NCBI GenBank assembly: GCA_011033025.1
Contig: WFMF01000037.1
Coordinates: forward strand, 434,001-498,000
DNA from: Beroe forskalii
Lineage: Eukaryota; Ctenophora; Nuda; Beroida; Beroidae
Reading direction: 5' to 3'
Length of the DNA stretch: 64,000 bases
Notes under the pieces: model-generated
Database searches by the model: none
What the model saw: the letters and a program-made list of their open reading frames with translations, nothing else
What the model was told of the DNA's origin: nothing
Translations under genes and position numbers: made by a program
Shown: positions 1 through 64,000 of the stretch, in pieces
How the letters are laid out: the number at the start of each line of letters is the position of its first letter
How positions within the stretch are numbered: position 1 is the first letter of the stretch

Positions 1-3000
1 CTATTGAGCCATGGAATGGTCTAAGCACTAGAACTGAGAGCATCTACCCCACTATCTAGGGAGCTGGGGTTCAAGTTGTCACTGAGCCAGTTACTCATGA
101 TACAGAGCTGCCAACATCCTCAGTAGTCAGTACTACCTTACTATTGAAGTATTTAGCACAAGTACCCTTAGTCCTCACCTGGGCTTGACAATACTACTTC
201 TTAGAAGCTCTTTGTATCTTGATATCACCTGGAAGCCACAAAGAAGAAAACCTGCAAACCTTATTGAACTAAACCGAAGATGGATCCCACGCAGCTGCAG
301 AAGAATCTCCATTCTCCAGCGCACAGAGGCAAAGTTTAAGACTTTGTGCCTATCTTATTATGCGATATTTGCTGCATTTTCAGAATTCCAGAAACTGGAG
401 AATTTCGGAAACTGGAGTGTCAGAATTTCAAGAACTGAAATCAAAATATTAAAAGTGGTCTGATTTTATTGCAAACTGTTCTCTACAGTCCTGAGATGTG
501 TTCCAGGGTACAAAGTTACAAAGATTATCCCAACCCACGGCGGGCAAAATTAGTCAAAAACAAGACCCCAAAAGTTTTGTATATAAATTTTACAAAGGTA
601 CACCCTTTAATTCAAAGAAAATTATCTTACCAACGGAACATCAAAAGTTTACAGATATACTAGGTCGAGATCTATGAGGTAATTATCATCAATTATCACG
701 CAATATGAACTAAAACTGTTAAACAGAATATTTGTTAAACCTGGAACAGCTTGTTCTAACCTGTTCAATTTACTTGTTAATGGAATATAACGTACCTTCT
801 TACCTTCTACATAGCACCTGTTCTGTACCTTGTTGATATATGCATATTTTATAAGTTATGAAGTGACATGTTATTGCCGGATAATTCATTAGGTCATATT
901 GCCTGGCACATACCTTCTGTTATCAACCTAGCTCGACTCGAAATCAAAGCAATGGTCTACAATATTATTGTGAAAAGGACGATGAAAGAGAGGTTTCTGG
1001 CTTGGACTCTATTCGGTTGAAGCAGGAGCTACAATTGTTCATACTAGGGTTACCACTTAGCCAGAAGACCCGGCTGCTGACGAACACTTCGCACTTGGCA
1101 AGTACTGGGGCTGCAGTAGCCAGCTCTTCAGTAAATAAGTGCCTCTATAAAAGGCAACATTTTCATGATTTAACAGGATGCGAACACTAAGGGATGGAAA
1201 TAGAAATATAGTTTATCGGCAGAAACTAAATAGGCGTTTTCAAAATAATATGCTAAACTTATGCAGCATAAAGAGATATTTATGTTCGACAGCTTAGACG
1301 TACCTCCTTGACCATTGCAGGTTAAGGAGCTTAAGAAAAGTCCTCATGAAATATATACATAATTTTCTTAACGATACGTATGACATTGCGACAGGAAAAC
1401 TGAGATTAAAGAGTCTTAGTGAACACAAATCCCTGCAGTTAAAGATGCCCTTGAGCTCTTTTGACAGCAAGGATAAAATGTTAAATGACTCGTAGCTATA
1501 CGGAGGCATACGCCAATAATTGTGGTACATCTCGCCCCTGAGCCATGATTCTCAACGAGTTTACACTTTAATATAACTAAGCGATTTAGCAACTTAGTTA
1601 TTGGATACGCACGAAACGAATGGGATTCCTTCCCAGCCAGCATTGATAAGCGCTCATTTTTGGGTCAGGTGTACAATTATAAACTTACATAATTACATAA
1701 GTATAAACACGTTCTTATAGGCCTACCAGAATGCGGAATCTAAAGATGACCGTACTTTACAGCGTTACTTTTCAATTTTTACATGACTGATGACATAGTT
1801 CAATGAAGCCTATATAACTGGAAGACACAAGAAGGGAAAAATTGACGAAAGACCACACGGATGATACCTCATAATGCAGCCTCCATTAATTGCAGAGAGC
1901 AGTCTGAATCCCGATTGTGTTCACTGTTGAGTTCGTTAACCCTACTGCAGCTACCAGCAATTTGCATGTCATTAACGTGTGCTTAAACATGTTTTAAAAT
2001 CAGTAAAACGCACATATTCTTATTCGAATGGCGAAAGCATGTCATACTGCAAAGCTATATGGAGACTGAAGACTAGTGGAAACGTGGAGTAAGGTTATTA
2101 ACTGCTTAACTACGCGAGTAGAAGGGGTGTAATGAAGTCACGTAGGTATTACTGATGGGGTTTAAGGGGTGCTATGAACACGTAATAGGTACGTATTTTT
2201 ATCTTCTAGCCACAGTACAGAATTGCTGTACCCTGATCAGTCCACGTCAGTTAGGTTAGTGGAAAGAAGAAGGGAAGATCATGCTAAAAATATAAGAATC
2301 ATTAGCTAATAATATGAACAAGTGAAGAATGAATGGTACTAATAATAATAAAAAATAAAATTCCAGGGGCGAAATTTAGACAAATTTTAGGTATTCAACA
2401 ACAATAAACAATGATAAATCCAAAATGTATGCCTGGTCATCACTGGCCAAATTAAAACCACAAAACAATCCGAATCTCATGAGTGATTGATTCATTCTCC
2501 CAGAGAAAAATACACCAAGGAAGACACATGTAGTAGTAGACCTTATCAGCAGGTGGTTGACAATCAACTATCTAGCGGCTCCGAATTAGTGCTAACGTTT
2601 AGTAAATTGAATTAATTGAAGTTAGTAGGGATATCAAGTGTTAGACGACGGCTCATATTATCCCACAGTCACGCATCACTGTTGGGGAAAGAACATTCGC
2701 CGAACAATTCAATAAATAATTACATAAATTAACATATTGTTTGTACCTACTACCTATCATGAATTAGTTCACTGATACCTGGCGCACATACAAAACAATA
2801 AGATGAACTTTTCAAATTCAACAATTAATATCATTTTACTGAAGGTATCCAATATCACTGCAAATCAAAGCAAATCGAATGAAAAACATTTGTTGGAAGA
2901 TCTGAAGGAGCAGTGCTTAATGTCATTGATACAATCAAGGGTAGGTAGGTAAGTTGATTTGACGAAAGGTTTCAACTTTTCCAGAGTGATGCCAGCGGTG

Positions 3001-4140
3001 CATATAATCCAATACAAATTTTTCTTTGCATCTTTATTACCTATGGTTCACATTTCGACTTTCCTAACGCTATAAAAGTCAGTGTGCCCAAAATAGCTAG
3101 ATTAAGTTAATCTAAGATTTTAACCGGCTCTCTGACTCTTTCCACACTCAAATTAAGAAATCGTCCTCAATCAGAAACTATATTAGTATATTGAAAAGAG
3201 ACGTAACATCCATTAATGTGGAAAACCCTGGCAAATTTTCAAGTTTATAAATAGAACTTGGGTCTTAAAATTAAAAGTTTGTGGAGATGGGAGAGTTGGA
3301 TGCTCTTATATAAGCCTGCACTTTTGTGCTATGGGAGTATGGGCAGTTGCCTTTTACGAGGCAAAAGCTCCACAGTGACAGGAGATAAAACTTCAATTAG
3401 GTATACTTAACTAAATATCATGCTTTGATAAAAGCTTCGTTACAGGCCACGCGGTTTGCGTGACATCTGTGCTAGCCGAAGTTTCTGCAGAAGGAACCAC
3501 CCTCACTGAGAGGTTGGGCAACTGCTGCTGAGGGAGCTCCACTACTGACAACGCTCAAGTGCAGTCTCACTGAGACAAGTCAGAAGTGGAACCAAGTGCC
3601 GAGAGTCAGGATGTCCGAACTAACCGTGTAACAATGCAGGCAGGAACTAGCAAAAACACTGAAATAAGATGTTCCCACAGAGCAGACATCGTTATATAAC
3701 AGGGGATATAAGAAGTGTTCCTGAAATGCAGATTTACAGGGGAGTAACTTGGTCCAAGAAGCTTATTCTAGACACATCAAAAGATCAATCTCGTACTATT
3801 TCTTACTGAACCGCTATTAGTTTATTAGATGAAACTAGCCATTTATTTAACACTGTCTATTCAAAGACCATTAATTAAAATGAAAACTAAGAATGAAAGG
3901 GTGTAATGCTGCGTATTTTCTTTTAATTAGACTTTGCCAGGTGTAAAGACTTCTAAAACTTATTTTTACGGAGGTATGTAAAAATCAAGTATGTTGATGA
4001 ATGATTTAATTAAAAACTGTAAAAACGGATAGTTTTAGCAAGAAATCAAGGCAAAAATTAAATATTCAGGAAAGTTTTACCATGATTACCCATTGCATGA
4101 GATAAATAAAAGGACTTTTGAAAGTCAGGATTCAACAATA
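1..4140. other. Non-coding, no feature recognised
   Basis: AT-rich sequence with only short random frames on both strands. I see no domain, splice-linked exon or clear repeat. Confidence 0.5.
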
Positions 4141-4240
4141 TTAGTATGTTGAATCAACATAGGTACTGGAAAAATGTTTTTCCATCTACGTTAGTATGCT
4201 GAATCAACATAGTAGGTACTGGAAAAACATTTTCGATCGG
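4141..4240 (+). repeat. Short tandem duplication, about 50 bp, two copies
   Basis: TTAGTATGTTGAATCAACAT with a GGTACTGGAAAAA tail occurs at 4,141 and again at 4,191, with a C for T change and a 3-base insertion in the second copy. Confidence 0.6.
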
Positions 4241-6784
4241 CTCCATTTTTACCCACTCGTCGGCTAAAAATTTCTATTTCACACTGATTAATGATGTACT
4301 AGAATCACAATCATTCGATCATTTAGGAGGGTTTTGATGGGCAGTCCCCAGGAGCCAGCGGCACTAATGAAATGGAAATAACTATGAAAATGAGTTATAC
4401 CAATCTACTGAATGATGCGTCGTACACTCACAGATGTGTACGCTTTTATAGTTATAGAGTTAAAGTTGGTTACCTCAATTGAAAGCGAGAGTCTGAAATT
4501 AAAAATTTAGAAATTGCAGTGAATACTTGAATAGTGATTCTTTAATAAAATATTTCAGCTCATTCCCACGGCCAGAACTCATAAGTGCTTGCTTTTAATT
4601 TGTTGCTTCGGAGGAAAATCAGGGCTCCGGAAGCGCAGTTCCAAGAGAGAATGCTTCGAATATCATAGTTGGATTAGGATTGATGAATCTAAAAAAATTT
4701 TCGACGAAGGCTTCAACTTGCAGTTTTACAGCTATGGAATTCAAGATCAAGACAAAATCAAAATCAGGACACACAACAACCCAGTCAGATTGTTCCGTGC
4801 CTTACGGCTTAGGATTGGAAGTGACGCATTGGCCTTATGAACTTATGCGTATACGCGTAAATTATTGCTAAATTGTTCATAATAATAGATGATCTATGGG
4901 AATTTGGTGACGATCATCGATTATTACTAATGGAATGAGAACCGTTCCACGATATGGTCTCCATGTCTCATGCATCACTGACCGTAGAGAATTATAGTTT
5001 CTGTGTTTGCTGTTTTGTCCTCGGGCATATCAGCCATTTTTCAGAATGCAGCTGAATATCGTACTGCACCGGAGAGTTGAATCTACCAATAATTACACGT
5101 GCTGCAGGCTATGCAGCTCTTGTATCAAATCACACAAATCACGTTCCAGAGTTCACACTAATAGCTGGACACGTGTGAACTGTATTAAGAGTCAAAATCC
5201 GAGCGTTTGAACTATCTTGAGAACTGACAGGTAGTACCAAGTCAAAGTGAGATCTTATGAGCTGTCAGGTACCTTGTCAAGTTAAGCTGGCCCGTGAAAA
5301 TATAAAAGTCCAAAGAGTTGATTATCTACTATCAGTATCAATAGTAGGGGTAGCAAGCCATTGATTGAGTACCTTCCTAACCATTGAAACATACTAAGAT
5401 AGAGACACAATATATACGAAAAGAACAGTCAAATTGTTTAGAAGAAATCATGTCAGTCAGCCACTGTGGAGGTTTCTTCTAATTGTATTGGCCCGCACAG
5501 ACCAGGCAAAACAAATATCATGAAGTACAGGTAGCCATTAAGACATCCAGAATCAGTTATTACAGAATTATATGCCTTATGTCGTCAAGGAATTGAACTC
5601 ATAAGAAGACAACAATTTGCAAGGTCCGCATTACCTCATTGGACTTTGTCTATGGACGATGGACATAATAATATCAGAATTAACAGCATAATTATCATAC
5701 AGCTATTGACTATGCCTATTTAACTTGACAAAGGTTCCATTTGCAAGTCTCCAAGGTATGCAGCTCCATTCTACGTCATCACATTGCCCACAATAGTGGA
5801 TATTACGTAAGTTAATAATTATCAAAATGTTTCTCGTTCTTGTTTCATTATATCTAAGGTGGTAATTGCAGGAGTGAGACCTACAGAACATCACTGCTCT
5901 GTCATTTAAGACTTTAAAATGAATTTCAAATTCGTATATTTGGGATTTGGAAAATTGTTTTTGTTTGACTTATAGGAGTCTTCAATTCATTAATCATGGA
6001 GGGAATTTACAAAAAGAAATAGCTAAAGACATTAATAAGCCATGTAGAATAAAGAATAAGCAAGCAAACCATGAGATCTTGGCTATGGTCTTGAACATAA
6101 TATATTCATATTATGCTCCCACTTATTACAGCTGTCTAAGAAATGTCAAATACTTTGAACCAGCATTTGTTGTGTCACAAAGAAAATAGAACATGCTGCA
6201 CCTTAATAAGTTTATGTCAGTTTCTGTCACAGTATGACTAAGATTATAAAAAATTATATTCAGTGGTTGTACCGGGTGTTTCAAGACATGTGCCCAAATT
6301 TGAAATCTTACTATATATAATGCGTGTTATATTTTGAGCCGATTTGGGAGAACCAAAGCAGATAGGCTTACCAAACTTTGAAAAATGGTTCAAAATGACT
6401 ATAAAATAGACTAGCTATATTTTTTTTTGTGATTTTTCCCCGTTAGGGCCTTGTTGTTTATGTTTTGTTGACTTGTGCTGCAGCGTGTTTATGCTGGTTA
6501 CATAATCGGTCATAAAATCAAAACGACTCATTGGATCTTTGCATACTTTAATGTCAAGTTTCCAACCAAATTTCAAGGTAGGTGATCAGGGGAACATGTC
6601 AACTTCTTACGTCCAGTATATTGAAAAAAAATCATCAAAATTATTCAGCTGGGATGCTTCTTGTTCTCCCACAATCGTCGCTCAAAGTTAGGACAACAGG
6701 CGTTACAAATTCAAGTAGGCAACGAAATTATTCTTTAGTCGTGTTGCAAAAGACTTTGCAATAAATCAGAAAATAATGAGAAAT

Positions 6785-7215
6785 TTTTTCGGCCACCCTG
6801 AGGGCGTGGGAGGCCACGCCCTTTTTTTCATAAAAATTAAACTTTCGAATTTTTCAAAAATTCCTTGAGAATTTTGTCGAATTATCTGAGGGGCGTGGGG
6901 AGGCCACGCCCTTTTTTCCGCAAAAATTGAACTTTCGAATTTTTTCAAAATTCCTTCGCCATCGAGTTGCTCATGATGAATAAAATTTTTGAGAATTTTG
7001 TCCGAATTATTGGGTCACCCTGAGGGGCGTGGTAGGCCACGCCCTTTTTTCGCAAAAATTAAACTTTCGAATTTTTCAAAATTCCTTCGCCATCGAGTTC
7101 CTTATGATGAATACTAATTTTTAGAAATTTGTCCGAATTATTGGGTCACTCTGAGGGGCGTGGGAGGCCACGCCCTTTTTTTCGAATTTTTTCAAAATTC
7201 CTTCGCTATGGGTTA
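6785..7215 (+). repeat. Tandem repeat with a GC-rich hairpin core, four copies
   Basis: The palindromic core GGGCGTGG-(G)AGG-CCACGCCC followed by a T run and an AAACTTTCGAATTTTTCAAA segment recurs at about 6,803, 6,892, 7,023 and 7,155. The spacing is about 90 then about 130 bases. The later copies share a CCTTCGCCATCGAGTT tail. It could fold in DNA or RNA. No coding sense. Confidence 0.7.
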
Positions 7216-8669
7216 CCGTTGGGCGCGCGGGAAGCTTTTTTTCACAGAAATTAAAGTTTCGAATTTTCCCTCCAAACTCGCACGGTCAAATCACTGTAAG
7301 GGACATGTGGCCGTTAGCTCATGCGGCTGCCATCATTCGCCGTCCGTAGGACGGGAACCGACTAGTCTTAATAATTTACTTAGTGAAGGATCAAATTAGG
7401 CGCAAACAGTTTTGAGAAGTGCCAGAAGTATAACCCCTCCATCACAACAAGGTCCAGGATGGCCACCATCAGCAATCGCGCAGATATATAAATAGCACAA
7501 GAAAACAGGGATGCATACTTTAAATGTTTCGGTTATTCGCTGCACATGACCACTGACCAATGAAATCCAAGTTTGGGGGATGTAACGCGTGATCCTAGCG
7601 CGGCTGTCAACAGACTCACGCGTATACAACCTGTGGTTATCTGATCAGTTGAGGGAGGCTTAGATGTTTACTGGTTATTGAGAATAAATACCGAAACCGA
7701 AAATATATTGATAACAAGTTTAATATCTGAATCACGCAGGTGATACTAACGCCACTTTTTTTTCTCTAAAAACGCTATTGAGAGGGAAGAGATAACCGCT
7801 ATGGACGTCGTCTGAGTGAGAAAAAGTCATAACCTGCAAGGAGAATCATTGAAATATTGAATGCCATGATTCGGGTGGGTCTACTGGGTCGCCAGGGCTA
7901 GTAATGAGATGCCGTCTTGTCTGTGACGCTGGTGGTCATGACAGTTAATAGGATGATCATTGGACGGGAAATGAACAACTGATATCAGCTACGAGGATAC
8001 TATAAATACATAAATGTTTGATGACGTCAAATCATTCTATCTGACATTAATATCAGCCTGGCAAACAGCTTTAGAATTGTCAAGCATCGATGATGATAGT
8101 TGGTCGCTCATAATAATATTATCATTATCCACTGTTCATGAATATTTGGCTAATAACAATTTAAATTTGACGCAATATTATTGCAATTCCCCGATTATTC
8201 AAATCTTTGAAATGCTGCACTGCGCCTTAGCGGCCTGAATATGACTTGGGGACAACATTATTTTATTGGTATTCTCAGTGGTAAATTTCTATTGCAACTA
8301 GCACAACCTTTCCGATTCTGCAGCAGGAAAATTTCGGTTCCAATTGCACGGCAGTGAAAAATTATGGCCATAGACGCGGACCGGACGACGGTAACCATTT
8401 AATCTCCCAGATTTCTTGTGGCACCGTTTTTGCATAAACATTCCCAAACAGGATGATCCTATGATCGACAACACTATTATGCAAATGATTCAGAATTCTT
8501 CTGTAGGTAATCCTAATTATATTCAGTCTGTGCAGTTCTGCCAGCAACTCTCAATTTATGTCAAGTTAACTGTTTCATTGGAAGATTAGTGGAACACCGC
8601 AATCATCATGGCATAGAGAAACAAATAAAAGGGCAACACGATTTCAATGGGTGCACGCCGTCAAGCTGA

Positions 8670-8975
8670 TTGTAAGATAGTATCACTCCCACAATCAAAA
8701 ATACAGTGTACGGTTCACTGACAAACATTAAAAGATTGTAAGATAGTTGCACTGTTGTAAGCACTGTAGTAAGATTGTAGCTCACTGCCCCCAAATAAAA
8801 ACACACTGCACGGTTCACTGAGACACATTGAAAGACAGAGTGGCATGATTAACGAGGCTGTATGGTAGCTGCCATACAGTATACACTTCTGTAGAATATA
8901 TAATGACATTAGTGGCAAAAAGAAAGGGGCATTATGTACTACACGGTTCATTGTCATCCAATCAACTGGAGTACT
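8670..8975 (+). repeat. Degenerate tandem repeat of about 110 bp
   Basis: The segments AGATTGTAAGATAGT and CACGGTTCACTGAGACACAT (variant TACGGTTCACTGACAAACAT) alternate about two and a half times; the last copy keeps only ACACGGTTCATTGTC. Confidence 0.5.
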
Positions 8976-8989
8976 TTGCACCACTTCGA

Positions 8990-11900
8990 AAGAGGAGGTG
9001 TCTTTACAGGATGTAGTCTGTGATTTCTGCAGTATTCATTAGCACTTCGACCCATTAGAAACACTCCTTGTTTACGATATACTGCAATGTATTGTCCTAC
9101 AAAGAATGGGGCTGCGCCCCGCCTTCTCGTTAACTATGGGGTGATCTAAGGAGAATGTAAGGAGACAGCAGACGCAACATTGTTTTAATCTTTACTAAAA
9201 ATATTGCAAATCCGGCAATAAAAATTCTCACACGCCAATTATATAACTAGTTTATATATCCCAATGAAAATTACATTATGCCCTTGAGCCCATAATTATG
9301 TCCACCCAAATAAAGTCAGACAACGTTAATAACATGGAATGTGCGCCCATTTTAAAGAGTTAATGTTGGCTAAGATTTATCCATTTTATTTTTCGGTGGC
9401 ATCTACTCTTTGACATCCAATGTAGGTACTATACTAGAATAGAATATTATAAAGTCGAATTACAACACGTTATGTCAAACTTCTCTGAAAAAGGGGTTAG
9501 AAAACTCAGGACTCTGTCACAAGCTCATGCACACAAAACTTCACAGTAACATATAAAATGCTTGGCAGCAAGGTTCAAGTTGCGCCATAAGCTGGGATTT
9601 ACCTATATCTACTGAATTAAGGTTTGCGGATGTTATTTTAGCACCGAGATACAAAAATAGGAAAGTTTGAAATGAGTAAACACAAAACATGAAACATGTA
9701 GATTGTATGTGGCCAAACTAAAGTTCGAGCTTTGCACTATCTTAGGTGCGAAAAATGCAAACAGAATTACTCTGGCAGGTGGGAAAACTTTCAATGGAAG
9801 GAATGCCGAATTCATAACTTGGTGTCCAATTAATCTAATTTGCTGAAAATGATACGAGCCCTGAACTGGGTGCGCGATGCGATTTTCCTGATGACATTCA
9901 CTCAACAATAGAACAATGCCCTGAAACATTGGCTTCCATGCTTCCTATCTGCGGGCACAAACTCTACTGAAGTACTGAGTTCATGAAATCAAGTCGGATT
10001 ACTGGCTATATTACTGAGACACTGAATCATGAATTGTGAACGGCTTACACGATAAGAAAAAGGTGCTTTTCTATACCTAAGGTAACATCTGCATAAAATT
10101 AATAAAATATATGTAAATTGGAATATACGCTGTATTGAGCTCATACCTTAATATTCCTGGTGTAAAAATCGCAAAAACTTGGGTATAAATGTTTTTGCGT
10201 TATTTTCTACAGAATCGGATTGTAAAGACAACGAGTACATACCTTTTTATAAGTAAATTAGTAAATTATGCAATTTGATTCACAGAACAAAATTATGAAC
10301 AAAACCAAGTTATAATTACAAGGGTATTATGTATACATAATTATACCGCTGTCCACTGGTCATGTGAGTGAATATGAGAAAAACAAGTATAGATTAGCCG
10401 ATGGGATACAATACCAACCGCATGGTAACTCCGGGTACTTTGGTAACAGGAGACAGGAAACGGTCTTGGCAGGTGACTCCAATGAAACCGAATGCAAGGC
10501 AAACCTCTGGCAAACAATAATAACATGCGCTGTGGTTATGCGACCAGAACAATCCTTAGAATTACTCTAACACCAGCACTCCGTGACATACAGCAATTAC
10601 CACATTCTCCTCTCGAGCTACAGTAATTACAATTATTATTGTGTTCCAGAAGCCTAGAAGCTGTTACCACTGCCATCACCAGTGCCATGTCACCACAATA
10701 CTCTTTGTTAAACTTATATAGCGTACGTTGGATACATTACAAAAATACAAATACGAAACTCGTTAGTTCTCTGCACTTTCTGGTGTAGTTTGAGCAGGGA
10801 TCAGCGCAAATATATAGTTCCAGCCGCAGTAATTCTGTCAGAAGTTGAGAGGTTGGCAGGAGCATCCCAGCAGCTGTTGACACACGCAAAACATACACGG
10901 CAATATATCCCGCAAACAAAAAGGACGCAATTACGCGTCACCAATTGAGCAACTAATTAACTGTGGAAATGACGCTCTCTCCACCGCCTGCAATTCCAGA
11001 GCTTGTCTGCGAGGGCGGTGCTGCTGACACATCCGGGCACTGAACCACAACGGAACCGCTACGTATACTGATAACAGCGCGTGGCAATACAAGAAGTTGC
11101 AAAACTAACTGCTCTGCTGCACTTATGCCGACTGCTTGTATCCCTGCCAGCAATACTGTAACCGAACTATTACCACAGCGAGGGAGATCAAGGTTCAAGT
11201 GTAAAAGTAGGTTAGTAGGAACCTACTTTGATGCAAAGTGAGGAGTGTGACTAACAAAGACAGCCTAATGTGGTCCATCACAGATGTAACATGGAATGTT
11301 GTTCAAAGATTAGCCCGGTCAGATGGGGAATGTCTGATAAAGGTTGCCAAATACTCAGTGTAATTGAAAAGAGGAGGTCAAAAGAGTGTTCATGAGTCGG
11401 AAATGTTAGAAGAAATTCAGATACTTAGCTAAAGAAAGATTCACTAAAATAACCGCGAAAGAGGGAAAACAAAATCAAACTTCTATTTAGTGCTAAATAG
11501 ACGAGGGGCGGGGGGGTGTACTGTAATAACTGCCCAGTGTCCCATTTGATAAATTTGAATATAACATACACTATATAGATTATAGAGGGACACTATCCCG
11601 CTATGTAAGCAATATTCAAAACTATCGAATGTCTTATCGCGGTGAAGTTGAAAATACTGCGAGTGTCCCTGCACGCCCGTCTGTTTGGCATTGAAGAGTA
11701 GTGACTAGTGATGATCTAGCTTGGCAGTGGAGAAGTGAGGGAGTGCTTATGTTGGACAACAAGTTGGCCAATGAATTACGAAACCTTTCATCTGAAGCGG
11801 TTCTAGTATATTAACTTATTAAACAAGCATGCGGCCTTGATCATCTCATAAAATGCACTTTCCACACGGGACACCTATATCGCATATAGATCTGTGAGAA

Positions 11901-12600
11901 TTAACAGCAATCAAATCAAAGACACCTATTGCAAGAACCCAGCAAATTTAATACAAAGGCTTTACCTCGGGGGACCTTAATAGGCTTGTTCATCAGAGAT
12001 TTGACCTTGCACACGACAGAGAAAATGTGACAATAAGAGAGATTAATCACATTCAGCTGAGATTGAATTAGTTACTTCTTCATCGCAACCGTTAGTAGTC
12101 CTCAGCTTACAGCTACGAAACAAGATTTCTTAACCTCAACTATTAAACGACATGGTTAGAAGTTAGGGTATCAAAAACCTATTTCTAATATACCTACTCC
12201 AACATCAAACATGTGTAGGTCACGACTTCTAATTAACATAAACAAAGTTGAAAATGGTTCCTGATATAGAATGCAAATATTTGAAATTTTTTGTCTCAAA
12301 TCAGTTGATAAGGAAAGAGTTCTTATACTTGTAAAAAACGGAGAACCAAATATTGCTATACTGCAAGGAGTCTTGCAGCTGCAGAGAAAAAAAAACAAAA
12401 AACAAAAAAAACTTGTCTTATCTACCAAGAATGCTTGAAATATGAAATGAATAAATCACATGGGATAATGAGATTCCATTTCCAAACATTTCATATAAGA
12501 ATTAATATAATAATAAAAGAATTAATATAATCCTTATAAAGCCTGTGCAGATGTTAGAATTCACACGTATACTTCATCTGGAGATCGGAATCTAGGGTTG
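8990..12600. other. Non-coding, no feature recognised
   Basis: Short frames only. A GGGGCTGCGCCCC palindrome at 9,108-9,120 recurs elsewhere in the window (see findings). Nothing else stands out. Confidence 0.45.
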
Positions 12601-12629
12601 TGTTGAGACGGAGTGGAGGGCGAGACTAT

Positions 12630-13070
12630 GAGAGGGAGGGTAGGAGGGAGATGAGACTGAGTGGGGAGACTAGCAGAGTGGGGGAGAGGGGAGGAGGGAA
12701 ATGAGACTGAGAGGGGAGACTAGGAGAGTGGGGGAGAGGGAAGGAGGGAGATGAGACTGAGTGGGGAGACGAGGAGAGTGGGGGAGGGGGAGGAGGGGAA
12801 TGAGACTGAGTGGGGAGACGAGGAGAGTGGGGGAGGGGAGGAGGGGAATGAGACTGAGTGGGGAGACTAGGAGAGTGGGGGAGGGGGAGGAGGGAAATGA
12901 GACTGAGTGGGGAGACTAGGAGAGTAGGGGAAAGGGAAGGAGGGAGATGAGACTGAGTGGGGAGACTAGGAGAGTGGGGAGAGAGAGGGGAGGAGGGAAA
13001 TGAGACTGAGTGGGGAGACGAGGACAGTAGGGGAGGGGAGGGGAGGAGGGAAATGAGACAGAGAGTAGAC
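12630..13070 (+). repeat. Purine-rich minisatellite, about 48-54 bp unit, about nine copies
   Basis: ATGAGACTGAGTGGGGAGAC followed by a G/A-rich filler (GAGAGTGGGGGAGG) recurs from about 12,640 to 13,060. The plus strand is almost all purine. The long Ser/Pro frame on the other strand is a by-product of the repeat. Confidence 0.85.
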
Positions 13071-13123
13071 TGGATGTCTGGATATAATAGAGATATAATA
13101 GAGACTGGAAATAAAACAAAACT

Positions 13124-13324
13124 TGATTCAAGACCATCTTGAAGTTTGCGGTCGACAGTTAATGGAGCAGAATAGATGGATTTGTTAAGAACGTTGGTAA
13201 ACGCAGCCACTTCACTCTGTCACGAGAAGATATGAGAAACTGTAGGATAGATCATGTAACTTATCAAACCATTTAGTACATAAGACACACTGCAGCTCGT
13301 AACAAAATGTCAGCAAATTAATCA
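13124..13324 (+). repeat. Direct repeat, copy 1 (about 200 bp)
   Basis: GATTCAAGACCATCTTGAAG through TGTCAGCAAATTAATCA is repeated at 13,598-13,814 with about 10-15 per cent differences and small indels. A third of a kilobase of unrelated sequence lies between the copies. Confidence 0.75.
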
Positions 13325-13597
13325 TTATGCAACTTCTAAGGAGGTTTACGCAGTGCTCCTTTATACCCATTATGCACGCTAAAACAGTACTTTAAAAAAG
13401 TGTAACTACAGTGCCAAAAAGTGGAACTACAGTTGATAATAAAACCGGCATTGCTCCCCAGTGTTCTTCAAAACGTGACCTTACTAGCAGAGGGAGAGGT
13501 GTTAAAATGAACACTGGGGTGACAGACTGGATTTCACACTGAAGGATTCAGTAGCTGCTCTTAATAGATAGCTCAAAATAGACAAACAAAAACTACA

Positions 13598-13814
13598 GAT
13601 TCAAGACCATCTTGAAGTTTCACGGTCGAAATTAGTTAATGGAGCAGAATAGATAGGATTTGTTAGTGTCGTTGGTAAACGCAGCCACTTCACTCTGTCA
13701 CTGAGAAGCTATGAGAAACTCGGCCTTCGGGATCGGTCATGTAATTATCAAACCATTTAGTACGCTCGGTGCATACACGCGGTTTGCAACAAAATGTCAG
13801 CAAATTAATCAATA
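13598..13814 (+). repeat. Direct repeat, copy 2
   Basis: Second copy of the 13,124 repeat, slightly longer through insertions (CGGCCTTCGGGATCGG replaces a shorter stretch). Confidence 0.75.
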
Positions 13815-14859
13815 AACTGCTGTAGCAGTTCACTGGACACGAGTCACCCAGCAGCCAGCTGACAGCTCAAGGCAGCGTACAAAGCTTTTTAAAGCAGAGC
13901 ACGGGGCACAGTGTCGGCAATATGAACAATATGACAGCAGGCAGATTAATTAACGACTAAATTTATACAGTTTAAGGTAGTTTTCCCACACACCTTAATA
14001 ATAGAATTTGGTTTACAGCATAGTATAAAAGTATATCGTATTATGCAGCATATAACGTCGATTTTCAATATTTTGAGTTTGGAGAAATACAGTATTAGAC
14101 CCGTGGGCTCACCGTTTAATTTTGAGAAGAGAAAAATAATTTAAGATTAAAATCATGGTTCAGCGACATTGTCAGTGATTATAATTTATATCAATCGAGC
14201 TTTGCAGGAAACAACGCAAAATAAAGAAAGTTTCACATAAAATTTTATAGGTTCCTCGTGTCATAATGGCATTCAGGATGGCAAATGAACGATTAAACTT
14301 TTGAAAAGCAGTGCTTAGTACCATCTAATTTAATAAGAATGTTGACACGCTAGATATTCCATTCCTAAAGTATTTTGGGCCGAAGGTCCTATTTATCACG
14401 TTTTGAAGCTTAGAATAGCCAAACAATGTCAATATCTAGACATTCATAAATTAACACATACAGACACTGTAGAGTGTACTAGGTATTTGTAAGATTCGAA
14501 GATTCTACGGCATAATGCTGGAGGTAATAATTGGCTATTAAAGTATTAAGCTAATATTGGCTATTGTTGAGAATTTCTTTGCTGCCTATAGCCGTAGGTA
14601 TTACAACTACAAGGCCAAATACAACTATTCAACTTGTAAATTTGTTGTTAACTTACTTCGTTAATAATTCATACTATGGACATTAAAATAGTAAAATGAT
14701 TCATGGACAATCGAGATCGGGAACAATAAGTGGGGAGGTTTGACAAATTCGGACTAAGGGAGAGTTGTATTCAGCGATAATGACGTTCATAGAAGAATCG
14801 ACTCCGATTAAAGTACCCTCTCACGCTTCCATCGGTGTCTATAATATTGAATAGATCCT

Positions 14860-14945
14860 TTCAGGCTGCGGGTCAAAACCGGATACATCCCTCGGGCTGC
14901 ACCCTCGGGAAGTATCCCAAAATGGAATTGGACCCGATAGGCACG
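14860..14945 (+). repeat. Interspersed repeat fragment shared with 37.77 kb
   Basis: CATCCCTCGGGCTGCACCCT and GGGAAGTATCCCAAAATGGA here match the block at 37,760-37,835 (CATCCCTAGGGAAGTATCCC, then AAAATGGA). This is probably an old transposon fragment of unknown class. Confidence 0.4.
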
Positions 14946-15844
14946 TGTCTATGTATTTTATAAGCGTATGCTGTGAATTTTTTTGATCAGAAAGTTGTCT
15001 GGTTATGAATGTTCTCAGATGTCTATTGTTTCTGAAAAATCTTATTGATAGATCTAAACCGTTCAATAAGTTGCTTTATTCAGGCAAGTTTGTCTAAATA
15101 CAACCCATCCACCCACATATGACAGCTGCTACACTCAACTTATAATTCAACAGAATGATTCGACAGAATATGACAATCTTTGATAGTATGATGAACACTG
15201 AACATATCCTCCGATCAATGTTACATATATAGATATATGCAAGTGTATATTAAAATCTGATACATAAATTTAGTTTGCCTCACAAATATCTCATGGAATG
15301 GTGCACCATAATTCATTATTCAACATAAACTTCAAGTTAAATTCTGAATTTAATGAGGATGTATGCGATAAGAGTTGCAAGACAAGGTAACCACATTTAA
15401 GCTCCACATTATCATGTAAAAGGATAAAATATGTGCCAGAGTTGATGCTCTTGTTAAACGCCAAACTTCGAGTAATTTGAATTTTCACCGTATGATGGTT
15501 AGAGTTACTGCGAAATGGTAGGAAACTATAAATGCAGCTAGTGGCACTGGCTACGGCACACCAACGTTTGCTTTGATTGCCTTTATAGAGAAGTATTCAA
15601 TATGGCCACATGTTTATTGTTTTGATTTCACGAATTCATCATGCTATTATGTAGTAACATTGCAATGAATAGCACTACTTACTTACTTTAGCTCACATGT
15701 TCAGATAAATGTTGAACAAAAGTCAAGAAAAGTGGGTAACTGTGATTGCACATTGAACCATATTCAACATGAACAATCGAATGATGAGAGAAGGGGAAGA
15801 ATTAAGAAAAAAGAAGAAAAAAAGGAAGAAATAGGGAAAAAAGA

Positions 15845-16591
15845 AATTTTGGGTCAGATAAGGTAGGTGGGGGTTGCCCTAATTTCAATACTCTGGGGGA
15901 CTTGGACTGGAGGGGGAGTGAAAAAATTCAGGGGGGATTGGGATCTGGCAGAAGAATTTCAAAATTTGAGATGAAAATCCTATATCCGTGAGAAATATTT
16001 TTTTCTCCGACCCTCTATTATGGGGCTGCGCCCCCAGACCCCCGCTATCTTTTTGCAAGACTGCCAAATAACTACAGTACTTCAATTCCCTGCCATTTTC
16101 AAGTGATATCAACTTAACTGTTGTGTTTCTGTGTTCTAATATTGTGTTGACAATATCCCTGAGACTTGCTTTCATGCCATGATTCCTTACAAGTGTCACT
16201 TCATAGCTTTAATTATATTCAAGTTAATTAACAATTTACATTAAACTTAAACTTCATTACCATTTCTGTCATTAGACGTATTATATGTTAAAACTCAAAA
16301 TTAACTAAATTTCTTGTCTGACTTGCGGTGTCAGCCACATTTCATAGTTTACATACTTTCATCTTGTCATTAAGTTTCTTGTTTCGATTGATTCTATTGA
16401 ACACATTTCAATGGACATATCTTAGAAAAATTTTTTAAGTTTTTGGTGGGGGGTTGGTCGAAGTTTTGAAATTCAGGGGGCGGGTGCCCAAAAGGGGGGG
16501 GATTGAGGATTTTGAAAATTCAGGGGGGAGGTTTTGTCAAGGGGGGAGTTGAAAAATTCAGGGGGGGGATTGGACCCAGGATGAAGCTATG
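15845..16591 (+). mobile_element. MITE-like element, copy 1 (about 750 bp)
   Basis: Homologous in inverted orientation to 36,040-36,823. Shared blocks include GGGTCAGATAAGGTAGG, a G-run/AAAATTCAGGGGGG zone, GGATTTTCATCTCAAATTTT (here as its reverse complement) and the end GGACCCAGGATGAAGCTATG. The left terminal inverted repeat visible in copy 2 is lost here. No coding capacity. Confidence 0.65.
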
Positions 16592-16708
16592 GATTAATTT
16601 GATCTCTCGTAGCATTAAAATGTTGCAGAAGTAAAGGAAACGCGATGAACTGAACACAGAACAAAACTCGGCGAAATGGTAGTTGAGGAACATGACTGAT
16701 TTCAGCGT

Positions 16709-17140
16709 AAAATAGCCCCCATTAGCCCCCATGGGGGCTACGTGAAAGCTAGTGAGGGGCTACGTGAGGGGCTAGTGAGGGGCTAATCTTGGTGTCTAGC
16801 CCCCATGGGCGCTAATATACGGTGGGGCTATTTGCATTATAAAGCCTTCACGGTGAGGGCTAAAAGTTCACTCTAGCCCCTCACTAGCCCCTCACTAGCC
16901 CCCTCACTAGCCCCTTCACTAGCCCCCTCACTAGCCCCTCACGTGGCCCCCATGGGCGCTAAATCTGCAATTTAGCCTCATAGCCCCTCACAAGACGTTT
17001 TAACGAATTTAGCCCCATTAGCCCCCACGAATTATGTATCTACGCATTTCCGTGAGGGCTATAGCACCATATGAGGGGCTAAAGCCTTCATATGAGGGGG
17101 CTAATGGAGGCTAAATTTGACTGAATGAGTTAGCCCCACG
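16709..17140. mobile_element. Small foldback element built of AGCCCC(C)TCACT units
   Basis: The left side begins AATAGCCCCCATTAGCCCCC then flips to GGGGCTAGTGAGGGGCTA. The centre runs CTCACTAGCCCCTCACTAG on the opposite sense. The right end flips back to GAGGGGCTA...GGGGGCTAATGG. Alternating orientation of one roughly 10-11-bp unit gives nested inverted repeats. Its architecture parallels the larger 51.2-53.2 kb element, though the unit sequence differs. Confidence 0.6.
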
Positions 17141-17203
17141 AGAGTACATTTTGTCGTCAAAATGTCAAAATTATGACATCCATTAACAATTGTGACATGA
17201 TCT

Positions 17204-17788
17204 TCAAAAGAAAGTGTCTGGCACTTTCATCAGGGATAGTACAGGTACAAATCTTACCCCCTCATAACTCAGAACAGGTCTAGGAAAAAGGCTGACCATG
17301 TACTTGTTGTCCAATGATGTCAATACTGATTCTTTGGTCTCTTCATGTACAGGAAATTCATTCAAGCTCCCAGAAGGAAATTGCAAGTCAAGAAATATCA
17401 TTTACTGTGCTGAGTGTTTACTTTGCAACAAACAGTACACAGAATCTACAAATAAGCTTCAGACTAGAATAGCAGGTCATAGGTCTCATCTGGGCTATGA
17501 AGATAATGGCATCAGTGAGTCAGATGAAAGAACCCTTGCTGAACTACAGGAAATTCACCATCTGCATTCAGTTGACTCCTTCAATAGCAACTACACGTTC
17601 TCAGTTCTAGAAGGTGAGCCCTAGAAACTTGGACATTGCTGAACAAGAAGTGGGTCAACAAGCTGCTCACTATTCAGCCATTTGGTCTGAATAAGGAAAG
17701 AACCAGGTGGGGTTTTGAGTCATTTAGAACTTTGGCTAATCGATCACTGGATCTTAGGATCCAGTGCCTATGTTTTTATTATTCATAG
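17204..17788 (+). pseudogene. Penelope-like retroelement remnant (GIY-YIG-region tail)
   Basis: The frame at 17,298-17,624 contains NIIYCAECLLCNKQYTEST followed by R.AGHRSHL, the Cys-x2-Cys plus R...H pattern of the C-terminal GIY-YIG nuclease region of Penelope-like elements. It is then broken. A second frame from about 17,636 reads LLNKKWVNKLLTIQPFGLNK and ERTRWGF before TAG at 17,786, matching the usual W-x-x-x-L-x-T-x-x-P-x-GLN ending. The frame change and the missing reverse transcriptase mark it as dead. A similar motif in non-LTR tails is a weaker alternative. Confidence 0.6.
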
Positions 17789-18268
17789 TCTTGCTTATAC
17801 TAGGTTTATTAATTCCATTTTAGATCTGTTTTCTTTGAAATTCTTTTGTATATATATGAATGTTTAGTTTCCTGCCCATTTTAGGGCTTGAATTTTTAAT
17901 AACATATATGCCAAATCCACGAAAACGAGGAAAAATTTTGAATTTGAAATCATCAGTCCAGCAAAAGCTTTGACTTCAAATGAAAGCTAAGACTTTCCTC
18001 TAAATGATGCAAAAACCGCATCAAAAATATTGAAAGACCTCGACGATTTGCGCGATTGAGTAGGGCTACTTTTGGACAATGTTCAGCCCTCAATTAATGG
18101 CATTTTTGAATTATCATAAAGAATGCTTATATTTGTAATCAAAGGGAATAATTTTTTGCTCCATAGTGGACTTTTGATCTAGTTTGATTCATATTTTAAT
18201 ATGAATAATCCTTTCTCTAACTATTTTTGAAGTGACGTTCAAGCTCTTTGGGGACAATTGATGTGTGC

Positions 18269-19506
18269 GTTACGTAACAAAATGATGCAAAAGTTTGTAA
18301 AAGCCTTAATTCATTTCCATTTATGCCGAAAACTCATTTTCAGCTGTTTTGGATACTTTTTAGTCGTCATGGCACATGTGTGAAAGCCCAGACTGATCAA
18401 ATTTAGACAATATGGCCTTGTGCGTTACGTAACGTTACGTAATGCAAAACTTTCAATTAATTTTCAATGAAAGAAACTGCAAGAAATATCCATTTCTAAT
18501 CAGAAAATTCTGTAATAACACAGATAAGGGAATGTAAAGTAAATTTCAACTTAGAAAAAATTACAAAGAAAAAATTTAGTATTTAGTCATTCAATCCCAT
18601 ACATTAGAAAATCAAAGCATAAATCGATAAATTTTCTTTTTCTAGAACCTAAATGCTATCAAAAAATGTATTCAGGGTATAAGATATCAATGCCCTTGAG
18701 GAATTGTGCTTTAATGGCCTCAAAAGTGATTTTTCTCAAAAATTTGCCACTTTGTGACACATGAAAAAAACATCTTTTTCTACTAGCAAATTCGAAAATC
18801 GTTGAATTTGGCCCTCTCACGATAAAAGAATCGGCCATTATTCATCTTATAAAGTTGCTGGGTGATACCAAGAGTGATCTTAACCCTGTCAGAAATGAAA
18901 TATTCTGAGTATGACACAGTAAAATCATAGAAAATTGATCCAATTTTTGCTACACTTTTGATGGCCTAATATGGGACTGAAATTGATAGAACCACCAAGA
19001 TTTTTTTTTAGATTGAGGACCTTGATTGCTCCTGCATCTAAATTGAGGCCTTTACTATGTCAATAGAACAGTATAAAATAGGTCTATTCACAGTGAGAAA
19101 ATTTGTGCATTACGTAACAGGCATTTTTATTGCATTACGTAACAAATTATGTGAGCCTGGTAAAAGAAAATGGGGTGCATCAACCAATAAAAGCATTGTT
19201 AAACTTAAAGTTTATATATTCTTCTATCATTAGAAACTAGTGTGAACTCCCATTCGCTCACATGGAACTGACTTTGTGATCAAATTCTGTCAATTGATTT
19301 TATTTGATCCAGTCCTGTGCGTTACGTAACATTTTGATGGCTTGTGTAAAATTTTCTCAAAACCAATTCTCATTCAAAACATCAAATAGGCTCAATGAAT
19401 GTTTGAAGTTTGTCTCTAAAGCAAGGAATAGTGCTGTGATGACTTCAATTTGGCTGCCTTGACCTTTGAATCCTCAAAATTGAGTAAAAAGTGTGCGTTA
19501 CGTAAC
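18269..19506. repeat. Cluster of (G/A)TTACGTAAC palindromes
   Basis: GTTACGTAAC or ATTACGTAAC occurs at 18,269, 18,424, 19,109, 19,134, 19,321 and 19,497, with GTTACGTAAT at 18,434. It is mostly preceded by TGTGC or TGCG. Seven in 1.24 kb of AT-rich DNA is far more than expected. The sequence between them is not obviously repeated. Confidence 0.65.
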
Positions 19507-19779
19507 GTGGATTTGGACATATACACTTTCTCTCATATCATTGGTTCATCTTGGTATTTTGATATTCATTTTGATTTTGTTTCACCTTATAACTCATATC
19601 ATTGGTTTTCACATCATAATCTCAGAATGTTGTGTTACACTATGTGGAGATCCTGAAGAAGAAATATTTAATTTCGAAACTGACAGTCGATTAGTGGTAT
19701 ACATAGTGTGTGGGTTTGATATCATTTTTGAGATTTGTGTTTCACTGCATCAATGATCAATCACTTCAAACAAGCAAGA

Positions 19780-20600
19780 AAACATGTTACTTATCACAAT
19801 ATAACTTAGTAACTATTTAACAGAGCAATTTAGGTATTGTTTAAACATTTGGGTTGGTGCATGTAAGATATCACAAATAATAACAGGATAAAACAGTTGA
19901 ATGTAAGTCATGAGGGTTGAATTAATCCAAGCTACTCATAACTCACACATGGCAGATAAAATTACATTTCGAATGATGGTAGGTAAGAAAAGAGCAAACT
20001 GATATTGAAAGCATGAAACACGTTATTCATCACAATATCACATTAATGCAATTTAATTTTTTAAAGTTTGAACATGGCTCGACAGAGGAAGTGTAATAAT
20101 TTGGGTTATACATAGATGATAGAAGGCATCAAAAAATGTTACACATATCACTGCCCGATGGAAATGAAAGGGTTGACTTCATGCCAATTAGCTGATCATA
20201 AAACGATGATATCTCGATTGATGACAGGTGTATGGAAAGAGCAAGCTGATATTGATAGCATGAAAACACGAACTATTTATCACAAAGTCACAATAGGAAT
20301 AGCACAAAGCAATTTAATGTTTTAAGTTGAATATTAAAACACTCATGTAAATATGGCTCGACAAAGAAGCATTATAATTTAGGCATCAACATATGCAAGA
20401 TATATCACAATTAACAATTGCAGGATAAAACTGTCGAATGAAAGTAAAGTAAGAGTTGAATTAATCCCAGCTACTCGACGACTCATAAATGACAATGACA
20501 TGATAAAATGATATCTCGATTGATGCCAGGTAAGGAAGTAAGGAAAGAGTCAACTGATATTGTCATACCATGAAAACATGGTTTTCACAAAGCAATTCAA
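19780..20600 (+). repeat. Degenerate tandem repeat, about 250 bp, three copies
   Basis: Blocks in the same order recur: TTATCACAA.AT, GCAATTTA, AACATGGCTCGACA, AGGATAAAACAGTTGAATG, GTTGAATTAATCC, GATATCTCGATTGATG and GAGCAAACTGATATTG-AGCATG, with indels. Copies start near 19,780, 20,020 and 20,270. Confidence 0.6.
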
Positions 20601-20774
20601 TGTTTTAACATGGCTCGACAACAGCCAGAGGGATTGGGAGCAATACACTGAACAATACACTGCACAATACATTACATTGAATACACTCAGTAACGGTAAA
20701 AGTAATCCAGTGCCGAAGAATTGGCGGTTTCGCAGGGATTTTTACTGAATCTGACTCGCAGTGCGCGGCGTTTC

Positions 20775-20812
20775 GGACATTTGGCACCAGTCTAGACTGG
20801 TGCCAAATGTCC
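20775..20812. repeat. Perfect 38-bp palindrome
   Basis: GGACATTTGGCACCAGTCT is followed at once by its exact reverse complement, with no spacer. It could extrude as a cruciform. Confidence 0.9.
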
Positions 20813-20844
20813 TAACTGTTCGCCAGAAATAGAGCCCTGGTTTG

Positions 20845-21310
20845 GAGCAAGGCGCGGCGCGCGCGTAAAACTAGGGATCTGGTTAGAGCAAGTTTTACGC
20901 GGCGCGCGCGATTCCTAGTTTAACGCGGCGCGCGCGATCCTTCCTAAGCCCGCATAGGTGTGTGTACGCGCGCGGCGCTTCTGAGGGAGCGCGCCGCGCA
21001 ATTGCAATGCAGACAGGGATATACGTGTTTAGCAAGCGCGATCCCTAGTTTTACGCGGCGCGCGCGATCCCTAGTTTTACGCGCGGCATCTCTAGTTTTA
21101 CGCGGCGCGCGCGATCCCTAGTTTCGCGACACCCCTGTTTAGGCGACGCGCAACAGGGATATATGTGTTGCTTAACATAACGTGGTTGCTTAACATAACG
21201 CGGTCGCTTAATACGTATACCTATACCCCTGTTTGCGTTGCACGTACACACACCTATGCGGGCTTATACGGCCGCGCTTCTCTACGAACCCATGAAGCGC
21301 CGCACTTAGC
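20845..21310 (+). repeat. GC-rich tandem repeat with CGCGGCGCGCGCGATCC cores
   Basis: The unit CTAGTTTTACGCGGCGCGCG followed by CGATCC recurs about six times between 20,845 and 21,125, and related GCTTAACATAACG(T/C)GG units follow. The region is much richer in G+C and CpG than its surroundings. Confidence 0.65.
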
Positions 21311-21804
21311 GCGTTTACCTGTGCGGGCTTAAGAAGTGAATGACAACACAATCGCAGGAAAATAAGGTGTCTCCGATCTTATGTATTTGTAAACGGCTCT
21401 GAGTGACGTCACAGATCTACACGTCAAATTTTCTGTATCCTAAACTTGCCAGGCTTTGCCTGGCCCCCTCCGCGCGCACACAGTTTCGAAGAGTCTTATT
21501 TTGAAAAAATATGGGGCAGATAACGTCTGGTAATCCTAACAATAGCACTAAATAACCCTGACTCGTCCTTAAAGCGCTAGGTGGGCTTAATTATACTTTT
21601 CTGAGTGACATCATTGTCATAGATAATGAAGGCTCCCGTTTACAATTACATGGGAGACGGACCGCACCATCTTGAAGTTGACTACATTCGAATCCTAAAA
21701 TTACGATATATAGAGTGATCATAAAATAAATTAAATCATTGCATTTACAATACACAATATCAACAGAACCTGGTTCACTTCCGGGGATCATTCGAAATCG
21801 AATG

Positions 21805-22107
21805 AGGGGCCATCCATAAACTTTATGATAAAGGTTGCCTGACCCCCCTCGCGCGCGCGAAGCGCGCGCGCCACGACTAAAATTTCAAATAATGGGTCTG
21901 ACGACGTCAGACAATAAACTTTATGATAAAGGACGTCTAAAATTTTGCGGACGTCCTTCAGGTGGTTTCATCGTTCCGCGTCGATCGAATGGACTGATCA
22001 AATGAAAACGCGCACAGTACATTTTTACGATGACGTCTGCGCAAAACAGTAAGCTCGAGCAGTGTGCGATGCAGGTGCCTTAACTTTAAGTTTATGGATA
22101 GCCCCTT
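21805..22107. mobile_element. MITE with AGGGGC(C/T)ATCCATAAACTT termini (303 bp)
   Basis: The left terminus AGGGGCCATCCATAAACTT (21,805) is the inverted repeat of AAGTTTATGGATAGCCCCTT (22,088-22,107). AGGGGCTGTCCATAAA-type ends are widespread on invertebrate MITEs. The interior has a CGCGCGCG hairpin. A third related end (ATCGATGGCCCCTT) lies at about 22,670-22,683, so a second element may be nested or abutting. Confidence 0.6.
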
Positions 22108-22109
22108 AT

Positions 22110-23020
22110 GAGCTTAGAATTCTTCTACTTTTTAGTTCTAACATGTGCCTCATAGTCATTAGTCAACTCGAAAGCAACTCGCCAAACGGGTTAGAAAGAG
22201 TCTACTTGTTCTGTTAACTTAACTTAAAGCTTCAAAAATTTAATTTATTGAATCAGAAATTACCTTAAGGCTTAAGGAGCCAACCATGAAGGAGGTTCGC
22301 AATGAGGAAGGGGGATTTCTCCCACTCCCAGCACCATCCCTAGCGCGCAACACTCGGAAATTTGGAGGGTCGTGTTGCGAATGCAAGGGCGCGAGGCGGA
22401 GTCTGGCCAATGCAGACATAGGGAGAGGGGACGTTTGGCCAAATGCGGACGCCACGTCCGCAGTTTATGGAAATTTCGGTCGAGCTGAGGGGCATTTTAC
22501 TAAAAACCGTGAAATTTCGACTTCGAGCCCGAAAATGATGACCAAAAGATTTTCAAGAAAAACGCGGACGTCCGGGGGAGGGAGGAGTTTCTGGAAATGG
22601 AATGGGGACGATTGCGGATGAGGGGAGACGGAGGGGTCAAAATGGCCGAAATTTTGCGAAAATCTTTTATCGATGGCCCCTTAGAGCTCTCTAAATTGCC
22701 GTCTGTAGGAATAGGAGCCGAGTAATGTTCTCTCATAATCTCGAGTGGTTGTGACAATGACATTTCCAATATCAATAAACCAGTCTACTTTCGCTTCTTA
22801 TCAAATATCAGTATCTGATGAGCGAACAGCAGTTAAATGATGGTCCCCAACACTTATTTGCTAATATCAGCACGAAAAGTACGACAAACGTACTTTTACC
22901 ATGAACTAAAAGACGGTACTTTGCCACAACGTTTCCAACAGAAATGGACCGGAAACACCCGTAAGTAATGTTGCATCACGAGGTAATGGATAAGATTTCT
23001 ATATCTAGTTTACGGACTGC
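22110..23020. other. Non-coding, GC-variable, MITE-derived in part
   Basis: 22,280-22,690 is GC-rich with repeated GCGGACG(C/T) words and ends in a MITE-like terminus. 22,690-23,020 shows nothing. This lies downstream of the SON-like gene. Confidence 0.4.
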
Positions 23021-23026
23021 TTTATT
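23021..23026 (-). terminator. Candidate polyadenylation signal AATAAA of the SON-like gene
   Basis: TTTATT on the plus strand reads AATAAA on the minus strand, about 134 bases past the TGA of the terminal exon. That is a normal 3' UTR distance. No other canonical hexamer is closer to the stop. Confidence 0.4.
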
Positions 23027-23159
23027 AAAGGTTTCTAACTTGTCTTGTCCATTACTGTGCATTATATGTGTTCACTGTCCTTGCAAGTATCACGGCTTTT
23101 CACCTCCATGAATTATTAAGTTCCTCAGTCGTATGCTAATGTCGCAGTGGTCCAACCTC

Positions 23160-23291
23160 TCACGAGTAGCCAGGCGGGAGGGAAGTCATGAGACCGAGGC
23201 GCTCCAAGCAGGCAGCAGCCGCCTCAGACTTAGCTTGCCGCTTGTTAGAGGCGCCCGTTGGGGTGGTGAACTTCCCAATCTTCACACTCAC
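23160..23291 (-). CDS. SON: SON-like gene, terminal exon: C-terminal half of the dsRBD
   Basis: Read on the minus strand, an acceptor (TTCCTGCAG) at 23,294-23,292 opens a phase-0 exon of 43 codons plus TGA. It encodes the last strand and helix of a double-stranded-RNA-binding domain: VSVKIGKFTTPTGASNKRQ, then an Ala-rich helix (AKSEAAAACLERLGLM), then a short tail ending PPGYS. The SNKRQAK...A..CL helix is the canonical C-terminal dsRBD helix. It joins the upstream exon (…LFVFQ) in phase without loss of a residue. This exon is not an ATG-started reading frame and was found only through the splice join. Confidence 0.75.
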   Translation of the reverse strand: MSVKIGKFTTPTGASNKRQAKSEAAAACLERLGLMTSLPPGYS

Positions 23292-26200
23292 CTGCAGGAA
23301 TTAGGGTATAAAGCAGGTGCTCATGCAATTTGTACGCAATGTTTGCAAGAAGGCACAAGGAAAAATTTCAAAGTCTTACTGAGGTGTCGCCACCTCTGAG
23401 ATCGGTGTCTGAAATTTCCACAAAACCACAATTTGTACGCGTGTGATACTGATTTAACAGTATATTCACCTACGTACATGGCGCCGCGCGATCGGAAATT
23501 TCAGAAGAATTCTCATTTCTCGAGGTGGCGACACCTGCCTTAGGGTAATATCCCCCAGTGTATTTCATATTTTAAGATGTGGAATAGTGTGTCACATAAT
23601 GAATGAATTTTACATATGTATGTGATAAGATGGCAGTTTGTTATCTAGTAAGATAAGGATAATTGAGTGCCGATTAAATGTTATATTTTATTCTCATTTG
23701 CTTTTAGCAACGTGGGGTTTGCGAGCCCTTGGCTCCCCTTTGACTTTTTCACTATAACCTGATGTCTCACTTGTCCTGATGTTTCCTAAGTCCTAAATTT
23801 GCTTCCTTGGTCCTACTACACTTCCTACGTCCTACTTTACCTTCCTGCAAACCCCACACCACGCCCTTCTCACATTTTCACTATTTGGTGGCCTCGCCGA
23901 AGAACAGTGGTGGTTCCTGAAAGATCAAGATGTTCCAGTGTTCCTGTGCTCAAGACCATCTGAAGTCCTCATCTGTCTTCGCTACAGACACGTCGCTGTT
24001 AGCTACTCTTCATGCCCGCTCTCAAGAGCTGAGTTAGCGCAGTTTGACTACAATGGACTGAGTTTTGAGTATGGGGAAGAGAGTTTGAAGATTATTTAGT
24101 GTATTTTGAGGAAGATTGTTATTTTCCGACTTGTCAAATCTCGGGGAGATTTGAAAAGTCGATTAAAGTTTTGGGGGGTATATGGTGTATTGGTGTAATA
24201 TCCCCCAGTGTATTTCATATTTTAAGATGTGGAATAGTGTGTCACATAATGAATGAATTTTACATATGTATGTGATAAGATGGCAGTTTGTTATCTAGTA
24301 AGATAAGGATAATTGAGTGCCGATTAAATGTTATATTTTATTCTCATTTGCTTTTTAGCAACGTGGGGTTTGCGAGCCCTTGGCTCCCCTTTGACTTTTT
24401 CACTATAACCTGATGTCTCATTTGTCCTGATGTTACCTAAGTCCTAAATTTGCTTCCTTGGTCCTACTACACTTCCTACGTCCTACTTTACCTTCCTGCA
24501 AACCCCACACCACGCCCTTCTCACATTTTCACTAGCCTTACTGTTGGGCTACTGTTTCAGTTTGGGTTACCATATAGGGGGATGAGAAATATTAGCCCAT
24601 TTTGAGGCTACTACTACTACAAGGTTTGTTTGAAGCGAGCTGAATAAACCCCCTGAAACACGTTACCTGGAAAACAAAGAGTTTCTTGTGGTCCACCCCA
24701 TCTTCCTTGAGGAGGGTGTACTCAGGCTGCTTCCACTTCTGCTGGTGGCAGTAGTCCGCCAGGGCGGCTATAGGGTGGCGGCCGCTGATGGTGGTGCGCG
24801 GCGCCGCCAGTGGCTCCGTTATCACGCTCGGCATCACGTCACCGAACTTCTTTGCTTTGATGGCTGCCCTCTCCTCAGCACACAGTAACCCAGCCTGATC
24901 GGTCTTGATGAGGAACTCCAGGGGATGCAGGGATCCGGCACCGAAAGCTGAGCCGTAGGGACATCCCCGTCCCAGGACCTGACCGACTACCCAGCCTTGC
25001 TTCTTGAGGATAGCCATTCCCACGGCACTGCGGACCATGGGCAGCCCATAGAACAAATCCTGGGAGGCATAATAGACTAGTCTCTAGTGATCCTCAGGGT
25101 TATCATGATAATGATTTTGGTGCTTGAAAAGTCGACTGGTGAATGAAAATAAGAGTTACCCAATACCCAATATGATGCAACTATGCAATAATTATTTAAA
25201 AAATAATCCACAGCTAATTAATCTAAGCTTGCCATCAATTATCAAGTATTTATGACCTGATTTATGACATTTTCTGTGATATTTGGTGTATTAGACATGA
25301 AATTTTAGTTCTGAGGACTAAGATAAGTTCTGAAAAATGTAAGTTTCATGAGACCCACCGGTCTAGTCCAGGCAGGGAGCTCCTCCTGTCTCCTCTTCTT
25401 CCAGGCGCTCTGCATCTGGGATGTCTCCATCATGGCTATCTCTGTGTCAGTTACCCCGCACTCGTTCAACTGAAGGAATGCAATGTGTTATTAAAGGGTT
25501 ATAATACCTTCAAGCACGTTATTTCCGATAACCCTCATGGTGCTTCATGATTGATAACCTTCATGTGCGTGGAGAGTATATTGTCAGCATACGGTGATAA
25601 TCCGTTCTCATGAGAGAATTATATCCCATAATACCTTCTAGACATTTCAAACACTGTATCCCGCTAATTATCGAGCGAGCACCATGTTTCATAACAACTT
25701 CGCGACATTTCCCAGACTGTGTCTAACTTGCCCGGGCATGTTATGTGTCGCGCACGAACAATAGGCGCCTGGATCGTTACTGCTGGTACCAATGTGAGGG
25801 CATATTGCTTGTGCGCGACTTCTTAGTCGGCACCCTCGACAGAGCCTTTCAATAATTCGAATGTTTTTTGTGATGCAATTATCACACGTTGTAGTGTTGT
25901 TTTAAGGACGTTTCAGGTCAAGAAAATGTTCCCATTCATAGTTTTGAAAGATGTGTCATTCTTTGAGTTGGCATATCAGTGTTCAGTGCTTTTTACACAA
26001 TTACACAATCCAGTCATTTCTCAAAAGATGCATGCGTTATTTCAACCAATTTCAAATTCTCGTTTTGTGGATTTTAGTTGTGGCTCACGAAAATGTTCGG
26101 AGTTTGCTAGTTCCTGAATCAGAATTCACAGTGTCTTCAATAGTTAAATCATGGTTTGATTGCGACTCATGCCTATACACTAAGTTTGGAATTGAATTGA

Positions 26201-29200
26201 ATTTTGCAGCCTTGGTTCTGACCAATATCTGAATATGTTTTCACAAATCACAAGTAGAAAGTTCGAGTAGAGCACCGTTGCCCCAGTTTATTAAACATTT
26301 TGCCAACCTTTTTAACTTTTTCTACCTACTTTACGATCTGATGCTTCTGACCTATGATTTATGTGAGTATGTGGATACATATCAGCCCTCGGACCTGTCA
26401 CAGCTTCATAGATCATCAATATCCTGTTCCTGATTTAAGAATTTCAGTCTATTTCAGTGTTCAATCTGTTGTTTCTTTGATAGTTGTGCTGTTATTTCTG
26501 ACATTTTGCTGCAATAACTTTCTGTTGGTTGAAAAAATTCGAAGATTTTTACTCAAACTTTCAACATTTACTTTCTAGAAGAGGTATATTATCTTTCAAA
26601 AAGCTCCCGAGAGTGAGTATTGGACATACATTTCACAGACAAATAATTGGCCCCGACTATTTAACTGCTTTTCGCATGAAAAATCGCAGAAAATTCATCC
26701 TTCAGGTATTATAACAGATAATACCTTGGTACTTTGAGACGCCGCGCAAACGCTCTCACTTCGTTCGAGCGTTATCACGCGCGGCGCTCAAAGTACCAAG
26801 GTATTATCATGTTATAACTGACACCAACTTGTAGAAATTAAAGCGCGATTTTGCTACAAGTGTGTCTGAGTTATTTACTAAGACCAAAGTAGATATGGGG
26901 GCTATATATAGCTGAAGAATGAAAGTGGACAGATGAAGTTGCGTAACATGATGGTGAACGCGGTATAACGTATCGATTATTCATACGGGTGACAATGTGT
27001 GAAATCGAAGTGAGCTCTTACCTTGTGCTGGACTGCCTCCATCTTGTCCATGAGCTCTGAAGACTCCGGGTTCTTGACCATCTCCTGCGCGATTTTCTTC
27101 CTCTTCAGCACCAAACCCTGGATTTCCTCCTGAGGGTAGAGTTCGTTGTTTGGTACCCTGTACCTTATTTAACCTAGATTCAGCAGCAGCGGTGGGTATG
27201 AAACACAGCAAAACCCCTTGCTCCCTTGTTACATGTGCAGGTATTTGACATTTTCTCAAGCCTCAGCAAGGCTTACTTCACCGCTAATTTTTTGTCCACC
27301 TCAGCTCCAGTATCATATCTGGAAAATTGTAAACCAATCTGCCTAACCCCCACAATACCAACAATCTCATTATTTCTATTAGTTACAGTATACGGCCCAT
27401 TGCTGCAAAAATCAACGCAGCAGATCGGGGTTTCGCTGTTAACACAGTTTTAGTTGAGATATCATAAACTTTGGATATACAAACCGAGAGATATCACGTG
27501 GGGAAGAGAGAAGGTCGGTGAGGTCCCCCCTGATCAACTTACCGTGAGTCACCATGGCAACTACTCCCTGCAACCCGTGCATTTCCTAGAGTTGGGGGAT
27601 TAGTAGCCCTCGGAGCTGTGCAGCGGGTAATAACACGCTCAATCAAATTCAATACATGGAATTATTTGCAATCGATTATCAAACTCGCAAAGAAAATGGC
27701 AGTCAAGATAAGAATTAACAAGTTCTAGTTATGGCATCAAAAATCAAATCACAAATCTAATTTCTATACTATTTTCACGTTATCAGTTCAACAAGCAGAT
27801 TAAAAGAAAATAATTAAAAAGGGATAAGTAGGTCACTGCCAATATAAGCCAATTTTGAGGGTACTTGTAGGCGTGCAATAATAAGTAATATTGCACTCCT
27901 CACATTGGCTAATACACTAAGAGCATGGCAAATGGTCATGACGCTAATAAAATTATTGCACTCGGCTTCGCCTCGTGCAATAATTTGGTATTGTCGCACT
28001 CGGCCTGCTCCTCGTGCGACAATACAAATTATTGCACTCGTCTTCGCCTCGTGCAATAATTTTTATTAGCGCATTCCCAGCCATGCTCTAAGCGTATATT
28101 AGCCACCTATATACTGTATAGGGTACAATAGGCCAAACTGATAAAATAACAAATTGAAGTTTGAAATTATGCCCCATGATCATTCATGACTACATGCATT
28201 GAGTTTTTTATTTTTTTTTATTTTGTTACGAATCATGATTAAGGCATTCTGAAAACAAATTGTGATGCAAATGTCGAATCTGTAGACTTGGGCCACCTAA
28301 TAGCCGGTGTAAAGATTTTTGATCAGTTGAAATCCATACTACCTCTCTAGTCATAATAATTAGTCATACTTTAACTGCAGTCTTGAATGGGAATAGGCTT
28401 CGGCCTTTTGGCTAGGAAAAGAGATGAAAAGGGAAGGAAAAAAAAGAAAACTTGTTTCAAAGAACGCATACATTCTCAGCAAAAATGTAGAAGTCGAAAT
28501 ATTAATAACAGAATGAAAAAAGGAAGAAACTTAACGATCAAAAACAAAATAAACGGGGAAAATAGTAAATTAAAAATTAATTATGCTAGATAAAATTTGC
28601 CAGTCATAATCCATCATGTTGACATGTTGCCATAGTGACTTCACCTAGGGATCTGATTGTTTCGAGGTTAGATTGTTGTCACAAAATAGCATAAGTAATA
28701 TTGCCAGTTATAGGAATGGAATACCGGCAAATAAATAATCTTCAATATCAAAATGGTTTTGGGGTGATTATGTGAGAAAATAAGAAATTATTCATGGGTT
28801 CTTGAATCTATAAAATAGCTATGGTTCCGACAAGCCAATAAAATTCAATTAAACTAAACAAGTGTACTACAATCATCAATGCTAGGAAAAATAACCCCCG
28901 AAATTACAAAATATAATCTAATCTGGAGTTAGAAAACATAATGAAAAAGACAGAAAACATATAAAAACACATCAATAATCAATTCAATATATTAATCAAT
29001 TCAATATATTAATAGCCCCTTATTTTGTGGGCACGCAGTAATAATACTGTCCTGAGTTTCTGAGAGTGTCAAACTTCTTATAAATAACAAGCTTTTTGCA
29101 GCTGTTAACGAAGGTGATTTTATTCCACACTCCTTAGGCAAGTTGCTGAAACAACCATCTGAATTGTCTGATAAAACTTCACCATATTGTTTGAGGAACA

Positions 29201-32200
29201 ACAATTTTCCAACTGAAAGATGGCTTGGTCTTCAAAAGAACATTATCGCACTCTTATTTTGGGATTTAGCATCTGCGATTCCATTCGTTGAGATTACAGT
29301 TTTCATTAGCCATCACTCCCACTTGATTCTTACAATAGTTTCAGCTTCAACGATAAATGAATGAACTCCACTCAGGTATACAATCTTTAAAGTGTGGCTC
29401 TGGCACAATTCACAAACTTGGGTCTGATCTACAACTATGAAAAACCATGAGAAACGTGATTGATTGATAAGAGCGTGAAAGGTTATCCAATCTTCCTTTT
29501 AGTTTTCACTAGTAAACCAACCATAGATAACTTCTCCTTTCGCAGGAGGAACAATTCAGTAATGAAAATGTAATACATTTTTACCATTTTTACCAGTCGT
29601 CACGTCATTCCTTTGAAAAGGGATCAGAAATTCCGCATTTGGATCAATTCCAGTTCATTTGATACCAAAGGGTTGAAAGTTCATTGTTCATCGCCCTAGA
29701 AGGATCATCGTTACGTTTTGTAAAACAGCCATCTCCTAGGTAGATTTCTTGTTTCAAAATAATGAAAATGATGTCGGAATATGATGGACAGACGTTTGTC
29801 CCATCAAATCCCAATAATACATTCTTCACCACGGCAATCAAACTTGGACAAAAATAGGTAACAATATATCCTATCAACAAATATGCCGACGTTAAAATAA
29901 TCGGATGTATTTCAACAGTAAACATATTCAATATTATAGACTTGTCGGATACCATAAGCTTTTTAAGAGAGATCAATGAAACACAGCCACCCATCCCCTT
30001 TTCAATACATTGATATATTTCACATAATGGGGAAAACTAAACACTCACACACGGGTGAAAAATTGGGAAAATGGCGCCGAATTATGCGGTTTGAAATGAT
30101 TGAACAATCAGATATATTAAAACTCAAAGTTCCAATGATAAAGGGGAAGTGTGTTTCTGCCATGAACTGACGTCTGTTCCATATCAACAGCTTGAAGTTC
30201 GGCATAGAGACAGGGAAGGGTAAGTTATTGTCAGGTATATTAGAAACAATTATACATAGTAGCATAACAGGAGGCCAGAGTATGTGCAATGTACATTTGT
30301 TTTACAGGAGGGTGCCTAGTTTTGTTGAAATTTGAGAGCTGTAAAAGAATCTTGAGGTTACGGCTGTATGTATTTAAAGATGTATTTAACTGCAGTCTGT
30401 ATTGCGGTGTTTGTGTTAAGATCACGAAAATCTGAGTTGGAGAGTGGCAGGACAAACGGGCCAAGGAAATAAAGACTTGGAAACTTAGAAATTGATAAAA
30501 TTTCAATGCTGATGGTTTCATAGTACAATGTACATTCAATCATTCACTGGCGCCAGAAGTCGGGTTGACAAAATAAACAAATTGTTATGCACCGCCTACG
30601 TACTGTCGAGTCGAGTTGGTCAAATTTGATAGCGCGCAATTTGCGCGCGTTCCATGGAACAGCATTTGTACAACATTTGAAAGAAAATTTGCTAGTACAA
30701 AAAGATGTTTTTCGACAAATTGACCCAAAATTTGCCACTTTCAAGCAAAACAAAAACTTTCCCAATTGACACGAAACGCATTCCTTCTAAATTTTTGTTT
30801 CACTAAGCCAGAGAAATGTACATGTTTTATTTATGTACAGCACAGGAATTTCAAAGGTTCAAGTCATTGTCCAATGAGAAATAATTTTATTGCAAATTTA
30901 CTCGGGTTATGCGAGGGCGTTTCCTTGTTTTTTGTCCAGTTTTTATTAACTATACTGTTGCAAATATGCCGTTATTTGTGATGGTACACGCTAGATCAAG
31001 GGGCTGTAATTCGTATGGCCGGAACCAGGGGACATAACAGCTGCCAACAGAGTATATTAAATTGTAGATTTATTCAAGGGAATGTACAATGTATAGTGAG
31101 GAATGTATAACAGAGGCGTTCATTATGTATAGCAGCAGTACATGATACAAAACAAGTGATAGATTTACCTTGTTGAAGAGGATAGCCCGACCTGAGCCCT
31201 TGACAGCACCACCCTTCTCTAGAGCTCGCTTGTGTCCGTATCCTTGACTAACGGGATACTTTGCTTCGATTGGTTTTTCCTTCTCCTCTGTGAAGTAGAT
31301 TATCAGAAGACAAGGATTGAGGATCTGCTTCAGAATTCGTTCAATTCAATCGACTGAAGCACCACTTTCAAGCCCGGTATATTTATCTAAACAATTCGAA
31401 TCCTTACCGCTCCAAAGGTGGTAAGCCTGCTGGTAGTAATGCATGTAGTAGTCACTGTAGTCGTATTGTGCTGGTTCTTCTGGGGGAAACGTGTACCCAG
31501 CTACAGGCTCATCTGCTGACAAATCCTTGCTGGGGGCCTGGGGGTATAGTAAGGGTTAGAGAGGGTGAAAAGTAACAGGCTCATCTGTTGACAAATCCTT
31601 GCTGGGAGCCTGGGAGGGTGGGGTAAAAAGTAGCTGTAACCAATCAGATTCTCAATGTATGTTCCAGACAATGAAGGATCTATCAAACCGTTACCGAGCA
31701 TGTTTCGCGAAATAGCAAAGACTCACAATCTGCCAGTCTGATTTGTCGAGGTCTGTAGCGGGGGTGTAGTCAGGTTCAGGGAGGCCAGTAGCAGGTATCT
31801 CCGGGCCTGGGGCAGCGTCACCTGCTTCCTCTATTATCTCACCAGTTTCTTCCGCCTGTTGGTATTATACATGTTTCAGGTATGAGAAGCGAGGGATTTA
31901 TCGAAACATCCATTATCAAACATATTTCAATTCCACAAATAAAACCTTATTATTAAAATGATACACAGGTCACAGACATGTGATCGCAAAGTTTCTTTAT
32001 CAGGGTTATCACTTATCAGGTCCAAAGACCGTAGTTTACACTCGACACAGTACCAACCATACACATCATACTGTCGTATAGAAATACTACAAAGTACACA
32101 CTGCGCACAGTACATACTACCGTGACTGGTAGAAGTGCTAGAGTAGGCGGTACAGTGAGTACACACTACACATCATACAAGTATACACCTAACACAGTAC

Positions 32201-35200
32201 ACACCGTACACATAAATAGGTGAGCAACGGGACAAAAAATGGGACATAGCGGGACATTGCCATTTGTCTCTTGCAGACTTCACTGCAACATGAGACTCAT
32301 TTTAAAACCTTACAACTATTTGATATAGTCAGATACATCACTACATGGGCATTCTATACGTATATCAAACAAAATGGAAGAGATAAGGTCGACTAAACAA
32401 GGGAGATTAAGCAGGAGAGAATGGGTCCAAAAATTGCTATTTTTCTTATGAAATGCGATTGTTCTTGACTTTTCGAGCCGGAAATTGCTGTCTGATACAG
32501 ATTAAAAAACTTTTGAGATGACTAGTGTCCAGTTATACAGTATGCCAGACCAGGTATCCTTGATTCTTCGAACCCCAGGCCTGATATACTGATGTAGGCA
32601 TTAGAAATAAGAGATACGTCCTGGTTTTACGTTCTGATTATATGTTTTCAGGATACCTGGTCTGGCATTTATGATCACAATGTTTCAAATAGATGTGGCA
32701 ATGTTTTTAGTCCGACCTACTGTGGCACGGCACTTTCAGCAGTCAATGCCATGTTAACAAGACAGTGTTATTGTCGTGGTGTCAGAAAAGCACGCAATTA
32801 GCCTGATAAAGTCAATAACTCAGTCGTACTACGAGTCCCTAATTATACAAATACGCCAGACTGCGTGTCTCTTACATCAGGACGTGACACTTCATGTACT
32901 ATCTGAGTAATTTCAAACCATCACTATCTCTCTATGTAGACTACGTGTATCTACTATCTACGTATCTGAAACCAGTACATCAGACTACGTGTCAGAGATA
33001 TTATTTGACACCAGTAGGTAAGTGTTGACGTCTTTTGGCGTATTACGGCACGGTGCCTGACACCAGTACGTCATACAGAGTGTCCTTACTGCCTACTATC
33101 TTTAAACATCAGTCACATAATGTGTCTATGACACCACAACAGCTCTGACACCAGTATAATAGTACCAACAATTCTGACACCAGCATTAGTAAAACATCAT
33201 AGTCTCTTAAACCAGTACGTCATACAAGGTGTCTCTGTCACCACTACGGAACCCTCTAACACTAGTAAAACGCCTTATGAAGAGTCCCTGACAACAGTAC
33301 TGCAGACAACTCTCAAACATCAGTGAGACTACCCGGGGTGTCTGACACGAGCAGGTGAGACTACGTGTCTCTGTCACAAGCAGGTGAGACTACGTGTCTC
33401 TGTCACCAGTAGGTGAGACTACGTGTCTCTGACACCAGCAGGTGAGACGTATCTCTGTCACCAGCAGGTGAGACTACGTGTCTCTGACACCAGCAGGTGA
33501 GACTACGTGTCTCTGACACCAGCAGGTGAGACTACGTGTCTCTGTCACCAGCAGGTGAGACTACGTGTCTCGACACCAGCAGGTGACACCAGCAGGTGAG
33601 ACTACGTGTCTCTGTCACCAGCAGGTGAGACTACGTGTCTCTCAAGTCACCAGCAGGTGAGACGTGTCTCTGTCACCAGCAGGTGAGACGTGTCTCTGTC
33701 ACCAGCAGGTGAGACTACGTGTCTCTGACACCAGCAGGTGAGACTACGTGTCTCTGTCACCAGCAGGTGAGACTACGTGTCTCTGACACCAGCAGGTGAG
33801 ACTACGTGTCTCTGTCACCAGCAGGTGAGACTACGTGTCTCTGACACCAGTGGGTGAGACTAGACGTGTCTCTGACACCAGTAGGTGAGACGAGACGTGT
33901 CTCAGACACCAGCAGGCGAGACTACGTGTACCAGGTGGTGAGACTGCATGTATCTGACAGCCTGACACCAGTAGGTAAGACTTCGTGTCTTTGACACCAG
34001 TATACAGTCAGTATGTGAGACTAGGTGTCTCTGACACGAGTAGGTGATAATATGACGTGTCTCTGACACCAGTAGGGGGGACTACGTGTCTCTGACACCA
34101 GGTGGTGAGACTGCGTGTATCTGACACCAGGTGGTGAGACTGCGTGTATGTCAGTATGTGAGACTAGGTGTCTCTGACACGAGTAGGTGATATTATGACG
34201 TCTCTCTGACACCAGTAATGGGACTACGTGTTCCTGACACCAGTAGGTGACACAACGTGGCTCTGACACCAGTATGTGAGACTGTGTGTCTACTGTCTCT
34301 GAAACCACTGGTGAGACACTAGTGTCCCTGACATCATTGGAGTGTAAGAACTGGAGGTAAGACTACGTGTTTATGACACCAGTAGGTGAGACTACGTGTC
34401 TCTGACACCAGTAGGTGAGACTACGTAGGTCGTGTCTGACACCAGTAGGTGATACTACGTGTTTCTGACACCAGCAGGTGATACTACGTGTCTCTGACAC
34501 CAGTAGGCGAGACTACGTGTCTCTGACACCAGTAGGCGAGACTACGTGTCTCTGACACCAGTAGGCGAGACTACGTGTCTCTGACACCAGGTGGTGAGAC
34601 TGCGTGTATCTGACAGCCTGACACCAGTAGGTAAGACTACGTGTCTCTGACACCAGTATGTGAGTATGTGAGACTTGGCTGACACGAGTAGGTGATATGT
34701 CGTGTCTCTGACACCAGTAGGGGGGACTGCGTGTTGCTGATACCAGTACGTAAGTCGTAAGTCTACCTCAGTTCATCACTTGTTTTGTCCGGTTTGTGCA
34801 GCTTCTACCACTTTTCTTCACTTTTTTGAGTCAAAGTTGTCTCCATTGTCCTTGTCTGTTTTCATTTTCTGAGTCTCATTTGTCTCTGTCACATTTGTCC
34901 AAACTTTCCTTGTCCGTTCTCACTCGTTTGAGTCCAATTGCCTTTGTCCCAATTGTCCCTCTCATCCCAATTGTCCATGTCCCAATTCCATTTTTGAGCC
35001 CTATTAGTTATCCACCGGTTATGTCATCTTTTATAGCCTGAGGCACTACTTGGCAAGGTCACATGGCCGGCGTATTTTTAATGCGCGAAGTGTATTCTCT
35101 GACCCAACTTTTCATGCCCAAATTCACTTTTTGAGTCCCTTCTGCCGCTATCCCAATTTCCCTGATCCGTTTTCACTTTTTGACTCCCATTTGTCGCTGT

Positions 35201-38200
35201 CCATTTTATCTCAATCTTTCTTGTTCATTGTCATTCTCGCCTCACAAATTTGAGTCCACACTCCTACTCTTCACTCCTCTTCAGACCATGCACAAGCTCT
35301 AACCAGTGGCATGCCCAAAGGTTAAGAGGGTCTCATCACTCTTTTATTTCTTACCATAGGGATCAAGGTAGTTAATCTTCGAAGGGGCGCCCCCGACAAT
35401 TTGTTACTCCTAGAGTATCACCACCTGGTAACAGGTAAGAGGTTGCTAGCAAGGCTAGTAGTGCAACCAGGTGGGTCCCAGTAGAACTCTCTGCAATTGA
35501 GAGTTGCCACCCACCCCGGAAGGGGATGTGGTGGTACGTTGGATATTCTGATATTGCACCAAACAAACAAATTGTCGTTCTCTTGCGTACCATTTGTCAA
35601 TGTCCCATTTGTCCCAAGTGTCCTAAAGGTATTTCCTTAAATTTTCAAAATCAAATGCATTCAAGACCATTGGGCCATTGGGGTGAGCGTTTAACTTTGC
35701 AGCATATATTTGTGAGCTATGAGGGCAAGAAAAGTAGTCCATGAGACTGAGATCTAAGGTCAGATTTCCCACCATGAGGTCGAAAATATGCCTGGGATGA
35801 AGTTTCACCCCTTATTCAATGAATTCAATGCCCGGTGAGCCAACAAATAAACTTTTTCCTTAAATATTGGAAATTTCATATCAGAAATGTCCCGGTTTGT
35901 CCCGCAATGTCCCGCTTTGTCCCGGTTTGTCCCGCTCCAAAAAATGTCCCGCTCCAAGATTTGGGTGAGCAATGCATCTCTAGATTTCTATACACATTAC
36001 ACATGTATACACTCAACACAGTTCACATTATACACAAGTCATAGCTTCATCCTGGGTCCAATCCCCCCTCAATTTTGCAACTCCCCCCTTGCCAAAACCT
36101 CCCCCCCCCCCCTGAATCTTCAAAATCCTCAATTCCACCCCCTTTGGGCACCCAACCCTGAATTTTAAAAATTCGACCAACCCCCACCAAAAAATTAAAA
36201 AAATTTCTAAAATATGTCCGGTTGAATTGTTTACGAAAGAATGAACCGAAACTAGACACTTAATGACAAAATGAAATTATGTTAACTATAAAATGTGGCT
36301 GAAACAGCAAGTCAGAAAAAAATCAGTCAATTTTGAGTTTTAACATATAATATTTCTTATGACTGAAATGGTAATGAAGTTCAATTTTAATGTCAATTAA
36401 TCCTTGAATATATAAAGCTATAAAGTGACACTTGTCAGAGAATCATGGCATGAAACCAAGTCCCAGGGATATTGTCAACACGATATAAAAACGTAAAAAC
36501 ACATCTTTAAAGTTTATGTAACTTGGAAATGGCAGGAAATTGAAGTATCGCAGTGATTTGGCAGTTTTACAAAAAGAAACCGGGGGTCTGGGCAGCCCCC
36601 CGAAGCCAGAGGGTCTGAGCAAAAATATTTCTCGCAGGAATAGGATTTTCATCTCAAATTTTGATATTCTTCTGTCAGATCCCAATCCCCCCCTTAATTT
36701 TTTTCACTCCCCCTTCCGTCCGAGTCCCCCCAGAATCATTGAAATTAGGGCGACCCCCCGCCTACCTTATCTGACCCAAAATCTTCATCCCCCCTTCTCT
36801 TGGCGGGGGGGGATGAAGCTATGCAATAACAAAAGCTCAAATACTAGACAAGCCTATCAGGGCGCTGGCAAGCGCAATTCACTCACCTCTTGTGCATCTG
36901 CCTTCGGCCCAAAGGGCCGAGGGCATCTGAATTGGTAAGCAGTCCCAGCCCGAAGAACACGGGGCCCTCGTTTGAGCCCAAGATTGTGTGGGAGCCTAAA
37001 TTAGTACGGGGAGCCCAAATTAGAATGGGGAGCCAATGTTAGTGTGGGAAAGTCCAAGCTATTGTGAAGCCCAGAATAAGGTAGAGTCAGGTACGGTGAA
37101 GCCCTGGGTAAGGGTGAGCAACGTATAGATGATCCCATGTTTCAGGGTGAGCCAGAGCTATGGCGATAAAAATGAATTTTGGACTGCTCGATTCTTCTCT
37201 AGAGGGGCGATTGAAAAGTCAAGCTTTTAGGAGTAAGATTGAATTTAAAGGAGCTCAAATTAAGAAATCAAAACTTTTTAATTTCATTATTGTTCAAATT
37301 ACGTGACGGAGGGAGTATTTTTCAATTTGACTCCTTAATGCTGAAGGTTAAGTCAAAATAGATGGATCAATTACAACAAAAGGTAATCAATAGCACTAAA
37401 ACAAATTGAATAGATTCTCTAAATACCCTCTAAATTCCACTTATCAATCCATGATTCCATAAAAGGCACAGGATTGAGCATTTGAGGCTCACAATACTGC
37501 TGCTGAATTGGGTTGCGTTGATTAGCAGCATTTAAGATTGTAATTAAGTTTATAATTTCAGAGTTCTACTTACATTTTATTATACCTAATTTTTTACTAG
37601 TCTCAAACAACCTTTAACCGCACGCACTGTAATTGATCACCCCAAGATAAATAGCTGCTTAGATTGCTACAGCAATAATGCAGATATAATGCCTTAGAGA
37701 GCATGGTCAGGGAAAGGACCAGACCACCCAAGTACTCAAATACCATGAAGACACTTGCCTGACTGGATTACACTTTCGTCCTTCGGGCTGATGGTCTTAA
37801 CCCAACACATCCCTAGGGAAGTATCCCAAAATGGATATCCTTTGATATGGCCAATTGTGTAAAACAGGCGTATCCCTAAAAGAATAACAGTGCAAAAAGC
37901 TTAAAATGAAACTTGATTTTATGAAGGAGCACTCAAAAAATGCGATTATCCGGACGAAACCATGGGAAGAAATACTGTTGTTTGGCCGTAGAATAGTCAG
38001 TCCCAGCTGTTTCCGGTCAGTAACTGTTCCATGAGTAATAATGAACTCGGCACGCCTCGTCCATTATCCAACTTACAGTCTCGGCTGTCGCCTCGACCAT
38101 GTAAGTTGCGGTATACGGTCACCACTTCGACATGTAACCGCTTATTATAAAAAACCATACTAACATACCTGAGTAATCGTGGTTCTTTGCAGTTATGGTT

Positions 38201-41200
38201 TTCATGGTTGTTATGATTTCTGCTGTGTCCATTATATGTGTCATGGCAGATAATATGCTTCTTGATATAAATGGCCTCCTTCATGGAACACAAATCCCCA
38301 TGGAAGTGGCTAAATGCTCGCAAATATTGAACCACATCAGTGACATTGCGTATTTCAAAGAGGCCCTAATAAACCAACTTTTCTCCATAAATGATCCAAA
38401 TAATTCACTTTGTGAGTTCAATGTTGATATGTTGAATTTAAAGACATCGACAACCTTATCACCGAAGATTTCCAAGATAATAAGTGATTCAAAGTGGTTT
38501 TGTGATGAATTGAATGTACAAAATTTTAAAAGTTGTAACGGACACTCAATGTGCTTGACAGATGAATGTGGGTGTCAGTCAACAGAGAATTGGAAACTTG
38601 GGACACAGTTCCTCTGTCCTGATAAGTCAGGGTGCATTGCTTTAGGAAACACGTGTGATGGGGTACATGACTGTAAGGACGGGAGTGATGAATGCATCTG
38701 TGAAGGATTCATCCAGTTGAAATGTCCGGAGCTCACAAAACCTTATTGTGTATCTTTAGATAATCTTTGTCGACTGCTTGAGAAGAAAAGCCCATCGACC
38801 TATGAGCACCGAGAATGGCTTAACTTCCTGAGGAAATGTTTGAGCTTGAAAGAAATCAATAAGACGTGTAGAAGACTAAAGAAAACCTATAGCTTGAAAG
38901 ATGAGTTCAACCCCATTTTCCAATGTCTTGAAAATGAAAGTTACTACCCCACGTCCTCATCAAGGGACATTAAAGCATTCTGCAAAAACAACTGCTCTAC
39001 ATATTACAGGAATGAGTCTTGGGATCGGTTTTGCAATAGACTTTACTGGGGTGGAATTGGATTACACGCCCTTAATTTTCTTTGTCCTGGTTATGGTTAT
39101 ATCGAGTTGCGGCGGCTGTGTGATGGAACTGTTGATTGTCCTGAAGGGGCCGATGAGGCAGGCTGTCCTGGAAGGTTTTACTGCTCAGGCAATAGCTCTG
39201 TCGAGTGGGTGGAGTCTGAAAAACTGTGTGATCACGTCAAGGATTGCTCCAATGGGGCAGATGAATGCTATGGTTGCAATATGGGGGCTTTCACGTCGAG
39301 TGATTTTCTGATTAGCTCGAATATCGTGTTCGCCTTGACGTTATTACATGGTGCAGCAGCAGTTATCATCAATGCTAGGCAGGGATACAGGTGCTACTCA
39401 AACACACCTTCCAGTCATACTGGAGAACTTGACAGAATTGTATTATTCCAAATCATATCATACGACTTTGTCATGGGGCTGTATGAAATACTTATCATAG
39501 TTTCATCGGTAATCTTCTGGGTAAGAGGAAAGTATTGTAACTTTGATGCAGAATGGAGATCAAGTATTTATTGTGCTATTTTGGGAATCTTATTCACTTT
39601 TTCCACTCACGGATCCTTGCTTTCCATAGCACAAATCAGTGTTACAAGATGCATCACTTGCCTATCAAACAACACTATCTACATCAAAAAATCAGTAGTC
39701 ATGATGCTGTCTTTAATTTGCTTCGTCATCAACCTCGGAAATTCAGTAATCCCAATCATCCCTTTGCCTTACATTCAAAACATATTCAGAACCGATATTC
39801 TATTTACTTCTCTAGGACAAAACCCGTTCGTGAATCAGAATCCTCTAAACTACACCCTCCTCAAAGATATGCATAACAGAATCTTTGATACAGAAGCAAC
39901 GGACTTGTATGAAATCCTGGGAGATCTCAGGGGTACTGTTTCAAACAAGACCATGTGGCAGACAACGGAGATAAGTTTCTACGGAAACACAGGGTTGTGT
40001 GTTCACAACATGTTCAAAAGCCAGGAATCTTTTAAGGAATACCAGCGATCATACTTGAGTCTCATTTCCATCACTCTCCTTGTAATGACTGGTTCTTACA
40101 TTGCTATAGTAGCCAAGATTGATAGATCTCAACGGGAAGTAGAAAACATAGCACAGCAACATCAGGGAAAAGAAAGAAATATTCAACCTCACATTTCAGT
40201 AACAACCAAAGTTATGCTAATGATATTCTCCCAGTTACTGTGTTGGCTAGCGTTCATTGGTGCAACATGTTACTACACAATTCGTGAAGATATTGCAGTT
40301 CCCGGTATGATATATGAGATTTTCGCCTTGATCATCATGCCCCTGAATAGTCTACTCAATCCTATATTTTATAGCGAATCATACAAGTTACTGATTGAGG
40401 AACTCGTGAAATGCACGAAATGGTACCGTAGTCGAAATGACACTGTGGAAGAAATCGAAATGTCACGTTTCAATTTACCAGGAGCAAATAGTCCATGAAA
40501 AATGATCAATGCATGGAAAATTTAAGTTTTAAAGCTTTATTAAACTTTCTTAAAAATTGCAATAACTTAAAATTTAACTTATTAATTCTTGAAATAGCAG
40601 TTTCAATATGAGTTTTATTTTTAGCCTGAATTCTTTCAATTTATGTTTCCTGAATTGTGCTTTTATCATGCCGCGTGACATATGAGAGTATAAGTCTCCC
40701 GCATGGCTTGGCCTCTTCTAGTCATATGTAATTTCGCGTCAAAGATTGAAAGAAATATATTAAAGCAGGCAACAGTCAGAAGTCTAATACGGTATAATTA
40801 AATAACTCTTAATTTTTGGAAGTTTTGAATAATATACATAATATAGAACTAGAGATCGAAGGGGCAACCTTATACCACATATTATATATGGAAGCTTTTT
40901 ATCAGTATGGTTTTGGTTAAGAGTACATATAGAATGGTTTCACCTTCTATATGTACGGACTCCGGGATGTAGGTTCCTTGGGCTTGGAGGCGAAAAATCG
41001 TGTGTTACACATTTTGTGCTGCACAATCACCCTCGCCCAACTGATGACCCATTTTAGCCCTTGAGCACTTTTTGTCACTTTCGGGCCTTAAATTATTATC
41101 AAAATTCTTATATTCCTTCTAAACATGATTAACTGCAACGATACGTCATGGATGCATATGGTTTGACCTTACATAATAAAGTTGTCTATGATTGCATGTA

Positions 41201-44200
41201 TATTTATTATTGGTTCATAATTTGTTAATGCACAAGTATACAAGTATTACCCACCGTGGGTGGTAGTGAAGGTATCTGCGCCACCACCTCACTCGGCGGC
41301 TTCACGAACTGCTGTTCCTGCTTCTGCTGCTGCTGCTGAGCCAGTCTCTCCTGCTCCTTCACCTCCTGAACTATTCTCTCAGCCTCGTGAGGCTGGATCT
41401 CTGGAGACATGGGTGGCTCTTCCTCCTCTTCATGTGGCTCAGGAGGCTTCGTGTAGTTGTACGCGGTAGGGGCAGCCGAGTACGACTTCTGCTGAGCCTT
41501 CTCGGACTTCTGCTTCGACTGAGAGGAGATTGTGATATATACACGGTATACAATGTATACATTTAGCAAAGGGCATAAGCAACGCCTCGTAAAAATAGGG
41601 TTTTTATGCTACTTGGATCAACAATTCATTATCCCAACATTGCCAATTATATATTCATGCCATTTAAATTGCTACTTCCTACCTTGATAGTCATGAGTGC
41701 CTTCCTGACTACATCATCGTCAATATCTGTAGTTCCTTGGAGGAACTTGAGGGCTTCCCGCACTGCTCTGGGATCGATCTCAGGGGTGGTAGGGGACAGG
41801 GTCTTATCTGAAGATAATACATCCTATAAGTGGTTGAGAGATGGAGACGGATACACACTGGACATGGACGTGTTAGTGAAGTAGACGCTAGATTTTTTCA
41901 AGTAACGGTATGATTGGGTGAAGCTATTCATGGCATTCCTTGCACAGTTTCAGACTACATTACAACACAAGAACTCACCGCTAGGTTCTGTTCCTTGTTC
42001 CACTGCGGAGGGGGATGTCCATTGTGAAGAGGAGGGGGCACCTTCTTACTAGGACTCCTCGTGTGTCTGTCTCCCCCTCGCTCGTACCCTCCCCTCCCTC
42101 GGTCCTTGTGCTCGTTATACGACCTCCTTCCCTCGTGATGTCTCTCTCTGTGGTCTCTGTCATGGTCTCGCTCTCGGCTGCGAGACCTCTTGTCTCTACT
42201 GTCAGAGGGGCGGGATCATGTGTCCGAACATTGGAGGCATACCAGGTCTCAACATCGCACCGTCGAATGGAGGTCTGGCACCGAAGGGGAAGGGAAACCG
42301 GGCAGGATCGAATGGTGGACGAGCACCAGGGGGAAATGATCCTGGCTTCATGCCAGGAGGCAGGGAAAACCTGGGCATTTTAGATGGATCGAATCCAGGG
42401 GGCATTTTGGTGGGGTCAAATCCAGGAGGCATCTTCGAGGGATCAAAGCCAGGTGGCATTCTAGTTGGGTCAAATCCAGGCGGCATTTTTGTAGGGTCGA
42501 ATCCAGGCGGCATTTTTGTAGGGTCAAATCCAGGCGGCATTTTGGAAGGGTCAAATCCAGGTGGCATTTTTGTAGGGTCAAATCCAGGTGGCATTTTTGA
42601 TGGGTCAAATCCAGGCGGCATTTTACCAGGGTGCATTCCTGGAGGAAATGGAGTAAGTTTCTTTCTGGTTGAGGTGCCTGAATCCGTCTCCATTTTATCT
42701 TGTTTATTGGGATCATAGGACGGTGTTTCATTGGATTTATGTGCTTCTGCCGCAGTGAATTGTTCCTTGTCTTGATTGGACGGCATGGACGGGTGTTGAG
42801 GCTGACCAGATAAAGGAGGATGCTGAGGTGGACCACTGTGAGGAGGCAGGCTCATGCCAACTGGAGGCATGACATTAGGAGGGAACCCAACAGGAGGAAC
42901 TCCAGAGGGGGGCTGCATGGGGAGGACGCATGTGTCTCTGAGGCCCGGCATGGGGAGGGAAGGACGGGGGACCTTGGGGTCTGTTAGATTGGGGGCTACA
43001 AACCGTGCTGCCATGGCATCGGGGAGTTTCTGATTGGGAGGTCTCTCACTCTGAGAATATTCCTTCTGTATCTGGGCGGCTAATGCGCCCATTCGGGACG
43101 GGTGGACTGAAGAGGAATGATTGCCCTCCCCAGACTGCATCTGGTTTTGAGGCGGAGCGCCATTTGCCGGGAACTCTTGCGGCTGTGAGAACTGGGAGGG
43201 ATGGTGGGCTGTGGTGTTCTGTGGGAAGGGGGAGTGGTGACCGCCGTCTTGAGAGAACTGGGGGGCGTTATCGAACTGCGGGAACTGGGGAGGGGTAGTG
43301 CCTTGGTGAGGGGGGAATGGGGGCACGTGATGAGGTTGCTGGAATCCTGGCTCAGCCGGCTGAGACTCCTCTGGGGGAAGGGGGACAGGGTCTATCTTCA
43401 CAGGGGCACTGCAGTAGTTGGCAGGGGGCAGCGGTGCTGGACCAGGACCTTTGTACGATTCCTCCTCCCCGGTAGTGCTCTCTAACTCCCCTTGCTCTTC
43501 AAGGGGCATTGTCACATCTTCCGTATGGAGGCTCTCGTCAACGACTTCCTGCGTAAACAGAGAGTTTATTAAGTTGATACAATCGGCAATCGGCATGATG
43601 CATCTATTATCTAAACATTAAGTTACAAGTAACTAGGAATCAATGAAATGTTCGTGAGATTCTTCCCAATTCACACACGACAGGACGGCAGGTACCTGGT
43701 CAGTGAGCTGCTGCTGTTGCTCAGTGTCCATGGCTTCTGGCGCAGCAGGGTCGGGTTCTGGGTCTGGTTCTGATATCTGGTGGATTATCCTGGGTGCGGA
43801 CTTCTTACTCCCAGCCTCAGGAGTGTCGACTTCCTTCTCAGGCTCTGAAATGGGGAAATACCGAATACGTGTTCTGAAATGGGGAAATACCGAAGTCGTG
43901 TTGATTGAACGGCTGCTGCTGACAATGTGCGAGCAAAGGATCTATACTATGTCCCGTTTAAGTTCGTAAATTTCAAGTTAACATTTTCATTCTTAGAAAT
44001 TGACTTATGGACAAATGACTCACGTCAATTCAGAGCAAAATGATGAACATTTATGGTAAATCAACTTCTATAACTGTTGTTATTGACACAAATTTTCCAT
44101 TACCTCTCAACTTAAGACGTCAAAAGAGCAAAATTACCCCTTTGCAGTTTCTTGAATCCGCTCATTTTAGCTCGTTCCAGGAAAGTCCTGGAGGTAAACA

Positions 44201-47200
44201 GCTATTGATTTCTATTGAAAATGTTTCTTTTGGGTGTCAGCCATATCCAGAAATCAACAGGAGTCAAATCTTGGGAGTAGGGAGGCCATGACACGAAGAT
44301 ATCAGGGGGCTGGCAAGCCCCCAGCGGCGGTTTGCGAGCCCGAGGGCCCGAAGGGCCCGAGGGCGAGCTTTGGACGGTGGACCTAACAGTGCGAGGGCCG
44401 AAGGCCCGAGGACCCGAAGGGTCCGAGGGCGAGCATTGGACGATGGACCTAACGGTGTGAGGGCCGAAGGCCCGAGCGCGAGCCCGAGGACCCGAAGGGT
44501 CCGAGGGTGAGCATTGGACGGCTATCCTAACAGTACACGAGCCTCCGAGCATCGGGAGTGAGTTAATGTTACTTTGCTTGCCAGCCCCCAACTATATGTT
44601 TTCATGGATTGGCCATATTTCACGTTGAAATTTGAGTAAGTTCCCGTTGCCAAAATCGCACTAAAATTTGAACATCGCATGTTTAGAGGTCAAAGGAGGA
44701 ACTGTCAAAATTTCAGATCGATTGGATTAAAAATGGCCGAATTATTACAACTTGAATATTGCCAAAATCGAGGGTGTTCTTGTTAAATAGGGATACGACC
44801 ATATATATACACACATATATACATAGAGGTATATACATAGAGAGACTTTTTAGTGCAAGAAGTATACCCTTTTTAAACGGCTTTATCTCGGGAACCATAA
44901 AAGATACAAAGCTCATCGACCCAGCGTTGGAAAGTAGAAGGATAGAACTTGCGAAAAATGCCCTTAAAAACTATTTTACGTCACGATAATGACGTCATTA
45001 TGACGTCACAAAGTTGTGAATTTCAAATGTCGATTTTCCAAAAAATAGGTGCTTTTCAACGCAATTTTTCGGTATGAAGCTTTCGAGATAGGAAAAAATG
45101 CTCCTCCTAGCGTAGAAAGGAAATTTAATGTACTTTTTTAAAAATGTGGTCGAAAAGTTCTGAGCTCCCCAGCATCATTGAGATATTTGCGATTGTTTGA
45201 AACACTTTGACTCGAAAAAAATACGAAAAAATAGCAAAAACGTTGCAGCTAGTGCAGAAAAAACGGGACCATCCCAGGACTTCATCCTTGGATATGTTGT
45301 CGGTCATAGTCCAGACTGTGTAAATGAATGGGTCTCAGATAGCTTATCTAATTATATGACGTAATTGTGACGTCATCAGTAATGCTAGGTAACGCGAATT
45401 TTGAACACGCGATTTGACGCCAAATTTCAATATATCTGGGCACAGAAAAAGAGTGATATTTTTTCCCAAAACCAAAAAGGATTTGGTTGTGATGGTCCGC
45501 GGCGGTTTCAAGGCGTTCTTTACTGTAAAACCCATGATATGAGAAAGAACGCGACGGTTAAAACTGCCGCAACGGCACTTTTTTGATGCATTAAAGTTAC
45601 GTGAATGCTGTATATTTTATAAGTGACGTTCCAGCAGTTTTAACCGTCGCGTTCTTTCTCATATCATGGGTTTTACAGTAAAGAACGCCTTGAAACCGCC
45701 GCGGACCATCACAACCAAATCCTTTTTGGTTTTGGGAAAAAATGTTTCCTTACTGCTCTCCTTGGCGAATGCATGCCAATAATGGCTCGATTTTTGAGTG
45801 CCATTTGCGGTGTTCTACTAACTTGCATGAACCATGACAACTTCAGCATGTGTTTCTACATCACCTGACGCAAAAACCACGACAGATAATCATAGCGAAT
45901 ATGCCCATTTACCTTGTTGTGGGAGCCATTTTCGTGGATTGATTAAGGAGAATGAAGATTTTGGGGCTAAAAGCGCCTCAAACCATGACTTCAATTGGTG
46001 TAAGCTGACTTCCAAGAGGCTGAACAGTGTCCCTGTTAAACGTCCGAAAATATTGGTGCCAATTCTGGGATATCCTATGACTGTAGAACCATGATTCGTC
46101 CGGAAACAATCTAAGGGTAATATGCGTTTTTCTCTAAGCACGCCCCTACAGGCTGCGAACTAGGCCTTCCTCTGCTCCTCTATCAATCAGATTTGAACTT
46201 TTGCCTCATGGGCTTCCATCAGAATTCTCTGACGAACAATCGTGGAAATTTTCAGCTTCAATAAATGATGTTTGGTTGATGTTTTTTGAAATTATGGGAG
46301 CTGGGTTATTTGAAATGAGGTTTGCACACTTTCCACCTCAACTTCTTTGATCGATGATTGCCGTCGTTTCCGCTGTCTTGAGCAGTTCCATGGTCACAGA
46401 ATTTTTCGTTGATACACTGGAGAGTACCAAGGGTAGGTAAAATTTTGGTGTGATTTCCAGGTTGCTTCCTGGACGATCATTGAATAACTCAAAGTGATGA
46501 CCTCAAATGTACGTTTCAATAACATGAATCTTTCACACTTCCAGTCAACGTGAAGAATTATGGACTCAAACTTCTGAAAACCAAATCAGACTAAGATATG
46601 CCTAAATGTTCATCTATTTACTCCAATCTACAGAACCATTAAGGGTTTTATCTCTATTGTAGCAGATACAGAGTGTATTTCAAATTTACGAACTTAAACG
46701 GAACACACTATACATTGAATGTTACCGTGTGCTTTGGAGTAATGAACCATGGCAAATGATAAATGTCCAATGTACATCACATGAATCAGGAGAAAGACCT
46801 AACAAAATGGTAAGTTCAGTAAATTAGACAAATTTGAAAGCCAAGTCAGGTGTTGAAAACCCGGGCGATATCAGATATTAACTGTTCAATTTTTCATCTC
46901 TTGACGCGTTCTAACCTTGCTCGGGTTCATTGGGAGCGCTTGTAGAATGGTATGGCCCTCAGGGGAGAAACAGGGCAAATTTCCAGCCCTGGGCCAAGGA
47001 CACTGGAGCAGGCTCCAGCGCTCTGGATCTTTTGAGAGATGATCCCTATCTTAATGGAGGCTTTGGGTTTAGGGTTGACAAGTTCTTTGGCGAAGAATTG
47101 GTTTACGAGCTTCTCTGGTTTGACTTTGGGCAGGGGTCCTTTTATTGGCAGCTTGCCAACAGTTACGTTGGAGAAATCAGCGACTTTGTTTGGTTTCCCG

Positions 47201-48137
47201 TTCCTGTCCTCCCAAAAAGGGTTAAAAAACTAAAAAAAAGAAGAAATTAAACTTAGAAGCTGGAAAATATCATTCTTATTAAAAGTTTGTGATTTATGTT
47301 TAAGGAAACAACAAACATGCATACATGAACAGAGAATCAATGTAGCAGATGCCCTCACCTTTCAAGATGTCATCATTATCGAGACTAGGAACAGGAGCAT
47401 TGTCAAACTCTGCTTTCAAATCCTCAATGTCAAGGGGGACAGACGCGTCAAACAACTCCTTCACATTCGTCTTAGTTTTACCTAGTCGGTAAGTGCAGGT
47501 CATAAAGACAGGTGCCTGCAAAATAAACCTTCTAACGTGTAGCGATCTATCGTTTTCATAGTTTATTATAATATCATCTGTATTATGTTATTTCCATCCA
47601 TTTCTATGTCAAATCATGAACCCCAACTATAAGAGAAAATAAAAGGGGTCGAGACTTATGAACCATCCTGTACTCCTGTATGTAATAACATTCTCATTAG
47701 GCATACCTGCAGCCCTTTCTCTTTGTTGAAGTTTCCCTGAACTTGAGCATGGCTTTTGCTTTTGTCAGAGCGCTATTTTTCTTCACTGAAGGTCGACAAC
47801 ATGTTACGATAAATAAGTCAAATTTAAGGTTTGGTCATGAGTAAGAAAGTGCAAAACATGACATAACACACGAGTGACCAAAATGGGCCAAGCAAGTTTT
47901 GTGTTTCACCGGTTGTTTTGTAGCTGAGTGTTAGAAAGATGCAAACATACCCTTCACTTTCGCTAGATGAGTCAGACGAGGAGGAGGATGAAGAGGAAGA
48001 TGTTGTGAGATCAGACGAGACTCTGAGGAAACATCCTCGAAGCTGTCACTTTGCTTCCTCTTGTCTTTCTTGTGACTGCTTTTCTTGTGCTTCAGTTTCT
48101 TCTTTTTCTTGTTCTTTGCGTGGCATTATAGCTATAA
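23160..48137 (-). CDS. SON: SON-like G-patch/dsRBD splicing cofactor, multi-exon gene (span)
   Basis: This is the coding span of a minus-strand gene assembled from GT-AG splice sites and codon phase; its exons are listed separately. Order of the product from its N-terminal side: a Lys-rich then Ser-rich acidic stretch (48.1-47.95 kb); acidic linkers; a long Pro/Gln/Gly-rich exon with nine MPPGFDP repeats leading into an RS/RD-rich segment; a Gln-rich coiled-coil-like exon; a Tyr-rich segment (YDYSDYYMHYYQQAYHLW); basic linkers; a G-patch; and a C-terminal dsRBD. G-patch followed directly by dsRBD behind an RS region is the SON arrangement. By family knowledge SON is a nuclear-speckle protein that helps splice weak introns. 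The true N-terminus was not found. The 53 kb exons may be its start. Two frame breaks (42,207-42,210 and about 48.03 kb) look like assembly indels. NKRF, which also carries both domains, is a less likely alternative. Confidence 0.62.
23383..23535. repeat. Inverted repeat of about 150 bp with 14-bp perfect ends
   Basis: GGTGTCGCCACCTC (23,383-23,396) pairs with GAGGTGGCGACACC (23,522-23,535), and an inner GAAATTTCC/GGAAATTTC pair follows. This is a MITE-like insertion in the last intron, next to the TRIM. Confidence 0.6.
23537..24540 (+). mobile_element. TRIM-like miniature LTR retrotransposon
   Basis: Two nearly identical direct repeats of about 341-343 bp (23,543-23,883 and 24,192-24,534) flank only about 308 bp. 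The whole is bounded by GCCTTA on both sides (23,537-23,542 and 24,535-24,540), a probable 6-bp target duplication. The interior begins TTTGGTGGCCTCGCCG, in the position of a tRNA primer-binding site, and ends with a G-rich tract (TTTTGGGGGGTATATGG) in the place of a polypurine tract. It has no gag or pol, hence non-autonomous. LTR identity appears very high, suggesting recent insertion. It lies in the last intron of the SON-like gene. Confidence 0.72.
24667..25059 (-). CDS. SON: SON-like gene, exon with G-patch and first half of the dsRBD
   Basis: Acceptor CCTCCCAG at 25,060 and donor CAG|GTAACG at 24,667 bound a 131-codon exon, phase 0 at both ends. It starts DLFYGLPMVRSAVGMAILKK, followed by QGWVVGQVLGRG: a G-patch core in which the usual Gly-rich tail is stretched. 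Next comes a KTDQAGLL segment like the KTDRKGL of SON. After an Ala/Lys linker comes the dsRBD start: ISGRHPIAALADYCHQQKWK, then PEYTLLKEDG..HKKLFVFQ, which are helix 1 and strands 1-2. An acidic/basic linker separates the two domains. This is the most diagnostic exon of the gene. Confidence 0.8.
25359..25469 (-). CDS. SON: SON-like gene, exon (37 codons, Met/Gln/Trp linker)
   Basis: Acceptor TTCCTTCAG and donor CCG|GTGGGT bound 111 bases, phase 0 at both ends. The product begins LNECGVTDTEIAMMETSQMQ and ends SAWKKRRQEELPAWTRP, a short helical linker just before the G-patch. SON also has a Trp-containing segment ahead of its G-patch. No catalytic motif is seen. Confidence 0.62.
25470..26700. 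other. Intron sequence, nothing recognised
   Basis: Part of the intron between the exons at 25.36 and 27.02 kb. Short imperfect hairpins around 25.5-25.66 kb; no exon or named repeat seen. Confidence 0.45.
26709..26817. repeat. Long imperfect hairpin of about 109 bp
   Basis: TTATAACA, GATAATACCTTGGTACTTTG, GCCGCGC and AACGCTC are each matched in reverse complement order on the right arm, around a TCACTTCGTTC loop. The mismatches are few. It lies in an intron of the SON-like gene. Confidence 0.75.
27022..27129 (-). CDS. SON: SON-like gene, exon (36 codons, charged helix)
   Basis: Acceptor TACCCTCAG and donor AAG|GTAAGA bound 108 bases, phase 0 at both ends. It encodes a charged, probably helical stretch starting EEIQGLVLKRKKIAQEMVKN and ending MDKMEAVQHK. 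The donor matches the consensus well. Confidence 0.65.
27906..28106. repeat. Multi-hairpin element with shared CTCGGC...GCCTCG loops
   Basis: Three stem-loops stand side by side: AAATTATTGCAC/GTGCAATAATTT, GTATTGTCGCAC/GTGCGACAATAC, then AAATTATTGCAC/GTGCAATAATTT again. Their loops are TCGGCTTCGCCTC, TCGGCCTGCTCCTC and TCGTCTTCGCCTC. An outer stem (GCTAATAAAA/TTTTATTAGC) continues through AGAGCATGGC/GCCATGCTCT to GGCTAATA/TATTAGCC. The whole could fold as a branched cruciform. It is intronic. Confidence 0.75.
28110..31160. other. Intron sequence, nothing recognised
   Basis: AT-rich intron between the exons at 27.1 and 31.2 kb. A 21-bp tandem duplication (CAATTCAATATATTAAT) occurs at about 28,980-29,012. 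No exon with supporting splice sites was found. Confidence 0.45.
31169..31287 (-). CDS. SON: SON-like gene, exon (basic linker)
   Basis: Acceptor CTTCACAG and donor AAG|GTAAAT bound 119 bases. It takes up the single base left by the preceding exon (G|AG gives Glu) and ends in phase 0. The product contains KYPVSQGYGHKRALEKGGAV and ends GRAILFNK. Family unknown for this segment; it is coding by phase and composition. Confidence 0.63.
31408..31537 (-). CDS. SON: SON-like gene, exon with Tyr-rich segment
   Basis: Acceptor ACCCCCAG and donor GCG|GTAAGG bound 130 bases (43 codons plus one base). The product begins APSKDLSADEPVAGYTFPPE and continues into an aromatic run YDYSDYYMHYYQQAYHLW. Tyr-rich low-complexity segments of this kind are common in RNA-granule proteins; that link is inference. 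The acceptor and first codons are tandemly duplicated just upstream (see the 31.5 kb repeat). Confidence 0.65.
31504..31647 (+). repeat. 72-bp tandem duplication spanning an exon boundary
   Basis: The blocks at 31,504-31,542 and 31,576-31,614 are the same except for two substitutions (CAGGCTCATCTG(C/T)TGAC). The duplicated block holds the acceptor and the first codons of the Tyr-rich exon. Translation from the distal copy would reach a TAA before the proximal one. Confidence 0.75.
31727..31855 (-). CDS. SON: SON-like gene, acidic Pro-rich exon
   Basis: Acceptor ACCAACAG and donor ATT|GTGAGT bound 129 bases, phase 0 at both ends. It encodes an acidic, Pro/Gly-rich disordered segment that starts AEETGEIIEEAGDAAPGPE and ends DLDKSDWQI. 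Its upstream intron (31.9-41.25 kb) is the largest in the gene and houses the LDLa receptor gene on the opposite strand. Confidence 0.62.
32543..32667. repeat. Inverted repeat, 17-bp arms
   Basis: TGCCAGACCAGGTATCC (32,543-32,559) pairs with GGATACCTGGTCTGGCA (32,651-32,667) across about 91 bases. This could be the remains of a small DNA transposon. Confidence 0.65.
33330..34760 (+). repeat. 29-bp minisatellite, about 45 copies
   Basis: The unit contains CAGGTGAGACTACGTGTCTC followed by TGACACCAG (variant TGTCACCAG). It is regular from 33,340 to 33,900 and degenerates on both sides (from about 32,870). It is intronic. CAGGTGAGA resembles a splice donor, repeated in the plus sense and so antisense to the host gene. 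Confidence 0.88.
34800..35270 (+). repeat. Degenerate repeat of TTTGAGTCCCATTTGTC(C/T)C units
   Basis: CACTTTTTGAGTC and CCAATTGTCC/TCCATTTGTC words recur with irregular spacing, and again as TGTCCCATTTGTCCCAAGTG near 35.6 kb and TGTCCCGCTTTGTCCCGG near 35.9 kb. Confidence 0.55.
36040..36823 (-). mobile_element. MITE-like element, copy 2, with 13-bp terminal inverted repeats
   Basis: It starts CATAGCTTCATCC (36,040-36,052) and ends GGATGAAGCTATG (36,811-36,823), perfect inverted termini. The interior matches the 15.85 kb element in reverse. The termini may include a TA target duplication (CA-TA-GC). No transposase frame, so it would have been mobilised in trans. Confidence 0.7.
36930..37160 (+). 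repeat. Degenerate tandem repeat (GGGGAGCC-AAATTAG type)
   Basis: GGGAGCCTAAATTAGTACGG, GGGAGCCCAAATTAGAATGG and GGGAGCCAATGTTAGTGTGG, followed by weaker copies of about 22-25 bp. Confidence 0.5.
37760..37835 (+). repeat. Interspersed repeat fragment shared with 14.9 kb
   Basis: Contains CCTTCGGGCTG and GGGAAGTATCCCAAAATGGA, the same two anchors as the 14.86 kb fragment, with a different spacer. Confidence 0.4.
38032..38150. repeat. Clustered hairpins just upstream of the receptor gene
   Basis: ATAATG...CATTAT with loop CTCGGCACGCCTCG, then AACTTACA...TGTAAGTT with loop TCTCGGCTGTCGCCTCG, then a weaker third hairpin. The loop motif is that of the 27.9 kb element while the stems differ. It ends about 45 bases before the receptor ATG. 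Confidence 0.6.
38195..40498 (+). CDS. LDLa-containing seven-transmembrane receptor, RXFP/GRL101-like, single exon
   Basis: This is an intact 767-residue frame without introns. Residues 1-20 form a signal-peptide-like hydrophobic start. LDLa modules lie at about 138-169 (CDGVHDCKDGSDEC) and 295-325 (CDGTVDCPEGADEAGC), with a weaker one at 327-358 (CDHVKDCSNGADEC). Membrane spans lie at about 371-393, 412-443, 457-488, 499-525, 617-642, 668-694 and 703-727. TM2 (YDFVMGLYEILII) and the W..S.YC approach to TM3 (Cys460) resemble relaxin-family and GRL101 receptors. Those normally carry leucine-rich repeats between LDLa and TM1; none is seen here. The DRY position reads TRC (484-486), CWxP reads CWLA (683-686), and NPxxY is kept as NPIFY (722-726). 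The loop between TM4 and TM5 is about 90 residues. The gene lies inside the 9.4 kb intron of the SON-like gene, on the opposite strand. The ligand is unknown. Confidence 0.85.
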   Translation: MVFMVVMISAVSIICVMADNMLLDINGLLHGTQIPMEVAKCSQILNHISDIAYFKEALINQLFSINDPNNSLCEFNVDMLNLKTSTTLSPKISKIISDSKWFCDELNVQNFKSCNGHSMCLTDECGCQSTENWKLGTQFLCPDKSGCIALGNTCDGVHDCKDGSDECICEGFIQLKCPELTKPYCVSLDNLCRLLEKKSPSTYEHREWLNFLRKCLSLKEINKTCRRLKKTYSLKDEFNPIFQCLENESYYPTSSSRDIKAFCKNNCSTYYRNESWDRFCNRLYWGGIGLHALNFLCPGYGYIELRRLCDGTVDCPEGADEAGCPGRFYCSGNSSVEWVESEKLCDHVKDCSNGADECYGCNMGAFTSSDFLISSNIVFALTLLHGAAAVIINARQGYRCYSNTPSSHTGELDRIVLFQIISYDFVMGLYEILIIVSSVIFWVRGKYCNFDAEWRSSIYCAILGILFTFSTHGSLLSIAQISVTRCITCLSNNTIYIKKSVVMMLSLICFVINLGNSVIPIIPLPYIQNIFRTDILFTSLGQNPFVNQNPLNYTLLKDMHNRIFDTEATDLYEILGDLRGTVSNKTMWQTTEISFYGNTGLCVHNMFKSQESFKEYQRSYLSLISITLLVMTGSYIAIVAKIDRSQREVENIAQQHQGKERNIQPHISVTTKVMLMIFSQLLCWLAFIGATCYYTIREDIAVPGMIYEIFALIIMPLNSLLNPIFYSESYKLLIEELVKCTKWYRSRNDTVEEIEMSRFNLPGANSP
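40539..40544 (+). terminator. Weak polyadenylation signal candidate (ATTAAA) after the receptor gene
   Basis: ATTAAA lies 41 bases past the TGA of the receptor gene. It is the commonest variant hexamer. The surrounding AT richness makes chance occurrence likely. Confidence 0.25.
41255..41518 (-). CDS. SON: SON-like gene, Gln/Glu-rich exon
   Basis: Acceptor CCTCTCAG and donor ACG|GTGGGT bound 264 bases (88 codons), phase 0. The product starts SKQKSEKAQQKSYSAAPTAY, has an acidic patch EEEEEPP, then a helix-prone stretch RIVQEVKEQERLAQ followed by a Gln run, and ends QIPSLPPT. It is probably disordered to coiled coil. A 4-base-shifted donor (GTAATA) exists but would break phase with the next exon. 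Confidence 0.65.
41683..41802 (-). CDS. SON: SON-like gene, exon (40 codons, helical)
   Basis: The donor AAG|GTAGGA is clear. Two AGs lie 5 bases apart at the acceptor side. The proximal one (AAG|ACC, start 41,802) keeps phase 0 with the exon before it; the distal CAG (start 41,807) would shift the frame. The product contains EIDPRAVREALKFLQGTTDI and DDDVVRKALMTIK, which look like two amphipathic helices. I do not recognise a domain. Confidence 0.58.
41979..43548 (-). CDS. SON: SON-like gene, giant exon: Pro-rich region, MPPGFDP repeats, RS/RD segment
   Basis: Acceptor TTTACGCAG (exon start 43,548) and donor GCG|GTGAGT (end 41,979). The first about 445 codons are Pro/Gln/Gly-rich and include nine tandem 9-residue units K/R-MPPGFDP-S/T (27-bp DNA repeats, about 42.37-42.64 kb), then FPFGARPPFDGAMLRPGM. 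Straight reading hits TGA at about 42,204. Dropping one C from a four-C run (plus strand GGGG, 42,207-42,210) joins directly to an RS/RD-rich segment (SDSRDKRSRSRERDHDRD and on) that ends PPPQWNKEQNLA and restores phase 0. The exon length, 1570, is one base over a multiple of three, as a single inserted base predicts. A real intron is not possible in so few bases. Confidence 0.66.
43696..43844 (-). CDS. SON: SON-like gene, acidic exon (DPEPDP, poly-Gln)
   Basis: Acceptor CATTTCAG and donor CAG|GTACCT bound 149 bases. It takes the single base left by the exon at 47.36 kb (G|AG gives Glu) and ends in phase 0 into the giant exon. The product starts PEKEVDTPEAGSKKSAPRII and ends EQQQQLTDQ. A short direct duplication (gaaatggggaaataccgaa) lies immediately upstream in the intron. 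Confidence 0.6.
44305..44560 (+). repeat. Tandem repeat of about 80 bp with GGCCCGAAGGGCCC-type hairpins, three copies
   Basis: GAGGGCCGAAGGCCCGAG followed by GACCCGAAGGGTCCGAGGG and GAGCATTGGACGATGGACCT recurs three times with variation. Each copy has one or two short palindromes. It interrupts the mariner remnant. Confidence 0.7.
45459..45742. repeat. Perfect 109-bp inverted repeat with 66-bp spacer
   Basis: 45,459-45,567 is the exact reverse complement of 45,634-45,742 as I read it base by base. The arms start TTTTTTCCCAAAACC and end TTAAAACTGC. It is intronic in the SON-like gene and lies within the decayed transposase region. Confidence 0.9.
46927..47229 (-). CDS. Candidate exon or alternative 3' exon in the SON-like locus
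   Basis: On the minus strand, after an acceptor with a long T tract (TTTTTTTTAG at 47,230), 100 codons are open before TGA at 46,927. The product starts FFNPFWEDRNGKPNKVADFS and runs through GPLPKVKPEKLVNQFFAKEL with normal, non-repetitive composition. It begins in phase 0, whereas the exon before it (47,359) leaves one base, so it does not fit the main chain as read. It could be an alternative terminal exon, a skipped exon with an indel, or a fortuitous frame. I do not recognise the family. The opposite strand is also open over this stretch, which weakens the case. Confidence 0.35.
   Translation of the reverse strand, partial: FFNPFWEDRNGKPNKVADFSNVTVGKLPIKGPLPKVKPEKLVNQFFAKELVNPKPKASIKIGIISQKIQSAGACSSVLGPGLEICPVSPLRAIPFYKRSQ
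47359..47515 (-). CDS. SON: SON-like gene, exon (52 codons)
   Basis: Acceptor ATTTTGCAG and donor AAAG|GTGAGG bound 157 bases, entering in phase 0 and leaving one base. The product starts APVFMTCTYRLGKTKTNVKE and ends NAPVPSLDNDDILK, acidic towards its end. It joins in phase to the acidic exon at 43.84 kb. Confidence 0.58.
47707..47772 (-). CDS. SON: SON-like gene, short exon (22 codons)
   Basis: The donor CTGCAG|GTATGC gives a phase-0 join to the next exon (…NKEKGLQ|APVF). The acceptor is uncertain. TAG|CGC at 47,773 gives RSDKSKSHAQVQGNFNKEKG with no stop. The better CAG 13 bases upstream would place TAG in frame. The phase left by the Ser-rich exon upstream (two bases) does not match the first choice, so an indel or a different donor is involved. 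Confidence 0.42.
47951..48137 (-). CDS. SON: SON-like gene, Lys-rich/Ser-rich exon cut by the assembly gap
   Basis: The exon ends at donor AAGG|GTATGT (47,951) and its start is lost in the N run. One frame reads a Lys-rich stretch (KNKKKKKLKHKKSSHKKDKR) and ends KQSDSFEDVSSES. A second frame then reads a Ser run and ends SDSSSESEG. The switch at about 48.03 kb needs one extra base, so a single-base deletion in the assembly is likely. Lys-rich followed by acidic Ser-rich sequence is typical of SR-related splicing proteins; SON has a similar poly-Lys tract near its N-terminus. Confidence 0.45.
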
Positions 48138-48237
48138 NNNNNNNNNNNNNNNNNNNNNNNNNNNNNNNNNNNNNNNNNNNNNNNNNNNNNNNNNNNNNNN
48201 NNNNNNNNNNNNNNNNNNNNNNNNNNNNNNNNNNNNN
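48138..48237. other. Assembly gap (100 N)
   Basis: Exactly 100 N. This is the usual placeholder for a scaffold gap of unknown size, so the true distance between the Lys-rich exon and the upstream sequence is not known. Confidence 0.95.
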
Positions 48238-48697
48238 CGGCATACTGCATAGTTATTATCAGATTATTATCATAATATTACAATTAAATTGTTAAGTTTT
48301 TATTGTTAAATTTCTTGCTTTTATCACTTCTTTTTTCATTTCTGTTGTGTCCTTTTCATTCGTTTAAATATATTTTCTGTTCATGGAGACCGAACATTTG
48401 GAACGTGATTGAACAAATAACCAAACAATATGCCTCATTTTCGTGATTTTAAGTTTTAAGATACCTCGCCTTGAACGGTATTTATTGATTAAATTAATTA
48501 AGTGTGAACATATTTTGAATGATTATGTAAATTGTCCCTGCATAACCCTTCCTTGAATAACTCTCACATTATCAACAGGCAAATGAATAGGAAGCACACC
48601 GAAGATCTTCCCAACTTCAGTTCACCCTACAATCTATCTCGATCCATCTTCACATCAGCTGCTGATCTCTGCCCGTGACCGCAGCAAGCCAGCCCTC

Positions 48698-49684
48698 ATG
48701 AAGCTACACGAGCACTTCATCGCCTCCTCGGCCGGAGGAGTGATCGTGGCTCTGGTAGCCACGCCCTTTGACGTCATCAAGACACGGCTGATCGCTCAGA
48801 CCCTGCACACGCACGACAGATCGTGTTTCTACAAGTATTGCGAGGGGGTGCTGAACAGCGCCTGTCTCAGCTGTGGCTTCGAGCACTCGCCTCAGAACGT
48901 TTACAAGGGACTTTGTCAGAGACAGGTGTACTCGGGGACGCTGGACGCTGCCGTAAAGATAGTCAGGAACGAGGGTCTCCCGGCCCTTTGGAACGGCACC
49001 ACCCCCACCTTACTGATGGTCGTCCCTGCTGCTGTCACGTATTTTACTATGTTTGATTTCATGAGAGATCGGGGCCGCTTTGTACTGCCTGAGAAGTACC
49101 ACCATTTGGTGCCATCTGGAGCGGGACTTACAGCCAGGTTAGTTAATGTGGGCATATTCTCTCCCATCGAAATGATACGAACTAAAGCACAAAGTGAGCA
49201 GTTACTATCGTATTCCAGGCTGAAAGAATCCATCAGTAGCCACATTAGAGCTAATGGTGTCAGGTCCCTGTGGACCGGTGCAAAGTCACAGCTCTTCCGA
49301 GATTTACCCTTCACTCTGGTGTATTGGTATCTTCAAGATGCGGTCAAAGTGAAACTTGCTAAACGAGGTCATGATACGTTGTCCAGTAACTGTATTGGAG
49401 CTATAGTCGGTGGTGCAGTTGCTTCTGTCATATCTCATCCTTTTGAATTGACCAAAGTTCAGATACAATCGAACGTAGGAAATACTTCCGCGTCAGATAT
49501 CAGTCAGAAGGGATTGCTTAGTCATCTGAGGAGCATCGCTAAAACGGACGGTATTGGGGCATTGTACGTGGGATTAGCTCCTAGAATGTTCAAGATTATG
49601 CCTTCTTGTGCTATATTCATCACAACTTTCGAGGGTTTGAAGGAGTATTTCAATAGAGAGAAATCGGTCAGTGCTGATTATTGA
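48698..49684 (+). CDS. SLC25A39: SLC25A39/40-type mitochondrial carrier, single exon
   Basis: This is an intact 328-residue frame. All three mitochondrial-carrier signatures are present: P23-x-D25-x-x-K28, P156-x-E158-x-x-R161 and P248-x-E250-x-x-K253, each starting one of three roughly 100-residue repeats with two membrane spans each. A Cys-rich matrix loop in repeat 1 (C43, C48, C56, C59) is the hallmark of SLC25A39/40. These import glutathione into mitochondria, and the loop is linked to iron-sulfur sensing (family knowledge). The chosen Met gives a start slightly shorter than usual for the family; the frame stays open upstream to a TGA at about 48,592 but without an earlier ATG. A 31-codon upstream ORF in another frame overlaps this region. 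The gene has no introns and lies opposite the SON-like exons. It may be a retrocopy, but no poly(A) tail or flanking duplication is visible. Confidence 0.87.
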   Translation: MKLHEHFIASSAGGVIVALVATPFDVIKTRLIAQTLHTHDRSCFYKYCEGVLNSACLSCGFEHSPQNVYKGLCQRQVYSGTLDAAVKIVRNEGLPALWNGTTPTLLMVVPAAVTYFTMFDFMRDRGRFVLPEKYHHLVPSGAGLTARLVNVGIFSPIEMIRTKAQSEQLLSYSRLKESISSHIRANGVRSLWTGAKSQLFRDLPFTLVYWYLQDAVKVKLAKRGHDTLSSNCIGAIVGGAVASVISHPFELTKVQIQSNVGNTSASDISQKGLLSHLRSIAKTDGIGALYVGLAPRMFKIMPSCAIFITTFEGLKEYFNREKSVSADY

Positions 49685-50664
49685 TTTTCTAATTTATTTA
49701 GACCCGACTTCATTTAGATTTGAACATTTGAGTGATATGCTATTAAGGTGTTCTTCATATTTAATTGGAAAGATATGTGATTTGGGACCGGATGCCGGTA
49801 CATTTTAGTTTAATCAAACACCCATTTCATTGCTTGTATTTGCTTAATTGAAATAAGCTTTAATGGCTAGCTCCATGGTCAAGTATCTACAATCAGCAAT
49901 GATAGATCACACTGCATAATCGAGTGACAAGTCCTATACTTAATTGTCCTATACTTGATTCATCACCTCTCATGGTAGAAAGGTGGTTCATCATTAGGAT
50001 TTCATTTAAAAAAGTTGCTGCTTTGCCATGTTTCCATAACCCAGTGAGCAGCCAATACCCGCTAAAAATGTGCCCATTGAGAAGAAGGCGCCAACGCCAT
50101 AAAACAAATGTTTAGATGTGAATGCGCGATTTACGCGCACGTATGTCCACCCTGTCGTATTTGGGCTCGTACGCGGATTTTAGTTTGTCCACGAAAGTGA
50201 TTGGAATGTGAGTGCGAAGTGATTGAAAAGTGATTGGAGAAAGATCGGCGAGAGCTCGGTTAAAGATGTGAGAATGATCGCGAAGTGATTGTAAAGTGAT
50301 TGGAACAATATATCTGTCATCAGCACGTTTCGATGCTTCGGAGATAGTGAGATACAGACGACGGGTCTTGTTGAAAGATGTCCACATCGAGGGAGTAGTG
50401 GGCTTGGACAATGTGGAAATCAGGGTTAATTTTGCCTTTAAAATCACAGTTTGTGGACGTTGGGGAGGGTTGAAATTTTGCGGATTTCCTTCATGAATGA
50501 CTAACCAGATGGTTCTTTTAGGCGAGTAAACAACTGGTCGAGTGAATTCATACTTCTGGGAGTTGTCACATGTTTAATTTTGAAATTTTTAAATGTTACC
50601 CGTACCCGCTTGCTTTCAGCGATTTAGACCAACTCCGATGACCGAGCACCCCTTTTTGTAACCA

Positions 50665-50800
50665 TTAGGGATCGTTCACATATTACGTAATCAATTTTTA
50701 GCCATTTTCAACCCCTCCCTCCCCCTCGTTATCAAAGCCCAACACCCCTCTCTTGAGGAGAATATTACGTAATCATGGCTTAACCCCCCCCACCTTTTAA
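50665..50800. mobile_element. MITE terminus (AGGGATCGTTCACATATTAC type)
   Basis: AGGGATCGTTCACATATTAC followed by GTAATCA and a second ATATTACGTAATCA about 90 bases on. Ends of this form are typical of invertebrate MITEs. The opposite end was not found, so this may be a truncated copy. Confidence 0.4.
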
Positions 50801-51197
50801 GTAGAAAATGAAGAAAATGGACAATGTGAATACTTTAATAAAATTGATTATGTTTCAACTTTGGAAAAATTTATGAAAATATTGTGGTAAAAAGGGAGTT
50901 TAGAAGGGAATAAACAGCGGAATCATGATTAAAGACTCTTTTATTAGATTTGCAGTAGTCTAAACACTCGAAATAGATTAAAAAACAAAAAACAGATTTC
51001 CTGATGCTAACAACTGTCTAAGGTTTGCATCACAACCCTCTTTACTACCCTATTGACGAGGTCCTATTGACTGATGAGCACACATACGTGTAACTGTAAG
51101 GCGCACTAAAAACTGGGGCTGGGAGTCAGCCCTTTGTCCTCAGCCAATGCCTGAATTTCAGCCATCCGTGTTGCTGGCAAAATGGTACCACAGGAAC

Positions 51198-53161
51198 ACG
51201 ACAAAAATTAGCCTCCATTAGCCTCCATTAGCCTCCATGGAGGCTGAGTGGAGGCTGAGTGGAGCCTGAGTGGAGGCTAAGTGGAGGCTAATTTCAAAAA
51301 TTAGCCTCCACGGAGGCTAGTGGAGGCATGAGGCTAATTTTCGAAAAATAGCCTCCACTGTGGAGGCTATATTAGCCTCCACTAGCCTCCACTAGGCTCC
51401 ACTAGCCTCCACTCAGCCTCCACTCAGCCTCCCTCCATGGAGGCTAAATTTTTAGTTTAGCCTCCACTAGCCTCCACTAGCCTCTACTCAAGATTTAGCC
51501 TCCATTAGCCTCCACGGAAATTTAAAAAGTCATTTTTTGGATTCTATGGAAGAGATTTTGACAGTGCTAGTGGAGGCTATAGCCTCCAAATGGAGGCTAA
51601 AATCATGAAAAAACACAGATAATATGCTAGCCTCCACAAAATTGAATTTATGTCATGTTTTTACAAAAAGAGTACATTTTGTAACATAGACCAAAGTCTA
51701 GTATTAGGCACCACTAGGCCTCCACTAGAATCCACTCAGCCTCCACTAGGCTCCACTAGGCTTCACTCAGCCTCCACTAGGCTCCACTCAGCCTCCACTC
51801 AGCCTCCACTAGGCTCCATTCAGCCTCCACTAGCCTCCACGCAGCCTCCACTCAGCCTCCATTAGCCTCCACTTAGCCTCACTAGGCTCCACTCAGCCTC
51901 CACTAGGCTCCGCAGCCTCCACTAGGCTCCAGTGGAGCCTCCACTGGAGCCTAGTGGAGGCTGAGTGGGCTAGTGGAGGCTGAGGGAGCCTGGTGGAGGC
52001 TGGATGGAGGCCTGGTGGAGGCTGAGTGGAGCCTGAGTGGAGGCTGAGTGGAGGCCAGTGGAGGCTGGTGGAGGTGAATGGGCCTAGTGGAGGCCATGGA
52101 GCCTAGTGGAGGCTGAATGGAGCCTAGTGGAGGCTAGTGGAGCCTATTGGATCCTAGTGGAGGCTAGTGGAGCCTAGTGGTGGCCAGTGGAGCCTAGTGG
52201 AGGCTGAGTGGAGCCTAGTGGAGGCTAGTGGGGCCTGAGTGGAGCCTAGTGGAGGCTGAGTGGAGCCTAGTGGGGGCTAAGTGGAGGCTAGTGGGCTGAG
52301 TGGAGCCTAGTGGAGGCTGAGTGGAGCCTAGTGGAGGCTGAATGGATCCTAGTGGAGGCTAGTGGAGCCTATTGGATCCTAGTGAGGCTAGTGGAGCCTA
52401 GTGGTGGCCAGTGGAGCCTAGTGGAGGCTGAGTGGAGCCTAGTGGAGGCTAGTGGGGCTGAGTGGAGCCTAGTGGAGGCTGAGTGGAGCCTAGTGGAGGC
52501 TAAGTGGAGGCTGAGTGGAGCCTAGTGGAGGCTGAGTGGAGCCTAGTGGAGGCTGAGTGGAGCCTAGTGGAGGCTGAGTGGAGCCCTAGTGGAGGCTGAG
52601 TGAAGCCTAGTGGAGGCTGAGTGTAGGACAGTTGGAGCTGTCTGAAAGTTTGAAGCTATATATTGTTTTTCACATTAGTACACATAAATCACCATTTTCA
52701 GCAAGAAATTTGTGTTTTGTAGGCTTATTGATTTAGGCTCCACTCAGCCTCCACTTAGCCTCCACTCAGCCTCCACTAGCCTCCATTAGCCTCCAAATGG
52801 AGGCTTTAGCCTCCACAAAAATGACTTTTTAAATTTCTGTGGAGGCTAATGGAGGCTAATTCTTGAGTGGAGGCTAGTGGAGGCTAGTGGAGGCTAAACC
52901 AAAAATTTAGCCTCCATGGAGGCTGAGTGGAGGCTGAGTGGAGGCTGAGTGGAGGCTAGTGGAGGCTAATGGAGGCTAGTGGAGGCTAATATAGCCTCCA
53001 TAGTGGAGGCTATTTTTCAAAAATTAGCCTCATGCCTCCACTAGCCTCCGTGGAGGCTAATTTTGAAATTAGCCTCCACTTAGGCTCCACTCAGGGCTCC
53101 ACTCAGCCTCCTCAGCCTCCATGGAGGCTAATGGAGGCTAATGGAGGCTAATTTTTGTCGT
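51198..53161. mobile_element. Large foldback element made of AGCCTCCACT-type units (about 1.96 kb)
   Basis: It starts ACGACAAAAATTAGCCTCC and ends GGAGGCTAATTTTTGTCGT. The outer 430 bases on each side are inverted copies of each other, including single-copy landmarks: AATTTC(A)AAAATTAGCCTC, TGGAGGCATGAGGCTAATTT, and a Ser-poor AT spacer near TTCTATGGAAG present only on the left. The interior holds long runs of the same roughly 10-bp unit, first as GCCTCCACTA then, past about 51,930, as AGTGGAGCCTAGTGGAGGCT. There is no open frame apart from repeat by-products. It ends 47 bases from a coding exon. Confidence 0.8.
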
Positions 53162-53207
53162 ACATGATCAATGATGTGATTGTGAAGATAAGAGACTAGA
53201 ATGATAC

Positions 53208-53392
53208 CTCTTCGTGTTTCTTCTCACTCTCAACGCTAACAGCAGCTCCCTCAGCTCATTCGCTGTGAGAGAGGGATCATTGGGGCCAAGCCCCATGATC
53301 CTCCTGGCCCAGTAATTCACTTTGGGCCAGTGTTGGTGGTCCTCTAGCTCGAAGTAGCTAGACATTTGCAGGTCCAGCTGCTTCACGATTCT
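53208..53392 (-). CDS. Coding exon of unknown family, possibly 5' part of the SON-like gene
   Basis: Acceptor CTATTCCAG (exon start 53,392) and donor AAGAG|GTATCA bound 185 bases, 61 codons plus two. The product starts RIVKQLDLQMSSYFELEDHQ and continues HWPKVNYWARRIMGLGPNDP, then a Leu/Arg-rich helix. It joins in phase 0 to the exon at 53.7 kb, giving a compact globular-looking segment of about 110 residues. I do not recognise the domain. It lies on the same strand as the SON-like exons, with the SLC25 gene, the assembly gap and the foldback element in between. The foldback element ends only 47 bases away. Confidence 0.55.
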
Positions 53393-53691
53393 CTGGAATA
53401 GGGTATGTATCATTGTCTCTCATATGCCATAAAAACTGCTCTACGATAAGTCGGGATAGGTAGGTACTATAAGTAGGAACCAGTGGGTATCATTGATGGC
53501 CGAAACTCAGAATTTCTTAGCTGGGATGGGATGGGAACGAATCCCGGACCTCCCAAGGAGGGCCAATATTGCTCGGAGTTGGAGCCGAGAAATTTGCGGG
53601 CAACTAAACTATAGTACCTAGTACTAGTTCAGAAGTTCATAATACTGATAGATAAAGATAATGAAGGTTCTCGTTTATGCGGGATACATAC

Positions 53692-53837
53692 CTGGAACAA
53701 TTTCTTAGCAGTCCGAGGAAGGTGACTGTGGGGCTTCCTCCTCCACCCAGCCCGTGATGAAAATTGGAGGCCTACGAATATATCATAGGCCTCTCCAGCA
53801 GAAACCCGATCACATTCAGTGATGTTGTAGTCCTCTC
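53692..53837 (-). CDS. Coding exon of unknown family, upstream partner of the 53.2 kb exon
   Basis: Acceptor TTAAACAG (exon start 53,837) and donor CAG|GTATGT bound 146 bases, entered with two bases of a split codon and leaving in phase 0. The product starts EDYNITECDRVSAGEAYDIF and ends PRTAKKLFQ. Only one frame is open, and it is the one that joins in phase to the next exon. Earlier exons, including the start codon, were not found; they may lie beyond the satellite arrays. Confidence 0.52.
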
Positions 53838-54126
53838 CTGTTTAATAGTATAGAGCCTATTTGCTATTTCTCTAATAGTAATACCTTATACAACTACACA
53901 AAATGAATATAGTGCTCGGCTGAAGACGACTAGCATGTCCGTGCCGTGCCCTTCGTAACACGTACGACGCAAAATTTTTAATGTGCATTTATAATTTACG
54001 CAGGTTAGGAATGAATGGTCATTGATAGAAGCATGAAATGAGAGAGAAAGAAAAGGGGCTCTTTTTATCGTCATAAATTTGTGTGCTTTCAATGTGATCG
54101 ATTTGGTATGTGCACGTAACATTTTT

Positions 54127-54350
54127 CGTCATGCTCGATCTGGTGCTTAAAGTGGTTTCAACGTCATAGAATTGGTATGTGGAATGTGCAAACGTCGCTA
54201 TTCGTCACGTTTGATATGGTGTAGAGTGCTGTCAACGTCATACAGTTGGTATGCGCGCGTAACGCTATTCGTCATGCTTGATTGGGTACAGAGTGGTGTC
54301 AACGTCATTGCGTTGGTATGTGGAATGTGCATACGTCGTCGTTCGTCATT
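54127..54350 (+). promoter_or_regulatory. Array of CGTCA (CRE half-site) motifs upstream of a TATA box, unit 1
   Basis: CGTCA starts at 54,127, 54,162, 54,203, 54,236, 54,270, 54,303 and 54,344 (spacings 33-41). TTCGTCA(C/T)G alternates with TCAACGTCAT. They belong to a roughly 70-75-bp tandem repeat that also has TTGGTATG and GGAATGTGCA words. CGTCA is the ATF/CREB half-site in general; use here is inference. Confidence 0.5.
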
Positions 54351-54373
54351 GATGATGGAGTGGTGTCAGCCAC

Positions 54374-54382
54374 TATATATAA
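54374..54382 (+). promoter_or_regulatory. TATA-box-like core promoter, unit 1
   Basis: TATATATAA followed by GG stands directly downstream of the CGTCA array. About 30 bases on, CGCCATTAG could serve as an initiator. The satellite array begins about 80 bases downstream. No protein frame follows. Confidence 0.45.
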
Positions 54383-54463
54383 GGACGTGTGCTGCCCCTC
54401 TCGCCATTAGTTGTATTTGTTTTCTTGGTGTTCAACTTGCTTTGCTTAACGTGTTGTTTATTA

Positions 54464-55998
54464 AGTACCGTTGTTGTTAAGGTACCGTTGTTGTTAAGGT
54501 ACCGTTGTTGTTAAGGTACCGTTGTTGTTAAGGTACCGTTGTTGTTAAGGTACCGTTGTTGTTAAGGTACCGTTGTTGTAACGGTACCCAGTTAGGTACC
54601 GTTGTTGTTAAGGTACCCAGTAAAGTACCGTTGTTAAAACCGTACCGTTGTTAAGGTGCCGTTGTTGTTAAGGTACCGTTGTTATTAAGGTACCGTTGTT
54701 GTTAAGGTACCCAGTAAAGTACCGTTGTTAAAACCGTACCGTTGTTAAGGTGCCGTTGTTGTTAAGGTACCGTTGTTATTAAGGTACCGTTGTTGTTAAG
54801 GTACCGTTGTTGTTAAGGTACCCAGTAAGGTACCGTTGTTGTTAAGGTACCCAGTAAGGTACCGTTGTTGTTAAGGGTACCCAGTTAAGTACCGTTGTTA
54901 TTAAGGTACCGTTGTTGTTAAGGTACCGTTGTTGTTAAGGTTCCGTTGTTGTTAAGGTACCGTTGTTGTTAAGGTACTGTTGTTGTTAGGGTACCCAGTT
55001 AAGTACCGTTGTTATTCAGGTACAGTTGTTGTTAAGGTACCGTTGTTGTAACGGTACCCAGTTAGGTACCGTTGTTGTTAAGGTACCCAGTAAAGTACCG
55101 TTGTTAAAACCGTACCGTTGTTAAGGTACCGTTGTTGTTAAGGTACCGTTGTTATTAAGGTACCGTTGTTGTTAAGGTACCGTTGTTGTTAAGGTACCCA
55201 GTTAGGTACCGTTGTTGTTAAGGTACCTTTGTTGTTAAGGTACCCAGTTAAGTACCGGTGTTAAAACGGTACCGTTGTTAAGGTACCGTTGTTGTTAAGG
55301 TACCGTTGTTGTTAAGGTACCGTTGTTGTAATGTTGTAACTGAACCCAGTTAAGTACCGTTGTTAAAACCGTACCGTTGTTAAGGTGCCGTTGTTGTTAA
55401 GGTACCGTTGTTATTAAGCTCCGTTGTTGTTAAGGTACCGTTGTTGTTAAGGTACCGTTGTTGTTAAGGTACCGTTGTTGTTAAGGTACCGTTGTTGTTA
55501 AGGTACCGTTGTTGTTAAGGTACCGTTGTTGTAACGGTACCCAGTTAGGGACCGTTGTTGTTAAGGTACCCAGTTAAGTACCGGTGTTAAAACGGTACCG
55601 TTGTTAAGGTACCGTTGTTGTTAAGGTACCGTTGTTGTTAAGGTACCGTTGTTGTAATGTTGTAACGGAACCCAGTTAGGTACCGTTGTTGTTAAGGTAC
55701 CCAGTAAGGTACCGTTGTTGTTAAGGTACCCAGTAAGGTACCGTTGTTGTTAAGGTACCTTTGTTGTTAGGGTACCCAGTTAAGTACCGTTGTTATTCAG
55801 GTACAGTTGTTGTTAAGGTACCGTTAATGTTGAGGTACCGTTGTTGTTAAGGTACCGTTGTTGTTAAGGTACCCAGTTAGGTACCTTTGTTGTTAAGGTA
55901 TCCAGTTAAGTACCGTTGTTTATAAGGTTCCGTTGTTAATAAGGTACCGTTGTTTATAAGGTTCAGTAATAAATAAGGTACCGTTGTCAATAAGGTGC
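54464..55998 (+). repeat. 17-bp satellite GGTACCGTTGTTGTTAA, array 1
   Basis: The 17-bp unit is repeated for 1.5 kb, with interspersed variants GGTACCCAGTTA, AAACCGTACCGTTGTTAAGG and GTTGTAACGGTACCCAG that recur in the same order, so a higher-order pattern exists. It contains a KpnI site in nearly every unit. Frequent TAA stops exclude a long protein. Confidence 0.93.
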
Positions 55999-56957
55999 TA
56001 TAATAGTTTTATCGTCGATTATCGTTTGTGCAATTTTAAAATCCAGAGATTTTCCACTGTGCGTCACACGTACGTCCATCCGTACATAATATAGATTAGA
56101 AACTCGGCGAAGATTTTCAATTGTCTGCAGACATACATGAAGTCTGGAGAAACACATTGTCGCGAAACTGATTTTCATGGCAGGATGCCGCGGAATTGCG
56201 GAAAGACTTTAGTTCGAATCCCCAACACGGGAATTTTGTCGGACCAAGAACATAAAAACCATTGCTTATTGACGCACAACAATTTATGCAAACTATACAA
56301 ATTATGAACAAATTTCATCAATCAAAGCAAATACGTAAAATGCCCATTCAACACGGTTTTCAAGGTCTCCTGACAAGTGATATTTGTACCCCGTCAAATT
56401 ATGTCCCAAACATTTGAAAGTTGAGTGTTTAACTTGAAGTTGAACATCTGTCGAATGTTCTGGAACTGGCAACTAAAACTCACATTTTCAGTTATTCACA
56501 AATGTCAGGAGACCTAAATAAGCGAAATAATGAATAGTAGGCAGCAAATCATAATATCATTTCTAATTTCTAAACATGATCACTCAGTTATCACTTGTAG
56601 CGAAAGTATCTACATGCTGTTATTCCGCTTTCATATCAATGATGAATGATCTAACATTACAATAGCACAAATGCAGTGAAACAACCTGAATACATTTTAA
56701 ACCTACCTAAAGAATTACTTTTATAGCAAGCACGTATAAGCAACGTTCTGTTCCTTCTTGAGCTTCAAGTGCAAAATTGGAATTCAAAAGCATCGTCACG
56801 TTTGATATGGTGTAGAGTGGTGTCAACGTCATACAGTTGGTATGCGCACGTAACGCTATTCGTCATGCTTGATTGGGTAGGTGTCAACGTCATTGCGTTG
56901 GTATGTGAATGTGCATACGTCGTCGTTCGTCATTGATGATGGAGTGGTGTCAGCCAC

Positions 56958-56966
56958 TATATATAA
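56958..56966 (+). promoter_or_regulatory. TATA-box-like core promoter, unit 2
   Basis: Same TATATATAAGG and downstream CGCCATTAG as in unit 1, with the array starting about 80 bases on. Conservation of this stretch between units matches that of the neighbouring non-satellite DNA. Confidence 0.45.
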
Positions 56967-57046
56967 GGACGTGTGCTGCCCCTCTCGCCATTAGTTGTAT
57001 TTGTTTTCTTGGTGTTCAACTTGCTTTGCTTAACGTGTTGTTTATA

Positions 57047-58620
57047 AAGTACCGTTGTTGTTAAGGTACCGTTGTTGTTAAGGTACCGTTGTTGTTAAGG
57101 TACCGTTGTTGTTAAGGTACCGTTGTTGTAACGGTACCCAGTTAGGTACCGTTGTTGTTAAGGTACCGTTGTTATTAAGGTACCGTTGTTGTTAAGGTAC
57201 CGTTGTTGTTAAGGTACCCAGTAAGGTACCGTTGTTGTTAAGGTACCGTTGTTGTTAGGGTACCCAGTTAAGTACCGTTGTTATTCAGGTACAGTTGTTG
57301 TTAAGGTACCGTTATTGTTGAGGTACCGTTGTTGTAACGGTACCCAGTTAGGTACCGTTGTTGTTAAGGTACCCAGTAAAGTACCGTTGTTAAAACCGTA
57401 CCGTTGTTAAGGTGCCGTTGTTGTTAAGGTACCGTTGTTATTAAGGTACCGTTGTTGTTAAGGTACCGTTGTTGTTAAGGTTGTTGTTAAAGGTACCTTT
57501 TGTTGTTAGTGCCCAGTTAAAGTACCGTTGTTATTAAGGTACCGTTGTTAGTACCGTTGTTGTTAAGGTACCGTTGTTGTTAGGGTACCCAGTTAAGTAC
57601 CGTTGTTATTCAGGTACAGTTGTTGTTAAGGTACCGTTGTTGTAACGGTACCCAGTTAGGTACCGTTGTTAAGGTACCCAGTAAAGTACCGTTGTTAAAA
57701 CCGTACCGTTGTTAAGGTGCCGTTGTTGTTAAGGTACCGTTGTTATTAAGGTACCGTTGTTGTTAAGGTACCGTTGTTGTTAAGGTACCCAGTAAGGTAC
57801 CGTTCTTGTTAAGGTACCTTTGTTGTTAAGGTACCCAGTTAAGTACCGGTGTTAAAACGGTACCGTTGTTAAGGTACCGTTGTTGTTAAGGTACCGTTGT
57901 TGTTAAGGTACCGTTGTTATTAAGGTACCGTTGTTGTTAAGGTGCCGTTGTTGTTAAGGTACCGTTGTTGTTAAGGTACCGTTGTTGTTAAGGTACCGTT
58001 GTTGTTAAGGTACCGTTGTTGTTAAGGTACCGTTGTTGTTAAGGTACCGTTGTTGTAACGGTACCCAGTTAGGGACCGTTGTTGTTAAGGTACCCAGTTA
58101 AGTACCGGTGTTAAAACGGTACCGTTGTTAAGGTACCGTTGTTGTTAAGGTACCGTTGTTGTTAAGGTACCGTTGTTGTAATGTTGTAACGGAACCCAGT
58201 TAGGTACCGTTGTTGTTAAGGTACCGTTGTTGTTAAGGTACCGTTGTTGTTAAGGTACCGTTGTTGTAATGTTGTAACGGAACCCAGTTAGGTACCGTTG
58301 TTGTTAAGGTACCCAGTAAGGTACCGTTGTTGTTAAGGTACCCAGTAAGGTACCGTTGTTGTTAAGGTACCTTTGTTGTTAGGGTACCCAGTTAAGTACC
58401 GTTGTTATTCAGGTACAGTTGTTGTTAAGGTACCGTTAATGTTGAGGTACCGTTGTTGTTAAGGTACCGCTAATGTTGAGGTACCGTTGTTGTTAAGGTA
58501 CCCAGTTAGGTACCTTTGTTGTTAAGGTATCCAGTTAAGTACCGTTGTTTATAAGGTTCCGTTGTTAATAAGGTACCGTTGTTTATAAGGTTCAGTAATA
58601 AATAAGGTACCGTTGTCAAA
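57047..58620 (+). repeat. 17-bp satellite GGTACCGTTGTTGTTAA, array 2
   Basis: Same unit and same variant words as array 1, about 1.57 kb, different numbers of each variant. Long uniform runs (for example around 57,960-58,060) suggest recent local amplification. Confidence 0.93.
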
Positions 58621-59475
58621 AAGGTGCGATAATAGTTTTATCGTCGATTATCGTTTGTGCAATTTTAAAATCCAGAGATTTTCCACTGTGCGTCACACGT
58701 ACGTCCATCCGTACATAATATAGATTAGAAACTCGGCGAAGATTTTCAATTGTCTGCGGACATACATGAAGTCTGGAGAAACACATTGTCGCGAAACTGA
58801 TTTTCATGGCAGGATGCCGCGGAATTGCGGAAAGACTTTAGTTCGAATCCCCAACACGGGAATTTTGTCGGACCAAGAACATAAAAACCATTGCTTATTG
58901 ACGCACAACAATTTATGCAAACTATACAAATTATGAACAAATTTCATCAATCAAAGCAAATACGTAAAATGCCCATTCAACACGGTTTTCAAGGTCTCCT
59001 GACAAGTGATATTTGTACCCCGTCAAATTATGTCCCAAACATTTGAAAGTTGAGTGTTTAACTTGAAGTTGAACATCTGTCGAATGTTCTGGAACTGGCA
59101 ACTAAAAACTCACATTTTTCAGTTATTCACAAATGTCAGGAGACCTAAATAAGCGAAATAATGAATAGTAGGCAGCAAATCATAATATCATTTCTAATTT
59201 CTAAACATGATCACTCAGTTATCACTTGTAGCGAAAGTATCTACATGCTGTTATTCCGCTTTCATATCAATGATGAATGATCTAACATTACAATAGCACA
59301 AATGCAGTGAAACAACCTGAATACATTTTAAACCTACCTAAAGAATTACTTTTATAGCAAGCACGTATAAGCAACGTTCTGTTCCTTCTTGAGCTTCAAG
59401 TGCAAAATTGGAATTCAAAAGCATGGTTTTTGCTTTTTGTAAATTGTAGTACCTACTTACAAGAAGCCTGGCATA

Positions 59476-60301
59476 CACTCAGTTTTTTTTATAAGAAACT
59501 GTCTATAAGAAACTTAGCCTAGGATTTCCGAAAATTTAAGAAACTTAGCCTAGAATTTCGCAAAAATTAAGAAACTTCACTGATTTACAATTAAGAAATT
59601 AAGAAACTTCTAGCCTAGAATTTTGAAATTTGTCTATAAAATCCTATTGCAACTGAAATTCTTTTAACATGATACGTCCTGGCTATGGGGCTGCGCCCCC
59701 AGACCCCCACTTTTTGATTGTGAACATTCCGAAACTAATCTAGTACTTCTATTGGACTCCTATTACAGTATTACACTGGATACTATGTGATAATTGACCA
59801 TACAGCATAGAAATTTAGAAAATGAATCTCTCATGATTTGTCGGTTTAAAGTAACATGCCAGATACTAAAGCACAAAACAGAAATTTAGAAATTGTTGTT
59901 GCGACAGGACACTATTAGTATTACAGTTCCATATCTATTTCCAATAGTTCCAAGCATTAAGCATTATAGGATTTAGATATGATTTCAAAATTTCAAACTT
60001 TTTGGAAGAACATTTGATGAAGATCCCTGAACATTATTGTATACAGCTGCACAAATCTTTTAAGATAGGTACATGCTTAAAAGTGTATAATTTAACTGAA
60101 AATATCAGAAGGTTCGATTCTAATCCTCAACTACAGTCTACACAGTAGGTTCTTGGAAATTTCTTAGACATTTTTGCTGTACGGTATGTCGGTATGTAGA
60201 ATTAAGAAACCGATTAAGAAACTTTTAGGCTCAAAATCGTAAAAAAATAAGAAACTTGTAACCTAGGATTTCAATAAGTTTCTTATAAAAAAACCTGAGT
60301 G
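59476..60301. mobile_element. TA-flanked MITE with about 25-bp terminal inverted repeats
   Basis: It starts CACTCAGTTTTTTTTATAAG plus AAACT and ends AGTTTCTTATAAAAAAACCT plus GAGTG, with TA on each outer side (59,474-59,475 and 60,302-60,303). TA duplications are the mark of Tc1/mariner-type insertion. Sub-terminal TTAAGAAACTTAGCC words repeat. It has no transposase and carries a GGGGCTGCGCCCC palindrome inside. Confidence 0.75.
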
Positions 60302-61109
60302 TAGAACATATTAAATAGATCATTTCAGAGGCATCTTAAGTATTACTTAATCAGTGGCATTTTAAATATTGCCTTAATTAAATAAATTAATCAGTAATCC
60401 ATTGACGGAAAAATGACTCCATACAGACCTGAATCTCTTGTGACAGTCGACGGATGTAAACAACGATTCAAACATCAAAGCCATTGTTTTAGGAACAACT
60501 CCCTTGGGCGGGGCAAAACAAATGTCCGTCACTTTGAAACGGGGTGTTCTTTAAAGCTGTGATTAATCTCAGGATTTTTGATTTTCATCATTAGTTGAGA
60601 TGATCAGGAGATAATAAAATTATCATGCGGCAATCTCCTATTTCAAAATATTATCTCCTCAGGAGGCCAATTGCAATGATTATCTCATTCAAAAGTTTAC
60701 TATTTGGGATCGAGCGTTAGAGACGAGGTCGGGGCATCCTCTATTCTTCTCTATATAGAAGGAGGCATTCTCCAAAATTTCAAAATTCTGGTTGATACTC
60801 CCCTCCCTGTTTTGGCGCACGCTCTATAGGTCATAGGTGCGTGCGTGAGCGCGCGCGGCGCGCTTCAGAAAACTGCACTGACTGCTGAAATATATAATTT
60901 TGATACAAAATTGAACTCGCGGCGTTCAGATATTCAGTAGACATATGATGTTTCCAAAATTGGAACAAAAAATGAGACAATTTGCTGAAATATTGTTCCT
61001 GCAACTAAAAACCGATTTTTCGTCCGATATTGCCTTAAAACTACCAATGAAAACTCAAACAAAACGATCAATGTGTAACTACATCAATCTTCAGTGATTT
61101 ATGTCCTAA

Positions 61110-61350
61110 GAATATGTCAGCATTTTGTCTCATTTTCGCAATATGTCAGCATTTGCCATTTTGTCTCATTTTTGTTCCAAACTTGTCCCAACACAAAATA
61201 TCAGCCAGATTGAAATTTAAAAGGCTCGGGATGGTCAATAAGGGTTTTTGGTCGTCTGGATAAACTATTTAGTACCCTAGAAGGGCTTCTAGGTATATGT
61301 CAGCAATTTGGCTCATTTCTGCGCAGTATGTCAGCATTTTGTCTCATTCT
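61110..61350 (+). repeat. Degenerate repeat of TATGTCAGCATTTTGTCTCA words
   Basis: TATGTCAGCATTTTGTCTCA or a close variant, usually followed by TTTTTGTTCC, occurs at about 61,113, 61,142, 61,296 and 61,327, and again at 62,247 beyond the 61.4 kb insertion. Confidence 0.55.
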
Positions 61351-61396
61351 TGTTCCAAGGCCAAATATCTGTAGGTTTGAATTTCTGAACCTTAAG

Positions 61397-62156
61397 GTAA
61401 TTCCCGGGGGGGCTAGGGGGGCTGAAGCCCCCCCAAGATTTTTGAACGACTCAAAAAAACTTAAAACTCCCTATTAAAATTTCCAACTTAATTGATCTTT
61501 ACAGTTTACTTATTAAATACGGAATGATTTTGATGCGTCATTTGTAATTGTGAAGGTTTGCACATCATATCAACACTTCATGTAGGCTAGTTTGTAGGTA
61601 ATCCATGGTATTATCATCAACAAACCACAGTACAGAAGTGCAGTAATCTGATCAATCAATGTGTATATAGTTAGTGGGCAAAAATAATAATAAAGAAAGA
61701 AATAATTGATTATCATGCTCATATAATCGGATAATCCTCATAGATGTATGCAAGTGTCATACTGAATGAATAAAAAAGATTCAATGATGTTCATAACAAT
61801 TTTAAGCCTAAAAAACAAGCAAGTGCTCTGCGCTAAAAAAATGGGCCATCAGTTGGGAAAAGGCACAAATTGTACTACACGGCTTGAAAAGTTGCTCAAA
61901 ACTTGTCAAAGTACCATTGTATAAGACTTATCATTTTCACGATTCTTACCCATTTCTGTAGCCCGAAATTCATTCTCAGACATTGAAAAACCCAAAAATT
62001 TCGGGGCTCCGCCTCTGGCCAGGGGCACTGCCCCTGGACACCGCTGGGGGCTGCGCCCCCTAGCCCCCCGCCAGGGGCTCCGCCCCTGGACCCCGTTCTC
62101 TGGGCTCGCTTCGCTCGCCCAGCCCCCCCATCTCAAAATTGAGAATTACGGCCCTG
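61397..62156. mobile_element. 760-bp insertion flanked by 15-bp direct repeats
   Basis: TTTCTGAACCTTAAG is found at 61,382-61,396 and 62,157-62,171, bracketing a block that starts GTAATTCCCGGGGGGGCTAG and ends AGCCCCCCCATCTC...GAATTACGGCCCTG. GTAATTC and GGGGGGGCT recur inverted at the two ends. The right part holds nested GGGGCTGCGCCCC-type hairpins. Surrounding repeats resume after it. Confidence 0.6.
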
Positions 62157-62329
62157 TTTCTGAACCTTAAGAACTTTTGGTTTGATGTCTAGAAACACAT
62201 TTGATATGTTTTTATATCATTCTGACCGTTTACCACCTATTTGGTATATGTCAGCAATTTGTCTCATTTTTGTTCCAATTATGTTCCAATTTTGTTCCAA
62301 TCGCGCGGAAACATTGACTCTCAGTAGAT

Positions 62330-63552
62330 GAATCCTCCGAATTACCGGCACTTGTGACAAAATAGAAAGTTGTGTTTTTGGGTCATTTAACCTGCTTTGT
62401 TGGTTCCGAACAACCAGATTAGATAGTAGGATTTCATTTGACACTGTCTGAATCATTTTAGAATCGGTGATGATACAGTGATGACATCATGATGACTCAA
62501 AAAAATAAATTTTCAAAAAGTTCCAAATTTGTTCGAAATGACTTGAAAACCGTTTAGTTGGTCACAAAAAGTCATAAAAACTTGATTTTGTCTCATACTT
62601 TTCGACTTTGTCAGGTAATATTGCGATGTTGACAGAAAAACAGCGAAAAACGAAAAAAATCGGTCATTTTAGACGAAAAAACGACTATTTTGTAAAGCTG
62701 GCGATTTATATCTTCTAGTTACTATGAAATTGACATGCCTACCAAAATTTGGTGTGGCTATCTATTGCAGAAGTCGAGATATGGCACTTGTCACCATTTC
62801 ATGACCTGAGAGTATCCGCCAAATTACCGGCACTTGTAACAAAATGTGACAAATTGAAATGCGTGTTTCTGGGTGTTTCATGTTATGGTGATTTTATGTG
62901 ATCAAATGTTTCTTTGATGTGCATTAGATACTGCTTCAACCATCTTGAGGCTCTATTCCTGAAAATGGTGACGCGGTGACACCAAGATGACACCTTGGAC
63001 ACCATTTCAAAAAATTCTCCAAATTTGTTCGGAATCACTTTAAACCCGTTCAGAAAGTCAAACTAAGTCACAAAAACATGATGATTTTGAATGGAAATAA
63101 TCGGTTTTGTTTACCAAATTTTCGATCTTGACTTAGCCTGAAAATACAGTGTCACATCAGCTGAAAATCAAAAAGGGCCATGTAAAAGACCTGAAAATGT
63201 AATTTTTGAATGGCTGCTGATTTTATATCTTCTAGTTACTAAATTAAACATACCTACAAAATTTGGTGTGGCTTTCTGTGCGAAGTCGAGATTATGGCAC
63301 TTGTCACCATTTTCATGACCTGAGAGTATCCGCCAAATTAATTACCCCAGCACTTGTAACAAATGTGACAAAATTGAAATGCGTGTTTCAGGGTGTTTCA
63401 ACATGTTCTGGTGATTTTATGTGATCAAATATGATTGCTGATGGCCATTGGAGATACTGCTTCCAACCATCTTGAGGGCCTCTATTCCTAAAATGGTGAG
63501 ACGCAGTGTCACCAGATGACACTTGACACCCATTTCGAAAATTCTCCAAATT
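62330..63552 (+). repeat. Direct repeats of about 500 bp (ACCGGCACTTGT family)
   Basis: The order (A)CCGGCACTTGTAACAAAATG, GTGTTTC.GGGT, AACCATCTTGAGG, GGTGACAC..GATGACAC, CAAATTTGTTCG, TATCTTCTAGTTACT, then AATTTGGTGTGGCT and ATGGCACTTGTCACC recurs two and a half times, with starts near 62,335, 62,815 and 63,340. No protein frame. Confidence 0.65.
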
Positions 63553-64000
63553 TGTTCGCAATCACTTTAAACCCGTTCAGAAAGTCAAAGTAGGTCACAA
63601 AAACATGATTTTGAATGAAAATAATTTGGAGAATTTTTGAAATGGGTGTCAGGGTGTCATTTTGGTGTCACCGCGTCACCGTTTTCAGGAATAAAGGCTT
63701 CAAGATGGTTGGAGCAGTATCTTATGGCCATCAGCAATCCTATTTGATCATAATAAATCACCAGAACATGTTAAAAAAACTCCAGAAACACGCATTTTAA
63801 TTTTGTCACATTTTTGGCCCACAAGTGCCGGTAATTTGTGGATACTCTCCCAGAAAACATATCTCGACTTTTGCAATAGATAGCCACACCAAATTTTGCA
63901 GGCATGTCAATTTCGTGGTAACTAGAAGATATAAATCAGCAGACATTCAAAAATTACATTTTCAGGTCTTTTATGGCCCTTTTTTGATTTTCAGCTGATG
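63157..64000. repeat. Inverted repeat about 395 bp per arm, running off the window
   Basis: 63,157-63,552 is matched in reverse complement by 63,627-64,000 and beyond: CATCAGCTGAAAATCAAAAA at the left mirrors TTTTTTGATTTTCAGCTGAT at the window end, and ATTCTCCAAAT mirrors ATTTGGAGAAT at the centre. It belongs to the ACCGGCACTTGT family, with one copy flipped. Confidence 0.75.

Follow-up and report, generated by a model that had tools for sequence, protein, structure and literature searches.

Does the minisatellite at this locus of the ctenophore Beroe forskalii own the promoter-like block that precedes it, and if so, what kind of genomic entity do the two form together? Transcription of satellites is often put down to read-through or to cryptic starts. 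The window, i.e., the whole stretch of 64,000 nucleotides that was analyzed (positions 434,001 to 498,000 of contig WFMF01000037.1), had been described in a first-pass annotation as containing a tandemly duplicated promoter-plus-satellite unit of 2.6 kb. We find that the 'satellite with its own promoter' is more aptly described as a dispersed unit resembling a mobile element, of which the minisatellite is one component.

The duplicated order was borne out by sequence reading and alignment, which place two copies head to tail in the window, unit 1 at positions 54203-56792 (2590 bp) and unit 2 at 56793-59423 (2631 bp). The 5' edge of unit 1 lies further upstream, at ~53961-53972 in the longest genome-wide matches. 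Its distal and proximal promoter (53961-54373), delimited by these matches, by the alignment of copies and by CGTCA counts and positions, consists of ~67-bp repeats bearing a ladder of CGTCA motifs. On the same plus strand follow the TATA box TATATATAAGG (54374-54384, read from the sequence) and an initiator-like CCATTAG (54404-54410), in which the start is predicted from the spacing across copies at the A in position 54406, 30 nt from the T at 54376. The predicted leader of 59 nt (54406-54464; sequence reading and copy comparison) runs into an array of ~96 copies of a 17-bp GGTACC minisatellite (54465-55996; TRF row 54461-55987 and monomer profile), and genomic matches define a 3' module (55997-56072) that ends near ATTTTCCACTGTG and is common to other genomic copies. 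Unit 2, also on the plus strand, has the proximal promoter only (56793-56957; junction contexts and repeat-family analysis D13), the distal CGTCA repeats being missing. Its TATA box TATATATAAGG (56958-56968) and its predicted leader (56990-57048, start A at 56990), both read from the sequence, are followed by an array of ~99 monomers (57049-58616; TRF row 57037-58616) and by the 3' module (58617-58703; genomic matches). The start positions previously proposed, 54,405 and 56,990, fall, as positions, within 1 nt of the A of CCATTAG (54406 and 56990).

Each unit closes with a tail (56073-56792 and, as a second copy, 58704-59423). Alignment of unit 1 with unit 2 gave 251 matches, 3 substitutions and 8 gap columns in promoter and leader, 1351, 43 and 321 in the array, and 795, 2 and 2 in the tail; with 2 differences in 797 aligned bases of tail, the window duplication is recent. 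Family matches elsewhere in the genome end at ~56061-56072 in nearly all places (one reaches ~56085), and the tail sequence was not found at the 20 other unit loci compared. Judged by these match ends and absences, most of the 0.8-kb tail is local flank caught in the tandem duplication and outside the family unit, and the 2.6-kb period is that of a local duplication including flank. The 2.6-kb unit of the first-pass annotation thus stands as a real local duplication, while the family unit measures ~2.1 kb (~53961-56072).

The order of the family unit is the CGTCA ladder, TATATATAAGG, CCATTAG, a leader of ~59 nt, 1.5 kb of GGTACCGTTGTT repeats and the short 3' module. The earlier proposal to search the genome for further units proved fruitful: in the 216-Mb genome the core promoter pattern occurs at 212 places (101 and 111 on the two strands), with 0 for the reversed-pattern control. 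A stricter 26-mer found 51 places and a satellite 27-mer 354, again with controls of 0. The estimate of at least two copies, correct for the window, therefore understated a family of some two hundred dispersed places. In all 33 copies whose sequence extends far enough, one of them with an insertion-split promoter, the array lies downstream of the promoter and on its strand, which strongly supports the earlier supposition that block and satellite form one unit. Satellite copies lacking the CGTCA/TATA block, which would have spoken against such a unit, are exceptions: the 100 listed of the 354 27-mer places correspond to 16 arrays, of which 15 have the core promoter intact and one has it split by an insertion, and two damaged copies were met elsewhere, L040, whose array and leader have no promoter, and L056, a leader that also has none. 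The 5' edge is common to the copies and the 3' end is common within one class of copies; several copies have differing 5' and 3' surroundings, and local tandem groups of units occur on C773, C339, C600 and C952. In copy L019, the first monomers give way to ~0.75 kb of other sequence. A classical centromeric or heterochromatic satellite was rejected, since the arrays (~0.2-4.4 kb) are not independent; a promoter block precedes them, and they are dispersed over many contigs.

The core promoter has the Pol II type layout of a TATA box followed ~30 nt downstream by an initiator. The box reads TATATAAGG in 23 of the 28 aligned copies and is a close variant in the remaining five. Of 35 copies, 32 have exactly 30 nt between the box and the initiator A, two have 31 nt and one has 36 nt. 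In the aligned set the spacing is 30 nt in 28 of 28, a constancy that is partly one of ascertainment, since many copies were found by searches favoring intact spacing: nineteen (L009-L028 without L023) were best matches to a query with the TATA block, and five (L029-L032 and L034) came from an ungapped 26-base pattern. The seven copies found through the 3' module or leader show 30 nt in L037, L043, L044 and L054, 31 nt in L042 and L055, and 36 nt in L057. Fifteen different distances to the first GTAC occur among the aligned copies; this measure is itself shifted by point changes that create or destroy GTAC. Length changes between TATA box and initiator affect 0 of 28 copies, as compared to 9 of 28 in the distal 99 bp. 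Substitutions are found in this stretch, with a mean identity (0.881) below that of the proximal block (0.910). On average the aligned copies diverge by 17% in the distal promoter and by 20% in the leader, which also varies in length, the count of 27 of 28 copies with leader length changes being inflated by a 7-nt deletion in the reference copy. The 28 copies contain 5.1 CGTCA motifs each on average, their shuffled versions 0.58, and the motif reappears at -30, -71, -104, -138, -171 and -212; we take these half-sites to be of the kind bound by ATF/CREB-class bZIP proteins. In 9 of 22 copies, an open frame of 84-172 aa extends across promoter and leader. Since the other 13 copies do not keep it open to such a length, we take it to be a probable by-product of stop-poor repeats.

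Across 963 monomers, the GGTACCGTTGTT part of the 17-bp repeat is nearly constant and the last five positions are variable. A 301-nt portion of the array folds better than its shuffles (z = -5.6), which the palindromic core alone would give, and folding of the leader is no better than that of shuffles (z = 0.33). A coding array was rejected, the common monomers putting stops into all frames; in the variant array of L027, the minus strand has a 288-aa open frame that consists entirely of repeat. No frame of at least 150 aa occurs at 53961-59423, no frame for a transposase or other enzyme was seen in the copies examined, and the longest of these (C46) has no coding frame beyond repeats. This 6.7-kb copy, considered as an autonomous partner, turned out to be an array together with a different, inserted element. 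The long frames seen in the vicinity of other copies are, judged by eye, gene-like or repeat translations. At the gathering threshold, Rfam matched nothing in the window, and exact matches were absent from viral contigs (promoter and array patterns) and from a collection of genome contigs used as a check for bacterial origin (array pattern).

The number of places, the fixed order and orientation in the copies read, the near-constant promoter geometry and the local tandem duplication are direct observations. The explanation that we favor, with a probability of about 0.55, is that the units belong to a dispersed family of non-autonomous elements, similar to mobile elements, each of which brings a Pol II type core promoter and a minisatellite of its own. 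From the promoter, a TATA box and initiator ~30 nt apart beneath the ladder of CGTCA half-sites, we infer transcription: RNA would most likely start at the A of CATTAG and run through the ~59-nt leader into the array. The 17-bp minisatellite would expand and contract by slippage, and one class of units also carries the short 3' module. Mobilization in trans, by enzymes of another element, most likely spread the unit, and in the window one unit with 0.7 kb of flank was later duplicated in tandem. Any function of the RNA is likewise presumptive.

The ends of the units bear on how such a family may have moved. No defined terminal inverted repeat was found. Ten copies yielded candidate target-site duplications of 9 bp in the window unit (W1), 8-9 bp in L020, 14 bp in L019 and 304 bp in L012, and none at the presumed unit edge in the other six, among them one copy with hardly any sequence upstream. 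Because ACGTACG is abundant in the flanks of W1 and L020, their short matches may be due to chance. Exons of a Rab GDI gene stand on either side of the L012 unit, and the 304-bp direct repeat on its flanks is 94% identical; this duplication and that of the window could both be ordinary tandem duplications. When compared to hAT-type elements, which have terminal inverted repeats and an 8-bp target duplication, the 3' end in reverse reads CACNGTGG, a few copies have NGTGGA at the 5' edge, and candidates near the 8-bp duplication (8-9 bp) occur only in W1 and L020. No autonomous partner emerged, as 20 Helitron-type and 23 hAT-type places, compared by eye, all lay apart from the unit places listed. 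Among five leader places read, no leader retrocopy starts at the predicted A; three have the promoter (two with altered spacing), and L040 and L056 are cut inside the leader.

Several known systems resemble these units in part. SVA retrotransposons are composite, non-autonomous elements built around a central VNTR, and they occur in or close to genes. The units share this composition and these surroundings; however, they have a 5' TATA promoter, and neither SINE/Alu-like parts nor a poly(A) tail were noticed in unsystematic inspection. The hsr-omega and satellite III repeats belong to one or few loci with known transcripts. The likeness is that an inducible promoter is proposed to drive tandem repeats by Pol II, while the present family occupies some two hundred dispersed places with predicted transcripts. 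TCAST satellite-like elements, with proposed regulatory parts, are similarly dispersed near genes in Tribolium (PMC3411249), but the units have a separate promoter block before the array in 33 of 33 copies with enough sequence. Introners are also a repeat family occurring in introns (PMC9860276). In contrast, the L012 unit lies deep in an intron, hundreds of bases from exons, and is not itself the intron, and some units are antisense to the neighboring gene. Closest in architecture are the HINEs, non-autonomous Helentrons such as Cg_HINE of the Pacific oyster (PMC7492417, PMC4067079). Like the units, they are dispersed, have short satellite arrays flanked by a left module and by one of ~60 bp on the right, with a constant orientation of the central array relative to the modules (33 of 33 copies here), and lack coding capacity. 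HINEs also have a palindrome near the 3' end; in the units, perfect stems of 9-11 bp occur in L012, L019 and L043, 42-57 bases from the end, and stems of only 5-6 bp in W1, L015 and L020. Unlike in HINEs, no subterminal inverted repeats were found in the units (~11-15 bp in HINEs; 0 of 6 copies here), the longest left-right inverted matches in six copies being 8-11 nt with one mismatch and not above the shuffled maximum; the left window covered 180 bp around the presumed 5' edge, and a repeat further away would escape it. No left microsatellite was noticed in the units, and some have candidate direct repeats on their flanks; HINEs insert between T and T without target-site duplication. The TATA/initiator promoter and CGTCA ladder are not described for HINEs in the consulted parts of the two papers. 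A literature search by title and start of abstract found no description of a promoter-plus-minisatellite unit; one may still exist.

Could the units instead be non-coding RNA genes, spread by segmental duplication and retained by the host for the use of their repeat RNAs, for example in nuclear bodies under stress, as with hsr-omega and satellite III? Such genes would fit the near-constant promoter geometry with its CGTCA ladder, the constancy of the GGTACCGTTGTT portion of the monomer and the several local tandem groups. However, the copies are scattered, some in introns of unrelated genes, most with little common flank beyond the unit, and L033, L053 and L056 are truncated or broken by insertions, as for a repeat without host constraint, which makes this reading unlikely. 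We also consider rather unlikely an ordinary dispersed minisatellite with an inert promoter likeness and flanks conserved only through recent block copying. The recent age of the local duplication (2 of 797 tail bases), the partial ascertainment of the spacing data and the three later copies that depart from 30 nt agree with it, but a spacing of 30 or 31 nt persists in 34 of 35 copies despite the divergence of distal promoter and leader and the varying leader length.

The units might also be mobile intronic promoters, with sense units serving as alternative starts and the AAG/GTACC in each repeat as a 5' splice donor joining the leader to the next exon. Units lie in the sense direction between exons of one gene in L012 (GDI) and L013 (GGPP synthase), and sense exons stand beside seven more: NifU_N, TRAP beta, glutaredoxin, Xpo1, a BMP/activin-type receptor, USP14 and endonuclease IV (weak support). 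However, antisense genes neighbor four units (CFAP61, a mitochondrial carrier, an ion channel ~2.7 kb away and an MFS transporter ~1.6 kb away), and 9 sense against 4 antisense, in 13 of 17 loci probed, with exons chosen by eye, is no significant bias (two-sided binomial p ~0.27). A strand rule hinted at by the first loci fell at these counts. A coding-potential model, trained on few frames from window and loci, served only the choice of exons for Pfam and PDB comparisons; probing of L017, L019 and L032 gave no gene match, and the match at L014 was below the curated cut-off. Given, in addition, that AAG/GTACCG matches the donor consensus only partially, we regard intronic promoters as quite improbable.

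The mobile-element-like family couples a minisatellite to a core promoter in 33 of 33 copies of sufficient length, and the geometry of this promoter has stayed almost the same amid differing leader lengths, arrays and surroundings. Where satellite RNA originates thereby becomes directly testable, with one predicted base per copy, and some two hundred places provide a natural series on how mobile promoters affect the genes they land in. As a tentative speculation, a shared CGTCA-binding factor might switch on repeat RNAs at these units together, several of them intronic, in an inducible system spread by a promoter-carrying mobile element. If such a co-regulated network were true, the genome of this ctenophore would have a built-in inducible repeat-RNA system.

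The duplicated order reported for this region by the first-pass annotation is confirmed. Two head-to-tail blocks of 2590 and 2631 bp occupy positions 54203-59423 (54203-56792 and 56793-59423), as seen in the window sequence and its repeat families, and further copies occur throughout the assembly (216 Mb in 1134 contigs, with animal-type genes). Alignment of the two units revealed 3 differences in 254 bases of promoter plus leader, 2 differences in 797 bases of tail, and 43 differences in 1394 bases of array, the latter with 321 additional gap columns. The blocks share at most about 1 base at their joint, which is an ordinary tandem duplication. The original description of a 2.6-kb unit, however, holds for the duplication and not for the family. 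Matches to the tail elsewhere in the genome end at 56061-56072, with a single one reaching about 56085, and the remaining tail was not common to any of the 20 loci compared. Since this sequence is private to the locus, the 2.6-kb period represents a family unit plus its own flank, duplicated in tandem.

The promoter-minisatellite family is far wider than the window and is present across the genome. A 131-bp query covering the TATA block returned 40 scored matches among 187 candidates in the same genome (85-100% identity), a 26-base core pattern was found at 51 places, and a wider core pattern at 212 places (101 on the forward strand, 111 on the reverse; the first 100 were listed), with controls at 0 for both patterns. 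Twenty copies were read as 7-10 kb stretches, six as 3-kb stretches, and more through searches or small sequence retrievals. The GGTACC array lay downstream of the promoter and on the same strand in all 33 copies with enough sequence: the two window units, loci L009-L028, L029-L034, L037 and L042-L044, and a copy on contig C46. This set contains two duplicate pairs (the window units, and L017 with L023), includes L033, whose promoter is split, and takes the core place and the array of the C46 copy from separate searches. At L019 the first monomers are followed by about 0.75 kb of other sequence. Viewed from the satellite, the 100 listed of 354 places matching an exact 27-mer fell, by our own count, into 16 arrays; among these listed matches, 15 arrays were closely preceded by the core promoter in the same orientation, and in the sixteenth (L033, contig C487) another element, about 1.5 kb long, interrupted the TATA box. 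Two damaged exceptions were also found, L040 with leader and array and L056 with a leader, both lacking the promoter. In this sample, satellite copies elsewhere mostly carry the promoter block. The proposed promoter-plus-satellite transcription unit is thus supported in part: the coupling of promoter and array is upheld, and transcription is its predicted part.

Local groups of units occur elsewhere, including three cores within 3.3 kb on contig C773 and pairs on C339 and C600 (among the core matches listed), as well as a cluster of three leaders spanning less than 1.4 kb on C952. At L016, which also has a reversed promoter match, two leaders on contig C381 face each other (706202, plus strand; 707440, minus strand), and transcripts of two such units would converge.

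The geometry of the promoter was examined in 28 aligned copies. Length changes affected the distal 99 bp in 9 copies, the proximal 49 bp in 1, and the stretch from TATA box to initiator in none; the T of TATATAAG and the A of C(A/G)TTA were 30 nt apart in every one of the 28. Between the initiator A and the first GTAC, meanwhile, 15 different distances were measured, the shortest 22 and the longest 129 nt. When substitutions are counted, the stretch between TATA box and initiator ranks below the proximal segment in conservation, with a mean pairwise identity of 0.881 against 0.910 (distal, 0.831; leader, 0.795). Seven copies were added to this set: window unit 2 and L023, with spacing taken from the alignment; L054, L057 and a second unit in L034, taken from a listing; and L042 and L055, counted by hand. 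In the enlarged set the distance was 30 nt in 32 of 35, 31 nt in L042 and L055, and 36 nt in L057. Most copies had been recovered with the core as the query, either by an ungapped pattern or by best-match ranking, and this biases the set towards intact spacing. The seven copies recovered instead through the 3' module or leader (L037, L042-L044, L054, L055 and L057) gave 30 nt in four, 31 in two and 36 in one. L042 and L055 represent a variant without the block just upstream of the TATA box. Upstream, the 28 copies carry on average 5.1 CGTCA sites each within at most 327 bp, versus 0.58 after shuffling; most sites share one orientation (reverse, 0.39 per copy), and they recur at positions -30, -71, -104, -138, -171 and -212.

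In 963 monomers of the 17-bp satellite, GGTACCGTTGTT is nearly constant and the last five bases vary, with versions that differ by locus (e.g., GGTACAGTTGTTGACGT in L027). A second minisatellite (GATCTAGTGAGCTACGATCTACTGATCCAC) lies downstream of the GGTACC array in L010, L011, L015, L017, L019 and L023. One class of copies has a short terminal module with ...TTTTGTGCAATTTTAAAATCCAGAGATTTTCCAC(T/C)GTG, preceded in some by the second minisatellite; in other copies the upstream and downstream surroundings differ. The element splitting the TATA box of L033 (about 110-1590 in unit orientation) is an insertion of about 1.5 kb with inverted ends (CTAGGGTGGTTCAAAAATCC...). The C46 copy (L053) has a 3.1-kb insertion inside its array, with ends GGAAACGACCGGTT...AACCGGTCGTTTCC and rich in CGGTTTCGGTT and CTGACCCC repeats.

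Flanks of 19 long and 10 short loci were viewed on both strands, and exons chosen by eye in 17 loci were then searched. A gene was identified in 13 of the 17, nine sense and four antisense, and we claim no strand rule; at three loci the search gave no hit, and at one the only hit scored below the cut-off. L012 has Rab GDI exons on either side (matching Pfam GDI positions 92-145 upstream of the unit and 239-297 downstream of it), runs in the same direction as that gene, and is bordered by a direct repeat of 304 bp with 94% identity. L013 is likewise in sense and separates exons of a gene for GGPP synthase. Other sense neighbours were NifU_N, TRAP beta, glutaredoxin, Xpo1, a BMP/activin-type receptor, USP14 and, with weak support, endonuclease IV. 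Antisense neighbours were CFAP61 and a mitochondrial carrier, together with an MFS transporter at a distance of about 1.6 kb and an ion channel at about 2.7 kb.

The window itself holds a 773-aa open frame (38177-40498) resembling, by eye, an intronless LDLa/relaxin-type receptor; similar long, receptor-like frames lie antisense to L010, L015 and L018, at least 2.7 kb away. A 29-bp minisatellite of 1.4 kb (33341-34748) includes in its unit CAGGTGAG, presumably a good 5' splice donor by consensus. Just upstream of the tandem pair, a 10/21-bp GGAGGCT minisatellite (51207-53152) switches strand near 51945, and its inverted arms (51297-51432 and 52929-53064, 97% complementary) form a large fold-back repeat.

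The family bears a partial resemblance to SVA and to the RNAs of hsr-omega and satellite III. In architecture it comes closest to HINEs, a group of non-autonomous Helentrons in which two modules enclose satellite arrays that keep a constant orientation (PMC7492417, PMC4067079). HINEs are defined by subterminal inverted repeats. Such repeats were found in 0 of 6 family copies, and for this reason we do not file the family under HINEs. Flanking duplications measured 8-14 bp in three copies and 304 bp in one, with none at the edge in 6 of 10, a spread of sizes that points to no single insertion mechanism. No enzyme reading frame of the unit's own was found in the window units or the other copies inspected, so that the unit must have relied on foreign enzymes for any spread; none of the Helitron-type or hAT-type places found coincided with a listed unit. 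In 9 of 22 copies, promoter and leader are crossed on the sense strand by an open frame that measures 84-172 aa from stop to stop (window unit 1, L010, L011, L012, L015, L017, L021, L023 and L026); this frame possibly reflects just stop-poor repeats.

Judged from sequence, initiation would probably occur at 54406 and 56990, and the RNA would probably run first through the leader and then into the array. The CGTCA ladder, whose half-sites we take to be the motif of ATF/CREB-kind bZIP proteins, would fit factors of that kind. The family itself may have spread through enzymes supplied from elsewhere. The near-constant spacing of TATA box and initiator, beside sequence that varies freely, is partly a matter of ascertainment, and we infer that it may also be the trace of selection on transcription initiation.
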